A stretch of DNA of 64,000 nucleotides, from positions 1 through 64,000 of the forward strand of contig JAJZLY010000005.1 of the NCBI GenBank assembly GCA_021850485.1, read 5' to 3'. The stretch comes from Bacillota bacterium. Lineage in GTDB: Bacteria; Bacillota; Sulfobacillia; JAJZYS01; JAJZLH01. A program made the position numbers and the translations under genes. The notes under the pieces were generated by a model. That model saw nothing but the letters and a program-made list of their open reading frames with translations, had not been told where the DNA came from and searched no databases. Positions 1-64,000 of the stretch are shown here, in pieces. Every line of letters starts with the position of its first letter. Positions within the stretch are counted from its first letter, which is position 1.

Positions 1-2
1 TG

Positions 3-482
3 TGGTTCACTGCCCAGTCAGGGCCCCGTGGTCCGGGCGCCATCGGGCGGATCACCACAGCCGGGACAGTGACCTTGTTTACCAAGGGCATGCCGTCCGG
101 GCTCCCTGGTGACATCGTGGCGGGTCCCGATGGGAACCTGTGGTTTACGCTCAGTTCACCGGCTGCCATCGGGCGAATCACACCATCGGGAACGATCTCG
201 GTGTTCACGAACGGCTTGTCTTCCAGTCCGAGCGCGCTGTTGGGCAACCTGGTGGCAGGAGCGGATGGGAACCTTTGGTTTACCGTACAGACCGGGGCTG
301 GTCCCGGTGCGATCGGGTGCATCACACCCGCGGGAAACATCTCTTTGTTCACGAACGGCCTCCTGGCCGGCGGACAGCCAGGGTTTAATCTGACAGCCGG
401 CGCAGGCGGAAGCCTGTGGTTCACGGACTCCGCCTTCGTCAATGGCAGCACCGTTACCGCCATTGGGCGGATCATCCCTTAG
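3..482 (+). CDS. Virginiamycin B lyase-like beta-propeller protein, 3' end only
   Basis: The reading frame is open from the first bases of the window, so the gene starts outside it. About 159 residues are visible. They consist of four repeats built around a W-F-T strand followed by A-I-G-R-I-T and a short P-S-G-T turn, the pattern of Vgb/streptogramin lyase-type propeller blades (NLWFT...AIGRITPSG). The protein ends right after the fourth IGRI. Such domains occur both in real lyases and in many secreted proteins of unknown role; the lyase catalytic residues cannot be judged from this fragment. No partner gene is visible downstream. Confidence 0.75.
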   Translation, partial: WFTAQSGPRGPGAIGRITTAGTVTLFTKGMPSGLPGDIVAGPDGNLWFTLSSPAAIGRITPSGTISVFTNGLSSSPSALLGNLVAGADGNLWFTVQTGAGPGAIGCITPAGNISLFTNGLLAGGQPGFNLTAGAGGSLWFTDSAFVNGSTVTAIGRIIP

Positions 483-909
483 ATCGTGCCGCCAGTGGAG
501 TGCAGCAGAGGAGTTCAGGTCCTGGAGCTCATCTGTCCTGTCCCGAAAAGGCTCCCTTTCGGCACGGGTGACTTCGGTGACGAGGTTTCACCGTGGGGCG
601 GGGCGCCCACAACCCCCAAATGGGCCCTGTGAACTTATGTATTGGAACGGAGTCCGTGAACTGGGCCCTCACTCGGTGGAGCGTGCCACGAGGCACCAGG
701 GCGAACGAGAACGGTCGGATTGAGCTCGGTGCCTAAACTCACGGGCCACCCTGGCATGTCCGGGAAACAGTCAAGACGGCCAAAGTGCAACTCATCTCCT
801 GTTGAAACCTCAGCGGCTACCTTTGGTGCATCGAGATTGACACCGACCAACGGGAGGAAGACGCTCTGGGTGGTCGAGCGTGACATGCGACTTGCGGAGG
901 TGGCTGATC
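483..909. other. Intergenic stretch without a convincing gene
   Basis: No reading frame here resembles a protein; the short frames on both strands overlap each other and lack ribosome binding sites. A perfect -35-like TTGACA lies at 837-842, with only a poor -10 candidate (GACGCT, 860-865) at 17 bp, which could drive the secreted protein downstream. A weak hairpin (CCGAAA/TTTCGG, about 543-562) follows the propeller gene and may be a terminator without a T-run. Confidence 0.4.
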
Positions 910-1524
910 TTGAAGCCCACACCATGGCGCCGCACTCTGAGTGCCGTAGCTGCGGGGGCAACGCTGTGTGCCCTGACCCTTGGCGGCATTCCCGCAGCAG
1001 CGGCCGGGGCCAGTCACTTGTCTTTGGTGTTTTTCTCCGGGGGCTATGGAGCGCACGCCAGCTGGGAGACCCAAGATGCACCAGCCGGGACTTTGCGCGG
1101 GATTGAGCTGGTGAATCCGCACGCAACTGGCAAGACATACGCCGGGGCGACCGTGACTGGGGTAACTGGGCTGACCATGTCCGAGATCACGCAGCTGTCC
1201 TTCATGATCGACACCAACCACTACATGGGGGCGGGTGCGCCGCGGTTCTCGGTCATCTTGTCAGACGGAGTCGTCCTCTACCCCTCCGCCGGTGACTGTT
1301 TTAACCGACCGATTGTGAAGAGCACAGGCTGGCAGACGGCCGAGTTCGCAGCTGGCAGCACACCCTGTATGATCTACGGCAGCACAGGCGGCCCAGCCAC
1401 CTGGCAGCAGTGGTCCGACACCCTCGGCAACCCGACGATCGACGCCCTCTACATCATTCAAGACGAAGGGCCAGCGACTGCCTACATCGCCAAGGTCTCA
1501 GTCAACGGTACGGTGGCACGCTAG
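910..1524 (+). CDS. Secreted protein of unknown function
   Basis: A protein of 204 residues that I do not recognise. The TTG start at 910 is chosen because GGAGG (896-900) lies 9 bases before it; the in-frame GTG at 880 has no well-spaced site. The N-terminus is a textbook Sec signal: basic KPTPWRR, a hydrophobic core, then AAAA-G-A-S as the likely cleavage zone near residue 30. The mature part is Gly-, Ser- and Thr-rich with two cysteines (in DCFNRP and TPCMIYG) that could form a disulfide. No catalytic motif or membrane anchor is seen, so release outside the cell is likely. It stands alone between non-coding stretches. Confidence 0.65.
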   Translation: MKPTPWRRTLSAVAAGATLCALTLGGIPAAAAGASHLSLVFFSGGYGAHASWETQDAPAGTLRGIELVNPHATGKTYAGATVTGVTGLTMSEITQLSFMIDTNHYMGAGAPRFSVILSDGVVLYPSAGDCFNRPIVKSTGWQTAEFAAGSTPCMIYGSTGGPATWQQWSDTLGNPTIDALYIIQDEGPATAYIAKVSVNGTVAR

Positions 1525-1580
1525 CAGCCGCAGGGTTGGTCAGGGAAGCGATGGATGCCCATCAACATGACATAACGACA

Positions 1581-1604
1581 GAGTTGACATGAAAACGTCA
1601 ACTC
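1581..1604. repeat. Perfect 8-bp inverted repeat with embedded TTGACA
   Basis: GAGTTGAC (1581-1588) and GTCAACTC (1597-1604) form a perfect inverted repeat around an 8-base spacer. TTGACA (1584-1589) overlaps the left arm and could be a -35 box, which would make the repeat a candidate operator for the small gene at 1639. No good -10 is visible, so this is tentative. Confidence 0.4.
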
Positions 1605-1638
1605 GATGAAGCGAATGACAGGTACGCGATAAGAAGCG

Positions 1639-1980
1639 TTGTACTTCGTTATGGGTGACCGTGATCTGGCCCGTCTTGGTCCAGCGGGAGGAGAATTCGC
1701 GTTGTCTGAAGTCCAGCCCCGCTACCGCCTCGTCCAGTGCCCGCACGATCAGTCTCAAGGTGGCAGGCCGGGTCTTTGGTTCGTCTTGCACACCGACGCG
1801 GGTGACGCATGTCACCGTGGGGTCGGATACGCCAGCCGGGAAGAGGCCCTAGAGACAGCACGCCTGCAGGCCTGGCTGGAAGCGGCGCTCGGCATCTATG
1901 CGGCAGAGGTGGCACAGACGGCCCAGGCCGCGGGATCGAGAAGGCCCCAGGGCACGAGACGTCCGGCGCCAAGACGCTGA
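1639..1980 (+). CDS. Small hypothetical protein
   Basis: A frame of 113 codons starting with TTG (an in-frame ATG follows at 1651). The middle reads as a plausible folded domain: RYRLVQCPHD, GLWFVLHTDAGDACHRGVGYASREEALE and then an amphipathic helix, with a basic Pro/Arg tail. The line G-Y-A-S-R-E-E-A-L resembles small domains in which a strand is followed by an EEA helix. I cannot name a family. There is no clear ribosome binding site, and the opposite strand is also open in part, so its reality is uncertain. It stands alone upstream of the convergent glucan operon. Confidence 0.4.
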   Translation: MYFVMGDRDLARLGPAGGEFALSEVQPRYRLVQCPHDQSQGGRPGLWFVLHTDAGDACHRGVGYASREEALETARLQAWLEAALGIYAAEVAQTAQAAGSRRPQGTRRPAPRR

Positions 1981-2076
1981 CATCGAACTGAGGCGCGGAC
2001 CCCCCTGCAGTCGGAGGGCGCCGCGGCGACAGTGCGGTCCTCGCTCCTGGCCAGGAGACCGAGCCGGCCGCGGCGG

Positions 2077-3222
2077 TTAGCGCGCACCGTCTGTGTGGGC
2101 CATCTGCAAAAACCAGTCGCGAACCTGGCGAAAGACGGCCACCACCTCAGCTGTGAAGGCGGCTGGACCAGCCCGTCGCCATGGTTCCGGCGTGAAGTAA
2201 GACGACACCTCGGCCAGCGGTCCGGCGGCGTCTGCCCAATAGAGCATGTGGAAGATGTCGGACTGTGTGAACCACAGCGCCGCCTCTTTGGCGTTACGAC
2301 CTTGGGCCAGTTGCCAGATCTGCTCTAAGAACGTCCACACCTGGCGCTGGGCCGAACTTGAAAAAAAGATGTCCGGCGTCCCCGTGCCCGCCCAGGTGGC
2401 GGCGCCGTCGACGCTAAGAGGTGGCCCCAGCTGGGCCAGCGCCGAGGCCCGCACCGTTTGCACACCGGCTCGCTCAAGGGCCGCCGGCAGGCTTGCCAAA
2501 AAGTCCAAGATGCCAGTGTCGCGGTGATGGTGCTCACCGAACGTCTCCATATCCCACCCAACCAGACCGGATGACTGTGGCGCTTGGCGCAGCCGCCGGG
2601 CGAAGCGGTCCGCGGTCATCGGCCAGCCAGGTGCCGTGCGATCGCTGAACCGGTAGCCGACGTCGTCGGAGAGCTGTCGATGGCGCAAGATCACTGGCAG
2701 TCCGGCCAGGCTGCGGATCAGCGGCCCATCCGGCCGGACGCCCAGATGCGGTGAGCGGTCGGCCAGCACGGCCAGGCAGCCGGCGCGGGAGAGGGCTTCG
2801 GCCACCGCTTGGGACAGCCACATTTCGGTGGTGTCGGTGACCTGGCCGCGAAAACGGCGCATGGCCCGCCTGTAGCGGGGAAGGTCCAGGCAAAACAAAA
2901 AGCCGTGCCGGGGCGACACCCCGACCCGGTCGATCGTGGGCGGCAGATGGGTGAAGGCATGTGCCACATCCGGAGCCCACTTTCGGGCTTGCCAGAGCAG
3001 TGTGTCCGTGACTGCCACCGAGGCCGGCCAGCCGCTTTCTTGCAACATGGCCAGCACCGGGCGGTAGCACAATTCGGAGATGCGCTCCAGGTAGTGGCGG
3101 TTCATGGCGTCGTCGTGCACTGCGTTTACCATCTCGGTCAGAGACAGTCCGGCCAAGGGCAAAGCGGGCAAGCGCAGACGGCGCGGTTGGTGGGCGATCA
3201 GATAGAAGGCGACTTGGTTCAT
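2077..3222 (-). CDS. Glycoside hydrolase family 57-like protein
   Basis: A protein of 381 residues. The start is the ATG at 3222, which overlaps the stop of the upstream glycosyltransferase as ATGA. Family GH57 (alpha-amylase/4-alpha-glucanotransferase type) is shown by the N-terminal YLIAHQPRRLR (HQP motif, residues 7-17) and by WDMETFGEHHHRDTG (about 223-237), the conserved region that carries the catalytic acid. In GH57 amylases the nucleophile Glu sits in a T-E-G motif roughly 70 residues earlier; the matching spot here reads L-A-D-R (Asp155). Such GH57-like proteins with altered catalytic residues are known, so activity is uncertain. Its place as last gene behind GT4 and GH15 points to intracellular alpha-glucan metabolism. 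There is no signal peptide. Confidence 0.8.
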   Translation of the reverse strand: MNQVAFYLIAHQPRRLRLPALPLAGLSLTEMVNAVHDDAMNRHYLERISELCYRPVLAMLQESGWPASVAVTDTLLWQARKWAPDVAHAFTHLPPTIDRVGVSPRHGFLFCLDLPRYRRAMRRFRGQVTDTTEMWLSQAVAEALSRAGCLAVLADRSPHLGVRPDGPLIRSLAGLPVILRHRQLSDDVGYRFSDRTAPGWPMTADRFARRLRQAPQSSGLVGWDMETFGEHHHRDTGILDFLASLPAALERAGVQTVRASALAQLGPPLSVDGAATWAGTGTPDIFFSSSAQRQVWTFLEQIWQLAQGRNAKEAALWFTQSDIFHMLYWADAAGPLAEVSSYFTPEPWRRAGPAAFTAEVVAVFRQVRDWFLQMAHTDGAR

Positions 3223-4424
3223 CGCTGGCCGGTCACATAGCTGACCCGATCTGCCCACAGTTCCAAGATGTGGGCCCAGGCGTAGCGTTGCGCAGAAATC
3301 TCGCCGCCTTTTCGGATCTCGGCCACCAGGTCCGGCCGGGAGATGGCAGTCTTCAGGTGGTGGACGATCTCGCTCGGTTCGCCGGTGTTGACCACAAAGG
3401 CGTTGTCCAGATGGCGGGCGTAGTACTCGCCGGTCTCGCCGACCACCGCCACACCGCCCTGGGCCATGGTTTCCAGGCCAACGTAACCAAAGGGCTCGAT
3501 CTCGCTCTGGGCCAACACGGCATCGGCCATGCGGTACAGCGCGCGCAGCTGCGCCGGCAAAATCGGCTGCGGGTGCACCACCAGGTCGATGTTCCGGCCG
3601 ACCGTGGCCCCGATGCGCAGACCCAAGCGGCGCGCTTCGGCCAAGACCTCGTCGCCGTACGGCTCGCTGTCGCCTCGGATGAAGAATAGGGGCGAGAACC
3701 CTTCCGACTTCATGATGGCGACCGCCCTGATCGCTTCTATCCAGCTCTTTTGCGGGTCGAAGCGAGCGACTTTGAGCAGCAGCGGCCGCTTGCCGGCCAA
3801 CTGGCTGAGCGGTGCCGAGAGCAAAGGATCGCCCGGCAAGAAGGCCTCTGGATCGAGGCCGTTTGGCACCACCACCGCATCGACGCCGAACTTCTGCAGC
3901 CGCATCTTCATGTACTGGCTGACTGTGAACACCCGGGCCACTCGATTCAGGGCCAGCCAGTCGATGCGATCGGCACCGTAGAGCTGATTGGAGTTATAGA
4001 GAAGCGGCACCCGCTCCAAGAGCCCGCGCTGGGCGAGCAGGCCGGACAAGGTGATCAAGGCGGGAACGGTCTGCCAATCCTCGGCCTGGACCAAGACCTG
4101 GTCCCCTTGGCCCAAGGCCGGCTCAATCCCGTCGGCCAGGACACGCTGCGGCCACGACTCGGCGAGATCACGCAGCTTCGCCTCTTCGCCCTCGTAGACG
4201 CCTTTGGGGTTGTGCTGCGAGATGCGCTGGCCCCACCGCCACAACTGCACGCCCTGGCGCACTTCACGGCCTGGCTGGGCCGGATCGCCGACGAAGGTCA
4301 AGGTGACCTGGTCGCCGTGGCGGGCGAAGGCCCGGGCCATTCCCCACACCCGCACCTGCAAGCCGCCGACGGTGGCGTAGGGGTCTGGGCCCTCCATCGC
4401 CAGCAGGAAGATGTGGCGTCCCAT
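3219..4424 (-). CDS. GT4-type glycosyltransferase, glycogen synthase-like
   Basis: A 401-residue GT-B fold enzyme. The start at 4424 is preceded by AGGGGG. The N-terminus (LLAMEGPDPYATVGGLQVRV) has the glycogen/starch synthase-like G-G-L loop that binds the nucleotide sugar. The C-terminal half has the retaining GT4 signature E-x7-E in SEIEPFGYVGLE followed by ETMAQGGVAVVGETGEY. A K-R-P-L-L-L-K-V-A-R-F segment marks the start of the donor-binding domain. The donor (ADP- or UDP-glucose) cannot be told from sequence. It lies between the GH15 gene and the GH57-like gene, which it overlaps by 4 bases, so making and trimming an alpha-glucan is the likely common task. Confidence 0.85.
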   Translation of the reverse strand: MGRHIFLLAMEGPDPYATVGGLQVRVWGMARAFARHGDQVTLTFVGDPAQPGREVRQGVQLWRWGQRISQHNPKGVYEGEEAKLRDLAESWPQRVLADGIEPALGQGDQVLVQAEDWQTVPALITLSGLLAQRGLLERVPLLYNSNQLYGADRIDWLALNRVARVFTVSQYMKMRLQKFGVDAVVVPNGLDPEAFLPGDPLLSAPLSQLAGKRPLLLKVARFDPQKSWIEAIRAVAIMKSEGFSPLFFIRGDSEPYGDEVLAEARRLGLRIGATVGRNIDLVVHPQPILPAQLRALYRMADAVLAQSEIEPFGYVGLETMAQGGVAVVGETGEYYARHLDNAFVVNTGEPSEIVHHLKTAISRPDLVAEIRKGGEISAQRYAWAHILELWADRVSYVTGQR

Positions 4425-4591
4425 GGTGCACCCCCTAGGCGGTCTTGCAAGCGGGAGCGGGGAGAAGCGAACATCTGCCCCTGGGGCCGGGCGGTGGCCC
4501 ATCGGCTATGGCGCAACGCCCGGATCTGTCTCGGTGTCCTTAGTGCCAAACCGGCGTCGCTAAGGCCAGACGCCGCCTGCGCCAGCCGAGA

Positions 4592-6559
4592 TCAGTTCGG
4601 CTGGGTGGCGAGCTCTTGCCCCTTGGCCGCCAGGGCCAGCACGGTGGACACGAAGGCGCTGTGCGACCAGGTCAAGGGCGAGACCGACAGCGGCTCATGG
4701 GTCTCGGGGTGGACCTGCTCGGCCATGATGCCAGACGGCAAGGCGTGACTGGCACACCAGGAGACCAGGGATTGGGCCGCGTCCAGCGACGCCCGGTCGG
4801 TCGCCTCCCGGATCAGGGTGCGGGCCGCCCACAGTGTGGCGATGAACCAGGGGTTGCCTGGGATCTCGGCCGAGTTGGGCAGGGCGGTCTGGTATTGGTC
4901 GTTGGTATAGCGGGCGATGCCGCCGTCACAGGGCTGCACGCACAGGATCTGGCGGATCTGCTGCCAGGTCTCCGTCAGCCGCGGGTGAGCCATCTCGTCG
5001 AACTGCGAGAGTCCCAGCAGTGCTGAGTCAGCGGTCATATCCAACTCGATCAGATGGCCCTCCGGGTTGGTCAGGCCGCATCTGGCCAATCTGCCGACCT
5101 GGTCGTTCCAGAAATGCTCGTAAAACGCTACCGCCATCTTCTGGCCAGCCTGGCGGAAGACGTCTGCCTCCTGTGTCTCACCGAAGGCCTGGGCGAAGTG
5201 TGCACCTGCCGCCAGACCGGCCACGGTCGCACCGATCGTATAGGCGTGGATGCCCCAGCGTTCCTCCCACAGGTCGTAGGTGGGCAGGGGCAGGCCGGTC
5301 GCCGGGTCGACGTGAGCAGCCAGGAAGGACGCGGCCTTGATGATGAACGACCGGTAGTGCGGGCGGATCACCTCCACCTGGTGGTGGCGGCTGAACATTC
5401 GGCCGAGCGCCCACAGCACCAGCGCTGTCTCGTCCTCCTGAATCGGCAGCGCCGGTCTGCCATCCCGCCAAGACGCATGCCAGGTGGACCCGGGCGTGCC
5501 ATCGGGGTTGTACTTGTGTCCCAGGTAGCCACCAGGTTGCAGCAAGGGACAGATGAACGAGAAGAATTTCTCCGCCAGGTGGCTGTGGCCGCCCTCGTCC
5601 AGTGAGTCGGCGACCAAAGCGCCATCTCGCCCCCAGACGTAGTTGTAGGTGTCTTGCGCGTAGCGGATCAAATCGTAGTCGGTTGAGGCGATGATGCCAC
5701 CTTGGTGGTCGACCTGGGTGGCGACCGTGAGCAGGCTGCGCCGGAACAAAGGCTCGATGCTCGGATCCGTGATGGTGTCTAGCTTCGGCGGGCGGGCCCC
5801 CACCCAAAGCCGCCAGTAGGAGCGGGTGCGCCCTAACAACTCCTCCGGTCCCTTGTCCAAGATCAGCCGATTCAGTCGCTCCACCTCGGCCAGGCTCTGG
5901 CCAAAGGCCATCCAGTACCACATCCGCTCGCCCACCTTAAGCGTGAAGCGGATGGTCGCATCCACCGCACCTTGGGCCACCGGGTTGCCTTCCAGCACGC
6001 CGTCCTCGGCGTCTCGCCAGGTGCCCTCCAAACCGTGCATCTCGCTCTGACCGACGGCGAACTGATCGAAGCTGCCGCTGGGTGAGAGGCCGGCTCGCAG
6101 CACATAGCGGTCGTCCTTGAAGTGGACGATGGCGGGGATCTGGCTGAGATAGGTGGCGCTGTCCCCCACGGTCGTCTCCAGCAGGTGGAAGTCTTGCTGG
6201 AAGAACAGGCGAAGTTCGCCCCCCCGGCTGCCGTCCAAAGAGTAGGTGTCGATTTGCCGCAGATAGACCGTCTCATTGAAATCGACCACGTCCTGACACT
6301 TCAGGCGCAAGCCTAAGTCCGCTGACACCAAGGACACCTGGGTGACCAGGGTGTCCTCCTGATAGGCCATCGATTCAGGCGTGAAGCCGTCGTCGCCAAC
6401 CCAGGCGAAGCGCCCGTCTCGCCAGACGCCAAAATGGCAAGGGTGACCAGCCGTCTGGTTTTCCTTGCCAATGTTCGGGTAGTAGACATCGGTCAGATGA
6501 TAAGAGCGGTCAAAATTGACGGCGAGACGCCCGTTGCCAATCGGCAGATCACGCGGCAT
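4592..6559 (-). CDS. Glycoside hydrolase family 15 protein (glucoamylase/glucodextranase-like)
   Basis: A protein of 655 residues, first gene of the minus-strand glucan operon, with GAGGTGG just upstream of its ATG. An N-terminal beta-sandwich domain (residues 1 to about 270, starting MPRDLPIGNGRLAVNFDR) precedes an alpha/alpha-barrel. Barrel hallmarks are YNYVWGRDGAL, the DLWEERWGIHAYT motif with the general acid Glu, and MAEQVHPET...PLTWSHS near the C-terminus, which carries the general base Glu. No signal peptide is present, so it acts inside the cell, releasing glucose from alpha-glucans; some members hydrolyse trehalose. Glucose from this reaction could feed the divergently transcribed glucose dehydrogenase and gluconokinase. 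Confidence 0.88.
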   Translation of the reverse strand: MPRDLPIGNGRLAVNFDRSYHLTDVYYPNIGKENQTAGHPCHFGVWRDGRFAWVGDDGFTPESMAYQEDTLVTQVSLVSADLGLRLKCQDVVDFNETVYLRQIDTYSLDGSRGGELRLFFQQDFHLLETTVGDSATYLSQIPAIVHFKDDRYVLRAGLSPSGSFDQFAVGQSEMHGLEGTWRDAEDGVLEGNPVAQGAVDATIRFTLKVGERMWYWMAFGQSLAEVERLNRLILDKGPEELLGRTRSYWRLWVGARPPKLDTITDPSIEPLFRRSLLTVATQVDHQGGIIASTDYDLIRYAQDTYNYVWGRDGALVADSLDEGGHSHLAEKFFSFICPLLQPGGYLGHKYNPDGTPGSTWHASWRDGRPALPIQEDETALVLWALGRMFSRHHQVEVIRPHYRSFIIKAASFLAAHVDPATGLPLPTYDLWEERWGIHAYTIGATVAGLAAGAHFAQAFGETQEADVFRQAGQKMAVAFYEHFWNDQVGRLARCGLTNPEGHLIELDMTADSALLGLSQFDEMAHPRLTETWQQIRQILCVQPCDGGIARYTNDQYQTALPNSAEIPGNPWFIATLWAARTLIREATDRASLDAAQSLVSWCASHALPSGIMAEQVHPETHEPLSVSPLTWSHSAFVSTVLALAAKGQELATQPN

Positions 6560-6581
6560 GACACCACCTCACTTGATTTTA

Positions 6582-6608
6582 TTGTCACCCAAAAGTCGCC
6601 CCTATACT
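6582..6608 (+). promoter_or_regulatory. Possible promoter of the glucose dehydrogenase operon
   Basis: TTGTCA (6582-6587) and TATACT (6603-6608) resemble sigma-70 boxes, but the 15-bp spacer is shorter than ideal. It sits in the 118-bp gap between the divergent GH15 and glucose dehydrogenase genes, about 70 bp before the latter. Confidence 0.35.
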
Positions 6609-6677
6609 ACTGGCAGGAGGCGTTGGACCCAAGGGGAAGCGTTTCTCTAAGAGCGCACAGGGCCAGGAGGCGGACGG

Positions 6678-7736
6678 ATGAAAGCGGGCGTGATCACACC
6701 GGGCGTCCCGAATTCCTATCGAGTGGCCGATATGGCGGAGCCGGATGCGCACGGCCGGGTGCTGTTTCGCCCGGATCTGATCGGCATCTGCGGCACCGAC
6801 CAGGAGATTGTGGCCGGGCTGTACGGCGAGGCGCCGCCGGGAGATCCGGCGCTGATCCTGGGCCACGAAGTGCTGGGCACGGTGCTGGAGGTGCCGCCCG
6901 AAAGCCAGCTGCGGCCCGGCGACCGGGTGGTGCCGATCGTGCGCCGGCCCTGTGACCACTGTTATCCCTGCTCGCTCGGTCAGTGGGATCAGTGTCAGAG
7001 CGGCGACTACACCGAGCGAGGGATCAAGGGCCGCCACGGCTCGTTGTCTGAACGGGCTACGGCGTCTGAGGACTTTTTGGTCCAGGTGCCGGCCGCCGTT
7101 GGCGACGCCGGAGTGTTGGTCGAACCTGGCTCAGTGGTGGCCAAGGCCCTGCGCCAGGCCGAGTTGGCCCAACGCCGGCTGCCGTGGGTGCCGCACACGG
7201 CCCTGGTCACCGGGGCGGGGCCGATTGGACTGCTCGCCACCTTGCTGCTCAGCCAGCGCGGCTACGCCGTGACCGTGCTGGACCAGGTGGAGGCCACCTC
7301 GGGGCGGGCGCTGGCGGCCAAGGCGGTGGGCGCATCCTACGCCCAGGGCAGTCAGAATCTGCCCTCGGGCGCCCTGTTTGACCTGGTGATCGAAGCCACC
7401 GGCTTCAGCCCGCTGGTATTTGAAGCTGCCGCCTGGCTGGCGCCGGGCGGGGCGATGGTGCTGACCGGCGTGACCGGTGGCCATCGCCAGGTGGTCGAGG
7501 ACACCAATCAGTTCAATCAGCGCATGGTGCTGCACAACCAGCTGATGGTGGGCAGCGTCAACGCCGGCCGCCAGGACTACCTGACCTCGGTCGGCATGCT
7601 GGAGCGGGCGGCAACTGAGCATCCGGGCTGGACCGCAGCCCTGATCACCCGGCGGGTGGCGATGGCCGATTTCGCATCTGGACTCGACCATCAACCCACA
7701 GACGTCAAGGTGGTGGTGACCGTTGCCAAGACGTGA
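6678..7736 (+). CDS. gdh: Glucose 1-dehydrogenase, zinc-dependent MDR family
   Basis: A 352-residue medium-chain dehydrogenase with AGGAGG upstream of the ATG. GICGTD (catalytic zinc Cys), GHEVLG (zinc His-Glu) and the structural zinc cluster CDHCYPCSLGQWDQC are present, as is the Rossmann stretch VTGAGPIGLLATLLL. The form GICGTDQEIV-AGLYGEAPPG...LILGHEVLGTV is the pattern of archaeal-type glucose dehydrogenases (Sulfolobus, Haloferax), which oxidise glucose and often galactose to the lactone with NAD(P). The next gene is a gluconate-kinase-like FGGY enzyme, which fits a non-phosphorylated entry from glucose to gluconate to 6-phosphogluconate. Substrate range is inferred from family and context. 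Confidence 0.85.
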   Translation: MKAGVITPGVPNSYRVADMAEPDAHGRVLFRPDLIGICGTDQEIVAGLYGEAPPGDPALILGHEVLGTVLEVPPESQLRPGDRVVPIVRRPCDHCYPCSLGQWDQCQSGDYTERGIKGRHGSLSERATASEDFLVQVPAAVGDAGVLVEPGSVVAKALRQAELAQRRLPWVPHTALVTGAGPIGLLATLLLSQRGYAVTVLDQVEATSGRALAAKAVGASYAQGSQNLPSGALFDLVIEATGFSPLVFEAAAWLAPGGAMVLTGVTGGHRQVVEDTNQFNQRMVLHNQLMVGSVNAGRQDYLTSVGMLERAATEHPGWTAALITRRVAMADFASGLDHQPTDVKVVVTVAKT

Positions 7737-7802
7737 GCGAAGAGGCGAGGAAAGTCTGCCCTGGGCTGGGGCGGGGAGCCGCCGGCCAACGGGACTAAGC
7801 TG

Positions 7803-9254
7803 ATGGCGGTGCTGGCACTCGACATCGGCACCTCGTCGGCCCGGGCCGTCGTGTTCGACCAAAGCGGACATCGCCTGGGGCCTGAGGGACAAACCCGCTA
7901 CCAGGTGCAGACCACAGCTGCCGGCGGTGCCCAGTTGTCCGCCAGCCAGATCAGAGACGGCCTGTTCGCCGCCATTGACCAGGCCCTGCACGGTGTCGAT
8001 GCGGCCGTCGAAGCAGTCGGCATCTCCTGTTTCTGGCACAGTTTTTTGGCCCTCAGTGCAGCTGGCGCACCACGCTCAGCGGTCTACACCTGGGAGGATC
8101 GCACCTTCGTGGCTGCGTTGCCGGCCCTGACTGCCGCCCTGGACGCAGATGCCTATCAGCAGCGTACCGGCTGTCATCTGCACCCGAGCTATCCGCCAGC
8201 CAAAGTGGCGGGCTTCGTGGCCGCCGGCCAGAGGGTCGAGATGGTGGGATCGTTCAGCGCCTATCTGGTCGGGCAGTTGTTCGGCCAGGTGCAAGAGGGC
8301 ATTTCCATGGCCTCGGCCTCTGGCTTCTTTGACCGCACCCGCCGCCAGTGGGATACCAGGACTCTGGTCGCAGTCGGTGTACCGGCGGGGGCCATGCCGA
8401 CGATTGGAGAGGGCTGGGTGGGCCAGCGGCTACGCCCGGCGCTCGCTCGCCGCTGGCCGAAATTGGCGGCCGCCAAATGGCTGTTCCCGATCGGCGACGG
8501 GGCGGCGGCAAGCCTGTCGTCTGCCGGCCGCTCCGATACCGCCGTGTTGTCCCTGGGTACCTCAGGCGGCTTGCGCCGGCTGACCGACCAGCCGCCCGCA
8601 CAAATCCCGCAGCCCTTGTTTTGCTATCTACTGGACAGCGAGCGGTCGGTGCTGGGTGGGGCGCTCAGCGGCGGCGGCAACGTGCTGGCCTGGCTGCACC
8701 AGGTCACCGAGCTGGCCGACTGGGCAGAGGTGGCGGGGCTGCTCAACCGCCGGCCGGTTGGCCAAGGCGGCGTCATGGCCTGGCCGCATCTGGCCGGCAT
8801 GCGTAGCCCCAACTGGGAATGGGACGCCTCCGGTGTGCTGGTGGGATTGTCCCTGGCGACAAAGCCGGCGGATCTGATGGCCGCCATGGTCGAGGCCATC
8901 TGCTGTGACTTTAGGACCATCTTCCAGGCCCTGCAATCGGTGCTGCCAGCCAATCGGGTGGAGGCCAGCGGCGGCGCCCTGCTGGCGGTGCGGCAGTGGC
9001 CGCAGTGGCTGGCCGACGCCCTGGAGGTGCCGGTCTCGGTGCCCAAGGAGGCTGAGGGCTCGGCGTGGGGGGCGGCCAAGATGGCGTTTTCGGCGCTCGG
9101 CCAAGTGGCGCGCCTGAGTGTCGGACCAAGCCGCCGCTACACGCCAAAACCCCAAGGGCAGGCGCGATTTGAACGTCTGCAGGCCACGCGGCTGGAAGTC
9201 AGCGGCCATCTTAGCGCAATATGGGACGTACTAGCGAAGGAGAGATTGCCATGA
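7803..9254 (+). CDS. gntK: FGGY-family carbohydrate kinase, probable gluconokinase
   Basis: A protein of 483 residues of the FGGY kinase family. The N-terminal ATP-binding motif [13 protein letters not shown], the substrate-side [10 protein letters not shown] and TWEDRTFV, and the C-terminal phosphate 2 motif [20 protein letters not shown] followed by [10 protein letters not shown] are visible. GTSSARA and TWEDR are closest to the gluconokinase branch, and the position after glucose dehydrogenase supports gluconate as the substrate. It would make 6-phosphogluconate for the oxidative pentose phosphate or Entner-Doudoroff path. The start ATG has only a weak ribosome site. Its stop overlaps the transketolase start by 4 bases. 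Confidence 0.82.
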
Positions 9255-11221
9255 CAAGCGAGGCGGACCATCAGGCGATCACGACCATCCGCATGCTGGC
9301 GCTGGACGGAGTGGAGCAGGCCAAAAGCGGCCATCCCGGACTTCCGCTGGGGTGCGCACCCTTGGCCTACACCGTGTTCATGCGCCACCTGCGCTTCGAC
9401 CCCACCCGGCCGGACTGGCCCAATCGCGACCGCTTCGTGCTGTCGGCCGGACATGGCTCCATGTTGCTCTACTCCCTGCTCAACGTGTTCGGATACGATC
9501 TGCCGCTGGCCGAGCTCAAACGGTTCCGGCAGTGGGGGTCAAAGACGCCCGGTCATCCTGAGCACGGCCTGACGCCCGGGGTGGAAACCACCACCGGCCC
9601 GCTCGGTCAGGGCATCGCCACCGCCAGCGGCATGGCGCTTGCCTCCCATCTGCTGGCGGCCAGGCTCAAAGACGGCCAGGGCCCGCTGATCGATTACCGG
9701 GTGTTCACCTTGGTTTCAGACGGCGACCTGATGGAAGGCTTGTCCCAGGAGGCGGCCTCGCTGGCCGGCCATCTTCAGCTGGGCAACCTGATCGCCATCT
9801 ATGACTGCAATCACATCACGATCGAGGGCTCCACGGAGTTGGCCTTCACCGAAGACGTGGGGCGGCGCTTTGAAGCGTACGGCTGGCAGGTGCTGCACCT
9901 GGAGGCGGTGGAGGACGTAGAGGCGATCGACGCCGTCCTGATTGCGGCCACGGCAGATCCCCGGCCCAGTCTGATCGTCGCCCACACCCATATCGGCTAC
10001 CTGTCGCCGCTGCACGACTCGGCCAAGGTTCACGGCAGCGCCATGGGCGCGGCCAATCAGATGGAGACCAGAAAGGCCTACAACTGGCCGCTGGATGCGT
10101 CTTTTTTGGTGCCCGCAGAAGTGCGAACCTATCTCAAAGCGCGCCAGCAGTGGGGTCAAGAGCAGCGCCTGCAGTGGGAGGCCAGAGTGGCCAAGACGCC
10201 GGGGGCTTTGGACTGGTATCAGCGCGCGCTGAGGCGCCAGCTGCCAGACGGATGGGATCAGGCGCTGCCGGCCTTCTCGCCGGCCGATGGACCACTGGCC
10301 ACCCGCATCGCTTCCGGCAAAGTCCTAAACGCCATTGCCGCATCGCTGCCGGAACTGATCGGCGGCGCCGGAGACCTGGCCCCTTCCACCGAGACCTGGA
10401 TCGCCCAAGATGCCGCCGTGGAGCCGGGAACTTTTTCGGGAGGAAACCTGCATTTCGGGGTGCGTGAGCACGCCATGGGCGCGGCGCTAAACGGGCTGGC
10501 CCTGAGCGGGCTGCGGCCTTTTGGCGGTACCTTCTTGATCTTTTCCGACTATATGCGCCCGGCCATTCGCCTGGCTGCCCTGATGAAGCAGCCGGTGATT
10601 TACGTGTTCACCCACGACTCGATCGGACTGGGCGAGGACGGGCCCACCCACCAGCCGATAGAGACCCTGATGAGCCTGCGCCTGATTCCCGGCCTGGTGG
10701 TGATCCGCCCGGCCGACGCCAACGAGACGGTCGAGGCCTGGCGGCTGGCGCTGGAGCGCACCGACGGCCCCACGGCGTTGTTGTTTTGCCGGCAAAAGCT
10801 GCCCATCTTCGATCGCCAGCAGATGGCGAAGAGTCAGGTGCGAGACGGCGGCTACGCCTTGGTCGAGAGCGCCAAGCCCCAGATCGTGCTGGCAGCCAGT
10901 GGCTCGGAGGTCTGCATCATCACCGAAGCCGCCGCCGAGCTGGAAAAGCGACACATCGCCACCCGAGTCGTCAGCGTGCCATCGTTTGAGTTGCTGCGGG
11001 CCAGGGGACCGGCCGCTATAGAAGCCTTATTCCCGCCAGGCGTGCCGTCTTTGTCCGTGGAGGCGGGCGTGACCATGGGCTGGCAGGAGTTCACCAACCA
11101 CCACTTGGGCATCGACCACTTCGGGGCGTCTGCACCGTACGAAGAGATCTACCAGCACTTTCATCTGACCGCCAAAGACGTGGTGCACCAGGTGCGCCAG
11201 ATCTTACACCAAGGAGACTGA
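9251..11221 (+). CDS. tkt: Transketolase
   Basis: A full-length transketolase of 656 residues. The ATG at 9251 forms an ATGA overlap with the kinase gene and has GAAGGAGA upstream. [15 protein letters not shown], the GHGSML segment, [26 protein letters not shown] (TPP-binding GDG motif) and [15 protein letters not shown] are all canonical, as is the [15 protein letters not shown] and [15 protein letters not shown] region of the pyrimidine domain. It moves two-carbon units between sugar phosphates in the non-oxidative pentose phosphate pathway. It sits in an operon with gluconokinase, a Tal/Pgi-like fusion and zwf. It appears intact. Confidence 0.97.
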
Positions 11222-11226
11222 TCCAC

Positions 11227-13824
11227 ATGGCCAGCTGGCGGCTGTGGGCGACTGGTGTTGGCCATAGCGAACTGGCCTACGGCCGGTTGGCCGCTGGCGT
11301 CAGCCTCGGGCTGTCCGGGGTGGTGGTCGACGCTGTCGAGGCGCTGGAGCGATACACCAAGGCCGGCGCCCACAAGCATCTGCTGGGCACGACCATCGAC
11401 GACGACTTGAGTCAAGTCATCCGCAGCCTGCTGGTGCGCTTGGTCACAGACGTCACCCAGGTCTGCGAAAAAGCGGGGCGCAGCGGCCAGGCAGTGCAGG
11501 TCACCTTGGGCCTGCCACCTGATGCGGACACGGAACGCCTGGCGCTGGACGTGCTGGAACGGACCGCCCCTGCAGGCGACATAGGTCTGCTGATCGGGGT
11601 GCCGGCCAGCGCTGAGGGCAGCCTGATCGCAGCCCGCTTGCTGGAAGGCGGCCACAACGTGCTGCTGCGCGAGGTGGCCAGTGCCGAGGCGTTGGCCCGG
11701 CTGATCGAGGGCGCAGCCCAGGCCATCAGGCGAGCTGATCCGGCCCGGCGTCCCCAGCGTGTGGCCATGACGCCAGCCGTGTGGCAAGCGGTGCAGGCGG
11801 TGGCCCAACGACTGGAGGCGATCGGGGAGCTGTCCAGCCCTCTGCCGGCAGCCACCTTGCGCCGGCTGCTCAAGCCGTTCGTCCAGACCTTTCAGCAGGC
11901 GCGCCAGGACTGGCTTGCCGATCCGGTTTTGGCCGAGGTGACGTTGCTCCTGGTGTTGGAAGACGCTAGCCCACAGTCTGCGCAAGCCAACTGGTGGCGG
12001 GCAGTGACCGGCTGGCAGGAAGATCTGATCCTGGCACCGGCCATCGCCCGCTGGGAGGAGGTGCGCCAGGCGCTTGGCTTGGGCCTGCCCGATGATCTTG
12101 TGGCCAGTGATGAAGATCTCACAGTCGCCCTGCTCGGCCGGGACCTGACGCTCGACCACCTGGCCGATCTGCCGCCGCAGCGGTTGCAGGCCGAAGGCTG
12201 GCGATTGGTGCTGGACAATTGGCGCCTGGACCGGGACACGGCGGGAAGTGTGCATGCTGGCCCGCTGACCGAAGCCCTGGCCGAGGCCCGGCGCGAATTG
12301 GCGGAAGACCAGTTTTGGGCCCATTTGGCCGAGCGCCAAGGGCATCTTGCAGCCCAAGAGTCCAGCTGGGCGGACCTGTCAGCACAGGCCTGGCGCCCGC
12401 TGGACCGGATCGAGCGCCTGGCGGCCGCCATCCGCCGAGACGGATTCACCGATCTGCTGCTGTTGGGCGGCCCGGGTGCTGGCGCCACAGCGGCCTTGTT
12501 CAACGAGGCCTTTGGCCCCGCCCCAAGGGGCCTGGCGTTGACTGCCTTGGATTGCGCCGCGCCAGCGGCGGTGGCTCGGACCGCTGCCGCGTTGCCTGGC
12601 GAGCGGACACTGGTGCTGGTGATCTCATCGTCTGGAGCCAAGACCCAGGTGCACGATCTGGTCTCTTATTTCCAGCCCTGGGTGGAGCGCCACCTCGGCC
12701 CCAACTGGCCGGCCGCCTTTGTCGCGATCAGCGAGCCGGATTCGCCGCTGGCTGAGCAGGCCTCCCGCCAGGGCTGGCGAGCCAGCCTGGCCAAGTCGCC
12801 CCAGCTGGGGAGGCGGTTTGCAGCCCTGGCCCCAGAAGGCTTGCTGCCGCTGGTCTTGCTCGGCCACGATCCGCGTCCTTTGGTGGATCAGGCCGGCCAG
12901 ATGTGGGATGAACTCGCACTCGGCCAAGACGCCGGTGCGGCCGAACTGGCCGCCCTGCTGACCGCGGCGGCCCGCAGCGGCCGGAACAAGGTCTCACTTT
13001 ATGCGGACGGCGCCTTTCGCCGCTGGCCGGCCTGGCTGGAGATCCAGATCGCGGCCGCCTTGGGCCGCCAAGATCAAGGACTGGTGCCGGTGGCCGGTGA
13101 GGGCATACGCCAAGGCTACGGGCCGGACCGGCTGTTCATCTCATTTAGCCGCAGCGAGTTGGTCCCGCTCGGCCAGCTGGCAGAGGCGGGCCATCCGACG
13201 GCCCGCTTTCAGATCTCGGAGGCGACAGAATTGGGCCGTGAGATGGTGCGGTTTCAGGTTGCCCTGGCTGCGGTTTCGGCACTGGTCGAAGCACCCCTGA
13301 TCGGAGAGTATGCCGAAGGAGAGCTGGAGGCCGAAACGACCCGGCTGCTGGTGGGGCCAGAGGCTGCACCAACCGAGGCGGGCAGGGGCGGCGGGGGACC
13401 AGAGCAGGCGATGCGGGAGATCGAGAAGATGGTTCACGCCCTAGGCGAAGGCGGCCACGTCCGGGTCAGCACCTACCTGGATCCCGAGAGCGAGGCGGCT
13501 GTGGTTGAGTTTTGCGGCTGGCTCGGCGGGCTGACCATGGCGCCGGTCACGTACGGCACAGGGGTATGCGGCGTAGCGTCCGAGGGCCAGTTCCATCCGC
13601 CCAACTGGCGTAGCGGTGTGTTCGTCCAACTGGTGGACACATCCGGCCAAGTCCCGATCCCTGGCCGCCCCTACGGCTTTTCGGAGCTGACCAGGGCCCA
13701 GGCGGCAGCCGAGCGCATGGCGCTGCAGCGGCGGGGCCGACCGGTCGTGACCGTTGAGCTGAATGAGGCCACGGCCGCCAGCGTGCGGCGTCTGGTCGAG
13801 CTGGTGCCGGCTTCCAGGAGGTAG
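11227..13824 (+). CDS. Transaldolase/glucose-6-phosphate isomerase-like fusion, probably catalytically inactive
   Basis: A protein of 865 residues with AAGGAG upstream. Residues 1 to about 380 align with transaldolase and the rest with phosphoglucose isomerase, as in the known bifunctional Tal-Pgi family. The key residues have been lost. The Schiff-base Lys motif (L-M-I-K-V-P-A-T in the family) reads LLIGVPAS, with Gly124 for Lys, and the G-V-T-S-N-P-T-I-F loop reads GVVVDAVEA. In the Pgi half the G-G-S-S-L-G loop is GGPGAGA, the phosphate loop S-K-S-G-T-T is SSSGAK, and the terminal H-S-T-G-Q-L-H-K is VASEGQFHP. The frame is intact and codon use is like its neighbours, so this is not ordinary decay. 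A structural or regulatory role beside transketolase and G6PDH is inferred. Confidence 0.8.
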   Translation: MASWRLWATGVGHSELAYGRLAAGVSLGLSGVVVDAVEALERYTKAGAHKHLLGTTIDDDLSQVIRSLLVRLVTDVTQVCEKAGRSGQAVQVTLGLPPDADTERLALDVLERTAPAGDIGLLIGVPASAEGSLIAARLLEGGHNVLLREVASAEALARLIEGAAQAIRRADPARRPQRVAMTPAVWQAVQAVAQRLEAIGELSSPLPAATLRRLLKPFVQTFQQARQDWLADPVLAEVTLLLVLEDASPQSAQANWWRAVTGWQEDLILAPAIARWEEVRQALGLGLPDDLVASDEDLTVALLGRDLTLDHLADLPPQRLQAEGWRLVLDNWRLDRDTAGSVHAGPLTEALAEARRELAEDQFWAHLAERQGHLAAQESSWADLSAQAWRPLDRIERLAAAIRRDGFTDLLLLGGPGAGATAALFNEAFGPAPRGLALTALDCAAPAAVARTAAALPGERTLVLVISSSGAKTQVHDLVSYFQPWVERHLGPNWPAAFVAISEPDSPLAEQASRQGWRASLAKSPQLGRRFAALAPEGLLPLVLLGHDPRPLVDQAGQMWDELALGQDAGAAELAALLTAAARSGRNKVSLYADGAFRRWPAWLEIQIAAALGRQDQGLVPVAGEGIRQGYGPDRLFISFSRSELVPLGQLAEAGHPTARFQISEATELGREMVRFQVALAAVSALVEAPLIGEYAEGELEAETTRLLVGPEAAPTEAGRGGGGPEQAMREIEKMVHALGEGGHVRVSTYLDPESEAAVVEFCGWLGGLTMAPVTYGTGVCGVASEGQFHPPNWRSGVFVQLVDTSGQVPIPGRPYGFSELTRAQAAAERMALQRRGRPVVTVELNEATAASVRRLVELVPASRR

Positions 13825-13829
13825 CGAAC

Positions 13830-13904
13830 ATGATTGGATCGGCGAGCGACCCAGCACATCACCTTGGGCCGCATCGCGCCCACCGACTGGGGATAGTGCG
13901 ATGA
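13830..13904 (+). CDS. 24-codon leader ORF translationally coupled to zwf
   Basis: Six bases after the Tal/Pgi-like stop an ATG follows the strong site AGGAGG (13816-13821) with 8-base spacing. It opens a frame of 24 codons (MIGSASDPAHH, ending RLGIVR) whose TGA overlaps the zwf ATG as ATGA. zwf itself has no good ribosome site, so translation of this leader could supply ribosomes to zwf. The peptide is His- and Arg-rich and matches nothing I know. It could also be chance spacing. Confidence 0.45.
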   Translation: MIGSASDPAHHLGPHRAHRLGIVR

Positions 13905-15292
13905 CTCCGCTCACCATGATCGTGTTCGGCGCCACCGGCGACCTGGCCCGGCGCAAGCTCTATTCGGCCATCGCCCACAACATCCGCTCCGGCCTGTTGC
14001 CCAAGGACACCGCCGTGATCGGCATCTCCCGCCAGCAGATGGACGATGCGGCATTTGGTCAACTGGTGGCAGACAGTATCGGCGGTCCGTGGCCCGCCAG
14101 CTCTCGGCTGGCCTATGTGGCCGGTAGCGCCGATCAGCCAGACCTCTACCCGGACTTGTCGCAACGGCTGAAGGCAGCTCCTGGTCTGCATCTGTTTTAT
14201 CTGGCCGTGCCCACGCACCTGATCTCGGCCGTGGTCGGCCGCCTGGCTGATGCCAAACTCGGTCGCAGCCGAGGCCGGGTGATCATCGAGAAGCCGTTTG
14301 GCGTCGACGAGGCCTCAGCCCGCACCCTGAACCGGTCCGTGCACCGGGCCTTTGCCGAGGGGCAGATCTATCGCATCGATCACTATCTGGGCAAGGAGAC
14401 GGTGCAGAACATTCTGGTGTTTCGCTTCTCCAACGGCGTGATGGAACCGCTGTGGAACCGCGGCCAGATCGACCATGTGCAGATCACGGCGGCGGAGACA
14501 ATCGGCACCGAGGGCCGCTCCGACTACTACGATCATGCCGGTGCCCTGCGCGACATGGTGCAAAACCACCTGCTGCAGCTGGTGGCCCTAACCGCCATGG
14601 AGCCGCCGGCGGTGTTTTCGGCACAGGCGGTGCGCGACGAAAAGGTGAAGGTGCTGTCCGCCATCCGGCCGGTGCGCACCGAAGACGCGGTGCGCGGGCA
14701 GTATCAACAGGGCCGCATCGACGGAGTGTCGGTGCAGGGCTACCAGCAAGAGGACGGGGTCGCCCCGGACTCCAGGCGAGAGACCTTTGCCGCCCTGCGC
14801 CTTTTTATCGACAATTGGCGGTGGTACGGGGTGCCGTTTTACCTGCGCACCGGCAAGCGCCTGCCCCAGCGCGCGACCCGCATCCAGGTGGTGTTCAAGC
14901 AGCCGCCCTTGGACCTGTTCGAAGGAGCAGCTCAGGCCAACGTGCTCTCCATCCATGTGCAGCCAGACGAGCGGATCAGCCTGGAGATCGGCGCCAAGCG
15001 GCCGGGGCTGGGCACCCACGTCGATCCGGTGGAGATGAACTTTGTCTATGCCACAAGTTTTCGCTCGGCATCTGCCGAAGCCTACGAGCGGCTATTGGTG
15101 GACGCCACCTTGGGCGACCCCACCTTGTTCGCCCGTGAGGATGAGGTGGAAGCCGCCTGGCGGGCACTGGATCCCCTGGCCCAACGCTGGGACAAGGAGG
15201 CCGCTTGTTTGCCGTACGCTGCCGGTTCTTGGGGACCGCAGGCGGCCACCGCCTTGATCGCTCGCGACGGCCGGCACTGGCTTGACCCCTAG
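13901..15292 (+). CDS. zwf: Glucose-6-phosphate 1-dehydrogenase
   Basis: A 463-residue enzyme when started at the ATG at 13901, which places the NADP-binding motif FGATGDLARRKLY at the N-terminus as in the family; the longer frame upstream has no such support. IEKPFG and the active-site RIDHYLGKETVQN, with the catalytic His-Lys environment, are intact, as are YYDHAGALRDMVQNHLLQ and RTGKRLP. It oxidises glucose 6-phosphate to 6-phosphogluconolactone, making NADPH. The ATG overlaps a 24-codon leader frame. No pgl or gnd follows; the next gene, trigger factor, has its own promoter. Confidence 0.97.
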   Translation: MTPLTMIVFGATGDLARRKLYSAIAHNIRSGLLPKDTAVIGISRQQMDDAAFGQLVADSIGGPWPASSRLAYVAGSADQPDLYPDLSQRLKAAPGLHLFYLAVPTHLISAVVGRLADAKLGRSRGRVIIEKPFGVDEASARTLNRSVHRAFAEGQIYRIDHYLGKETVQNILVFRFSNGVMEPLWNRGQIDHVQITAAETIGTEGRSDYYDHAGALRDMVQNHLLQLVALTAMEPPAVFSAQAVRDEKVKVLSAIRPVRTEDAVRGQYQQGRIDGVSVQGYQQEDGVAPDSRRETFAALRLFIDNWRWYGVPFYLRTGKRLPQRATRIQVVFKQPPLDLFEGAAQANVLSIHVQPDERISLEIGAKRPGLGTHVDPVEMNFVYATSFRSASAEAYERLLVDATLGDPTLFAREDEVEAAWRALDPLAQRWDKEAACLPYAAGSWGPQAATALIARDGRHWLDP

Positions 15293-15307
15293 GTGCCTGC
15301 CCCAGCG

Positions 15308-15316
15308 TGTTATAAT
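15308..15316 (+). promoter_or_regulatory. Extended -10 promoter of the tig-clpP-clpX operon
   Basis: TGT followed by a perfect TATAAT (15311-15316) makes an extended -10 element 36 bp before the tig GTG. TTGACC at 15282-15287 lies 23 bp away, too far for a normal -35, so the TG extension probably compensates. The element lies just past the zwf stop and separates the sugar operon from the proteostasis operon. Confidence 0.65.
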
Positions 15317-15351
15317 GCACTTCCGCAATCGTATGAAAGTGGGGCCGAGCG

Positions 15352-16530
15352 GTGAAGGTAGCGAGCCAATCTTTGTCCGATCACGAGACGGCAATTCAGA
15401 TCACAGTCGAGCCAGACCGCATGGAGCAGGCCATGGATGCGGCCTACAAGCGGCTGGTCAAGAGGTACAAGATTCCCGGATTTAGGCCGGGCCGGGCGCC
15501 GCGCAGCGTGTTCGAGCGCCACGTCGGGCGAGAGGCGCTGTGGGACGAAGCGGTGGAGGCGGTGATTCCCACTGCCTACCGCCAAGCGCTGAAGGAGACG
15601 GGCATCGAACCGTACGAGGAGGGCCGGGTAGACAGCCTGACCCCGGGAGACGATGGCAGCCTCAGCTTCCAGGCCAAGGTTTTTCGCAAGCCCAAGGTAG
15701 CGTTGCCGCCAGTGGAAGGGCTCAAACTGCCGCCGCCCTCTGCGCCGGCGGGTTCGCTCGAGGAAGAGGTGGACGCCACCATCACCGACCTGCGGCGGCG
15801 GTCGGCGGCACTGGTGCCGACCGAGGTGGCCGGCGAAGATTCGGTGGTGGTGGTCTCCGGACAGATCAGCGGCTCTGGTGAACCGGAGAGCTTTGAGAAC
15901 ACGGAACTGGCGCTCACGGACGCCATCGCCGAGGTGCGGGCCGCTTTGCTCGGAGCCAAGATCGGAGACGTCCGCCAAGCCTCCTATGATGCAGGCGACG
16001 GGAAGCGTGATGCCGTCTTCACGGTCAGCCGAGTTGCCAACCCGGACTGGCCAGAACTGGACGAGGCGTTTGCACAGGCCCAAGGCTACCCCAGCCTGGA
16101 GGAGATGCGGACGGCGCTCACGAATTACCTTACAGAAGCCCGTCAGCGTCGGCTCGAGGAAGCGCGGGCGACCGAGGTCTTTGATGCCATCTTGGCCGCT
16201 TCCGATGTGGAAGTGCCCGGCTTTTTGGTGGACCGTGAGGTCGAGCACCAGCAAAGTCACCACGACCGGCAAGAGGAACCACTCGAGGGACTCCAGAAGG
16301 AGGCGCTGGAGGCGGTTCGGCGCACGCTGGTGACCGAGGCGCTGATCGAACAGGCCAATGCGCGGGTCAGCCAGGCGGAACTGGAAACCGCTGCCCAAGC
16401 GGTCTCCCAACGAGAGCGGCGCAAGCTGACCGAGGATGAATTGCGGACGTTGGCTCGGATTTTGATCGACCGCAAACTGACGACATACCTTGCCCGTCTT
16501 GGCCAGGAGGCCCAGCCGGCAGAATCCTGA
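15352..16530 (+). CDS. tig: Trigger factor, ribosome-associated chaperone
   Basis: A protein of 392 residues starting with GTG. The N-terminal ribosome-binding domain carries [13 protein letters not shown] (residues 43-55), the counterpart of the family's GFRKGKVP ribosome contact. The central PPIase domain is short and lacks the usual F-x-G-x-x-D-G string (it reads [25 protein letters not shown]), so prolyl isomerase activity is doubtful. The C-terminal helical arms end in a Glu-rich tail. It meets nascent chains at the ribosome exit. It is followed 14 bp later by clpP and then clpX, the usual Firmicutes order. Confidence 0.92.
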
Positions 16531-16544
16531 GGAGGGAACGTCCA

Positions 16545-17153
16545 GTGGGCTACTACGTGCCGATGGTGGTGGAGCAGACCAATCGCGGGGAGCGCGCCTA
16601 CGACATCTACTCGCGCCTGCTCAAGGAGCGGATCATCTTCCTGGGTACGGTGATCGACGACCAGGTGGCGAACTTGGTCATCGCCCAGCTATTGTTCTTG
16701 GAGTCGGACGACCCGGAAAAAGATGTCCATCTCTATATCAACAGCCCTGGCGGGTCGATTGACGCCGGGCTCGGCATCTACGACACCATGCAGTACATCA
16801 AACCGCAGGTGGAGACCATCTGTGTGGGCATGGCGGCGTCGATGGGAGCCGTGCTGTTGGCCGGTGGTGCTCCCGGCAAGAGGCTCGCCCTGCCGCACTC
16901 CAGGATCATGATCCACGAGGCGGCAGCCGGGAACATCGGCGGCAAGGTCTCAGATGTGGAGATCTACGCCAAAGAGCTGAGAAAGGCCCAGGAAGTGATC
17001 AGCCAGATCCTCTCCCGGCACACCGGCAAGACTTTCGAGGCCGTGATGAAGGACACCGAGCAGGACAAGTTCATGAGTTGCGACGAGGCCAAGGAGTACG
17101 GGCTGATCGACGAGATCCTCACACCGAGGCTCTTGGGTGGCCAGGGGGGCTAG
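16545..17153 (+). CDS. clpP: ATP-dependent Clp protease proteolytic subunit
   Basis: A 202-residue serine peptidase with the catalytic triad visible: Ser99 in [11 protein letters not shown], His124 in IMIHEAAAG and Asp174 in TEQDKFMS. The Y-I-N-S-P-G-G-S substrate-strand motif is present. GTG is the start, with GGAGGG upstream. It assembles as a tetradecameric chamber and needs ClpX, whose gene begins 3 bases after its stop. His124 is followed by E-A-A-A rather than the more usual Q-P, a small variation. Cytoplasmic. Confidence 0.97.
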
Positions 17154-17156
17154 CAG

Positions 17157-18428
17157 ATGTTCAAGTTCACGGACGAAAAGGGGCAGCTGAAATGCTCCTT
17201 TTGCGGCAAATACCAAGAGCAGGTCAAGCGGCTGATCGCTGGGCCTGGCGTGTACATCTGCGACGAGTGTGTGGAACTTTGCTCCGAGATCATCCAAGAG
17301 GAGCTTGGCGAAGAACTCGAGGTCGAGCTCAAGAACGTACCCAAGCCGCATGAGATCAACGGCATCTTGGACCAGTACGTGATCGGTCAGGGGCGGGCCA
17401 AGCGCAACCTTTCGGTGGCGGTGTACAACCATTACAAGCGGGTGAATCTGGGCGCCAAGATCGGCGATGTGGAACTGCAAAAGTCAAACATCGTGATGCT
17501 GGGTCCGACCGGCTCCGGCAAGACGCTGTTGGCCCAGACCCTGGCCCGCATTTTGAACGTGCCCTTCGCCATCGCCGACGCCACCTCGCTGACCGAGGCG
17601 GGCTACGTCGGCGAAGATGTGGAGAACATCTTGCTGAAGCTGATCCAGTCCGCCGACTACGACATCGAGAAGGCGGAAAAGGGCATCGTGTACATCGATG
17701 AGGTGGACAAGATCGCCAGGAAGGCGGAGAACCCCTCGATCACCCGGGACGTATCCGGCGAGGGCGTGCAGCAGGCGCTGCTCAAAATCCTGGAGGGGAC
17801 CACCGCTTCGGTGCCGCCGCAGGGCGGGCGCAAGCACCCGCACCAGGAATTCATCCAGATCGACACCACCAATATCTTGTTCATCTGTGGCGGCGCCTTC
17901 GATGGCCTAGAGAAGATCATCCTGAACCGGGTCGGCAAGAAGGGATTGGGCTTTGGGGCTGACCTGCAAGACGAGGATTTGCGCCGGCAGCGCGGTCAGA
18001 TTCTGGCTCAGGTGCTTCCCGAGGACCTGCTCAAGTTCGGGCTGATCCCGGAATTCGTCGGCCGCCTGCCGGTGATCGTCACCCTCGACCCGCTGACCGA
18101 AGAGGATTTGGTCCGCATCCTGGTCGAGCCGAAAAATGCGCTGATCAAGCAGTTTCAAAAGCTGTTGGAGCTGGATCAGGTGGATCTCGAGTTCACCGAC
18201 GGCTCGCTCAGCGCCGTGGCGATCGAGGCCATCAAGCGCAAGACCGGAGCCCGCGGCCTGCGGGCCATCATTGAGGACATCATGCTGGACGTCATGTACG
18301 AGGTGCCGGCCCGCAAGGAAATCACCAAGTGCGTGATCACGCCCGAGGTGGTGTCCAAGCGAGAGGCCCCCTTGCTGGTGACGGCGGAGCGAAAGACCAG
18401 CAAAAAGAAGCAAGAAGAGTCCGCCTGA
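17157..18428 (+). CDS. clpX: ATP-dependent Clp protease ATP-binding subunit ClpX
   Basis: An AAA+ unfoldase of 423 residues. The N-terminal zinc-binding domain has Cys13, Cys16, Cys35 and Cys38 (CSFC...CDEC). Walker A is [12 protein letters not shown], Walker B is [11 protein letters not shown], and the pore loop GYVGEDVE and the sensor region [10 protein letters not shown] are intact. The KKGLGFGAD segment holds the ClpP-docking loop, with LGF in place of the usual IGF. It unfolds tagged substrates and feeds them to ClpP encoded just upstream. The operon ends with a strong hairpin shortly after its stop. Confidence 0.97.
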
Positions 18429-18452
18429 GCGGCTGAAGTTCGCACGACCCAA

Positions 18453-18486
18453 GCAGGCCGGGGCATTTGTCCCGGCCTGCCCCTTT
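18453..18486 (+). terminator. Terminator after clpX
   Basis: A perfect 10-bp stem GCAGGCCGGG (18453-18462) / CCCGGCCTGC (18471-18480) with an 8-base loop, followed by CCCTTT. The T-run is short, but the stem is very stable and lies 24 bp after the clpX stop. Confidence 0.75.
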
Positions 18487-18603
18487 GCTGGTCGCCGGAA
18501 TGGAGCGGAGAGCTGACCATCACGTGCCGGCGCCTGGTTGCGAAGCGCAGAATATGTACTCGCGGGCATGATAGAGGTCAGTTCCATAATGATTTGATAT
18601 AGA

Positions 18604-18609
18604 TATAAT
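18604..18609 (+). promoter_or_regulatory. -10 element upstream of sucA
   Basis: A perfect TATAAT lies in an AT-rich patch (roughly 18582-18612) that stands out from the GC-rich surroundings, 37 bp before the sucA GTG. The -35 region at 17 bp (GTTCCA) is poor. Confidence 0.5.
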
Positions 18610-18645
18610 GGACTATCGGCGCGGTGGGCAGAGAGAGGGAATGGC

Positions 18646-21435
18646 GTGGGCCGCGACTCAGACTTCTCCGGTCCGAACCTGGCGGCGGTGCGTGAACTGT
18701 ACGAGCGCTATCGCCGAGATCCGGCGGCAGTGGACGCCGAAAGCCGTGCCTTTTTCGCCGCGCACGACGGCGAGAGCTGGCTGGCAGGAGAACCCAGCGC
18801 GACCGGGATTGCGGCCGAGGTCGATCTGCGCGCGGTGGTGGGCACCGCCCGCCTCGCCCGCAATATTCGCGAGTACGGGCACCTTGCGGCCGACGTCAAT
18901 CCGCTGGCGGCTCCCAAGCGAGCCCTCACCTTGCAGCCCCAGACGCACGGCGTCAGCGAGGTAGCGCTGGCCGGGCTGCCGGGCAGCATCGTTTGGCCGG
19001 ACGACCCCCGCGGCCAGCACAGCGCCGATCAGGCGATCGATCAGCTGCGCCAGCTGTACTCTGGGCCGATCGGCTTCGACTTCGCCCATGTCGACGCCCT
19101 GGCGGAGCGGCAGTGGCTGCGCCAGGCGGCCGAAGATCACACCATGGCCGTTCACCTGACTGCCGAGGCCGAGCGGGCCCTGCTGGCCCGGCTGACCTGG
19201 GTGGAAGGGCTGGAACGCTTTTTGCACCAGACCTTCGTCGGTCAAAAGCGCTTCTCGATCGAAGGCACCGACATGCTGGTGCCGATGCTGGATCAGTTGA
19301 TCGCAGACGCCGTGGCGCAAGGGGTGCGCGCCGTGTTCATCGGCATGGCGCACCGCGGCCGGCTGAATGTGCTGGCCCACGTCTTGGGCAAGCCGTATGC
19401 CACCATCTTCTCTGAATTTCACGGCGAGGGCGGCCACCCCAGCCACGAAATCGACATGAGCCAGGGCTGGTCCGGAGACGTCAAGTACCACCTCGGGCGC
19501 CGGCGCACGATTCAGGGACAGGGCGCGGTCGAGGTGCGGGTGGCACTCGCCAACAACCCGTCGCATCTCGAATTCGTGAATCCGGTGGTGGCGGGGCTGA
19601 CCCGTGCCGCTCAGGAGGACCGGCACCAGCCCGGCCCCCCTGGCCAAGACCCGGCGCGCGCCCTGGCCATCACCATCCACGGCGACGCTGCCTACCCCGG
19701 TGAGGGGGTGGTCGCCGAGACGTTGAACCTGTCTCGGCTTTCGGGCTACAGCACCGGCGGCACCGTGCACATCGTGCTGAACAACCAGATCGGGTTTACC
19801 ACCGAGCCTGAAGACGGCCGCTCCACCCGCTACGCCGCCGACCTCTCCAAGGGCTTTGAAATCCCCATCTTGCATGTCAACGCCGACCATCCGCGCGCCT
19901 GCCTGGAGGCGATCCGGATCGCCCACGCCTATCGCTCGACCTTCGGCAAAGACGTCTTGGTCGATCTGATCGGCTATCGTCGCTGGGGCCACAACGAGGG
20001 CGATGATCCGGCGTACACGCAGCCGGTGATGAGCCGGGAGATCGCCAGCCATCCGACGGTGCGCGCCTTATGGGCGCTGCAACTGGCCGAGGCCGGGGTG
20101 ATCGGGGCTGACGAGGCGGCGGCGCTGGAGGCACAGGTGTCGTCGGCCCTGCACGACGCACAGACGGCGGGTCTCGCTCAAGTCGAGCCGGAGGCACAGG
20201 CCGGGCCCATTTCCGAGCCGAAAACCGCTGTGCCAGAAGGGCTGCTCCGCCAGTTGCAGATGGCGCTGCTCGACCTGCCGAAGGACTTTCACGTCAACCC
20301 CAAGCTGGCCCGGTTGTTGCTCGACCGACGGCGCGAAGCGCTGGACAAGCCAGGTGCCATCGATTGGGCGCAGGCCGAGGAGTTGGCCTTCGCCAGCCTG
20401 CTGGCAGACGGTGTACCGATTCGGCTGAGCGGCCAGGACTCACTGCGCGGCACCTTCAGCCAGCGCCATCTGGCCCTCTTCGATGCCGAGGACGGGCACC
20501 GCTTCATCCCCTTGCAGGCCATCTCTCAGGCCACAGCCGCCTTCAGCGCGTACAACAGCCCCCTGTCCGAGGCGGCAGTGCTCGGCTTTGAGTACGGCTA
20601 CGGGCTGGAGGCGGCGGGAACGTTGGTCTTGTGGGAGGCGCAGTTCGGTGACTTCGCCAACGCCGGTCAGGTGATCATCGACCAGTTCATCTCAGCCGGC
20701 TGGGCCAAGTGGCGGGAAACATCCGGCCTGGTATTGCTTCTGCCGCACGGCTATGAGGGACAGGGCCCGGAACACTCCAGCGCCCGTTTGGAACGCTATC
20801 TGCAGCTGGCAGCCGAGGGCAATTTGACGGTGGCCAATGCCACCACCGCCGCCCAGTATTTTCATCTGCTCCGTCGCCAGGCAGCCAGCCTGGGCGGCCA
20901 GCCGCGGCCGCTGATCCTGATGGCGCCAAAAAGCCTGCTCCGCCATCCGCTGGCTGGGGCAAGCCTCAGCGACCTCGCCCAGGGCCAGTTTCAACCGGTG
21001 CTGGCCAGCGCCTCAGAGCCAGACCAGGTGCGGCGGGTGGTGATCGGCTCGGGCAAGGTGATGGTCGACTTGGAGATGGCCCTGGCCGAGCGTGAAGCCA
21101 GCACAGAGCTTGCCACCTTGCGCCTGGAGCAGATCGCACCCTTTCCGACTGCAGCCGTGCAGGCTCACCTGAGCAGCTTTAGCCGCCTGCAAGACGTGGT
21201 CTGGGTGCAAGAGGAGCCAGCCAACATGGGGGCATACAGCTTCGTCCGGCAGCCGATTGAGTCGCTTCTGACGGCGGGGGTCTCCTTCAGCTATGCTGGC
21301 CGCCCGCCGCGGGCCGCTACCGCAGAAGGGGATCCCGATGTCCATCAGGTCGAGCAGCGCCGGCTGATCGACCAGGCGCTGGGCAAGGCCGTGTCCTTGG
21401 CCGGAAGCAAGGGAGGCACCAAGCGTGGCCACTGA
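18646..21435 (+). CDS. sucA: 2-oxoglutarate dehydrogenase E1 component
   Basis: A 929-residue thiamine-diphosphate enzyme. The N-terminal E2-docking segment ([20 protein letters not shown]...) is followed by the transketolase-like core with [19 protein letters not shown], the DVKYHLG motif, [17 protein letters not shown] (TPP-binding) and [10 protein letters not shown]. The pyrimidine-binding domain has [16 protein letters not shown] and [23 protein letters not shown]. It decarboxylates 2-oxoglutarate and succinylates the E2 lipoyl arm. The start is GTG at 18646; the ATG five bases upstream is out of frame. It overlaps sucB by 11 bases, so the two are co-translated. The presence of the pair implies a complete oxidative TCA step. 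No E3 gene is in the window. Confidence 0.96.
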
Positions 21436-22636
21436 CATCCGGGTGCCGGAGATGGGGGAGTCCGTGACCGAGGCCTCGATCGCCAATTGGCTAAAACAGA
21501 TCGGCGAGTCGGTGGCGGCCGGTGAGGCGGTGGTGGAACTGGAGACGGACAAGGTGAATTTGGAGGTGCCCTCGCCGGTGGCGGGCGTCCTGACCTCTCA
21601 GGATGCTGCCGCTGGGGACATCGTGCGCCCGGGTGACCTATTGGCCACGGTGGCGGCAGGGGTGGTGGCCGAGGCGCCGCCGGCCGCGGTCAGGGAACCT
21701 GAAAAGACGCCGCCAGCCGTGGCGGAGGCAAGCGCTCCGACCGTAGCGGCCGTGGCAGCCCACGCTTCGGCTGTGGCACCGCCGGCTGCTCCGGCCATTC
21801 GCCAGTTGGCCAGGGCGCAAGGAGTAGACCTGACGGCTTTGGCCGGCAGTGGGCCGTCCGGACGCATTCAGCGGGAGGATCTGGTCCCGGTGCCGCCGGT
21901 GCCGGCCGCACCTGCGGCTGTGGCTGCGCCAGGCGAAGAGGTGGTAGAGCGGCAGAAGATGTCGCGCCGCCGTCAGACCATCGCCAAACGGCTGGTCGAG
22001 GCCCAGCACACGGCGGCGATGCTGACCACCTTCAATGAGGTGGACATGAGCCGGGTGATGGCGATCCGCAGCCAGTACAAAGACGCCTTCAAGGAGCGCT
22101 ATGGCGTCTCTTTGGGCTTCATGTCGTTTTTCACCAGGGCCACCGTTGAGGCGCTGAAAGCTTTTCCCCGCCTGAATGCCGAGGTGTCTGGCGATGAGAT
22201 CTGGCTCAAGCGCTACTACCACATCGGAGTGGCCGTCTCCACTGAAGAGGGGCTGGTCGTGCCGGTGGTCCGGCACGCCGATCAGCTGACCTTCGCCGGG
22301 ATCGAGCGAGAAATCCAGCGCCTGGCGAAGCGGGCTAGGGAGCGCGAACTCACCATCGCCGACCTGCAAGGCGGCACCTTCACCATCACGAACGGCGGTG
22401 TGTTCGGTTCATTGTTTTCCACGCCGATCCTCAATCAGCCGGAGGTTGGCATTCTCGGCATGCATACCATCCAGGAGCGGCCGGTGGCGGTGAAAGGCCA
22501 GGTGGAGGTGCGTCCGATGATGTACCTCGCCGTCACCTACGACCACCGGATCGTGGACGGGGCGGAGGCCGTGCAGTTTTTGGTGCACATCAAGAATCAG
22601 CTGGAGTCTCCAGAACGCCTGCTGCTCGAGATCTAG
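21425..22636 (+). CDS. sucB: Dihydrolipoyl succinyltransferase (2-oxoglutarate dehydrogenase E2)
   Basis: A 403-residue protein beginning GTG inside the end of sucA with GGGAGG upstream. Domains in order are one lipoyl domain (residues 1-75, lipoyl Lys in [10 protein letters not shown]), an Ala/Pro linker, a peripheral subunit-binding domain ([20 protein letters not shown] near 120-150), a second linker, and the acyltransferase core from about 175. The core ends with the catalytic [15 protein letters not shown] (His and Asp present). It passes the succinyl group to CoA. The single lipoyl domain and partner E1 type distinguish it from pyruvate dehydrogenase E2. Confidence 0.96.
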
Positions 22637-22693
22637 ATCAGCCGGCAGCGCTGGCTGGGTGACGAGGGTACTCTTGTGGCTCCGTGTGTCGGA

Positions 22694-23113
22694 TCACAGT
22701 CGCCAGTCGGCCAAGGCGATGGCCTGCACACCGTGCACCGACTGGTATCCGCGGTCTGCGGTCAGAATGCGACTGATCCCAGCCGTCTGCATCACCGCCA
22801 GGTGAATGGTGTCTCGCGGAGAGAGTGCGGGATGCGCTGCCAGCAAAGTGCGAGCCGTTCGCACATCCGCCTCTGTGACGGGCAAGATCCATCCGCGCAT
22901 TAGGTCGCAGTATGCATCGAAAATGCGCATGCCCTTTTGCATCTCGTGAACGGCGTCGTAGCGGTACAAAATCTCCTGTTGGACCTCCGAATCCGTGCGC
23001 GCGGCCAACTTCCCGGCCGCAATGGCGCCAAGAGCTGCTCGGGCGTGCTCTCTGAGCGGGTGGGGACGACCGGCGGCGTACATGGGTACGTTGGTGTCGA
23101 TGAAGATGCTCAC
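22694..23113 (-). CDS. PIN-domain ribonuclease toxin, VapC-like
   Basis: A protein of 139 residues with the PIN fold acids: Asp in FIDTNVPMY near the N-terminus, Glu in SEVQQEILYRY, Asp in VTEADVRTA, and Asp pairs in SPRDTIHLAVM and LTADRGY. PIN toxins cleave RNA, often tRNA, with Mg2+. The GTG start overlaps the stop of the upstream ribbon-helix-helix gene as GTGA, the typical antitoxin-toxin coupling. The target is unknown. Confidence 0.85.
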   Translation of the reverse strand: MSIFIDTNVPMYAAGRPHPLREHARAALGAIAAGKLAARTDSEVQQEILYRYDAVHEMQKGMRIFDAYCDLMRGWILPVTEADVRTARTLLAAHPALSPRDTIHLAVMQTAGISRILTADRGYQSVHGVQAIALADWRL

Positions 23114-23349
23114 TTGAGCCGTCCCTCGGTGATCTCACGCTTCATCTGCTCCCACTCGGACACCGGGGCGTCCACTGCGAATAGGCGATCGGCCGCGTCC
23201 TGGCGCCGTTGGTCCTGCATTCCGTACGTTTCCCAAAGAGCCTCCCGGACAATTTTGCCCATGGAAGCGCCTCGTCGGGCGGCCTCTGCCTGAACCAGCG
23301 CGTACTCGTCCCCGGACAGCCGAATCTCCAGTCGCTGGGAGTGTGCCAC
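23110..23349 (-). CDS. Ribbon-helix-helix antitoxin
   Basis: A 79-residue protein. The N-terminal RLEIRLSGDEYALVQAEAARRGASMGKIVREALWETY is a typical ribbon-helix-helix DNA-binding unit of CopG/VapB type, and the charged C-terminus would wrap the PIN toxin encoded next. The GTG start has GAGGTGAGG upstream. A 46-bp near-perfect palindrome lies 12-57 bp before the start and is the likely operator for autoregulation by the dimeric RHH/toxin complex. Confidence 0.82.
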   Translation of the reverse strand: MAHSQRLEIRLSGDEYALVQAEAARRGASMGKIVREALWETYGMQDQRRQDAADRLFAVDAPVSEWEQMKREITEGRLK

Positions 23350-23360
23350 GACCTCACCTC

Positions 23361-23406
23361 GAGATAAAATTACGGCATACGGTACCGTATGTCGTAATTT
23401 TATCTC
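23361..23406. promoter_or_regulatory. 46-bp near-perfect palindrome, probable operator of the toxin-antitoxin pair
   Basis: The 23-bp arms meet at GGTACC (centre 23383/23384) and mirror each other with a single mismatch (G versus A at the tenth base from the centre). The inner part repeats the core TACGGTACCGTA and the outer part is AT-rich (GAGATAAAATTACG). It lies directly upstream of the antitoxin start. RHH antitoxins bind such inverted repeats cooperatively. As RNA it could also form a long hairpin. Confidence 0.75.
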
Positions 23407-23557
23407 CGTCTCACGCCTCTATCAACCCTAGGGCCGAGCATCTTGAGCCCGACGCGCTCAGGAGTATGACCCAGCCAGACGCGTCTAACGGACACCGGTA
23501 AGCTACACGATAGCGTTCGATCCTTTGAATGCGGCGGCGATGGCGCTGGATCAGCCG

Positions 23558-24136
23558 TCAGACGTTAGCGCCGCTTCTGCCCACCAGCTTCCAGCTGAGC
23601 GGCAACAGTCCAGAGGCGACGAGGAGCTTGAGCGTGTCGCCAATCACAAACGGCAAAAAGCCCAGTGTCACGGCCTTGGCCATACCCAAATAGAGCCCCA
23701 GCCACGGCACGGCGATTGCATACATCGCCACTTCGCCGATCACCATGGCCAAGAGCACCTTGCCGTCGCGGTCCCAGCCTCGCTCAGCCAAGAGTCCGAC
23801 CAGATAGGCAGCCACCACAAAACCGATCAGATAGCCGCCCAGCGGCCCCAGCACGGTGCTGGCCCCCGCTGTGCCGCCGGCAAACACGGGCGCCCCGGCC
23901 ATACCGACCAAGGCGTAGACCAAGAGGGAAAGTGCGCCCTTGCGTGCACCCAAGGTAGCTCCGGTGGTGAGTACGGCGAAGGTCTGAAGGGTGACCGGAA
24001 CCGGAGTGAACGGCAGTGGGATGGAGACTTGGGCCAATAGGGCCGTGAACAAGGCACCCCCCAATACCAGCACAGTGGCGGAAAGAACGCCGGGCTTGAC
24101 CAGGCGGTCGGCGAGGGTGCGGGGTGCCGTGATCAT
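23558..24136 (-). CDS. bioY: Biotin transporter BioY (ECF S component)
   Basis: A protein of 192 residues with about six hydrophobic segments. BioY features are visible: ALFTALLAQVSIPLPFTPVPVTLQTFAVL near the N-terminus (the conserved P-x-P-F-T-P-V-P-V-T-x-Q-T box), then GPLGGYLIGFVVAAYLVG and PFVIGDTLKLLVA. It is the substrate-binding membrane subunit for biotin and usually docks with shared EcfA/EcfT ATPase subunits, none of which is encoded nearby. No biotin genes or BirA-type operator are visible. A GGAGGG lies 20 bases before the ATG, too far for normal use. Confidence 0.93.
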   Translation of the reverse strand: MITAPRTLADRLVKPGVLSATVLVLGGALFTALLAQVSIPLPFTPVPVTLQTFAVLTTGATLGARKGALSLLVYALVGMAGAPVFAGGTAGASTVLGPLGGYLIGFVVAAYLVGLLAERGWDRDGKVLLAMVIGEVAMYAIAVPWLGLYLGMAKAVTLGFLPFVIGDTLKLLVASGLLPLSWKLVGRSGANV

Positions 24137-24184
24137 TGCGCTAGACAGGGCAGATCCCTCCAGTTGCGATATCGGCTGGCGAAC

Positions 24185-25420
24185 TTAGGCAGAGCTAGCG
24201 GCACTTCCTGCAAGGCCGGCTGCCATGGCGAGCCGGACGTCTTTGGACAGACCCCAGACCAGAGCCAGCAGGATCATGGCGGCCCCGGCAGCCAGCCACA
24301 AGAAGACCAAGGACAGGTGGAGGGCAAAGAAGCCGCCGGCCAGCAGCGGGCCGAGCGGTGTGGCGATGGAAAAGAGCGTGAGCATCATCCCCATCACCCG
24401 GCCGCGCACGGCCTCTGGGATCAGGCGCTGAATGACGGCAAAGGCGGTGGCGTTCAAGATGCCGCTCATCACCCCGCTCACAGCCAACAGGAACAGCTCA
24501 GGCCAAAACGCCGGCCACAGGGCGAAGGCGATCATCAAGGCGCCCTGCACCGCTGCTGACACGGACACCACCAGCCAGGCCGGCCGGCGGGCGAGGGAGG
24601 AGGCGAGCAGGTAGCCTGAAATGGCACCGCCGGGAAAGGCGGCTTCAAAAAAGCCGAAGGAGACGACAGTGCCGTGCAGTACGTGGTGCACCCAGTACGA
24701 CATGGTGATGAAGGCACCCATGAACAACAGGTTCGTGAGGGCGATGACGGGCACGGTCTGGATCAGCCAGCGCATCTCGCGCGCTGCCGCCAGGCCCTCT
24801 CGGATGGCCCGCCAGGATATGGCCGCCGTGTCGGCGGGCGCAGTCTTGCCCCGCGAGGCGGCGGCCACGAACAGGAGCGACGCTGCGCTGATCAGGAAGC
24901 TTCCGGCGTCGAAGCCTAAGATGACACCCAGTCCGATCACCGCTAGGGCAGCGCCGCCGGCCGCAGCCCCCACCAGATTGACCGTCTGGTAGGTACCTTG
25001 CATCAAGCCGTTGGCGGCGACCAACTGGTCGCCGGACACCACTTCCGGCAGGAGGGTACTTTCGGCCGGACTGAACAGCGCTCCGCCCAGCGTGACCAGC
25101 GCTAAGGCTACCAGCAGCAGATAGGGCGTGATGGTGGGATCGGCCAGCGCGCCGATCAGCACCAGGGTTACAGACCCGGCCCGGACCAGGTCGGTGAGCA
25201 CCATCAGCCGCCAGGCTCCGAAGTGATCTACCAAAACGCCGCCCAAGAAGGCGAAGAGCTGAGGCAGGGCGATCACCACACCGGCCGCCACCAAGAGGTA
25301 CGGCGAGCGCAGTTGCAAGATCCAAAACGCCGCGATTGACAAGAAGACATTGCCGAACTGGGAGATGCCCTGACCCAGCCACAGCGCGCGCAACGAGGGA
25401 ATGGAAAATGCTTGTCGCAT
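24185..25420 (-). CDS. MFS transporter, copy 1 of a tandem pair
   Basis: A 411-residue, 12-helix major facilitator protein of the MFS_3 type (enterobactin-exporter and macrolide-efflux-like). It starts MRQAFSIPSLRALWLGQGISQFGN with GGGAGG upstream. The A-motif-like loop reads LGGVLVDHFGAWRLM, and FSPAESTLLPEVVSGDQLVAANGLMQ is the conserved stretch after helix 4. Family members export drugs or siderophores; the substrate here is unknown. It is closely similar along its whole length to the gene upstream, so a duplication produced the pair. Confidence 0.85.
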   Translation of the reverse strand: MRQAFSIPSLRALWLGQGISQFGNVFLSIAAFWILQLRSPYLLVAAGVVIALPQLFAFLGGVLVDHFGAWRLMVLTDLVRAGSVTLVLIGALADPTITPYLLLVALALVTLGGALFSPAESTLLPEVVSGDQLVAANGLMQGTYQTVNLVGAAAGGAALAVIGLGVILGFDAGSFLISAASLLFVAAASRGKTAPADTAAISWRAIREGLAAAREMRWLIQTVPVIALTNLLFMGAFITMSYWVHHVLHGTVVSFGFFEAAFPGGAISGYLLASSLARRPAWLVVSVSAAVQGALMIAFALWPAFWPELFLLAVSGVMSGILNATAFAVIQRLIPEAVRGRVMGMMLTLFSIATPLGPLLAGGFFALHLSLVFLWLAAGAAMILLALVWGLSKDVRLAMAAGLAGSAASSA

Positions 25421-25470
25421 GTGGTCGCCTCCCGTTTAGGTGGGGGGGAGGGTCGAGTCAGTCCGATGCG

Positions 25471-26709
25471 CTAACTGGCGGAGGAGGTGACGTTACCTGT
25501 AAACCCGTCCGTCATCGCCGACCGGACATCTTTGGATACGCCCCAGACCAATCCAAGGGCGATGCCGGCAACTCCACTCAGTATCCAGAGAATGACCAGC
25601 GACCAGCCGGTAGCGAAGAAGACACCGGTCACCAAGGGGCCGAGCGGCGCACTCAGGCCGAGCAGAGTGATCACCATGCCCAGCACCCGGCCGCGCATCG
25701 CCGCCGGAATCGACGCCTGGATGACGGAGATGGCGATGGTGTTGATCACGCCGTTCAAGATGCCTGCTAGGACCATAATGCCCAGTTCCCCGGGGATGGA
25801 CAGCCACAACGGGAAGAGGAGAAATAGTGCGCCCTGGACGGTCGCCATCACGGCGATCACCTGCCAGGCTGGCCAACGCCGAAAACTGGCGGCGTTCAGC
25901 GATCCCAGGATGAGGCCGCCCGCCCACAGGGCGTCGAACAACCCGTAGTCGGCCACTGTGCCACCCAGCACATGGTGCACCCAGTACGGCAAGGAGATGA
26001 AGGTGGCAAAGAAAAGCAGGTTGGTGAGGGCGATGATGGGTAGGGTTTGGATCAGCCAGCGCATCTCGCGGGCGGCGGAAAGGCCTTCTCGAATCGCCCT
26101 AAGCGAGATGGCTGGGGTGTCAGTTGGCGCGACGCGGCGGCGGGAGGAAGCGGTCACGAAGAATAAGGACGCCACGCTGGCCACGAAAGTGGCGGCGTCG
26201 AAACCGAGGATCGCTCCCACACCAATGGCGAGCAGTGCCGCTCCGCCCATCGCCGCCCCGACCGCCGATGCGGTTTGGGAAGTGCTCTGCATCAGACCGT
26301 TGGCGGCCACCAGTTCCTCGCCTGACACCACCTCTGGTAACAGGGTGGCCTCGGCTGGGCCGAACAGGGCACCGCCAAGCGTGGTCAGGGCCAAGGCCAC
26401 AAGCAACAGGTAGGGGGTGATGGTGGGGTCGGCCAGGGCCGCCACCAGAACTGTGCCGACCACCGCCGCCCGCACCACATCGGTTAGCACCATCAGCCGC
26501 CAAGCCCCGAAGTGATCGACCAAGACGCCGCCCAAGAAGGCGAACAGTTGGGGCAGAGCGATCAGCACTCCGGCCGCCACCAGGAGATAGGGCGAGCGCA
26601 GCTGCAGGATCCAGAAGGCGGCGATCTGTAAGAAGACATTGCCAAAGACGGAGATGCCCTGGCCCAGCCACAGGGCGCGCAGAGAGGGAATGGCCAGTGC
26701 CTTACGCAC
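25471..26709 (-). CDS. MFS transporter, copy 2 of a tandem pair
   Basis: A protein of 412 residues from the GTG at 26709, where homology with copy 1 begins (VRKALAIPSLRALWLGQGIS); the longer frame upstream lies inside the DUF4097 gene and looks spurious. The same landmarks are present: LGGVLVDHFGAWRLMVLTD, FGPAEATLLPEVVSGEELVAANGLMQ and 12 hydrophobic segments. The two copies diverge mainly in helices 6-10. Its start overlaps the stop of the DUF4097 gene by 8 bases, so it is translated as part of the DUF2089-DUF4097-MFS-MFS operon. Confidence 0.85.
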   Translation of the reverse strand: MRKALAIPSLRALWLGQGISVFGNVFLQIAAFWILQLRSPYLLVAAGVLIALPQLFAFLGGVLVDHFGAWRLMVLTDVVRAAVVGTVLVAALADPTITPYLLLVALALTTLGGALFGPAEATLLPEVVSGEELVAANGLMQSTSQTASAVGAAMGGAALLAIGVGAILGFDAATFVASVASLFFVTASSRRRVAPTDTPAISLRAIREGLSAAREMRWLIQTLPIIALTNLLFFATFISLPYWVHHVLGGTVADYGLFDALWAGGLILGSLNAASFRRWPAWQVIAVMATVQGALFLLFPLWLSIPGELGIMVLAGILNGVINTIAISVIQASIPAAMRGRVLGMVITLLGLSAPLGPLVTGVFFATGWSLVILWILSGVAGIALGLVWGVSKDVRSAMTDGFTGNVTSSAS

Positions 26710-27838
26710 GGCTATCCTCGACGGTGATCGAGCCGAAGGCGGTCTCCAGCTTGATCTGCAGCGCTTCGTCGCCGTCCGCCATGGTGACCTCGCGGCCGAC
26801 CGTACCGCCGCTTTGGTGGCGGATGGTGCCATGGACGTCCAGGTTGACGCTGCCGACCCCGGCCTCGGCCTTCAAGGCATAGCCGAGGGTCTTGGGGATG
26901 TGCACCGTGATCGCCCCGCGCACCGTCTCGGCGCTCAGCTTGCCGCGCGAGCCGGGCAACGCCTCGGCGAAGATGCGGCCGTTCACCGTCTCCAGGCTGC
27001 AGTCCGCGAGCACGCCGGCCAGCGACAGCTTGCCGTTTAGGGTTTCCATGCTCACCCGCTGGGCCTCCCCCGCCACCACCTCCATGGCGCCGTTGCGGGT
27101 CTCAAAAGAGCAATGGGAGAGCGAGCGGGCGCTGACTCTAAAGGCGCCGTTCAGGCTCTCCACCTTGAGGTCTTGGGCGGACAGGCCCTCCATGTTGAAC
27201 AGCCCGTTCATCAGCTCAGCCGACCCAGTCAGGGTCACACCGGCTGGCACCTGGACCTCGATGCGCGGGGTGTCCATGCCGCGACCAAAAGAGAAGTTCA
27301 CGTTGCGGCGCGGCTGTTCGATCTGCAGAACGTGGTTTTCGAAGGACACCAGCGGCGTCAACTGCTCCGGCCCACGGTAGGAGAAGTGGACGCCCTGGGC
27401 GTCCGCTGAGGGCACAAGCACCAGGCTGCCATGGTTCAGTTCGATCTCAAGCTTCATCGTGCGGTCTGCGCCAGCGGCCAGATCGAAGTGCTGATCCGCC
27501 TGAGCCGGCTGCGCACTGTGAGCCCATGGTCTGCGGTTGGCCGAGGCCCCAAACTCGTTGAACGCGCCATCCATGGCCTCTGCGACGATGTGGTCCACCA
27601 TCTCTCCCAGGTCCCCGCCAAAGCTGCCAGGCCGGTGCCGACGACCCCGCCAGCGGAAACGGCCACTCCTACGGGCCTCCTCAGCTCCGGTGGCCTGTGT
27701 ATCGCTCGGCCCTTGGCCCGTCGTGTCCTGGTCCGATCCGTGGCCGAGGGCGGCGATCAGCTCCGCTCCTTCTTCTGCCGTGATCTTCTTCTCCGCCACC
27801 AGATCCAAGATTTTCACGATCTCCTGGCTAGGACTCAT
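26702..27838 (-). CDS. DUF4097 beta-strand-repeat protein with N-terminal short helical domain
   Basis: A protein of 378 residues from the ATG at 27838, which AAGGAG precedes by 9 bases; the more distal ATG at 27865 has no site. The N-terminal 25 residues (EIVKILDLVAEKKITAEEGAELIAAL) form a SHOCT/YvlB-like helical module. A basic linker (RRSGRFRWRGRRHR) follows. From about residue 115 runs the DUF4097 right-handed beta-sheet repeat with recurring NG-x-(F/L/I)-x-x-x (MNGLFNMEG, LNGAFRVSA, RNGAMEVVAG, LNGKLSLAG, VNGRIFAEA). Such proteins (for example YvlB) belong to cell-envelope stress loci. There is no signal or membrane helix, so it is likely cytoplasmic. Confidence 0.8.
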   Translation of the reverse strand: MSPSQEIVKILDLVAEKKITAEEGAELIAALGHGSDQDTTGQGPSDTQATGAEEARRSGRFRWRGRRHRPGSFGGDLGEMVDHIVAEAMDGAFNEFGASANRRPWAHSAQPAQADQHFDLAAGADRTMKLEIELNHGSLVLVPSADAQGVHFSYRGPEQLTPLVSFENHVLQIEQPRRNVNFSFGRGMDTPRIEVQVPAGVTLTGSAELMNGLFNMEGLSAQDLKVESLNGAFRVSARSLSHCSFETRNGAMEVVAGEAQRVSMETLNGKLSLAGVLADCSLETVNGRIFAEALPGSRGKLSAETVRGAITVHIPKTLGYALKAEAGVGSVNLDVHGTIRHQSGGTVGREVTMADGDEALQIKLETAFGSITVEDSRA

Positions 27839-28238
27839 CGGAGCCATCTCCTTCGCTGGACTCATTTCGCACGATCACAGCGTCCCCGCGCAAAAGCGCC
27901 AAGGCCTCTCCCGCACTGATCTCGCCGGAGCGCAGCCGCTCCAAAACGGCCTCACCGGGAGACGGGCGACGCTCTTCAACCTCGCCACCCAGGGCCAGCA
28001 CCAACTCATCGAGCCTGGATCGGAGTCCCGGGTAGGACAGATCCGTGATCCGCTCCAGGGCCTTCAGGTTGCCGCGGGCCCGAATGAAGCGTTCGGCGAA
28101 AGTGGCCAATTCCGGGGTCAGTTCGGCGAACGGCACCCGAAAGTGGCCCTCGACCGACACCTGACAGCTATCGCAATACAGCCGGACGGCAGTCAAGGGG
28201 CCGGCGCAGACGGGGCAAGAGGGCACGGGATGATCCAT
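27828..28238 (-). CDS. DUF2089 family zinc-ribbon and helix-turn-helix protein
   Basis: A 136-residue protein with a zinc ribbon at the N-terminus (CPVCAGPL...YCDSC) and a helical segment FIRARGNLKALERITDLSYPGLRSRLDELV that reads like a helix-turn-helix, the standard DUF2089 layout. The C-terminal part (EAVLERLRSGEISAGEALALLRG) repeats the same helical motif as the start of the next protein, DUF4097. It is first in the operon, is probably a DNA-binding regulator and may control it. GAGGTGAGG precedes the ATG. The gene lies divergent to lon across a 147-bp gap. Confidence 0.8.
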   Translation of the reverse strand: MDHPVPSCPVCAGPLTAVRLYCDSCQVSVEGHFRVPFAELTPELATFAERFIRARGNLKALERITDLSYPGLRSRLDELVLALGGEVEERRPSPGEAVLERLRSGEISAGEALALLRGDAVIVRNESSEGDGSDES

Positions 28239-28385
28239 ATCCTCACCTCACGGGATCATATATACACCACTTAGGATAAAAAAGTAACCTATTGATCGAA
28301 AATATGTCGCCTGCTCGCCACATGCTCCGGCACCAGGCCATCGGTTGCGTGGGTTATACTGAAGTCACCATCGGAGGTGGCCAGG

Positions 28386-30701
<2,316 letters not shown>

Positions 30702-30703
30702 TC

Positions 30704-32032
30704 GTGAAGCTGGCGGTCATCGGCGGCGGCAGTCTGTACACCCCAGAATTGATCCGGGGCTGGCTGACCCGCCGAGACGATCTGCCGCTGGACGAGATCC
30801 ACCTGATGGACCTGCCAGAAGCGGCAGGCCGGCTTGCCACCGTCGCCGACTTCAGCCGCCGGCTGATCGCTCAGGCTGGCGGCGGTGCGCACTTGGCGAC
30901 AGGGGACTCGCTCGATTTGGCGATCGAAGGTGCCGACATCGTGATCAATCAGTTCCGGGTGGGCGGCCAACTGGCCCGGGATCTGGATGAAACAGTTCCC
31001 CTGCGCCATGGCCTGATCGGGCAGGAGACGACGGGACCCGGCGGCTTCGCCATGGCGCTGCGCACGATCCCGGTGGCGGTGACCGTAGCTGAGCGGGTGC
31101 GCGCCATGGCTGGCCCCAAACCCTGGCTGATTAACTTCACCAATCCGGCTGGCTTGGTCACCGAGGCCATCTTGAAGGCAGTGCCCGGTGTGTCTGTGGT
31201 GGGACTGTGTAACATCCCGCTGATCTTGCGCCAGCAGGCTGCCACTGCCTTTGGGGTGCCGCTTGCAGAGGTGACCCTGGAAACGGCAGGTCTTAACCAC
31301 CTGTCCCTGTTCCGGGTCCAGGTGGCCGGGCGCGACGTGACGGAGGCGATCTTGGCCGGACCACTGGTCGCCGGCGAGGTGGTGGCCAATCTCCCCTCAT
31401 TGGACCGCACATCGGCGCAGGTTCTGGCCATGTCTCGCTGGGTGCGGCGGTTGGGCTGGATCCCCAATCCCTATTTCCGCTATTTCCTGCTTCCAGACGA
31501 GACGCTGGCCGACGCTCAATCGGCTGCCGATCGAGGAGAAAACCGAGCGCGGCTGGTGCTCGCCCTGGAGCGAGAGATCCTCGACGCCTACGCATCGGCG
31601 GGGCCAGCGGTGATGCCAGCTCAACTCTCCAGACGCGGCGGCACCCTATACTCTCAGGCTGCGCTGGACCTCATCTTTGCGCTTTGGTCCGAACGGGGCC
31701 AGATGACCGTCAACACCCCAAATCACGGTGCGATTTCGGATTTGCCGGCCGATGCGGTGGTGGAGATGGACGTGCTGGTGGACCGCAGCGGCATCCACTC
31801 ACTGCCGCACCCGGACCTGCCGCTTGCAGCCAGGGGATTGATCCAATCCGTGAAGACGTATGAGCAACTGGCCGTGGAGGCAGCGCTTGGCGGCGACCGT
31901 GAGATAGCGTTGGCCGCCCTCATCGCCCACCCACTGGTGTCCGGGATGGGTCAGGCCGAACCTCTCCTATCCGACCTCCTGGCAGCGCACCGCCAATTTC
32001 TGCCGCAATTTTTTCCGGAGCTGGCCCCATGA
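30704..32032 (+). CDS. Family 4 glycoside hydrolase (6-phospho-glycosidase type)
   Basis: A protein of 442 residues. GH4 enzymes use NAD+ and a divalent metal in an elimination-type mechanism. The N-terminal NAD-binding GGGSLYTPELIRG, the INQFRVGG segment, GQETTGPGGFAMALRTIP, NFTNPAG, the metal Cys in VGLCNIP and the metal His in GLNHLS are all present. The S-L-Y-T-P-E-L form is typical of the 6-phospho-beta-glucosidase branch, although some members act on unphosphorylated sugars. It starts with GTG right after lon and overlaps the BadF-type kinase gene by 4 bases. Without a PTS in view, the kinase and MFS genes nearby suggest uptake of free disaccharides. Confidence 0.9.
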   Translation: MKLAVIGGGSLYTPELIRGWLTRRDDLPLDEIHLMDLPEAAGRLATVADFSRRLIAQAGGGAHLATGDSLDLAIEGADIVINQFRVGGQLARDLDETVPLRHGLIGQETTGPGGFAMALRTIPVAVTVAERVRAMAGPKPWLINFTNPAGLVTEAILKAVPGVSVVGLCNIPLILRQQAATAFGVPLAEVTLETAGLNHLSLFRVQVAGRDVTEAILAGPLVAGEVVANLPSLDRTSAQVLAMSRWVRRLGWIPNPYFRYFLLPDETLADAQSAADRGENRARLVLALEREILDAYASAGPAVMPAQLSRRGGTLYSQAALDLIFALWSERGQMTVNTPNHGAISDLPADAVVEMDVLVDRSGIHSLPHPDLPLAARGLIQSVKTYEQLAVEAALGGDREIALAALIAHPLVSGMGQAEPLLSDLLAAHRQFLPQFFPELAP

Positions 32033-33009
32033 ACGGGTCCCGATCGTTTATCGGCGTGGATGCCGGCGCAAGCCACACCCGGCTGATCGGATTGAATCCG
32101 GTGGAAGATGACCTGGCGTGGCTTGAGGCGCCGGGCGCCAGCATGGATCTGTACGGAGCGGACGGCACGGCCGCCGTGCTCGCCCCCTTGATCCGCCGGC
32201 TCAGCAGCAAAGCTCCGGCCGAGGTGGTGGCGGCCGTCGCTGGCGCAGACAGTCCGGCTGAGCAGACGGAACTGAAAGAGGCGTTGATCCGCCAACTGGA
32301 CGGTTGGCGCGTGCAGGTGATTAACGACGCGCACGCCGCCTTGATCGCCCAGCTGCCCACTGGGCCAGGGGCCGTCTTGGTGGCTGGCACCGGGACCAAC
32401 GCCCTGGCCCGGCGCACCGATGGCCAGCTGTTCGGGCTGCGGGCCAAGGGCTATCTGCAAGGCAACTACGGCGGCGGGCTGGATTTGTCCCGGCGAGCCG
32501 TGCACTTGGCCTTTCGGGCGGAAGAGGGCTCAGGGGAATGCAGCCGCTTGGAACAGGAGGTCTTGGCGCTCAGCGGGCTATCTTCGTACGATCAGCTGAG
32601 TGAGACCCTGGGCCGGGACCGGGCCAGTCTTTGGCCGCTGGTTCAACGGCTGCCGCCGCTGGTGATGAGGCTTGCGGCCGAAGGCGACCATGTCTGCCAG
32701 GACCTATTGGCAGAGATCGGCCAGGCCCTGGCCGGATCGGTGCGAGCGGCAGTGGTCCGGGCTGAAATTGGAGAGCTGCCGGGCCTGCCGGTGGTGCTGG
32801 CAGGCGGGCTCCTTGGGGCCCGATCGCCGCATCTCGAAGGCCCCTTGGCCGAGGCGCTGGAGTTGTCCTTGCGCCATCCGCAGCTGACCCACCTGAGCCG
32901 GGAGCCAGCGCGTGGCGCCTTATTCATGGCGGTTTCGCAGCACCCAGAACTGGTTCCCAGGGTCTGGACCTCCCCGCTGCGCGTGCTCGGCGCAGCAGCG
33001 TCAGCTTGA
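32029..33009 (+). CDS. BadF/BadG-type ATPase, probable N-acetylglucosamine kinase
   Basis: A 326-residue ASKHA-fold protein. The first phosphate loop is IGVDAGASHTRLIG, the second is GAVLVAGTGTNALARR, and the adenosine-side VVLAGGLLGARSP is near the C-terminus. ND-A (VINDAHAALIA) supplies the catalytic Asp. This branch of the BadF/BadG family includes eukaryotic-type N-acetylglucosamine kinases and bacterial muramyl or glucosamine kinases. Translation is coupled to the GH4 gene (ATGA). With GH4, the converging MFS transporter and the PIG-L deacetylase it fits an amino-sugar or beta-glucoside route, which is inference. Confidence 0.82.
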   Translation: MNGSRSFIGVDAGASHTRLIGLNPVEDDLAWLEAPGASMDLYGADGTAAVLAPLIRRLSSKAPAEVVAAVAGADSPAEQTELKEALIRQLDGWRVQVINDAHAALIAQLPTGPGAVLVAGTGTNALARRTDGQLFGLRAKGYLQGNYGGGLDLSRRAVHLAFRAEEGSGECSRLEQEVLALSGLSSYDQLSETLGRDRASLWPLVQRLPPLVMRLAAEGDHVCQDLLAEIGQALAGSVRAAVVRAEIGELPGLPVVLAGGLLGARSPHLEGPLAEALELSLRHPQLTHLSREPARGALFMAVSQHPELVPRVWTSPLRVLGAAASA

Positions 33010-33020
33010 CTCGACTGAGC

Positions 33021-34298
33021 TCAGGCCACCTTGCGCACCTTCCAGATCAAGGCCGAGCCGATCAGGAAGAGTAGCGCTGTCGATCCGAACATCAGCTGAT
33101 AGGTTGCAATGGTCCCGACCGCCGGAATGATCAAGAAGGCCAAGACGGTGCCGAACGCCGAGGCCAATAGTTGGCCAGCCGTGACCGTGATGCCCCACAC
33201 CCCCATGTCCTTGGCTGCGGCGCCAGCCGGCATGGTGTCTACCGCCAGTGCCCAGTCCACTGACTGGTAGGCACCGTAGCCGATGCCGAAGGCCACCGCT
33301 GCCACATAGATCATGGTCATGGTGTGGCTGAACACGAAGAGCAGGGCGCAGATCCCCATGATCACGCCGGCCACGGACACGATGACGCGACGGCGGTTGA
33401 TGCGATCAGAGATGACGCCGGCCAGGATCGATGAGATCACGGCGGTGAACGACAAAATGAGCAAGACGTAGGTCACGTCTCGTCCTGGATTGGCAATGCC
33501 GAGCACGAAGTGCAGGTAGTAGAAGAGATAGGTCTCCAAGACGTACAGCCCGATCATCACCAAGAGGCGGGTGGTGAACACCCAGCGGAAGTCTCGATAG
33601 TGCGGGCCGCGAATGAAAAAACTCTTGAACACGTCGGCCCAAGGCTTGTGCTTGGCATCCAGCGAGGGCGGTTCTTTGACCAGGCCGAAGGTGACACCGA
33701 AGCCAGCTGCCATCACGGCCAGGCTGGACCAGGCGAACAAAAACGGTGACAGAAAGCCGGCGATCAAGCCGCCGCCGATCACGCCCAGCTGGTTGTATAG
33801 GGCCATCATGCCGCTGGCCGTGCCGCGCTGGCGGTGTGGCACCAGATCTGGGATCAAGCCCTGATACGACGCCTGGACGATGTTGCCGAAGATCTGGATG
33901 GCAAGCAATCCCACCACAAACCAGGCCAAGGTGGGCGCTCCGACCAAGATCAGGATTCCGGCCAGACTGGGCAGGGCAGCCAGTGCCATCAGGGGACGGC
34001 GGCGACCCATCTTGGAGCGCCAACCGTCGGAGATGGCGCCAAACACCGGGGCGACGATGATTGCGGCAGCTGCACCCAAATAGGTGGTCCAGCTGAGGAC
34101 ACTGGTGGAATGGGCCGCACCGACCAGCGACAAGATGCGAGCCGGCATCACGATCAGGATCAATCCCGTCCAGAGCAGGTTATTCGGAAGCCAGAAGAAG
34201 CCAAGCGCCAACTGATTGCCCAGGCTCAACCGCGGGCGGCCAGGCCAACCCAGATAGGGCGAGTCTGGGTCGCCAGCGCCATCGTGCTCAGTCGCCAT
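33021..34298 (-). CDS. MFS transporter, sugar-type
   Basis: A 12-helix protein of about 425 residues. I prefer the ATG at 34298 (MATEHDGAGD), 9 bases after GGGAAGG; the ATG at 34307 would touch that site. Features include the loop SDGWRSKMGRRRPLMALAAL (the G-x-x-x-D-R/K-x-G-R-R-R-P motif of GPH and sucrose-type carriers) and SDRINRRRVIVSVAG in the second half. The helix 1 residues WLPNNLLWTGL fit sugar/cation symporters. It is probably co-transcribed with the PIG-L gene one base upstream. The substrate may be a disaccharide handled by the GH4 enzyme encoded convergently. Confidence 0.82.
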   Translation of the reverse strand: MATEHDGAGDPDSPYLGWPGRPRLSLGNQLALGFFWLPNNLLWTGLILIVMPARILSLVGAAHSTSVLSWTTYLGAAAAIIVAPVFGAISDGWRSKMGRRRPLMALAALPSLAGILILVGAPTLAWFVVGLLAIQIFGNIVQASYQGLIPDLVPHRQRGTASGMMALYNQLGVIGGGLIAGFLSPFLFAWSSLAVMAAGFGVTFGLVKEPPSLDAKHKPWADVFKSFFIRGPHYRDFRWVFTTRLLVMIGLYVLETYLFYYLHFVLGIANPGRDVTYVLLILSFTAVISSILAGVISDRINRRRVIVSVAGVIMGICALLFVFSHTMTMIYVAAVAFGIGYGAYQSVDWALAVDTMPAGAAAKDMGVWGITVTAGQLLASAFGTVLAFLIIPAVGTIATYQLMFGSTALLFLIGSALIWKVRKVA

Positions 34299-34299
34299 C

Positions 34300-35067
34300 T
34301 CAGTCATCCTTCCCGATTTCGATCTGAGGGGCCATGTGCATGAGCAGGGCGGACACCAGCCGAAACGCCTCCTTGGGGCCTTTTCCTCCCTTCCAGGACG
34401 CCGACTGTTCAGCCCAATAGGCCATCAGCAGGTCGACGAGGGCGCCTGTGAACTGGCTCTGGTGAGCCTGCAAGGCCGCCCGCTTGCGCTCCCAAAATGC
34501 ACCGGCTGGCCAGAACAGGTTCGGCCGGCCGGTGGCGTACATCACGGCAAAGGGAGAGGAAACGGCTGGCCCCGCTTCTGGGAGCACGTGCGGCAGACCA
34601 GCAGCCACCAGAGCGGCGGCGGCAGCCAAGCCCACGGTGCGGTGGTCGGGATGGCCCTCGTCCGGGAGCCAGGGATCGGGGAAAAACAAAGCATCAGGCT
34701 TCTCCAGGCGGATCTCCCGCAAGATGCCCAGGGTAACCGCGCGCTCGTCCAACCAGGCGAAATCGGGAAAATCTAAAAACCGCACCTCGTCGAGCCCGAG
34801 GATGGCAGTGGCTGCCCGCTCCTCATCTTGCCGGATGGCCGCCAGCTCGGGCGGTGACTGCTCAGGATCGATGCTCCCTTTATCCCCATTCGTGATGTCT
34901 ACCACCACCACTCGGGCGCCGCCAGAAGCGAGATCTGCCAGTGTGGCGCCGGCGCCGATGGTGGCGTCGTCTTGGTGGGGAGCGACCACCAGGACCCGGC
35001 TGGCGGTTCTCAAGTCAGGCCGGAGTTGAGTGGGGCCGATGCCCATGTCCATCCCCCCGTGCCGCAT
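34300..35067 (-). CDS. PIG-L family deacetylase
   Basis: About 255 residues. Several close starts are possible: ATG 35067, or ATG 35046 behind a run of G. The metal site is clear: VVAPHQDDATIGAGATL near the N-terminus (P-H-x-D-D motif) and GHPDHRTVGLAAAAAL in the middle (H-P-D-H). These zinc enzymes remove acetyl groups from N-acetylglucosamine units, for example in diacetylchitobiose, bacillithiol or mycothiol intermediates. The neighbour is a sugar-type MFS transporter, and across a convergent junction lie GH4 and a GlcNAc-kinase-like protein, so a role in amino-sugar catabolism is plausible. BshB-like action cannot be excluded. Confidence 0.82.
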   Translation of the reverse strand: MRHGGMDMGIGPTQLRPDLRTASRVLVVAPHQDDATIGAGATLADLASGGARVVVVDITNGDKGSIDPEQSPPELAAIRQDEERAATAILGLDEVRFLDFPDFAWLDERAVTLGILREIRLEKPDALFFPDPWLPDEGHPDHRTVGLAAAAALVAAGLPHVLPEAGPAVSSPFAVMYATGRPNLFWPAGAFWERKRAALQAHQSQFTGALVDLLMAYWAEQSASWKGGKGPKEAFRLVSALLMHMAPQIEIGKDD

Positions 35068-35276
35068 GCGATTACTCTTGCCTGATTCGGGTCTGCAGCC
35101 GCCGCTCCTGTTGGAGCGGGGCGGTGCGGCTGAGGGCTCAGGAAGACTTTCCGGCGTGGACGGGCACGATCTTAGGCGCCGCCGGGCGACAGCCAAGCGT
35201 TGCCCGGTTTCGGACAGAGGTGGCAAGAACCGTCGCCTGGCGGATCAGGAACGAGAAGGACTAATTGGGTGAGAAA

Positions 35277-35305
35277 TGGACAAAAGGGAAAATATGGAGT
35301 ATAAA
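35277..35305 (+). promoter_or_regulatory. Sigma-70-type promoter of the ice-binding-like surface protein
   Basis: TGGACA (35277-35282) and TATAAA (35300-35305) are separated by exactly 17 bp in an AT-rich island, each matching consensus in five of six bases. The box lies 69 bp before the start codon, in the gap between the divergent PIG-L gene and the surface protein. Confidence 0.65.
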
Positions 35306-35374
35306 AAATATTAGTGGAAGAGTCAAGATGCCGGACGGCAGGCCCACTGCTGATCCCACGGAAGGTTGGTCGAG

Positions 35375-37075
35375 ATGAGCCAGTCCCCAAGAGCCAAGCG
35401 TCGTTTGATTCGATTCGTTCGATTGCGTGAGCGGGTCGTAGATATGGTGGCGCTGACCACCGTGGCCAGCTTGGTGCTTTTTGGCGGGTTGGTCGGTCCC
35501 GCGATGGCCAGCGCCAGTTCATCGCCGGCACCGATCTCGTTGCAAACCGCTGGCTCCTTCGCGATCCTGGCCCAGGCCGCAATCTCCAACAGCGGCGCTT
35601 CCGTGATCACAGGGAACATCGGGCTCTACCCGGGAACCTCGGAGACCGGCTTCTCGTCGGCTGTGGTGAACGGCACCACGTACATTAACGACGCTACGGC
35701 CCAGCAGGCGATAGCAGATCTGTCCACTGCCTACAACACCGTGACGCCGGCCGGCACAGCCAGCGCAGGAGACACCAGCACGACGGTGGCTGGCGGTTTG
35801 CTCAACGGTCAAACCTTCGGCCCGGGGGTATACAACTACAGCTCCGGACTGGACTTGACCACCACGGTTACCCTGGACGCCTACGGTAACTCCAATGCCG
35901 TGTTCATCTTTCAGGCGGGCTCCACGCTGACCACGGCTTCGGCCAGCTCGGTCGTGCTGACCAATGGTGCCCAGGCCTGCAACGTCTTCTGGCAGGTGGG
36001 AAGCTCTGCCACCCTAGGTAGCACCACCGCCTTCGTCGGAACGATTATGGCGGCGACCTCGGCAAGTCTGGACCAGGGAGCGAGCGTGGACGGAAGAGTG
36101 TTGGCTGGAGCGGTAAACTCGACCGGCGCCGTCACCCTGATCGACAACGCCATCACGGTACCAACTTGCGCCAGCCCTACGACTACAACCACCCCGACCC
36201 CGACCCCGACCTCGACCGCCCTCACCACAGCTGCCTCCAGTAGTACGATCACGCTCGGGAACAGCGTCACCGACGTTGCCACCGTGACAAGTGCTAACGG
36301 GGCCACCCCCAGCGGCTCGGTGCAGTTCTACGCCTGTGCCGTGGGCGATACGGCGTGCACCTCCTCGGCTGGCACCGCGCTGACGCCTGCCGAAACCCTG
36401 ATCAACGGAGTTGCAACCTCGCCCAGCGTCACACCCTCGGCCGTCGGAACCTATTGTTTCGCGGCGGTCTACAGCCCCAGTAACAGTAGCTTTGCCTCCT
36501 CGTCAGAGACCAGCACCACCGCCAACACCGAGTGCTTCGCCGTGACTGCCACCCCCATCCCGACCATCACTACCACACCGTCCGCAACTGGGGTTGTTCT
36601 CGGCACCAGCGTCACAGACTCGGCCACCTTGGTCGGCACCACAGCGGGCGGCACGCCGACCGGCTCAGTACAGTTCTATGCCTGCGGACCGAACAGTGCC
36701 CTGTGTGCCCCTTCCCTGGGCACAGCGTTTGGTCCAAGTGAGCCCTTGGTCGGCGGCGCTGTTACCTCTTCGACCTTCACCCCAACGCTTGTCGGCCTCT
36801 ACTGCTTCTCCACGGCCTACAGCCCGAGTGGCACCACTTACGCCGGCGTCGCAGAGACTGGTAGTACGATCAATGGAGAGTGCTTCAACGTCACGGCGCC
36901 AGTCGTCATCCCCCCGGTCGTGGTACCGCCAGTCGTGGTGCCGGCCGCACACACCGGCGAGCCCTGGGCGGGCTGGGTCTACTGGGCGCTGATCGGAGCC
37001 GCCGGAATCTTAGGCATTACCCTGGCTATGCAAGGTGTAACCCGCCGTCGCTCCACCCGCCGCACCGAGCACTAA
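35375..37075 (+). CDS. DUF3494 ice-binding-like surface protein with Ig-like repeats and sorting signal
   Basis: A protein of 566 residues from the ATG at 35375 (GGAAGG 9 bases upstream). Order: a long signal peptide ending near ASASSS; a DUF3494 beta-solenoid (about 50-265: LQTAGSFAILAQAAISN, GNIGLYPG, LDLTTTVTLDAYGNSNAVFIFQ, CNVFWQVGSSATLG); a Thr-Pro linker; two Ig-like repeats of about 105 residues (each GSVQFYAC and YCF...YSPS); a Val-Pro stalk; then AAHTGE (about 524-529), a hydrophobic helix and RRRSTRR. The tail resembles class E (L-A-x-T-G) sorting signals. DUF3494 occurs in ice-binding proteins and in adhesins from non-cold bacteria, so a cell-wall adhesin is a safer guess than antifreeze. 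The sortase gene follows. Confidence 0.85.
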   Translation: MSQSPRAKRRLIRFVRLRERVVDMVALTTVASLVLFGGLVGPAMASASSSPAPISLQTAGSFAILAQAAISNSGASVITGNIGLYPGTSETGFSSAVVNGTTYINDATAQQAIADLSTAYNTVTPAGTASAGDTSTTVAGGLLNGQTFGPGVYNYSSGLDLTTTVTLDAYGNSNAVFIFQAGSTLTTASASSVVLTNGAQACNVFWQVGSSATLGSTTAFVGTIMAATSASLDQGASVDGRVLAGAVNSTGAVTLIDNAITVPTCASPTTTTTPTPTPTSTALTTAASSSTITLGNSVTDVATVTSANGATPSGSVQFYACAVGDTACTSSAGTALTPAETLINGVATSPSVTPSAVGTYCFAAVYSPSNSSFASSSETSTTANTECFAVTATPIPTITTTPSATGVVLGTSVTDSATLVGTTAGGTPTGSVQFYACGPNSALCAPSLGTAFGPSEPLVGGAVTSSTFTPTLVGLYCFSTAYSPSGTTYAGVAETGSTINGECFNVTAPVVIPPVVVPPVVVPAAHTGEPWAGWVYWALIGAAGILGITLAMQGVTRRRSTRRTEH

Positions 37076-37130
37076 ACCGACGGCACGGATCGTCCGTGCA
37101 GTTGGTAAACGCCACCCCCGCTGGTGGGGG

Positions 37131-38111
37131 GTGGCCGGCGCGTTGTTGGTGGTCGTCGCTGCGTTCGGTGTTGCCTACCCGCTGTGGTGGAACCAGCGAG
37201 CCGCCATCGGCGGGCGCACCCTGATGCAGAGGGTCCATACGCCCTCGCTGGCAGCCTGCAAGACCGCTGCGACGGATTCGTCCACCAGCTCTGGCCCAGG
37301 CGTGCTGGCCATCCCGGCTATCGGCCTCGATGCCCCAGTGCTTCAGGGCCTGACCAACGCCGTCTTGGACGTGGCGGTGGGGCACGATCCGGTGACCGTC
37401 TGGCCCGGTGGCCCAGGTGAAAGCGTGCTGCTGGCCCACGATGTCAGTTATTTCTCGGCCCTCGACCAGTTGCGGCCCGGTGACCTGGTGACCTGGACTG
37501 CAGGGTGTAACCAGGCCGTGTTCCAGGTGATCACCACCACAGTGACACAGCCGGGTGCCACCATACCGCTGCCCGCATCGGGATTTGGCCTGGCGCTGGT
37601 CACCTGTTGGCCAACCAACTCCCTCTTTTGGACCTCGCAGCGCTATATGGTGGAAACCAAACTGGTCTCGACCAAGACCCTGGCCCAGCCGGCCAGGGTC
37701 CTGGCGCAACCGCTGCTCGAACTGACCGTACCGGCTCCACCAGCACTGGTGAAGCTTGGCATTTCACCGACGGGAAGTGGGATTGGACTCGGTCGACTGG
37801 TCATTTCCGGCACACCGACTCAAGCCTTTGCCCAGAGTCCACAGCCACTGGTGGCGGCCAACGCCGCCCTGGAGGACTATGTCGCCGCCGAGAAGACTGC
37901 CGCCGCGGGCAATGCGAACTGGTGGCATGCCCTGGCTGTGGCCGATCTGCCGCTGCCGGCGCCGTGGTCGCTGTTCGATCGCACCAATGTCACGCTGATC
38001 GTCTCGGGTCAGACGGTGCAAGGAGTCGTCCTTTCCTCGCCTGCTAAGACGCTGACCCTGACCGTGCGCGCTGGCGTGTTGCTGGTGAGCCAGGTGAGTG
38101 CCGGTCAGTAG
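37131..38111 (+). CDS. Sortase
   Basis: About 326 residues from GTG 37131; the frame stays open upstream, so the true start may differ. An N-terminal membrane helix (GALLVVVAAFGVAYPLWW) is followed by the sortase beta-barrel with its catalytic residues: His103 in LLAHDVSYF, Cys159 in LALVTCWP and Arg171 in SQRYMVE. It would cleave a sorting motif between Thr and Gly and link the protein to the cell wall. The gene upstream ends in AAHTGE plus a membrane anchor, so that protein is the obvious substrate. A C-terminal extension of about 140 residues beyond the barrel (from about 185) is unusual and I do not recognise it. Confidence 0.85.
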   Translation: MAGALLVVVAAFGVAYPLWWNQRAAIGGRTLMQRVHTPSLAACKTAATDSSTSSGPGVLAIPAIGLDAPVLQGLTNAVLDVAVGHDPVTVWPGGPGESVLLAHDVSYFSALDQLRPGDLVTWTAGCNQAVFQVITTTVTQPGATIPLPASGFGLALVTCWPTNSLFWTSQRYMVETKLVSTKTLAQPARVLAQPLLELTVPAPPALVKLGISPTGSGIGLGRLVISGTPTQAFAQSPQPLVAANAALEDYVAAEKTAAAGNANWWHALAVADLPLPAPWSLFDRTNVTLIVSGQTVQGVVLSSPAKTLTLTVRAGVLLVSQVSAGQ

Positions 38112-38165
38112 GTACCAGCGCGTGCGGCCGCTGAGGCAACAAAGGCGGTCCAAAACGGCCGTGGC

Positions 38166-38194
38166 TTGACTGTGGCCGTGGTGTTGGGTACGCT
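38166..38194 (+). promoter_or_regulatory. Probable promoter of the valS leader
   Basis: TTGACT (38166-38171) and TACGCT (38189-38194) with a 17-bp spacer; the -35 is good and the -10 weak. Transcription would begin near 38200, just where the T-box leader structure starts. Confidence 0.45.
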
Positions 38195-38199
38195 CCGTA

Positions 38200-38400
38200 C
38201 CAACGCGATGAGCGGCAGGAGTAACTGGGCGGTGTGTGCAGAGAGGGGACGGACGGTGCAAGTCCCCACACCGGACAGTGAAGGTCAGCCGGGAGCGGCC
38301 CCTCGGGAGAGGGGACGGTCGGCACCGATAGCGGCCCCGAGTGACAAGACAAGGTGGTACCGCGGCACCCCCCCCGCCCTTGAGGTGAGGGGGTGTATTG
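38200..38400 (+). promoter_or_regulatory. T-box riboswitch of valS
   Basis: The T-box core AAGGTGGTACCGCGGC (38351-38366) matches the conserved 14-nt motif that binds the tRNA acceptor end. A long structured leader precedes it; GTC at 38284-38286, followed by A in an AGTGAAGGTCA context, is the likely valine specifier codon. Downstream, CACCCCC (38366-38372) can pair with GGGGGTG at 38389-38395 to form a hairpin that competes with the antiterminator. No T-run follows; an identical GGGGGTG at 38409-38415 is the valS ribosome site, so control may be translational. Uncharged tRNA-Val should raise valS expression. Confidence 0.88.
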
Positions 38401-38421
38401 CATGTCTTGGGGGTGTCTCAC

Positions 38422-41022
38422 ATGGACAGTCGCTACGATCCGGCCAAGTTCGAGGCGCAGATCTACCAGCTGTGGCTGGACCACGGCGTGGCTAAGCCTG
38501 TCGCTGGCGGGCGGCGGTTCGTCTTGACCATGCCACCGGCCAACGTCACCGGGAACTTGCACATGGGTCACGCCCTCACCTACCCCACCCAAGACGCCGT
38601 GGTCCGCTTCCATCGCCTGCTCGGCGAAGAGGTGTTGTACGTGCCCGGTACAGACCACGCCGGGATCGCCACCCAACTGGTGGTAGAGCGCGAGCTGAAA
38701 AAGGAGCATCTGACCCGCACTGGACTGGGTCGAAGGGCCTTTGTGGATCGGGTCTGGCAATGGCGAGAGCACTCTGGTGGCCAAATCCTGAGCCAGCTGC
38801 GCCGGCTAGGGGTGCTCGCCGACTGGGATCGGCTGGCCTTCACCCTGGATGCGGGACCCAGCCGGGCGGTGCGCACCTTTTTCCAGCGCGCCTACCACAA
38901 GGGGCTGATCTACCGCGGCGCCTATATCGTGAACTGGTGTCCGCGCTGTCGAACGGCGCTGTCCGATCTGGAGGTGGTACACCACGACACCGCCGGCACC
39001 CTTTGGCAGATCGCCTACCCGGTGATCGGCACCGACCAGACGATCACCGTCGCCACCACCCGACCGGAGACCATGCTCGGCGACACAGCCGTGGCGGTGC
39101 ACCCGGACGACTCCCGGCACCGAGCACGGGTGGGACAGATGGTGCAGCTGCCGCTGACTGAGCGGCAAGTGCCGGTGATCGCAGACGCAGCAGTCGACAT
39201 GGACTTTGGCACGGGAGCCGTGAAAGTGACGCCAGCCCATGATGCCGATGACTTCGCCATCGGCATCCGCCACCAGCTGGAGCCGCTGGCTGTGATCGAT
39301 GAAGACGGCAAGATGATCAATGTGCCGCACCGGTACCTGGGCCTTTCCACCACCCAGGCCCGAGAACTGGTCCTGAGCGAGTTGCAGGCCCAGGGCGTGT
39401 TGGTGGGGCAACAAGAGCACCTACACGCCGTCGGTCACTGCGAGCGCTGCGACACGGTGATCGAACCGCGCCTGTCCCAGCAGTGGTTCTTGTCGATGAA
39501 ACCCCTGGCCGAGCAGGCCCTGGCGGCGGTCGCCCGCGGCGATGTCAGCTTCCACCCGGACCGCTTCACCAAGATCGCCAACCAATGGCTGGAGAACATT
39601 CACGACTGGTGCATCTCACGCCAGTTGTGGTGGGGTCACCAAATCCCGGCCTGGTACTGTGCCGATTGCGGGGCGACGGTGGTGCCAGTGGCAGATGAGA
39701 CGCCCAGTAGCTGCCCCAAGTGCGCCGGAACCCGCCTGACTCAGGATGAAGACGTGCTCGACACCTGGTTCTCGTCGGCCCTGTGGCCGTTTTCCACCCT
39801 CGGCTGGCCGGAGCAGACGGCCGACCTGGCACGCTACTTCCCGACCCAGACCCTGGTCACAGGAAGCGACATTTTGTTCTTCTGGGTGATCCGCATGCTG
39901 GTGGCGTCGTTGGAGCTGACAGAGCAGGTGCCCTTTGGTCAGGTGATGCTGCACGGCTTGGTGCGAGACAGCCAGGGACAAAAGATGTCCAAGACCCGCG
40001 GCAACGGCATCGACCCCTTGCTCATGATCGAGCGCCACGGAGCCGATGCCCTGCGCTGGAGCCTGCTCACGGGAACTGCCCTCGGCCAAGACGTCAGAGG
40101 CTCAGAGGCGCGGGTGGTGGAAGGGAGAAACTTCACCAACAAGATCTGGAACGCGGCCCGGCTGCTGGTCCAGCAACCCGGCGATCGTGCCGATCCGGCC
40201 GGTGCCAACCAGCGCATCGACCGCTGGCTCCTAGACTGCGTGGCCGAGACAGCCGAGGCGGCCCGTGCGCTGCTCCTCTCCTATGAGCTGGGGGCCGGCG
40301 CGGCGCGCATCCAAGACCTGTTTTGGGACCGTTTTTGCGACGTCTACCTGGAAACGCTCAAGGGCAGGCTGAACGGCCCAGACGGCCCGGCTGCCCTGAG
40401 CTTGGCCAACTCCGTCTTAGCCGATTGCCTGATCATGCTTCACCCCTTCGTTCCCTTCGTCACCGAAGCGATCTGGCAGTCGCTCAGGCAGACTGAGCGT
40501 CTGGTGGCCACGGCCACCTGGCCCGCACCTGAGCAGCGCTACCCCGTGGAACGCCGGCAGATCGATCAACTGTTGGATCTGGTACGGGCCATCCGCAACC
40601 TGAAGGCGGATGCTGGCGAAGCGGCCAGCCGCACCGTGCTGGTGCGGGTGCACGCCCATGACCAGAGTGCAGCCTTGATCCAAGAGGAGGCAGGCTTGAT
40701 CGCCCATTTGGCGGGGTGCGAGTTGGTTTTGGCCGGTGAGGGTGATGCGGTGTGGGAGAAGGCGCTGTCCGCCCGCACGGACGTGGCGGACGCCTACCTG
40801 CGGGTGGGGGAGGCGGCGAGCCAAGAGCTCGGGCGCCTGGAGCGCGATCTGGCCACATTGGCGGAAGAGATCGGGCGGGTCCAAGGCCGCTTGGACAGTG
40901 CAGACTTTTTGGCCCATGCCCCTGCGGCTGTGGTGGAAAAAGAGCGCGCTCGCCTCCAGGAGCTGGCTGCAAAACACCAGCGGGCGTTGGATCGCCGCCG
41001 TCTGCTTCAGGGCGGCCAGTGA
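38422..41022 (+). CDS. valS: Valyl-tRNA synthetase
   Basis: A class I synthetase of 866 residues. The ATG at 38422 is preceded by GGGGGTG at 8 bases. The HIGH-like motif is NLHMGHAL and the KMSKS motif is KMSKTRGNGIDP. An editing (CP1) domain with TTRPETMLGDTAVAV lies between them. Two zinc-finger-like Cys pairs (CERCDT and CADCG/CPKC) flank the insertion. The C-terminus is the tRNA-binding helix bundle and coiled coil (LERDLATLAEEIGRVQGRL). It charges tRNA-Val and hydrolyses mischarged Thr-tRNA. The upstream T-box controls it, and its stop overlaps the folC start. Confidence 0.97.
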   Translation: MDSRYDPAKFEAQIYQLWLDHGVAKPVAGGRRFVLTMPPANVTGNLHMGHALTYPTQDAVVRFHRLLGEEVLYVPGTDHAGIATQLVVERELKKEHLTRTGLGRRAFVDRVWQWREHSGGQILSQLRRLGVLADWDRLAFTLDAGPSRAVRTFFQRAYHKGLIYRGAYIVNWCPRCRTALSDLEVVHHDTAGTLWQIAYPVIGTDQTITVATTRPETMLGDTAVAVHPDDSRHRARVGQMVQLPLTERQVPVIADAAVDMDFGTGAVKVTPAHDADDFAIGIRHQLEPLAVIDEDGKMINVPHRYLGLSTTQARELVLSELQAQGVLVGQQEHLHAVGHCERCDTVIEPRLSQQWFLSMKPLAEQALAAVARGDVSFHPDRFTKIANQWLENIHDWCISRQLWWGHQIPAWYCADCGATVVPVADETPSSCPKCAGTRLTQDEDVLDTWFSSALWPFSTLGWPEQTADLARYFPTQTLVTGSDILFFWVIRMLVASLELTEQVPFGQVMLHGLVRDSQGQKMSKTRGNGIDPLLMIERHGADALRWSLLTGTALGQDVRGSEARVVEGRNFTNKIWNAARLLVQQPGDRADPAGANQRIDRWLLDCVAETAEAARALLLSYELGAGAARIQDLFWDRFCDVYLETLKGRLNGPDGPAALSLANSVLADCLIMLHPFVPFVTEAIWQSLRQTERLVATATWPAPEQRYPVERRQIDQLLDLVRAIRNLKADAGEAASRTVLVRVHAHDQSAALIQEEAGLIAHLAGCELVLAGEGDAVWEKALSARTDVADAYLRVGEAASQELGRLERDLATLAEEIGRVQGRLDSADFLAHAPAAVVEKERARLQELAAKHQRALDRRRLLQGGQ

Positions 41023-42272
41023 GCGTCCGGTCCACCATCCGCCGGCTGCACAGTCGGGGCCGGTTCGGCGAGTTGGGCCTGGAGCGGATGGAGCGCCTGA
41101 TGGCCAATCTGGGCCAGCCGCAAGACGCCGTGCCGGCCATCCATGTGGCTGGTACCAACGGCAAAGGCTCGACGGCTGCCATGGTCGAGGCGGTATGGCG
41201 CCAGGCCGGCTTCCGGACTGGGCTCTACACGTCTCCGCACTTGGTGGACTGGCGAGAGCGGATCCAGGTCTCAGGACAGCGGATCTCGCCCCGCCTGTTG
41301 GCTGAGCATTTGGCGACGGTCGAGCGGGCCTTGGGCCAAGAGCAAGATCCGCTCACCGAGTTCGAGGCCTGGACGGCGGTCGCATTTATGCACTTTCGCC
41401 ACCGTCAGGTGCACCGGGCGGCGATCGAGGTGGGGTTGGGTGGCAGGCTCGATGCCACCAATGTGCTGCACCGGCCGCGGGCGGCGGCGATCGTGACCAT
41501 CGGCCTGGACCATGTGCAGCGGCTGGGTGGAACGCTCGATGCCATCGCCTGGGAGAAGGCTGGGGTGGCCAAGGCCGGTGTGCCGCTGGTCGTTGGCTGG
41601 CTGCCGCCCCAAGCGCTGCACGTGGTTCAAGAGCGCGCCGCTCAGGTTGGCGCGCCCGTGATCCTGGCCGGGCGCGACTTCACCTATTCGGGCCACGGTG
41701 CCCAGTGGCAATTTGCCGGCCTGGGCCGACGCGTCCGGGCGGCGCTCTCGCTCAGCGGCACCTATCAGGCGGAAAACGCCGCCGTCGCAACGGCGCTCTT
41801 GGTGCTTGCCGACCCCGACCTCGGCCCCGACCAGATCCGGTCGGGGCTCGAAGTAGCCCGCTGGCCGGGGCGCATGGAGCGGGTCAGCGAACGACCCCAG
41901 GTGTGGCTGGATGGCGCGAAGAACCCCCTGGGCACACAGGCTCTGCGCCGTCACCTAGATCAGGTGGCAGCCGGAAAAGGGGTGCGGCTGGTGTTTGGCT
42001 GCCTGGATGAGCGGGATCCAGCGGCGCTTTTGGCCCCGCTGGCCGACCGGGTCGAGGAGTTGATGCTGGTGCCTATCCACGATGCCCGGGCTTTGCCGTC
42101 GGCCCAACTGGTGGCGGCAGCCCAGACGCTCGGGCTGAAAGGACGCCTGGGTACCCTGGGCCAGGCCGCCCGTTTTCTGTTGGAGACGCCCGACAGCCAA
42201 GTCGGGGTCGGCACAGGGTCGTTTTATTTGGTCGGCCCGCTGCGCCGCTTGATCTGCGGGGCGCGATCCTGA
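41019..42272 (+). CDS. folC: Folylpolyglutamate synthase/dihydrofolate synthase
   Basis: A protein of 417 residues from the GTG at 41019, which overlaps the valS stop as GTGA; the longer frame lies inside valS and is a shadow. The P-loop HVAGTNGKGSTAAM, the TSPHLVDWRERIQV loop, the Mur-ligase-like EVGLGGRLDATNVL and TIGLDHVQRLGGTLDAIAWEKAG are canonical. It adds glutamate to dihydropteroate and to folates using ATP. valS-folC is a common Firmicutes order. A 34-residue membrane peptide gene begins at the last base of its stop codon. Confidence 0.95.
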   Translation: MSVRSTIRRLHSRGRFGELGLERMERLMANLGQPQDAVPAIHVAGTNGKGSTAAMVEAVWRQAGFRTGLYTSPHLVDWRERIQVSGQRISPRLLAEHLATVERALGQEQDPLTEFEAWTAVAFMHFRHRQVHRAAIEVGLGGRLDATNVLHRPRAAAIVTIGLDHVQRLGGTLDAIAWEKAGVAKAGVPLVVGWLPPQALHVVQERAAQVGAPVILAGRDFTYSGHGAQWQFAGLGRRVRAALSLSGTYQAENAAVATALLVLADPDLGPDQIRSGLEVARWPGRMERVSERPQVWLDGAKNPLGTQALRRHLDQVAAGKGVRLVFGCLDERDPAALLAPLADRVEELMLVPIHDARALPSAQLVAAAQTLGLKGRLGTLGQAARFLLETPDSQVGVGTGSFYLVGPLRRLICGARS

Positions 42273-42376
42273 TGGCTAGGCGGCGCAGCCGGCGGCGGCG
42301 GCTCGGCCTCACCTTATTGGTCTGGGCCATCGCCTTTGCTGGTGGCTGGTACCTGGCTGGCCGCCTATTCCTCTAG
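42272..42376 (+). CDS. 34-residue single-pass membrane peptide
   Basis: The ATG uses the last base of the folC TGA (TGATG arrangement), so translation is probably coupled. The peptide is MARRRSRRRRLGL followed by one hydrophobic helix (TLLVWAIAFAGGWYLAGRLFL), a positive-inside single-pass layout. I do not recognise a family. The gene is followed 69 bp later by a DUF4321 membrane protein. The charge pattern and coupling argue for a real gene; conservation in relatives would settle it. Confidence 0.55.
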   Translation: MARRRSRRRRLGLTLLVWAIAFAGGWYLAGRLFL

Positions 42377-42445
42377 GTCCAGTGCTGAGAGGAGATGCGG
42401 TTTCGGACCCGAAGTCGACCGAGCCGACCGCAAAGGAGGCTATCG

Positions 42446-42688
42446 ATGCAGCGGCGTCATCAGCGCCCGCACTGGGGATACTGGGTTGCCGGCCTGGCCG
42501 GCCTGATCATCGGCACCGTGATGGGCCAGGCACTCAGCCCGGTAGCCGGTACTTGGCTGGGGCATGCCATCGTGATCTCACCGTGGACCGTCAATTTGTA
42601 CGTCCTTGGCTTCACCATCTTCGTGAAGACCAATCCGGCCGGCCTGCTGCTCGCGGTCCTGGCTGTGTTTATCTATGGCGGCGTCTAG
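42446..42688 (+). CDS. DUF4321 small membrane protein
   Basis: An 80-residue protein from the ATG at 42446 with AAAGGAGG 6 bases upstream; the longer frame from 42395 includes the ribosome site and is rejected. A basic N-terminus (MQRRHQRPHWGYW) is followed by two hydrophobic helices (VAGLAGLIIGTVMGQAL and LLLAVLAVFIYGGV) with a loop in between that contains WTVNLYVLGFTIFVKTNPAG. Short DUF4321 proteins are found near folC, radC and mreB in Firmicutes; their function is unknown. This position fits. Confidence 0.7.
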   Translation: MQRRHQRPHWGYWVAGLAGLIIGTVMGQALSPVAGTWLGHAIVISPWTVNLYVLGFTIFVKTNPAGLLLAVLAVFIYGGV

Positions 42689-42705
42689 CGGGAGGTCCGG
42701 CCCAG

Positions 42706-43404
42706 GTGGCCGGCCGCAAGAATCCGGGCCTGCCCAGAGAGCGGCTGTTCACCAAGGGTGCCTCCGCCCTTAGCGATCGCGAGCTGGTGGCGATCTTGTT
42801 GCGTACCGGCCGCCGTGGGATGCCGGTTCTGGCCCTGGCTGACCAGCTGCTGAGCGAGGGGTTGGATCGACTGTTTTGGTCCTCCCCCGAGGAATTGGTG
42901 CGCCGGGCCGGGATCGGTCCGGCAAAGGCAGCAAGCTTGTGGGCTGCCTTCGAACTGGGCCGCCGGATAGGGCTTCCGGCACAGCCGGCGAGACCCCGGT
43001 TGAGCGACCCGCAGCAGGCTGCCAGCCTGCTGCGCCACCACTTTGCGCCAGAGCGCGAGGAGCTGCGCGCTTTGTACCTGGATCGCTCCTTGCGCCTGCT
43101 TGACGAACGCGTGATCAGCCAAGGCGGGCGCAACTGGACCCATGCTGAGCCGGCGGATGTGTTCGGTCCGGCCCTGCGACTGGGTGCATCGGCGGTGATT
43201 TTGGCTCATAATCATCCGGGCGGCGACATGGTGGCCTCGTGGCAGGACCGCGCGGCAACCGAGCGGCTGTGCCAAGTGGGCGCCTTGCTCGGGGTCAGGC
43301 TTCTGGATCACCTCCTGATCACAGCCGCCGGCCACCTCAGCCTCGTGGCCCAGGATTCGGAGCAATCTGGCTGGCCTCAACGAAAGGAGCCCAGGCGGCG
43401 TTGA
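42706..43404 (+). CDS. radC: RadC family (JAB-domain) protein
   Basis: A protein of 232 residues from the GTG at 42706 with CGGGAGG 10 bases upstream; the long frame from 42382 overlaps the DUF4321 gene in another frame. An N-terminal helix-hairpin-helix region ([18 protein letters not shown] and [23 protein letters not shown]) is followed by the JAB metalloprotease-like domain with [15 protein letters not shown], keeping the H-x-H-x(7)-S/W-x-x-D metal site. RadC's earlier link to DNA repair is disputed and its activity unknown. It sits directly upstream of mreB, the usual place, with its TGA inside the mreB TTG start. Confidence 0.92.
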
Positions 43405-44438
43405 ACCTGAGCGACATCTTCCGGCGGACCCTGTCCCGGGATCTCGGCATCGACCTCGGCACCGCCAACACATTGGTCTACCTGAGAGGACACGGCGTGG
43501 TGGTGGAGGAGCCATCGGTGGTGGCGATCGACACCAGCACCCGGGCCGTGCTGGCCGTTGGCCGCCAGGCCAAGGAGATGGTGGGGCGAACCCCCCGCCA
43601 CATTCGCATTGTCAGGCCGATGAAAGATGGCGTGATCGCGGACTTTCAGATTGCCCAGAGCATGCTCAAGTATTTCATGGCCCAGGCCACGGGCGGCGCC
43701 CGCCTGTTTCACCCGCGGGTGGTGATCGCAGTTCCCTCGGGCACGACCAGCGTGGAGCGCAGGGCGGTGATCGAGGCCGCTCAGCAGGCTGGCGCCCGCA
43801 TTGCCCTGCCCATCGTCGAGCCCTTCGCGGCAGCGATCGGGGCCGACTTGCCGGTCGGTGAGCCCACCGGCAACATGGTCGTCGACATCGGCGGCGGTAC
43901 CACCGAGGTGGCGGTCATCTCCTTGGGTGGGGTGGTCTTGTCCCAGTCGGTGCGCGTCGCCGGCGATGAAATGGACGAGGCGATCGTGAATTACGTGCGC
44001 AAGGTGTACAACGTGGCGATTGGCTATCAGACCGCCGAGCAGGTCAAGATTGCCGTGGGTGCGGCCACCGACGCCGGCGACGCCGGGCTGGAGATCTGCG
44101 GCAGAGATCTGGTGACCGGGTTGCCAAGACCGGTGCGCCTGCAGGCAACGGAGGTCCAAAAGGCCGTGGCTGAGCCGGTGGCGGCGATCGTTGCCGCCAT
44201 TCGCCAGACCCTGGAGCGGACGCCGCCGGAGCTGGCGGCTGACATCATGGAGCGGGGCATCGTCTTGACGGGCGGCGGCTCGCTGTTGCGCAACCTCGAC
44301 CAACTGTTGATCAAGGAGACGGGTATGCCCGTGCATCCTGCGGAAGACGGGCTGCGCTGTGTGGTACGCGGCACTGGCCGCTGTTTGGAGGAGCCGAAGT
44401 TCCTGGATCTCGTGAAAAAAGTTCAGCGGCAGGACTGA
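43401..44438 (+). CDS. mreB: Rod shape-determining protein MreB
   Basis: An actin-like protein of 345 residues. I take the TTG at 43401, overlapping the radC stop and preceded by AAAGGAG, giving (M)[29 protein letters not shown]. The phosphate 1 loop DLGTANTLV, the phosphate 2 loop [16 protein letters not shown] and the adenosine motif [15 protein letters not shown] are intact. It forms membrane-bound filaments that guide side-wall synthesis with MreC, MreD, PBP2 and RodA, all encoded next. The organism is therefore probably rod-shaped. Confidence 0.96.
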
Positions 44439-44441
44439 CGG

Positions 44442-45257
44442 ATGGGTCCCGGGGCAAGACAACGCTTTCTCGCCGCCATCAGCCTGACTGTGATCGTGGC
44501 GTTGTTGCTCGCCGGCACCTCCAAGGTCACCGGAGCGGCGATCAGTCTGTCGGCGGGTCTGTCCGAGGTGGCGGCACCGGCCGAGGGCGTGCTGGTGGGG
44601 GCCCTGTCCTCGGTCGGTGGCGTGGCGGCCGACCTGGCGGATATGTGGTCTGCCCAGCAGCAGGTCAGTGCCCTGCGTGCCAAAAACGCCACGTTGCTAG
44701 GACAGATCGCCCAGATGCAAGCTGGCCAATACACGCTCAACCAGGTGCTACAGGTGCTGGCGCTCAGCCAGACCGCCGGGCTCAAGGGAAATACGGTGGC
44801 AGCCTCTGTCGTCGGTCGCTCTCCGGACACCTGGTTTGACACCTTGTGGATCGACCGCGGCAGCCAAAGCGGGATCCGCGTCGGCGATGCGGTCTTGTCG
44901 GTGGGCGGCGTGATCGGCCGGGTGCTGGCCGTGACGCCCAGCACGGCCGTGGTGCTGTTACTCGCCGACCCACAGAGTGCGATGGGTGTGATGGATGCGC
45001 GCACAGGTGCGACCGGCGTGGCGCTCGGCCAAGGCCGGGCGAGCACGCTCGAGTTGCAGTTTTTCACCGGCAACGCCCAGGTGCGCCCCGGTGACTTGAT
45101 CGTCACATCGGGCCTGGGACGCCCGATCCCAGCGGGGCTGCTGGTCGGCCGGGTCAGCGCCCTGGGCAAGGCTGAACTGGGGCTGGTCAAGACGGCCACC
45201 GTGGTTCCTCACGCGGCCCTGGCCCAGGTGCAGACGGTGCTGGTCGTAACCAGATGA
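44442..45257 (+). CDS. mreC: Rod shape-determining protein MreC
   Basis: A 271-residue protein with one N-terminal membrane helix (ISLTVIVALLLAG), a coiled coil (around 70-95, VSALRAKNATLLGQIAQMQ) and two beta-barrel subdomains outside the membrane, with the conserved DRGSQSGIRVGDAVLSVGGVIGRV and VTSGLGRPIPAGLLVGRV. It links MreB to the PBP2/RodA machinery. It lies 3 bases after mreB and overlaps mreD by 4. Confidence 0.93.
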   Translation: MGPGARQRFLAAISLTVIVALLLAGTSKVTGAAISLSAGLSEVAAPAEGVLVGALSSVGGVAADLADMWSAQQQVSALRAKNATLLGQIAQMQAGQYTLNQVLQVLALSQTAGLKGNTVAASVVGRSPDTWFDTLWIDRGSQSGIRVGDAVLSVGGVIGRVLAVTPSTAVVLLLADPQSAMGVMDARTGATGVALGQGRASTLELQFFTGNAQVRPGDLIVTSGLGRPIPAGLLVGRVSALGKAELGLVKTATVVPHAALAQVQTVLVVTR

Positions 45258-45742
45258 CAACTCGCCCCGGCCGGGCTTGGGCGCTGCTGGTGGCCGCCGT
45301 CTTGGTGCAGACCGCGCTCGGCGTGGTGTGGCCGTCATTGGTCTGGATGCCGGACCTGATCGGGGCGGTGGTGATTGCGACGGCGCTCGAGCACGACCGT
45401 TCGACCTCCTTGCTGGTCGGGCTGGCCGCTGGTGCCTGGCAGGACCTCAGCCTGGGCCGCCTGATCGGCCTGCACACCTCACTGTGGGCTGTGACTGGCT
45501 ATGCGGTCAGTTCACTGCGCATCCGGATGGGGTCTGACTCTTGGCTTGTCACCATCTGGATGGCGCTGGCTGTGCTGGTCGCTGAACGCCTGGGCGAGTG
45601 GGTGGTGCTGACCCTGGTGGGAGTGGCAGTGGCGCCCTTGATCGTGCTGCTGGGCGCCAGCGTGGTTACCGTACCGTTCGTCTTGTTGTTCCGCCGCCTG
45701 ATGCGGGTTGGCCGATCGGGCCTGAGACGAGCGATACCATAA
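45254..45742 (+). CDS. mreD: Rod shape-determining protein MreD
   Basis: A 162-residue membrane protein with about five hydrophobic segments. MreD traits are the short helices and the GLAAGAWQDLSLGRLIGLHTSLWAVTGYAVS stretch (G-x-x-x-D-x-x-x-G-x-x-x-G-L). It starts with ATG overlapping the mreC stop. It acts in the elongation complex. The sequence of MreD is poorly conserved in general; position and topology support the call. Confidence 0.88.
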   Translation: MTTRPGRAWALLVAAVLVQTALGVVWPSLVWMPDLIGAVVIATALEHDRSTSLLVGLAAGAWQDLSLGRLIGLHTSLWAVTGYAVSSLRIRMGSDSWLVTIWMALAVLVAERLGEWVVLTLVGVAVAPLIVLLGASVVTVPFVLLFRRLMRVGRSGLRRAIP

Positions 45743-45806
45743 GTCCTGCGGTTGTGGTTTCATCCATATAGGCCCCGTCCGCATCCCGCACCCACACGAG
45801 GTCGAC

Positions 45807-47711
45807 ATGCCACAAGGAGAACGTCAACGCCGGATCCGGATCCTGGCCGTCTTCGGCTTGTTGCTGGCGGCACTGTTGGTCTGGCGCGTGCTGGCGGTTT
45901 CATTGGTCTTGGGTCCACCGCTGGTCCAACTGGGCGATCAGTTTCGGATTCGCACCATGCCGGTGGCGGCCCCGCGCGGCGCCATCTACTCGCGCAGCGG
46001 CAAATTGCTGGTCACCAGCGAGCCGTCCTTCGCAGCCTACTATTTTCGGGTTGGCGGCCCACCCAGCCTGGGCGAACAGAAGACCCTGGAGGCCGACTTG
46101 GGGATCACACCTCAGGCCATGACGAAGGCGCTGTTCATCTTTTCGACAGAGCCCTCCTTGCCAGTGGTCTTGAAGAGCGGGCTCAGCCCCTCTGAGCTGA
46201 CGCAGCTGCTGCAGGGTCTGCCTGAGTTGCCAGGTGTGTTTGTCAATCCGCAGCCAGTGCGCAACGATTTGCTCGGATCAGTGGGCGGGCAGATGATCGG
46301 CTACGTCAGCCGGGTGACCGCCCCAGAGTTGGCGGCTTGGAAACTACCCGGATTGACCGCCGCTTCGGTGGTCGGCCAGACCGGTCTGGAGCTCGCTTAT
46401 CAGAACCAGCTGTTCGGTCGGCCCGGTGGTGAAAAAGTGGAAGTCAATGCCAACGGTCTACCAGTGAAAGTTCTCGGCACCACGCCACCTGTGCCCGGTG
46501 ATTCATTGACCCTGACCATCAGCAAGACGCTGGAGCAGATTAGCGCCAAGGCGCTGCTGGCTGATATGGCCATGCTCCGCAAGCAGTACGGCAGCCAGTC
46601 GGCCGTGCTGTCCGGGGCGGTGGTGGTGGTCGATATTCACACCGGCGCCGTTTTGTCGATGGTGTCTGAGCCCAGCTACAACCCCAACGCCTTTGCCCAG
46701 GGCATCTCCACGGCTGCCTACCAGGCGCTGGCCCAAAATCCGGGCCTGCCATTTCTGAATCGGGCAGTCCAAACCGCCTCACCACCCGGATCGGTGTTCA
46801 AGATGGTGACTGCCATGGCCGGTCTGACCGCCGGCAAGATCACGCCGACCTCCACCATCACCTGCTTGCCCCGTTATTGGCGGCCGCCTTACCCATACAA
46901 CTGGTTGCGGCGCACCTCCACTGGTCCCAATACCCTGGTCAAGGCCATCGCCCAGTCTTGCGACACCTACTTCTACGCCGTCGGTCACCGCGTCGGCATC
47001 AATGCCATCGCCGACTGGGCCCATAAGTTCGGCTTTGGCCATCCCACCGGCGTCGATCTGCCCGGCGAGGTGGCCGGCGTGATTCCCACTGTCGCCTACT
47101 ACGAGAAGCAATACGGCTCCTTGTACCCCGGCCTGGCCTATTCGGTGGCCATCGGCCAGGGGGCGGATGAGGTGACCCTGATGCAACTCGCCCAGTACAT
47201 CGGAGCCCTGGCCACCGACGGCACCATGGTCAAACCCTATCTGGTCCAGCAGATCAAAAGCCCCAGCGGCAAGGTGCTGTTTAACGCCACACCCCAGATT
47301 GTGGGCCACATCAGTGCGCCGTTGGCCTATTGGAGCGTGATCCGCCAGGGCATGATCGACGTCACCACGCCCGGCTCCATCCCAGGCCCGGGCGGCACGG
47401 CCGGCGGCGCCTTTGTGAACTTTCCGATGCAGGTGGCAGCCAAGACTGGTACCGCTCAGCTGCCGGGCGGGGTCAAGGGCGGGCAGGGCTATATGACGTT
47501 TTTCATTTCCTACGCCCCGGCCAACAACCCGCAGATCGCCGTGGTTTCGACCATGCAGACGGTCTCCATGGTCGCCGGCGGCATGATCGCCAGGGCCATC
47601 TATGACGCCTACTTCCACCTGCACGACCCCAATCCGCCCTTCCCCCAGGTTGTCACTCCGACCACGCCGCCCACCACCCCCGCCCAGACGGCCGCAACGG
47701 CGGCACCGTGA
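45807..47711 (+). CDS. mrdA: Penicillin-binding protein 2, elongation transpeptidase
   Basis: A class B PBP of 634 residues with one N-terminal membrane helix (LAVFGLLLAALLVWRVLAVSLV), a dimerisation domain with RGAIYSRSGKLL, and a transpeptidase domain. The active motifs are SVFK (in PPGSVFKMVTAM; Ser is the nucleophile), SCD (AQSCDTYFY, the S-x-N counterpart with Asp) and KTGT (AAKTGTAQL). The C-terminus is Thr/Pro/Ala rich. It cross-links peptidoglycan for side-wall growth with RodA, whose ATG lies 4 bases inside its end. Confidence 0.95.
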   Translation: MPQGERQRRIRILAVFGLLLAALLVWRVLAVSLVLGPPLVQLGDQFRIRTMPVAAPRGAIYSRSGKLLVTSEPSFAAYYFRVGGPPSLGEQKTLEADLGITPQAMTKALFIFSTEPSLPVVLKSGLSPSELTQLLQGLPELPGVFVNPQPVRNDLLGSVGGQMIGYVSRVTAPELAAWKLPGLTAASVVGQTGLELAYQNQLFGRPGGEKVEVNANGLPVKVLGTTPPVPGDSLTLTISKTLEQISAKALLADMAMLRKQYGSQSAVLSGAVVVVDIHTGAVLSMVSEPSYNPNAFAQGISTAAYQALAQNPGLPFLNRAVQTASPPGSVFKMVTAMAGLTAGKITPTSTITCLPRYWRPPYPYNWLRRTSTGPNTLVKAIAQSCDTYFYAVGHRVGINAIADWAHKFGFGHPTGVDLPGEVAGVIPTVAYYEKQYGSLYPGLAYSVAIGQGADEVTLMQLAQYIGALATDGTMVKPYLVQQIKSPSGKVLFNATPQIVGHISAPLAYWSVIRQGMIDVTTPGSIPGPGGTAGGAFVNFPMQVAAKTGTAQLPGGVKGGQGYMTFFISYAPANNPQIAVVSTMQTVSMVAGGMIARAIYDAYFHLHDPNPPFPQVVTPTTPPTTPAQTAATAAP

Positions 47712-48838
47712 CCCTACGCGAACTGCTGCGCGGCTTGGACGGCTGGCTGATCGGGGCTGCCCTAGGGCTTTGCGCCCTGTCGGTGGTGACGTTGGCCCTG
47801 ACCACGCCCAACTTGGTGCCGGGCTCGCCCCTGTATTTGGCCAAGCACCAGTTGATTTGGGTGGTGGTCGGCCTGGTGGTGATGGCCATCATGATGTGGG
47901 TGCCACACACGTTGCTGCGCCGCTTCCGCTGGCTGATCTATGGGCTGACCCTGGCCATGCTGATGGTGGTCTTGGTGCACGGCCAGTCCGTGCTGGGTGC
48001 CCAGCGTTGGATCAACATCGGGCCGTTTCAGTTCCAGCCCTCCGAGTTTGCCAAACTCGGTGTGATCATCATCCTGGCTGACCTGCTGGAGAAAAAACGG
48101 GGGGCGATCCGCACTCTGCGCGACATGGCGCCGGCGATCGCCATCGCCCTGGTGCCGATGCTTTTGGTGATCAAGCAGCCAGACCTGGGCACGGCCCTGG
48201 TCATCGCCGGCATCTTGGGCGTGTTGCTGTACGAGGCCGGAGGGTCAGGGTGGAAGATTCTGGCGCTGTACGGTGGCACCGCCGGCTTCGTGGTGCTGCT
48301 GGTCTGGTTGCATGTGCAAGCCGGCTTCCCCCTGCCCCTGCATCACTATCAGGTGACCCGGCTTTTGGCTTTCGTCAACCCCAACGCCGACCCGCTGGGC
48401 ACCGGCTACAATCTGATCCAGTCTGAGATCGCCATTGCCTCTGGGCACCTCACGGGTGTCGGCGTGACCGAAATCAGCTCCCTGATCTCGTTCCTGCCGG
48501 CTGCGGACACGGACTTCGCCTTCGCCTCACTGGGATTGGTCGGCGGTCTGCTGGCGATGGTGGCCGCACTCGGCCTGTACGCGGTGGTGGTCGGCAGGAC
48601 GCTGGTCATTGCCCACCAGGAGACCGATGGCTACAGCAGTCTGATCGTGCTGGGGGCGGCCGCGCTCTTGACCATCCATGTCTTCATGAACGTGGGCATG
48701 GCGACCGGTATCATGCCGGTGGTCGGCGTACCGGCGCCCTTTATCAGCTACGGCGGATCATCAGTGGTGACCGACTTTGCAGCCTTGGGCTTGATCTTGT
48801 CCAGCCGCTTGCACCGGGTGCATCTCAGCTTCCACTGA
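47708..48838 (+). CDS. rodA: Rod shape-determining protein RodA, SEDS glycosyltransferase
   Basis: A SEDS-family peptidoglycan polymerase of 376 residues, overlapping mrdA by 4 bases. About ten membrane helices are seen. Signature stretches are GAQRWINIGPFQFQPSEFAKLG, KQPDLGTALVI (catalytic Asp region) and the C-terminal NVGMATGIMPVVGVPAPFISYGGSS. The pairing with PBP2 and MreBCD assigns it to elongation rather than division (FtsW). It is the last gene of the mre operon; a short GC hairpin follows (48843-48857) without a T-run. No minCD genes lie in this cluster, unlike many Firmicutes. Confidence 0.95.
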   Translation: MTLRELLRGLDGWLIGAALGLCALSVVTLALTTPNLVPGSPLYLAKHQLIWVVVGLVVMAIMMWVPHTLLRRFRWLIYGLTLAMLMVVLVHGQSVLGAQRWINIGPFQFQPSEFAKLGVIIILADLLEKKRGAIRTLRDMAPAIAIALVPMLLVIKQPDLGTALVIAGILGVLLYEAGGSGWKILALYGGTAGFVVLLVWLHVQAGFPLPLHHYQVTRLLAFVNPNADPLGTGYNLIQSEIAIASGHLTGVGVTEISSLISFLPAADTDFAFASLGLVGGLLAMVAALGLYAVVVGRTLVIAHQETDGYSSLIVLGAAALLTIHVFMNVGMATGIMPVVGVPAPFISYGGSSVVTDFAALGLILSSRLHRVHLSFH

Positions 48839-48927
48839 CGGCCGCCGCAGGCGGCGAGGGAAGGAAGCAACTGGCAGTCAGAAGAAGCATGCGCTAACTT
48901 CTGCTGGCAAAGAGGGTGAAGGTCGCT

Positions 48928-50115
48928 ATGTTCCGTCGGGGCCGGAGCGTACGACTTTCAGCGTTGCTTTTTAGCTTGCTGGCGGCAGTCAGTGCCTGCG
49001 GCAATGTTGCAGTTGGCCCCCTCCCAGTGGTGGCAGGGGACTATCCGGTCCACCCGCTGCTCTCCACTCTGTGCCCGCCGCCTTCCGTTCACACCGTGAC
49101 CGGCTTTGCTGGCGGCGGCCAGATTCTCGGCTACCAGCCGGGCTGGGGGATCTTGGTGGGTGCGAACCACCACGGCGGGCCTGGGGCGCACAGTCAGTAC
49201 CAGCCGGGCCTGTACCTGGTCAATGCGGCCAGCGGGGCGGTTACTCGCCTGACCGCACTGGCGCTGGCGAACGGACAAAGTGTGCAAGCCGTGATCGGCG
49301 ATGGTTGGGTGGTCTGGCTGAGGGCTGCCCCGGCCGGAGTAGGCCCATGGTCGCTGCAGGCACTCAATCTGGCCACCCACCGGCAGCAGACGGTGGACCG
49401 TGGGATGGCCGAAACCCGGCCCTTTGCCGCTCAGTTTGGTCCTCAGCGTCTGACCATCATCGGCGACACGCTGTATTTTCTGCTGGTGACGCCAGAGCGA
49501 TCGGCGGTGCTGGCCTACGATTTCGCAACCGGCAGCCTGCGCACCGTGCTGGCGCTACCCGCCAAAGGCGGGCGCCAGATCCTGACCATGGCCGCGACCG
49601 CATCAGGTCTTACCTATGTGGTCGGCTCGGCCGCATCTGCTGGCGGCGTGGCTGCGGGCGAGGTCTACTCACTGCCATTTGCATCCGGCCAATCCATCCC
49701 CCTGTTGAAACAGAAAAACGCGGCCTATGCGCTGGCCGTTGATGGGTCGACCCTGGCTCTCGCTCTATACAACCCGTCGATTCCGTTCCAGCGAGTGCTG
49801 CCCTATAGCTCGATCGTACTGTTTCGGCCGGGTGCCACCGCCCTGACCGATGTGGCAATCATGCCTGGGATTCGGGGCACCCCTCAATTTTGGTCGCACT
49901 ATCTGGTGTGGGGGGCGGAGCCGGACCGGGGCGGGGTGTTGGACCTTGCCACCAACCAGGTCTACGTCTTGCCCAACTTGGGGTTGTTCTTCAGCCTGGG
50001 CGTCTACAACGGCATCCTCGGTTGGACCGGCGCCCTCTTCAAGCCAGCACCCACCGGCTCCAGCGCAGCCGTTACGGTGGTGCAGGACATCTCTTGGTGC
50101 TCCCTGGCCGGCTAG
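48928..50115 (+). CDS. Lipoprotein with predicted beta-propeller fold, unknown function
   Basis: About 395 residues from the ATG at 48928 (AAGG 5 bases upstream; GTG 48916 is the alternative). The N-terminus is a lipoprotein signal: FRRGRSVRLSALLFSLLAAVSACGN with the lipobox VSAC. The rest has recurring strands and turns such as YLVNAASGAVTRLTAL, LQALNLATHRQQTVD, LAYDFATGSLRTVLAL and VLDLATNQVYVLP, which look like the blades of a six- or seven-bladed propeller. I cannot name the ligand. Its Cys should be lipidated and face the cell exterior. It lies between the shape operon and RNase E/G, both in the same direction. Confidence 0.72.
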   Translation: MFRRGRSVRLSALLFSLLAAVSACGNVAVGPLPVVAGDYPVHPLLSTLCPPPSVHTVTGFAGGGQILGYQPGWGILVGANHHGGPGAHSQYQPGLYLVNAASGAVTRLTALALANGQSVQAVIGDGWVVWLRAAPAGVGPWSLQALNLATHRQQTVDRGMAETRPFAAQFGPQRLTIIGDTLYFLLVTPERSAVLAYDFATGSLRTVLALPAKGGRQILTMAATASGLTYVVGSAASAGGVAAGEVYSLPFASGQSIPLLKQKNAAYALAVDGSTLALALYNPSIPFQRVLPYSSIVLFRPGATALTDVAIMPGIRGTPQFWSHYLVWGAEPDRGGVLDLATNQVYVLPNLGLFFSLGVYNGILGWTGALFKPAPTGSSAAVTVVQDISWCSLAG

Positions 50116-50215
50116 CCGCGAAGATGGCCTGGCCAGGGCCAATGATGCATCTGCTGCAAGGATCTGGTACGATCAGGAAGTTAGGTTTGCGCTTTTTGGG
50201 ATGGGGGAGCACCCG

Positions 50216-51925
50216 GTGGCCACGGTGCGCGAGATCCTGTTGAACGTCGGCTCCGACGAGGTGCGCGCTGTCGTCTTGGAAGACGGTCAGCTGGCAGAGG
50301 TTTTGCTCGAGCGGCCGCAGCAGATGCGGTCGGTCGGCAACATCTACTTGGGCCGGGTGGAAGATGTATTGCCAGGGATGGACGCAGCCTTCGTCAACAT
50401 CGGATTGGACCGCAACGCCTTTTTGTACGCCGACGACGCCGTGCATTGCTGCCAGTCCCAAGAGCGCACGGGTGAGGGCCGACCGCGCATTGAGGAGATG
50501 GTGCGGCCCGGTCAGCAGATCTTGGTCCAGGTGGACAAGGAACCAGTCGGTTCCAAGGGGGCCAAGATTTCGACCGCCATCGGCCTGCCCGGCCGCTTCG
50601 TGGTGCTGACGCCGCAGACTGACTTTTTGGGGGTCTCCAGGCGGATCGAAGACGAAGACGAGCGTGCCCGCCTGCGCGCCCTCGTCGAGGAAAGCCGCCG
50701 TCCTGGCCATGGAGTGATCGTCCGCACCGTGGCCGAGGGCCAAGGGGCGGCAGCCATCCGTGCCGACCTCAGATTTCTGGAGGCGCTGTGGGAGTCGATC
50801 CAAGAGCAGGCCGGGCGGGCCCAGCCGCCGGCGCTGTTGCACCGGGACATGGGCCTATCCGGCCGGCTGCTGCGCGACTTTATGACCGACGACGTGCAGG
50901 TTCTTTTGGTCGACAATGCCGACGAATACCAAAACCTGATCGAACTGGCTGGCCTGATGTCGCCGGATCTCGCTCAGCGCATAGAGCTTACCGGTGGCGA
51001 TCTGTTTGGGAAGCGGGGCCTGGACCAAGAGATGGAGCGGGCGATGCGGCGGCGGGTGTGGCTGCACTCCGGCGGCTACCTGGTGATCGACCGGGCGGAG
51101 GCGCTGACCGCCGTGGACGTCAACACCGGCAAGTTTGTGGGCAAGGAGAACTTGGCCCAGACCATCTTGCAGACCAACCTGGAGGCGGCAGACGAAATTG
51201 CCCGTCAGTTGCGGTTGCGGGACCTCGGCGGGATCATCGTGGTCGACTTCATCGACATGGAGGAGGAGGCGCACCGCCAGCAGGTGCTGGACGCTCTGGA
51301 GCAGGCGGTGAAGCGTGACCGCACCAAGGTGCACGTGCTGGGCATGACCAAGCTGAACCTGGTCGAGATGACCAGGAAACGGGTCGGCTCCGGGCTGGAT
51401 CAGACGCTGTACTCTCCCTGTCCGTTGTGCGACGGCTGGGGCAGGGTCGAGTCGGACGAGACGGTGGCCGTGCGCTTGCGCCGTGAGTTGCGCCAACTGC
51501 TGGCCGAGACGGCCGAAGAAGCGGTCTTGGTGGAGGCGCACCCGGCGGTGGCGGCGCTATTGATTGGCCCCGGTGGCGTGGCCCTGAAGACGCTGGAGCA
51601 AGAGACGGTGCATACCGTGTTCGTGCGCGGCAGCCTCGACCTGGCTCGGGCCGAGCACCGGGTGGTGGCCAAAGGTGCCCGTGCGGTGGTGGAAGCCTTG
51701 GCCCGGCCAGTGGTGGTCGGCCAGGAGGTTGAGGTCGAGATCTCAGCCGCCCATACCACCCAGGCGGCGGATGGGATCGCCCGCATCCAAGGCTACGTGG
51801 TGGACGTCGAGCAGGGCGCTGGCCTGGTTGGCCAACGGGTCAAGGTGAAGATCGTCTCCACCCACCGCACTTATGCCCGGGCCAAACTGGTCTTGTCGGC
51901 AGAGGCATCGCCCCGCCCGCTGTGA
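50216..51925 (+). CDS. rng: Ribonuclease E/G family protein with C-terminal TRAM-like domain
   Basis: A protein of 569 residues from the GTG at 50216, with GGGGGAG 6 bases upstream (ATG 50201 is the alternative). An S1 domain is inserted near the N-terminus (GNIYLGRVEDVLPGMDAAFVNIG). The catalytic core has AVDVNTGKFVG and GGIIVVDFIDM, the two metal-binding Asp motifs, and the zinc link CPLCDGWG. After the core, residues from about 505 (VGQEVEVEISAAHTTQ...GARIQGYVVDVEQ) look like a TRAM beta-barrel, an RNA-binding domain not found in E. coli RNase G. It cleaves single-stranded RNA, including rRNA precursors. It lies upstream of rplU, with the peroxiredoxin on the other strand between. Confidence 0.9.
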   Translation: MATVREILLNVGSDEVRAVVLEDGQLAEVLLERPQQMRSVGNIYLGRVEDVLPGMDAAFVNIGLDRNAFLYADDAVHCCQSQERTGEGRPRIEEMVRPGQQILVQVDKEPVGSKGAKISTAIGLPGRFVVLTPQTDFLGVSRRIEDEDERARLRALVEESRRPGHGVIVRTVAEGQGAAAIRADLRFLEALWESIQEQAGRAQPPALLHRDMGLSGRLLRDFMTDDVQVLLVDNADEYQNLIELAGLMSPDLAQRIELTGGDLFGKRGLDQEMERAMRRRVWLHSGGYLVIDRAEALTAVDVNTGKFVGKENLAQTILQTNLEAADEIARQLRLRDLGGIIVVDFIDMEEEAHRQQVLDALEQAVKRDRTKVHVLGMTKLNLVEMTRKRVGSGLDQTLYSPCPLCDGWGRVESDETVAVRLRRELRQLLAETAEEAVLVEAHPAVAALLIGPGGVALKTLEQETVHTVFVRGSLDLARAEHRVVAKGARAVVEALARPVVVGQEVEVEISAAHTTQAADGIARIQGYVVDVEQGAGLVGQRVKVKIVSTHRTYARAKLVLSAEASPRPL

Positions 51926-51928
51926 CGA

Positions 51929-52396
51929 TCAGCCTTGCAAGGCGGCTAGAACTTGTGCCATCGGCGGCTGGTCGGTCGCATCCTTCAGCCACTGGTAGAT
52001 GAGCCGACTGTCTGGCCCGAAGACGAACACGGCTCGATTCGAAACATTCAAGATGCCCGCCACCTCGGGCAGCAGCACGCCGAAGGCCGCTGCCGCCTGA
52101 CGGTTCGGGTCTGCGAGCAAAGGGTAGGCCAGCGCGTTTTGGGTGGCGAAGGCCTGTTGCACGAACTGGCTATCGATGCTGATGGCGTACACTTCGGCAC
52201 TTTGGGCTTGGATCTGATCCAGCACCTGCTGAACCGCACTCAACTCGCGCAGTCAGCCGCCGGTGAAGGCCAGGTGGTAGAAGACGACAACCAGACGGTG
52301 CGCCGCCGCTCGCTCGGCCAAGTTCACCGTGGGCCCGGCTCCAGACACCAGCTGGACCTCGGGGCAGGGAGCGCCAACTGTAAGTCCTGTGGACAT
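51929..52396 (-). CDS. Selenocysteine-containing peroxiredoxin (AhpE-like), TGA at Sec48
   Basis: Read through the TGA at 52253-52255 the frame gives 155 residues. The ATG at 52396 has GGAGGGG 6 bases upstream. The peroxiredoxin fold is clear on both sides: GAPCPEVQL, LVVVFYHLAFTGG, then (TGA) LRELSAVQQVLDQ, VYAISIDSQFVQQAFATQN, YPLLADPNRQAAAAFGVL and NRAVFVFGPDSRLIYQW. The TGA falls exactly where AhpE-type enzymes have the peroxidatic Cys (L-A-F-T-G-x-C). Both halves are in one frame with no other defect. A SECIS-like hairpin with an AGGU loop follows at a suitable distance. No resolving Cys follows, so it would be a 1-Sec type. A nonsense mutation from TGT or TGC is the alternative; selA-D genes are not in the window. 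Confidence 0.8.
52216..52235 (-). promoter_or_regulatory. Candidate bacterial SECIS hairpin
   Basis: In the mRNA, 8 bases GGUUCAGC pair with GCUGGAUC (two G-U pairs) around the tetraloop AGGU. The stem begins 17 bases after the UGA and the loop lies 25 bases after it. Bacterial SECIS elements generally have a stem of 4-16 bp, a small loop with a G in the first two positions, and a loop 16-37 bases from the UGA; this one meets each rule. The GGU in the loop resembles that of E. coli fdhF. Confidence 0.7.
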
Positions 52397-52541
52397 CTGC
52401 ACCCCTCCGATCGGAGCCCAAGAGACACCACTCATTGTACGTCTTGGCCGCCGTCTGTGGGCCGATGAGTCGCTTGGCTGCTGGCCGGCCGTTATGGTAC
52501 AGTACCAAGGTCTATGTGCCAGGCGACGCTAGGAGGCCGAC

Positions 52542-52853
52542 ATGTACGCGGTGATCGAGACCGGCGGCAAGCAGTATCGGGTCAGCCCGGGGGACACCTT
52601 GGGCGTGGAGAAGCTGGAGCCGGCCGGGGCCCAAGTGGTGTTTGATCAAGTGCTGTTGGTGGTTGATGACCAGGGTCAGTCCCGGGTCGGCACGCCCTTG
52701 GTCAAGGGCGCTACCGTGTGCGCGGACGTGCTTGGCGATAAGCTGGGCAAGAAGATCCGCGGCCTCAAGTACAAGTCAAAGTCCAACTACCGGGTGCACT
52801 TCGGACACCGTCAGCGCCACACCATGGTGCGCATCACCCAGATCGAGGGATGA
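52542..52853 (+). CDS. rplU: 50S ribosomal protein L21
   Basis: A 103-residue protein, typical length, with AGGAGG upstream of the ATG. YAVIETGGKQYRVSPGD at the start and KKIRGLKYKSKSNYRVHFGHRQRHTMVRI at the end, with the conserved K-x-K-x-x-Y-x-x-x-x-G-H-R-Q string, are diagnostic. It binds 23S rRNA in the large subunit. It begins the operon rplU-prp-rpmA-obg-nadD; the prp start overlaps its stop. Confidence 0.97.
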   Translation: MYAVIETGGKQYRVSPGDTLGVEKLEPAGAQVVFDQVLLVVDDQGQSRVGTPLVKGATVCADVLGDKLGKKIRGLKYKSKSNYRVHFGHRQRHTMVRITQIEG

Positions 52854-53164
52854 TCCGGGCCAGCCTCCGGCAGACGGGGCCGGCGGTGGAGATCGCGGTC
52901 ACCGGCCATGCCGGAACGGCCGAAGCGGGACGGGACCTGCTCTGCGCCGCTGTATCCGCTCTGTGTGAGACCCTGGAACGGGGCCTTGGCCGCTACGACC
53001 CGGACTCGGAGCGGACATTGGGCGAGGGTTCTTTTCACTACCGGGGTAGCCCAGGAGCCGAGGCCAGGGCGTTGGTTTGGACCTTCTGCCAAGGATTGAA
53101 GGAACTTTCTGCCGATCACCCACGGCACCTGAGGTGGACCGAGACCGATTCCAAGGAGGCGTGA
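52850..53164 (+). CDS. prp: Ribosomal-processing cysteine protease Prp
   Basis: A protein of 104 residues between rplU and rpmA, the fixed location of Prp (YsxB) in Firmicutes. The catalytic pair is His in [11 protein letters not shown] (near residue 20) and Cys in [10 protein letters not shown] (near residue 32). Prp removes the N-terminal extension of L27, and the L27 encoded next has such an extension (MDLQRF). The ATG overlaps the L21 stop. Confidence 0.92.
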
Positions 53165-53168
53165 TCCG

Positions 53169-53432
53169 ATGGACCTGCAACGATTTGCGCACAAAAAGGG
53201 CGGCGGCTCGTCCCGCAACGGACGGGACTCCAATCCCAAAATGCTGGGCGTCAAGGCCGGAGATGGCAGTCTGGTCAAGGCGGGAACTATCATCGTCCGC
53301 CAGCGCGGCGAACGGCTGAAGGCCGGTGACAACGTGGGCGTCGGACGCGATTACACGCTGTTCGCCCTGACCGATGGCAAGGTGGCATTCACCCGCCGCG
53401 GCGACCGCGGCTTCGTTTCGATCCAGCCCTAG
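53169..53432 (+). CDS. rpmA: 50S ribosomal protein L27, with cleavable N-terminal extension
   Basis: An 87-residue protein. Mature L27 starts [18 protein letters not shown]; before it stands MDLQRF, a short hydrophobic-basic leader of the type cut by Prp in Firmicutes (L-Q-x-F before A). In mature L27 the N-terminal tail reaches the peptidyl transferase centre, so processing is needed for function. [18 protein letters not shown] is the conserved core. CCAAGGAGG precedes the ATG. Confidence 0.97.
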
Positions 53433-53475
53433 TCAGGCTGCCTGGATCCAAGGTTTCTGGCACCCGGAGGCTTAG

Positions 53476-55445
<1,970 letters not shown>

Positions 55446-55485
55446 CAGCCGTCGTGTCGCAGCGCTTTCGGGAGGAGGTGAGAGG

Positions 55486-55746
55486 ATGCCAAGAACCTTG
55501 TACGTAGGCAATCTGCCCTGGACGACAACGGAAGAAGAACTCACGGAGCTGTTCGCCGCCACGTCGACCGTGGTGTCATGCCGGATCATTGTGGACCGGG
55601 AGTCCAACCGCTCGCGCGGTTTCGGATTCGTCGAGATCAGCGACGAGTCAAACGTGGAGACGGTGGTCGAGGCCATGAATGGAGCGAGCGTCGGCGGCCG
55701 AACCCTGGTCGTGAACGAAGCCAGGCCCAGAACAGCAGGTCTGTGA
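55486..55746 (+). CDS. Small RNA-recognition-motif RNA-binding protein
   Basis: An 86-residue, single RRM protein. RNP2 is LYVGNL and RNP1 is RGFGFVEI, both with the aromatic residues that stack on RNA. The ribosome site GGAGGAGGTGAG is very strong, which suggests high expression. Similar glycine-poor RRM proteins occur in cyanobacteria and a few Firmicutes and are often cold-responsive; the role here is unknown. A terminator-like hairpin follows, and it separates nadD from yqeK. Confidence 0.92.
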   Translation: MPRTLYVGNLPWTTTEEELTELFAATSTVVSCRIIVDRESNRSRGFGFVEISDESNVETVVEAMNGASVGGRTLVVNEARPRTAGL

Positions 55747-55762
55747 TCGAACGGCCGGCAAC

Positions 55763-55786
55763 AGGCGGGTTCTGCGGGACCCGCCT
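55763..55786 (+). terminator. Terminator after the RRM gene
   Basis: AGGCGGGT (55763-55770) and ACCCGCCT (55779-55786) form a perfect 8-bp stem with an 8-base loop. The downstream run GAGTTCTTG is only weakly T-rich, so it may be a partial terminator. Confidence 0.55.
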
Positions 55787-55810
55787 GAGTTCTTGATCAA
55801 GGGGGAGCCG

Positions 55811-56389
55811 ATGGACCAGACCGCTGCCCGCCAGTGGGCGGAGTTACGGCTCAGTCCGCATCGACTGGCCCACGTGGCCGGGGTCGCGGCGATGGCCGAC
55901 GAGTTGGCCTGGCGCGTCGGCGAGGACACGGCCAACTGTCGGCTGGCGGCCTGGTTGCACGATGCGCTCAAAGAAGAAGACGGCCCCGCCCTGGCTGCCG
56001 AGGCAAGTCGGAGAGGGCTGGCGGATGAGTTGCGCTTGCCGTTTTTGCTGCACGCTTCGGTGATGGGGGCACGGGCGCTGGCCGACCTTGGGGTCTCGGC
56101 CGCCGTGGCGGAGGCCATCACCTATCATCCGATCGGACGGCCAGGCTTGGGCCAAATCGGTCAGATCCTCTATCTGGCAGATAAACTAGAGCCTGGGCGG
56201 CAGTATGATGGGGTAGAGGCGTTGCGCGAGCTGGCCCGCCAAGACTTGGCCAGCGGCCTTCGGGCCACGGTGCAGGCGATCCGCGACTTTCAGAGTCGGC
56301 GCCTGGATCCGCAGCCGATCCATCCCTTGACCGAGCAGTGGCTGAGTGAGCTGAAAAGAGGCGGACAGCGATCGCACAAGATGTCTTGA
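55811..56389 (+). CDS. yqeK: HD-domain phosphohydrolase YqeK (symmetrical Ap4A hydrolase type)
   Basis: 192 residues from the ATG at 55811 (GGGGGAG upstream). HD motifs are RLAHVAGVAAMADEL (His), CRLAAWLHDALKE (His-Asp) and TYHPIGRPGLGQIGQILYLADKLEPGR with the final metal Asp. YqeK cleaves diadenosine tetraphosphate into two ADP. Its gene order with nadD and rsfS is conserved in Firmicutes. Its TGA overlaps the rsfS TTG start. Confidence 0.92.
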   Translation: MDQTAARQWAELRLSPHRLAHVAGVAAMADELAWRVGEDTANCRLAAWLHDALKEEDGPALAAEASRRGLADELRLPFLLHASVMGARALADLGVSAAVAEAITYHPIGRPGLGQIGQILYLADKLEPGRQYDGVEALRELARQDLASGLRATVQAIRDFQSRRLDPQPIHPLTEQWLSELKRGGQRSHKMS

Positions 56390-56733
56390 CCCTGGCTTCC
56401 CAGTGCCTTCAAGACCACCTGGCCAAGGATCTGGTGGTGATCGAGGTCGGTCCGCAGACGGTGATCGCCGACCACTTCTTGATCGCGACCGCGACCAGTG
56501 GTACGCACCTGGCCGCGTTGGCGGATGCCTTGAGCGAGCAGCTCAAGGGGTTTGTGCACCACCAGGAGGGAGATCGGCACTCCAGCTGGATCCTGCTCGA
56601 TTGCGGCGATGTGGTGATCCACCTCTTTTTGGAGGAGGCCCGCAGCTTTTACGCATTGGAACGGCTGTGGGGCGACCTCGCCATGTGGAAGGTGGAGGAC
56701 CCCAGCGCCGAGGCGGTCAAGACGCTGCCGTAG
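56386..56733 (+). CDS. rsfS: Ribosomal silencing factor RsfS
   Basis: A protein of 115 residues beginning TTG inside the yqeK stop. KDLVVIEVG, ADHFLIATATSGTHLAALADAL and the C-terminal GDVVIHLFLEEARSFYALERLWGDL are the RsfS/Iojap signatures. It binds L14 and blocks subunit joining when nutrients are scarce. The position directly after yqeK is conserved. Confidence 0.94.
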   Translation: MTLASQCLQDHLAKDLVVIEVGPQTVIADHFLIATATSGTHLAALADALSEQLKGFVHHQEGDRHSSWILLDCGDVVIHLFLEEARSFYALERLWGDLAMWKVEDPSAEAVKTLP

Positions 56734-56787
56734 CGGCAGGAGCAATCCCTCGTGATCAGAAGAGCCATAGCTTAGGAGGTGAAGTCG

Positions 56788-57225
56788 ATGGGCCGACGCA
56801 GCGGATCGATTGGCCTGGGTCTCGTCGTCACTGCCATCGGCGTGTATCTAGCGGCACAAGCCCTGGGATTTCCGGTGCAACCGTTTGGCCGCGTCGTAGG
56901 CATCTACTGGCCGCTTTTATTCACGCTGTGGGGCGTGGCGGAGCTGGTCGAAAAGCGCGGGGGGCTGTTTGTTCCGCTGGGTGCGATCTTGTTTGGCCTA
57001 TTGCTCACCGCCACCAACAGCGGGCTGTTCCCGCTTTCCAGCGGGTCGGCGTGGCAACTTCTGGCGGCTGCTTTCGTGGTGGCGCTTGGCCTGGAGATGA
57101 CGGTTGGCAAGAAGATCTTCCGGCACCGGCGGTGGGACGGACGGCGCGGCCCCAAGACGACCATGCACTGGATGTGGGACGACCGGGAGCCACCGGACAT
57201 CGAGAAACCACCTCAGGACGTTTGA
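56788..57225 (+). CDS. Small multi-pass membrane protein, LiaF/DUF5668-like
   Basis: 145 residues from the ATG at 56788, 8 bases after AGGAGG; the GTG at 56779 lies within that site. Four hydrophobic helices are spaced in pairs (IGLGLVVTAIGVYLAA, IYWPLLFTLWGVAEL, FVPLGAILFGLLLTA, QLLAAAFVVALGLEM). The pattern G-x-x-W-P-L-L-x-x-x-x-G and a charged C-terminal tail recall the membrane half of LiaF or DUF5668 proteins. Function unknown. Next comes tRNA-Ala. Confidence 0.7.
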   Translation: MGRRSGSIGLGLVVTAIGVYLAAQALGFPVQPFGRVVGIYWPLLFTLWGVAELVEKRGGLFVPLGAILFGLLLTATNSGLFPLSSGSAWQLLAAAFVVALGLEMTVGKKIFRHRRWDGRRGPKTTMHWMWDDREPPDIEKPPQDV

Positions 57226-57265
57226 CACCCTGCGGGACCTCTCATAGACTAGGGAAGCCCGTTTC

Positions 57266-57341
57266 GGGGCCGTAGCTCAGTTGGGAGAGCGCCTGAATGG
57301 CATTCAGGAGGTCAGGGGTTCAACTCCCCTCGGCTCCACCA
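57266..57341 (+). tRNA. tRNA-Ala (anticodon GGC), CCA encoded
   Basis: The 76-nt cloverleaf folds completely: acceptor GGGGCCG/CGGCTCC with the G3-U70 pair that identifies tRNA-Ala, D arm GCTC...GAGC, anticodon arm CCTGA/TCAGG with loop ATGGCAT (anticodon GGC), and T arm AGGGG-TTCAACT-CCCCT. CCA follows. Its 3' part is the integration site of the element downstream. Confidence 0.96.
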
Positions 57342-57350
57342 CTTGAAACG

Positions 57351-57384
57351 AAGATCCCGCAAGGATTTGCGGGATCTTCTCTTT
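57351..57384 (+). terminator. Terminator after tRNA-Ala
   Basis: AAGATCCCGCAA (57351-57362) and TTGCGGGATCTT (57367-57378) make a perfect 12-bp stem with a GGAT loop, followed by CTCTTTTC. It ends the tRNA transcript and may also serve the converging integrase remnant. Confidence 0.88.
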
Positions 57385-57435
57385 TCTGCTGGAGAGCTAA
57401 AATGTTCGATCTGCTACCATTTTGCTACCATCCGC

Positions 57436-58385
57436 CTATTTTGGACTCCCGGCTCCGGTGCGACCCGATGGCATCTCATGGGAACCCATGACGTCGGCAA
57501 AGAGCGATGCGGCCGTCTTGTCGGCGACCTTCTTCTGACGGCCAGGCTGATCGTGCATGTAAACGCTCATGGTCGTCGTCACTTTGGCGTGCCCAAGGCG
57601 GTTCTGGACGGCAGTCGTGTCGCCTTCTGAATCTTGGATCAGGAATGTCCCAACCATATGGCGGAGGTCGTGCAGGCGGATGTGCCGCAGGCCAGCCAGC
57701 TCTAATTGCCGAGTGAAGAGGCGGTGCAGGGTGCGTGGGCTGAGCGGCGTACCAACTCGCGACGGGAACACCAGGCCGTGCTCCTGCCACAATGTTCCGG
57801 CCCGCTCCCGGTCTTGGTCAAGACGCTGGCGCTGGTCCTGGAGGATGCGTCGGTCGGCGTCTGTCATCTCGATAGGGCGCGCCCCACGGGGCTCCTTGGT
57901 CACCCGCTCGACGACACCACGACCTGGCCGGTACGGGCGCTGGACCCGCACATTGAGATAGCCGTGCTCCCAATCAATGTCGATCCAGCGCAGGCCGATC
58001 AGTTCGCCACGGTGCATGCCCGTTGAAAGGCTCAGTGCAAAGAGTCGGTGCGCAGAGAGGGAGTTAAGAAACGTGCGAGCCTCTTCCCGGGTATGGATGA
58101 TGTGTTCGCGTGGCGTGTATTTGGGTTTCGTAACGCGGTCCAGCGGGTTGCGGGCGATCAGGTCGCCGACGGACGGCTGCCCGGAACGCAATGTTGAGGA
58201 TGTTGTGGCAGTGGGTAGGGGCGGAGCCGTGCAAGGAACCGTAGAGCTTCTCGACCTGGTCCGGTCGGAGACTGGCCAGCCGTTCTCCCCCGAGGAGTGG
58301 AACGATCTGGTTTCGAATGAGTCGGCGATACTTGGCGGTTGTATGCGGAGCCAGCGGGATACGGTGAATTCGAGCGGTCGTCGCA
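57436..58385 (-). pseudogene. Tyrosine recombinase (integrase), frameshifted
   Basis: The C-terminal catalytic domain is well kept: GMHRGELIGLRW (Arg I), HDLRHMVGTFL (H-x-x-R) and LGHAKVTTTMSVYMH (His and nucleophile Tyr). The core-binding domain (PHTTAKYRRLIRNQIVPLLGGE and NILNIAFRAAV) is encoded in another frame; the frames join near 58170-58185 with a shift. The arm-binding N-terminus is missing. It lies next to the tRNA end, as an integrase of this element should, and points towards the tRNA. Confidence 0.82.
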
Positions 58386-58452
58386 ATCGGGGCGCATTAC
58401 ATAACTGGCCATCACCTACAATGATCTCAATGACCGAGGGGAGGGGCTCGCT

Positions 58453-58686
58453 GTGAAGACACACTCATACCGCGTGATGCTCGCCTGGGATGCCGACGAC
58501 GAGATGTGGAACGTGTCGGCGCCCGCCATTCCCGGCTGCTTCACGTTTGGAGTCACCGTTGAAGAGGCGATCGAGAACGCTCGCGAGGCGATCTTGGTCA
58601 ATGTCGAGGACATGGCGGAGCGAGGAGAGGTCATCCCTGCGGAGGACACCCGCATCGAGATGGTGACGGTCGAGGCTAAGGCTTGA
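58453..58686 (+). CDS. HicB-like antitoxin, orphan
   Basis: A 77-residue protein starting GTG with GAGGGGAGGGG upstream. The partial RNase H-like fold of HicB is visible: YRVMLAWDADDEMWNVSAPAIPGCFTFG, then VEEAIENAREAILVNVEDM. Usually a HicA toxin gene of about 60 codons precedes or follows; none is seen on either side, so it is an orphan or a free-standing UPF0150-type protein. It lies inside the integrated element. Confidence 0.75.
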   Translation: MKTHSYRVMLAWDADDEMWNVSAPAIPGCFTFGVTVEEAIENAREAILVNVEDMAERGEVIPAEDTRIEMVTVEAKA

Positions 58687-58858
58687 CCGGACGTGCCGTG
58701 GTTGATGCTCTCCAGCGCCAAAGTTGCAAGGTGTCGCGGCAACGTTGCAGTCGTGTCCGGCGGGAATGGCCGGACGGGCGCGAGGTGACGGTGCCTGCTG
58801 GCAAGGAGTCGCAGCGTCCCTGCCGAACCAGTCTTGAGAAGTGAAGGGAGGGTTGTCG

Positions 58859-59317
58859 ATGGATCAGGAGATGAAGGCATACCTGGACGCAATGCAACAG
58901 GGCATCATCAAGCAAATGGTTGACTTGAACACGGAAACGCGCACTGAATCCCGTGACCATGGGGAGCGACTGAACGGGCAGACCCGTGAGTACATAGAGA
59001 AACTGCACACGCAGGCCCATGACCATGCGGAGCAACTGAACGCGCAGACCCGTGAGTACGTAGAGAAACTGCACACGCAGGCCCATGACCATGCGGAGCA
59101 ACTGAGCGCGCAGACCCGTGAGTACGTAGAGAAACTGCACACGCAGGCCCATGACCATGCGGAGCAACTGAACGCGCAGACCCGCATCCTGATCGAAGCG
59201 GTTCACGACGACATTCGGCTCGTTGCCGAGGGCGTCGTGATGTTCAACGAGAAGCTCGACCGGATCGCCGGCGACCACGAGCAGCGTATCCAGCGCCTTG
59301 AACGAGGGGCGTTGTAA
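58859..59317 (+). CDS. Coiled-coil protein with 22-residue tandem repeats
   Basis: 152 residues from the ATG at 58859 with AAGGGAGG 7 bases upstream. The N-terminus (MDQEMKAYLDAMQQGIIKQMV) is helical. Three copies of a 22-residue unit (QTREYVEKLHTQ then AHDHAEQLNA) follow, each from a 66-bp DNA repeat, and a diverged fourth begins QTRILIEAVHDD. The end (MFNEKLDRIAGDHEQRIQRLE) is again coiled coil. There is no signal or membrane segment. The architecture resembles small phage or plasmid coiled-coil proteins; its function is unknown. Near-identical repeats suggest recent expansion. Confidence 0.65.
   Translation: MDQEMKAYLDAMQQGIIKQMVDLNTETRTESRDHGERLNGQTREYIEKLHTQAHDHAEQLNAQTREYVEKLHTQAHDHAEQLSAQTREYVEKLHTQAHDHAEQLNAQTRILIEAVHDDIRLVAEGVVMFNEKLDRIAGDHEQRIQRLERGAL
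58979..59176 (+). repeat. Three 66-bp tandem repeats within the coiled-coil gene
   Basis: Copies start at 58979, 59045 and 59111, and a partial copy starts at 59177. They differ by only a few bases, including Ile to Val and Asn to Ser changes. All keep frame, adding 22 residues each. Confidence 0.9.
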
Positions 59318-59464
59318 CCATTCCCGTCACCGTGGCAAGTCGTCCGCGCTCGGCTTAACAAAGCCGGGCGTTCTTGATCATCGGCGAAGTGGGTACCTGC
59401 CGCTCGGCCGGCCGCATGTTGATCTGCAACAGGACTGCGGCTTCTGATTTACGAACCCCTGCCC

Positions 59465-60664
59465 ATGCCAAGCATCACGCCACGGCCCCGCAAGAACGAC
59501 CGGCCAGACCGGCCGACCAGGCGGCTTGTCACCTGGGACCTGCCGCCGGGTCCTGGTGGCAAGCGTCGGTGCACAACCGAGACGGTGCGAGGCAACAAGC
59601 GAGACGCCGAGCAGAGATCGACCGGGCTGCCGGCAGATACGTTTCACCATCTAAGCAAACCGTTGCACAGTACATGGAGCAGTGGCTTGCAACGGTGAGT
59701 CAGCACATTCGACCAGCCACCTACTACAGCTACGAAATGCAGGTTCGGGTGCATATCCTTCCTCACTTGGGGGCAGGAGCCCCTTGTCAACCTGGCAGCC
59801 CAATCGCTCCAGGCATGGTTGGTTACGTTGTCTCAGCCGCAGGGGAACGGCACGACCCTCTCGCCCCGCTCCGTCGCATACGTTTGCTCGGTGCTTGGCA
59901 TCGCACTCGGAGAGGCAGTCCGGCTGGAGCTCCTGCCTGCGAACCCTGTGAGCCGGATACGACCGCCCAAGCAGAACCCGAAGAAGGTGGAGTCCCTCAC
60001 CTTCGAGCAGGAACAGGCAATTGACGAAGTCGGGCGGGACATGAGGCTGGGCGTCTTGTTCTCGGTCCTGCGGAAGACGGGGCTTCGCATCGGCGAGGCG
60101 ATCGGTCTCCGGTGGGAGGATGTGGACCTTGAGAACGCCACCCTTTCGGTCCATCGCACCATGTCGGAGATCAACGGACGAATGATCGAAGGACCGCCCA
60201 AGACCAAGGCCGGACGACGGGAGATAGCGCTAGCCCCACAGACGGTCGAGATGCTCCGCTGCCAGAGGTAAGCGCAGGAAGTGGAGCGATGGGTAAACAG
60301 CGCGGACTGGAACCAACAGAGACTGGTATTCCCCTCTACTACGGGCACGGTGCTATTCCGCCACAATGTCCGACGTGCCTGGCTGGACCTCATTGCGAGA
60401 GATGGACTGCCGGTCTACGGTCTCCATGCCTTGCGCCACACCTGTGCCAGCCTCACGCTCCAAGCCGGAATCGGACTGGCCGAGATCGCAGCCAAGTTAG
60501 GCGACGAGAACACCGCCTTCGGGGCCAGAGCCTACGCCCATGTCCTGCAAGCCACCAAACGGCAGGCAGAGGACCGCTTTGGGCGCTTCCTCACCGGAAG
60601 ACCATCGGACTGGATTGTTGTCGAAATATTGGCAAACCGCCCGCCGACCCCTGCTATCACATGA
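59465..60664 (+). pseudogene. Second tyrosine recombinase (phage integrase), broken in four pieces
   Basis: Parts of one integrase are spread over frames. The arm-binding start (MPSITPRPRKNDRP, TWDLPPGPGGKRRCTTETVRGNKRDAEQ) is followed, after a shift near 59610, by the core-binding part (VAQYMEQWLATVSQHIRPATYYSYEMQVRVHILP) and, after a second shift near 59790, by SVAYVCSVLGIALGEAV and the catalytic domain (RKTGLRIGEAIGLRW, first Arg). A TAA at 60269-60271 interrupts the same frame before ALRHTCASLTLQ (H-x-x-R) and GARAYAHVLQ (Tyr). With two shifts and a nonsense codon it cannot make an active enzyme. Confidence 0.85.
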
Positions 60665-60781
60665 CATAACGTGTGACCTAGTGATCGTTCCGTAATGGCC
60701 TGAAAGCACCATATAGAAAGGGTTTGTGCCTATCCTTCAAGCCTTGTTGATAGTCATGAAAGGTCACGCAATTTGGACATG

Positions 60782-60832
60782 GCCTGGATGGCATTGAGGA
60801 GGTCGGGGGCTCAACTCCGCTCGGCTCCACCA
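60782..60832 (+). repeat. attR-like partial copy of the tRNA-Ala 3' end
   Basis: 46 of 51 bases match the 3' half of tRNA-Ala at 57291-57341, including the GGC anticodon stretch, T arm and CCA. The 5' half is missing, so this is not a tRNA gene. It marks the right end of the integrated element. The rest of the 327-bp gap before the acetyltransferase shows only a terminator. Confidence 0.82.
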
Positions 60833-60838
60833 GACTGA

Positions 60839-60869
60839 ACCCGCTTCCCGTAAGGGAAAGCGGGTTTTG
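60839..60869 (+). terminator. Terminator next to the attR-like site
   Basis: CCCGCTTCCC and GGGAAAGCGGG pair around GTAA with one bulged base, followed by TTTT. It was probably the original tRNA or chromosomal terminator before the element inserted. Confidence 0.75.
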
Positions 60870-60991
60870 GCTGAAGGCCGATGTCCGTCGAAAGTAGGGT
60901 ACATCCTGACCACGAGGCAACCTCGGCTGCGCCGGGGCTTCAGGGTATTCTTGTGGCTTGGTGCCGAACCAAGTGCCCGACGCGCCGGTGC

Positions 60992-61462
60992 TCAGAGGTC
61001 CTTGCGCATCATGATGTTGGTGGCGTGGTAGCCGCTGGTGTCGTAGAGGTGTCGGGCGGTGTGGTTGTGAGCGAACACGTGCAGACCGATTCTGGCTAAT
61101 CCAAGCGCCCGCACGGCTTCGTCCAGCGCCGAGAGTGCCTGTCGGCCGTATCCCCGGCCCTGAAATTGGTCCCAGACATGGATGTCCCAGATCCAAGCCT
61201 CGGCCTGACCGGCCTCTTGGCGGACGCCGAACCAGATCATGCCGACCCGGCTAGATGACTCATCGTCAACCAGAGTGTGCAGATGTTGGCCCTGCGAGTG
61301 CAGCCCGTCCGGAAGGAGCACCTGAAACTCTTTGGCGGCTTCTGCATGAGCCTCTGTGACGGACCAGCGGCCAGCTGCCACATGCTCTTCAGCATAGTGG
61401 TCGACGGCCACTGCGAGATAGCTGGAAAACTCCTCTTCCGTCATGGTGGCCAGTCGAATCAC
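60992..61462 (-). CDS. GNAT family N-acetyltransferase
   Basis: 156 residues starting with GTG behind AGGAGG. The acetyl-CoA site is the motif A stretch WDIHVWDQFQGRGYGRQALSALDEAV (Q/R-x-x-G-x-G/A = QGRGYG), followed by GLARIGLHVFAHNHTARHLYDTSGYHATNIMMRK, a typical motif B with the N-x-x-A-x-x-L-Y-x-x-x-G-F pattern. The substrate cannot be told. It lies outside the integrated element. Confidence 0.9.
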   Translation of the reverse strand: MIRLATMTEEEFSSYLAVAVDHYAEEHVAAGRWSVTEAHAEAAKEFQVLLPDGLHSQGQHLHTLVDDESSSRVGMIWFGVRQEAGQAEAWIWDIHVWDQFQGRGYGRQALSALDEAVRALGLARIGLHVFAHNHTARHLYDTSGYHATNIMMRKDL

Positions 61463-61605
61463 TAGACCGCCTCCTTGCCTTCCCCGGAGCCACTGTCTTG
61501 GACACAGGGGCCAGGCGCACCTTCCGCCGGAACCCGAATGCGGTGGTGGTCACAGGGGAGGGCACCGCTGGTCGGGAATCCTCGGATCAGTCTCGAGGAG
61601 GCGTG

Positions 61606-62355
61606 GTGGTCAAAGCGGTGCCCGGATCAGGTAGTGCCCAGCCTCCAGCGTCCGACGGGCACCCGCGGCGCGCCATCCTGACCCTCCTTGGTTTCGGGGT
61701 GGTCGGACCCGTCTTGTTCACCGTGTCCTACGCCATCAATGAGGCGCTGCGCCCTGGCTTCAACCTCTGGCAAGAGTCCATCTCCATGCTCAGCCGAGGG
61801 CCAGCCGGGTGGATTCAAAGCGCCAGTTTCACGGTGTTCGGGCTGATGAGCATTGCCTTTGCCGTGGGTCTTGCCAGACTGGATCCGCCGCCAGACGGCT
61901 CGCCCTGGATCGCCCGCCTGCAGGCGGGCATCGGCGTTGGGCTGGTGTTTGCTGGATTGGTGGTCCAGCACAAGTTGAATCTTGGCCCAGGCGGGGTACG
62001 GCCTGCGGGTCTGCTCACGCCGTATGGCTACATTACCGTGGCCGGTTTTGTCCATGTCCTGGCGGCTGTGTTGATCTATGCCTCGACCGTTGGGTCGTGC
62101 CTGCTGGTGGGCCGCAGCCTACGACAGCGGACTCAGGTTGCAGTCGGTGCCTACTCCACGGCCAGTGGTTCGCTGTACGCCGTGTGCATCTTGGGCTTCG
62201 CACTGGCTCCGTTGCTAGTTGGGCCGGCTGGCCTCTTCGAACGACTGGCCAGCCTGATCGGAGCCGTCTGGACGGTGTGGTTTGCCAGCCGCACGATGGG
62301 GGCCGCTCGGAGCAGCGCCCGGGCCAGGAGCCAGACGGCCGTAGGCGAACCTTAA
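61606..62355 (+). CDS. DUF998 family membrane protein
   Basis: About 249 residues if started at the GTG at 61606, 4 bases after GAGGAGG; the long frame from 61498 has no ribosome site and a non-membrane, low-complexity start. Six hydrophobic helices are visible. GVVGPVLFTVSYAINEALRPGFNLWQESISMLSRGPAGWIQSASF is the DUF998 hallmark (G-P-x-x-F-x...RPG-x...S-x-L-S-x-G-x-x-G-W). Function unknown. Confidence 0.82.
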   Translation: MVKAVPGSGSAQPPASDGHPRRAILTLLGFGVVGPVLFTVSYAINEALRPGFNLWQESISMLSRGPAGWIQSASFTVFGLMSIAFAVGLARLDPPPDGSPWIARLQAGIGVGLVFAGLVVQHKLNLGPGGVRPAGLLTPYGYITVAGFVHVLAAVLIYASTVGSCLLVGRSLRQRTQVAVGAYSTASGSLYAVCILGFALAPLLVGPAGLFERLASLIGAVWTVWFASRTMGAARSSARARSQTAVGEP

Positions 62356-62415
62356 CCTTCTGGTGTCCAGAAACCAGAGCCTGGGCGGCGAGATGGCGAT
62401 CAGGAGGTGAACCCC

Positions 62416-62925
62416 ATGTGGCAGCTGGCGATTCCCGCCTGGCAGTTGGTGGTGCGCTCGGTCGTCATCTACGCCGCGCTCTTGATTGGACTGCGGCTGT
62501 TCGGAAAGCGAGAGGTCGGCCAGTTCACCGTGTTCGATCTGGTCCTAGTCTTGCTGGTGGCAAATGCCGTGCAGCCGGCGATCACCGGTCCGGATAACTC
62601 GGTGGCCGGCGGGTTGGTGATCATCGTCAGCTTGTTCGTGCTGAACTGGGCGATTGCCAGCGTGCGCGGCCGGTCGCCGCTGCTTCGGAGCCTACTGGAG
62701 GGCAAGGCCGCGATCGTTGCCCGTGACGGGCAGTGGATGCCAGCGGCGTTGAAGCGAGCTGGCTTGGACATCGATGACTGCACGATGGCGCTGCGTGAGC
62801 ACGGATTTCAGGATGTTTCCGAGGTGTCGCTGGTCGTGTTGGAGACGGATGGTTCGATCTCCGTGGTTCCGGGCTCCACGCCGATGCTCCGTAGCCGCAG
62901 GCGGGTGCGTACTCGGCGCATGTGA
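62416..62925 (+). CDS. YetF/DUF421 family membrane protein
   Basis: 169 residues from the ATG at 62416, 8 bases after AGGAGG (GTG 62407 overlaps that site). Three N-terminal helices (VVRSVVIYAALLIGLRLFGKREVGQFTVFDLVLVLLVANAVQPAI, with the K-R-E/T-x-G-Q-F-x-x-F-D motif) are followed by a cytoplasmic alpha/beta domain (GKAAIVARDGQWMPAALKRAGLDIDDCTMALREHGFQDVSEV). Homologues such as YetF and YdfS have unclear, possibly sporulation-related, roles. Confidence 0.9.
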   Translation: MWQLAIPAWQLVVRSVVIYAALLIGLRLFGKREVGQFTVFDLVLVLLVANAVQPAITGPDNSVAGGLVIIVSLFVLNWAIASVRGRSPLLRSLLEGKAAIVARDGQWMPAALKRAGLDIDDCTMALREHGFQDVSEVSLVVLETDGSISVVPGSTPMLRSRRRVRTRRM

Positions 62926-62927
62926 GG

Positions 62928-63398
62928 TCAAGGAGGCGGCCGGCGGCCCCCAGGTTCTGCCCGACCCGCCCGGGATGTGCCGGCTGCGCGAGCGGATGTG
63001 AGGCGGCGCAGGAGCACAGCTCCGAGGTACACGACCACCGTCGAGACCAGCACTGAGAGCGGATAGACCCAAGAAGAGATGTGCAGCAAAAAGGCGAGCA
63101 AGACGATGGCCAGAGCCGGAGGGGCGGCCGCCTGGCTCAGTTCCATCAGTGCGAAGATGGCCAGGAGTCCGGTGGCGATGCCGATGGCTTCCGGCAGGTG
63201 GACCAGCAAAATGCCAACGGCGGCCGCTGCTACCGGCAGCAATATGACCGACCGCCAGCCGGCCAGCTCGGCCCTAGGGTCGCGAAACGCCAAGTAGGCG
63301 ATCACCGCCAAGGGCGGGAACAGGGCGTAGCGCACAACCAGGGCCAAGCTCAGCAGGTGAGCCAACTCGACGACCGCCACCACGGCCAGCGGTCGCAA
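62928..63398 (-). CDS. HPP-like membrane protein
   Basis: Up to 156 residues; the TTG start at 63398 lacks a ribosome site, and GTG codons a few residues later are alternatives. Four or five hydrophobic helices (ELAHLLSLALVVRYALFPPLAVIAYL, SVILLPVAAAAVGILLVHL, AIGIATGLLAIFALM, ALAIVLLAFLLHIS, VLVSTVVVYLGAVLL) resemble the HPP family, with APPALAIVLLAF in the expected place, although the name-giving H-P-P is A-P-P here. The tail is Arg/Pro rich. It converges on the YetF gene with 2 bases between stops. Confidence 0.55.
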   Translation of the reverse strand: MRPLAVVAVVELAHLLSLALVVRYALFPPLAVIAYLAFRDPRAELAGWRSVILLPVAAAAVGILLVHLPEAIGIATGLLAIFALMELSQAAAPPALAIVLLAFLLHISSWVYPLSVLVSTVVVYLGAVLLRRLTSARAAGTSRAGRAEPGGRRPPP

Positions 63399-63584
63399 AA
63401 GAACTGAAACGGACTTGCATCGAAGACCCCCTCGCCATCGCGTCGATCATAGACGAGGCTGCGTGCCACGGCTACCAGCCGGGGAGAGTCCTGTCGGCGG
63501 CGGCTGGTTGGCGTATCATAGATACATAGAGCCCCAGGGATGGGGTCCAATTGGATGCCGCCAGGTGGCCGACGGGAGGTCCCG

Positions 63585-64000
63585 ATGCCAGCAGTCCCCT
63601 CTGGAGCGCAGTTTGAGATCCGCCACGGCAAACAGCGAGCGACCGTCGTCGAAGTCGGGGCGGCGATTCGTGAATACGTGGACAATGAGCGCCCCGTCTT
63701 GGATCCTTTTCCTAGCGATGCGATGTGCGACGGCGCCCATGGCACGCCGCTGATCCCCTGGGCCAATCGGCTGGCTGACGGACGTTATCGGTTCGACGGC
63801 CACGAGTACCAGGTGCCGCTGACCGAGCCGGAAAAGCAAAATGCGATCCACGGCCTGGCGCGCTGGCGCAACTGGCAGCCGATCCGCCAGGGACCATGCA
63901 CAGTGGTGATGGGAACCCGCCTACACCCCAGCCCCGGCTACCCTTTCACTCTGGATTTGGAGATCGACTATACGCTGAGCGCGGCGGGCCTGACGGTGGA
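63585..64000 (+). CDS. Aldose 1-epimerase family protein, 5' part
   Basis: The ATG at 63585 has GGGAGG 6 bases upstream, and the frame runs off the end of the window with about 138 codons visible. FEIRHGKQRATVVEVGAAIREY, HGTPLIPWANRLADGRYRFDGHEYQVP and NAIHGLARWRNW are the mutarotase pattern (P-x-x-x-R and the N-x-x-H-G catalytic-site string with His). It interconverts anomers of glucose or galactose. The rest, with the catalytic Glu, lies outside the window. Confidence 0.9.
   Translation, partial: MPAVPSGAQFEIRHGKQRATVVEVGAAIREYVDNERPVLDPFPSDAMCDGAHGTPLIPWANRLADGRYRFDGHEYQVPLTEPEKQNAIHGLARWRNWQPIRQGPCTVVMGTRLHPSPGYPFTLDLEIDYTLSAAGLTV

Follow-up and report, generated by a model that had tools for sequence, protein, structure and literature searches.

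Does the TGA that interrupts a peroxiredoxin-like frame in a genome of the Bacillota class Sulfobacillia end a gene, or is it read as selenocysteine (Sec)? We addressed this question in a window of 64,000 nucleotides (i.e., the whole stretch of contig JAJZLY010000005.1 that was analysed) and conclude, with a probability of about 95%, that the locus is a single selenoprotein peroxiredoxin gene in which UGA codon 48 is read as Sec, a figure that does not extend to the choice of reductant. The evidence comprises the frame, its homology, the decoding machinery, and the conservation of both the UGA and a downstream hairpin, and from these we infer Sec incorporation, peroxidase activity, and the reductant.

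A peroxiredoxin frame with one internal TGA

Read through the TGA, the minus strand carries a single frame of 155 residues and a TGA stop (window 52396 to 51929), assigned from the frame and its homology, with the protein sequence MSTGLTVGAPCPEVQ...FYHLAFTGGULRELSAVQQVL...AALQG. The TGA at codon 48 (52253 to 52255, minus strand) lies at the peroxidatic position by translation and alignment and is the only interruption, and a Shine-Dalgarno-like GGAGGGG (52408 to 52402, minus strand) is found 5 nt upstream of the ATG. A previous sequence-only reading of this DNA had merged two called ORFs into one peroxiredoxin frame with a good ribosome site and no other damage, and the intact 155-residue frame, together with a domain match that spans the TGA, agrees with that reading. 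The gene stands alone between divergent rplU-prp-obgE and convergent rng, with only 3 nt between the stop codons of rng and the peroxiredoxin gene. An antisense open frame of 171 residues (51953 to 52468, plus strand) also covers the region; it is probably a spurious ORF, and a gene caller might favor it.

The read-through protein matches Pfam AhpC-TSA over residues 7-134 (E 1.2e-25; 90 bits against a cut-off of 26) and also matches Pfam Redoxin. The AhpC-TSA match and the PDB matches continue through the TGA, and an alignment at position 48, suggested earlier as a check on the locus, indeed places the peroxidatic Cys of solved peroxiredoxins and relatives at this codon. An AF2 model of the full-length protein (pLDDT 94.3, pTM 0.91) has peroxiredoxins as its best structural matches, with Sulfolobus Bcp4, PrxQ, and AhpE about equal. 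Sequence and model together place the product as a predicted peroxiredoxin of the AhpC/TSA type with a Prx-type thioredoxin fold, presumably active as a peroxidase. The original description as "AhpE-like" was right as to the peroxiredoxin family and less so as to type, as the sequence is nearer to archaeal PrxQ/Bcp proteins (E 1.8e-19) than to AhpE of M. tuberculosis (E 3.8e-11).

The decoding machinery, and conservation of the UGA and its hairpin

Three orthologues (in genomes G001, G002, and G056) are 54-65% identical to the window protein and carry TGA at the same codon, with identities of 59 and 65% in the two same-genus genomes and 54% in a same-order genome of another family. The rng/prx/rplU arrangement is kept in the two same-genus genomes, and the gene surroundings differ in the third genome. 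Among 154 genomes of the class and 398 of the phylum (drawn evenly), none yielded a Cys form of this clade; the nearest Cys proteins there are ~30-34% identical (32-34% in the phylum search), and one further contig scan returned two already-known relatives, one distant relative, and nothing else. Identity and the contrast between dN and dS are broadly alike on either side of the TGA; in each half dN is far smaller than dS, and this similar constraint is evidence against a decaying second half. Close relatives with TGT or TGC at this codon and no conserved hairpin had been named as grounds for doubt; instead, the relatives have TGA and a conserved hairpin.

This hairpin, a putative bSECIS element identified by folding and conservation (52216 to 52235, minus strand), pairs 52235-52228 with 52223-52216 in an 8-bp stem located +18 to +37 after the UGA (−9.2 kcal/mol), and its loop AGGU (52227-52224) occupies nucleotides 26-29 past the UGA. 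The loop starts exactly 26 nt after the UGA in all four orthologous genes, so the SECIS-like hairpin that had been proposed is in the right place and conserved at the same spacing in the three orthologues. When the four genes were scanned for hairpins with loop sizes of 3-8 at all offsets from −110 to +289, the +26 site, with its inner variants, was the only place at which an unbroken, stable stem is possible in all four; synonymous-codon resampling reached their summed hairpin stability in 0.12% of trials (P 0.0012). The hairpin encodes a conserved VQQVL/IQQVL stretch, and part of its conservation may be at the protein level, which the synonymous resampling takes into account. Covariation is thin with four orthologues: the G056 hairpin shows one compensatory change (G-C to A-U), sliding the stem partner by 1-3 columns lowers pairing across the four sequences from 91% to 41% or less, and the pair-shuffle (column-shuffle) control is not significant, such that only the slid control favors the helix. 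Published bSECIS criteria specify a loop of 3-9 nt, a stem of 4-16 bp, a G at loop position 1 or 2, a distance of 16-37 nt from the UGA, and an MFE of at most −7.5 (PMC13188914), and the window hairpin falls within all of them (4-nt loop AGGU, 8 bp, 25 nt between, −9.2 kcal/mol), while that of G056 is marginal, with a weak upper stem (−6.3 to −6.9 kcal/mol) that reaches −8.8 only when extended. A search against Rfam gave no SECIS match. The first MFE hairpin, a UGA-proximal stem with its loop at +7 that was examined by single-sequence folds, was set aside: the bSECIS model requires a greater distance from the UGA, and it is the +26 hairpin that all four genes share.

At the level of the genome (1.61 Mb, 97.2% complete), selB (353 bits), selA (487 bits), and selD (348 bits) are each encoded with scores above the curated cut-off, along with a tRNA-Sec with anticodon TCA (72.7 bits); these are the four components that a selenoprotein at this locus had been said to imply, and the lack of selB or selC that had been named as grounds for doubt is not borne out. 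Loci L018 and L055 of the same genome are SelD and formate dehydrogenase, both predicted selenoproteins. The SelD TGA (SNKSGUGCK) is where it usually lies, and in fdhA, the formate dehydrogenase match, the canonical TGA of NRTUHAPSVAGL precedes a hairpin with GCAGGU at its apex, as in the peroxiredoxin hairpin. Given this machinery and the TGA-bearing SelD and fdhA, the genome very probably decodes Sec, with at least three predicted selenoproteins.

These data can be weighed against other explanations of the TGA. If the locus were a pseudogene of a Cys peroxiredoxin whose TGA arose by nonsense mutation or entered as a sequencing or assembly mistake, the interruption itself would be accounted for, and a Cys codon is one base away; yet three independent assemblies, whose proteins are 54-65% identical to that of the window, have this TGA too, both flanks are under purifying selection, the SECIS is conserved, and the Sec machinery is complete, and we regard such an origin as next to impossible. 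A mechanical ORF caller does list 51929-52243 from a TTG, as expected if the locus encoded two separate short proteins (one of 47 residues and a thioredoxin-fold piece started from TTG or GTG). However, the second of these would be missing the start of the fold as well as the catalytic residue, both the Pfam match and the AF2 fold run across the TGA, and the SECIS is conserved, which makes a pair of proteins highly improbable. For a genome-wide reassignment of TGA to Trp or Gly, no support was found; TGA is an ordinary stop elsewhere in the window, where it ends many ordinary genes (including rng, rplU, prp, obgE, and the peroxiredoxin gene itself), and the tRNA-Sec has the anticodon TCA, so that this reading was rejected as having a negligible chance of being correct.

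Proposed catalysis and recycling of Sec48

In the mechanism we propose for the selenoprotein, the hairpin 18-37 nt downstream of UGA codon 48 would recruit SelB-GTP-Sec-tRNA(Sec) to translate that codon of the mRNA, giving a peroxiredoxin with one thioredoxin-fold domain in which Sec is the attacking residue. By alignment, its active-site motif reads HxxxTxxU: the catalytic Thr45 of the TxxU motif (52262 to 52264, minus strand), the Sec, and Arg121 (52034 to 52036, minus strand) are present, and the Pro of the PxxxTxxC/U motif of other peroxiredoxins is His41 (52274 to 52276, minus strand), a substitution seen in all four orthologues. Arg121 is at the position of the usual active-site Arg, probably corresponding to AhpE R116, and the AhpE R116A structure 4xih is listed among the fold-search matches to the AF2 model. 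The Sec48 selenolate, activated by Thr45 and Arg121, would reduce peroxide and be converted to a selenenic acid; because the motif Pro is replaced by His in this clade, catalytic efficiency is uncertain.

The PrxQ resolving position (CP+5) aligns with Ser, Thr, Arg, or Gln in the four orthologues, whereas Cys is present there in Cys relatives (L025-L029, L054) and in the solved structure 2cx3. Because this PrxQ-type resolving Cys is lost, recycling would most likely be carried out by an outside thiol or redoxin, i.e., the protein would act as a 1-Sec peroxidase. The sequence-only reading had stated that no resolving Cys follows, and none is found after the Sec, but an invariant Cys is located 37 residues N-terminal of it, which makes an internal partner possible. 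This residue, Cys11 (52364 to 52366, minus strand; alignment), is the only Cys of the protein and a candidate resolving residue, and each of the four orthologues has exactly two chalcogen residues, Cys11 and Sec48, always 37 apart, while other relatives mostly have Ala at the Cys11 position. A second, less likely route would be an intramolecular or intersubunit selenenylsulfide between Cys11 and Sec48, in which case thioredoxin would reduce the enzyme, an atypical 2-residue peroxiredoxin. The invariant pair and the replacement of the CP+5 Cys are consistent with this route, while the location of Cys11 in the N-terminal segment means that it could instead be structural, and on balance we consider resolution by Cys11 unlikely, if conceivable. 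To our knowledge, no peroxiredoxin class resolves from an N-terminal position like that of Cys11, and we know of no other peroxiredoxin with such a resolving geometry between an N-terminal Cys and a peroxidatic Sec. It is doubtful that the clade represents a distinct Sec-peroxiredoxin subfamily (HxxxTxxU) that lost the motif Pro and the PrxQ resolving Cys, gained the N-terminal Cys11, and resolves Sec48 by a selenenylsulfide.

Whether by an outside reductant, as we favor, or by Cys11, the clade offers a compact natural test, with only two chalcogen residues, of how a Sec-peroxiredoxin without the standard resolving Cys is recycled, and it likewise tests whether the motif Pro is dispensable once Sec replaces Cys.

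Sec-peroxiredoxins in the class and among known systems

By profile search, many class genomes have peroxiredoxins with a TGA, and SelA is present in 22 of the 23 class genomes with a TGA redoxin (Fisher P 0.0013), the exception being 63% complete. Sec-peroxiredoxins are common in this class of Bacillota, and the earlier remark that they are known from "a few anaerobes" understated their spread (PMC1794560, PMC13188914). Published work already counted 12 members and five Cys-to-Sec conversions, and lists one such protein in Symbiobacterium (PMC1794560). In our tree, the window clade, an FPLAFTPGU (or FYPLAFTGGU) clade (L031-L034, L036, L040, L043-L045, L050), an FPLAWTPVU clade (L042, L046, L049), and membrane-anchored UxxC redoxins are each separate, and Sec at the peroxidatic position may have had a single or multiple origins, with only two changes needed. 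The FPLAFTPGU and FPLAWTPVU clades, both found in many class genomes, resemble the window protein in having TGA at the aligned position; they are 32-36% identical to it, keep the motif Pro, and are without Cys11. In most FPLAFTPGU genes the hairpin loop starts at +20 (GGCG, GGAA, or GGAG), versus +26 in the window clade.

The UxxC redoxins (L030, L035, L037, L039, L041) have an apparent N-terminal membrane anchor and a TGA in FYEGATUGACQQQL, which puts Sec three residues N-terminal of where the peroxidatic residue normally lies, with a hairpin at +21/+22 in most; they resemble a known Prx-like thiol:disulfide oxidoreductase. Two further peroxiredoxin matches (G105:C118:61784-62236 and G087:C16:7114-7557) have two internal TGA codons each and are possible double-Sec forms.

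Automatic annotation would cut short or miss the Sec-peroxiredoxin of the window. Several peroxiredoxin clades of this Bacillota class carry a peroxidatic Sec, and selenium-based peroxide defence may therefore be common there. In the open-access literature, we found no paper on the window clade or on Thermaerobacter selenoproteins, nor, by title or abstract, on Sulfobacillus selenoproteins.

Among selenoproteins, Sec peroxiredoxins with a TxxU motif form an established family, to which PrxU of Eubacterium acidaminophilum belongs (Sohling et al. 2001, as cited in PMC13188914). The window protein shares with PrxU the AhpC/TSA fold and a UGA-encoded Sec at the peroxidatic position, but has His for the motif Pro and its sole Cys before the Sec, and it scores far below the cut-offs of both NCBIfam peroxi_PrxU (NF040737; 34 bits against 270) and the thiol peroxidase family Prx-SUH (NF045827; 29 bits against 298), so that neither assignment was accepted. 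The PrxQ/Bcp proteins of Aeropyrum pernix and Sulfolobus (2cx3, 4gqf, 3hjp) provide the best sequence match (2cx3) and the best fold match (3hjp, TM 0.89/0.87). The resolving Cys at CP+5 expected of this 2-Cys, alpha2-type group is nonetheless absent: 2cx3 has Cys at both the peroxidatic position and CP+5, where the window protein has Sec and Ser. AhpE of Mycobacterium tuberculosis (1xvw, 1xxu) is alike in its one-Cys-like architecture, FTGxC/U motif, and fold (TM about 0.87), and differs in its weaker sequence match, in having Cys rather than Sec, and in retaining the motif Pro. The window gene is a separate clade, yet a member of a known Sec-peroxiredoxin kind, with unusual details at its active site.
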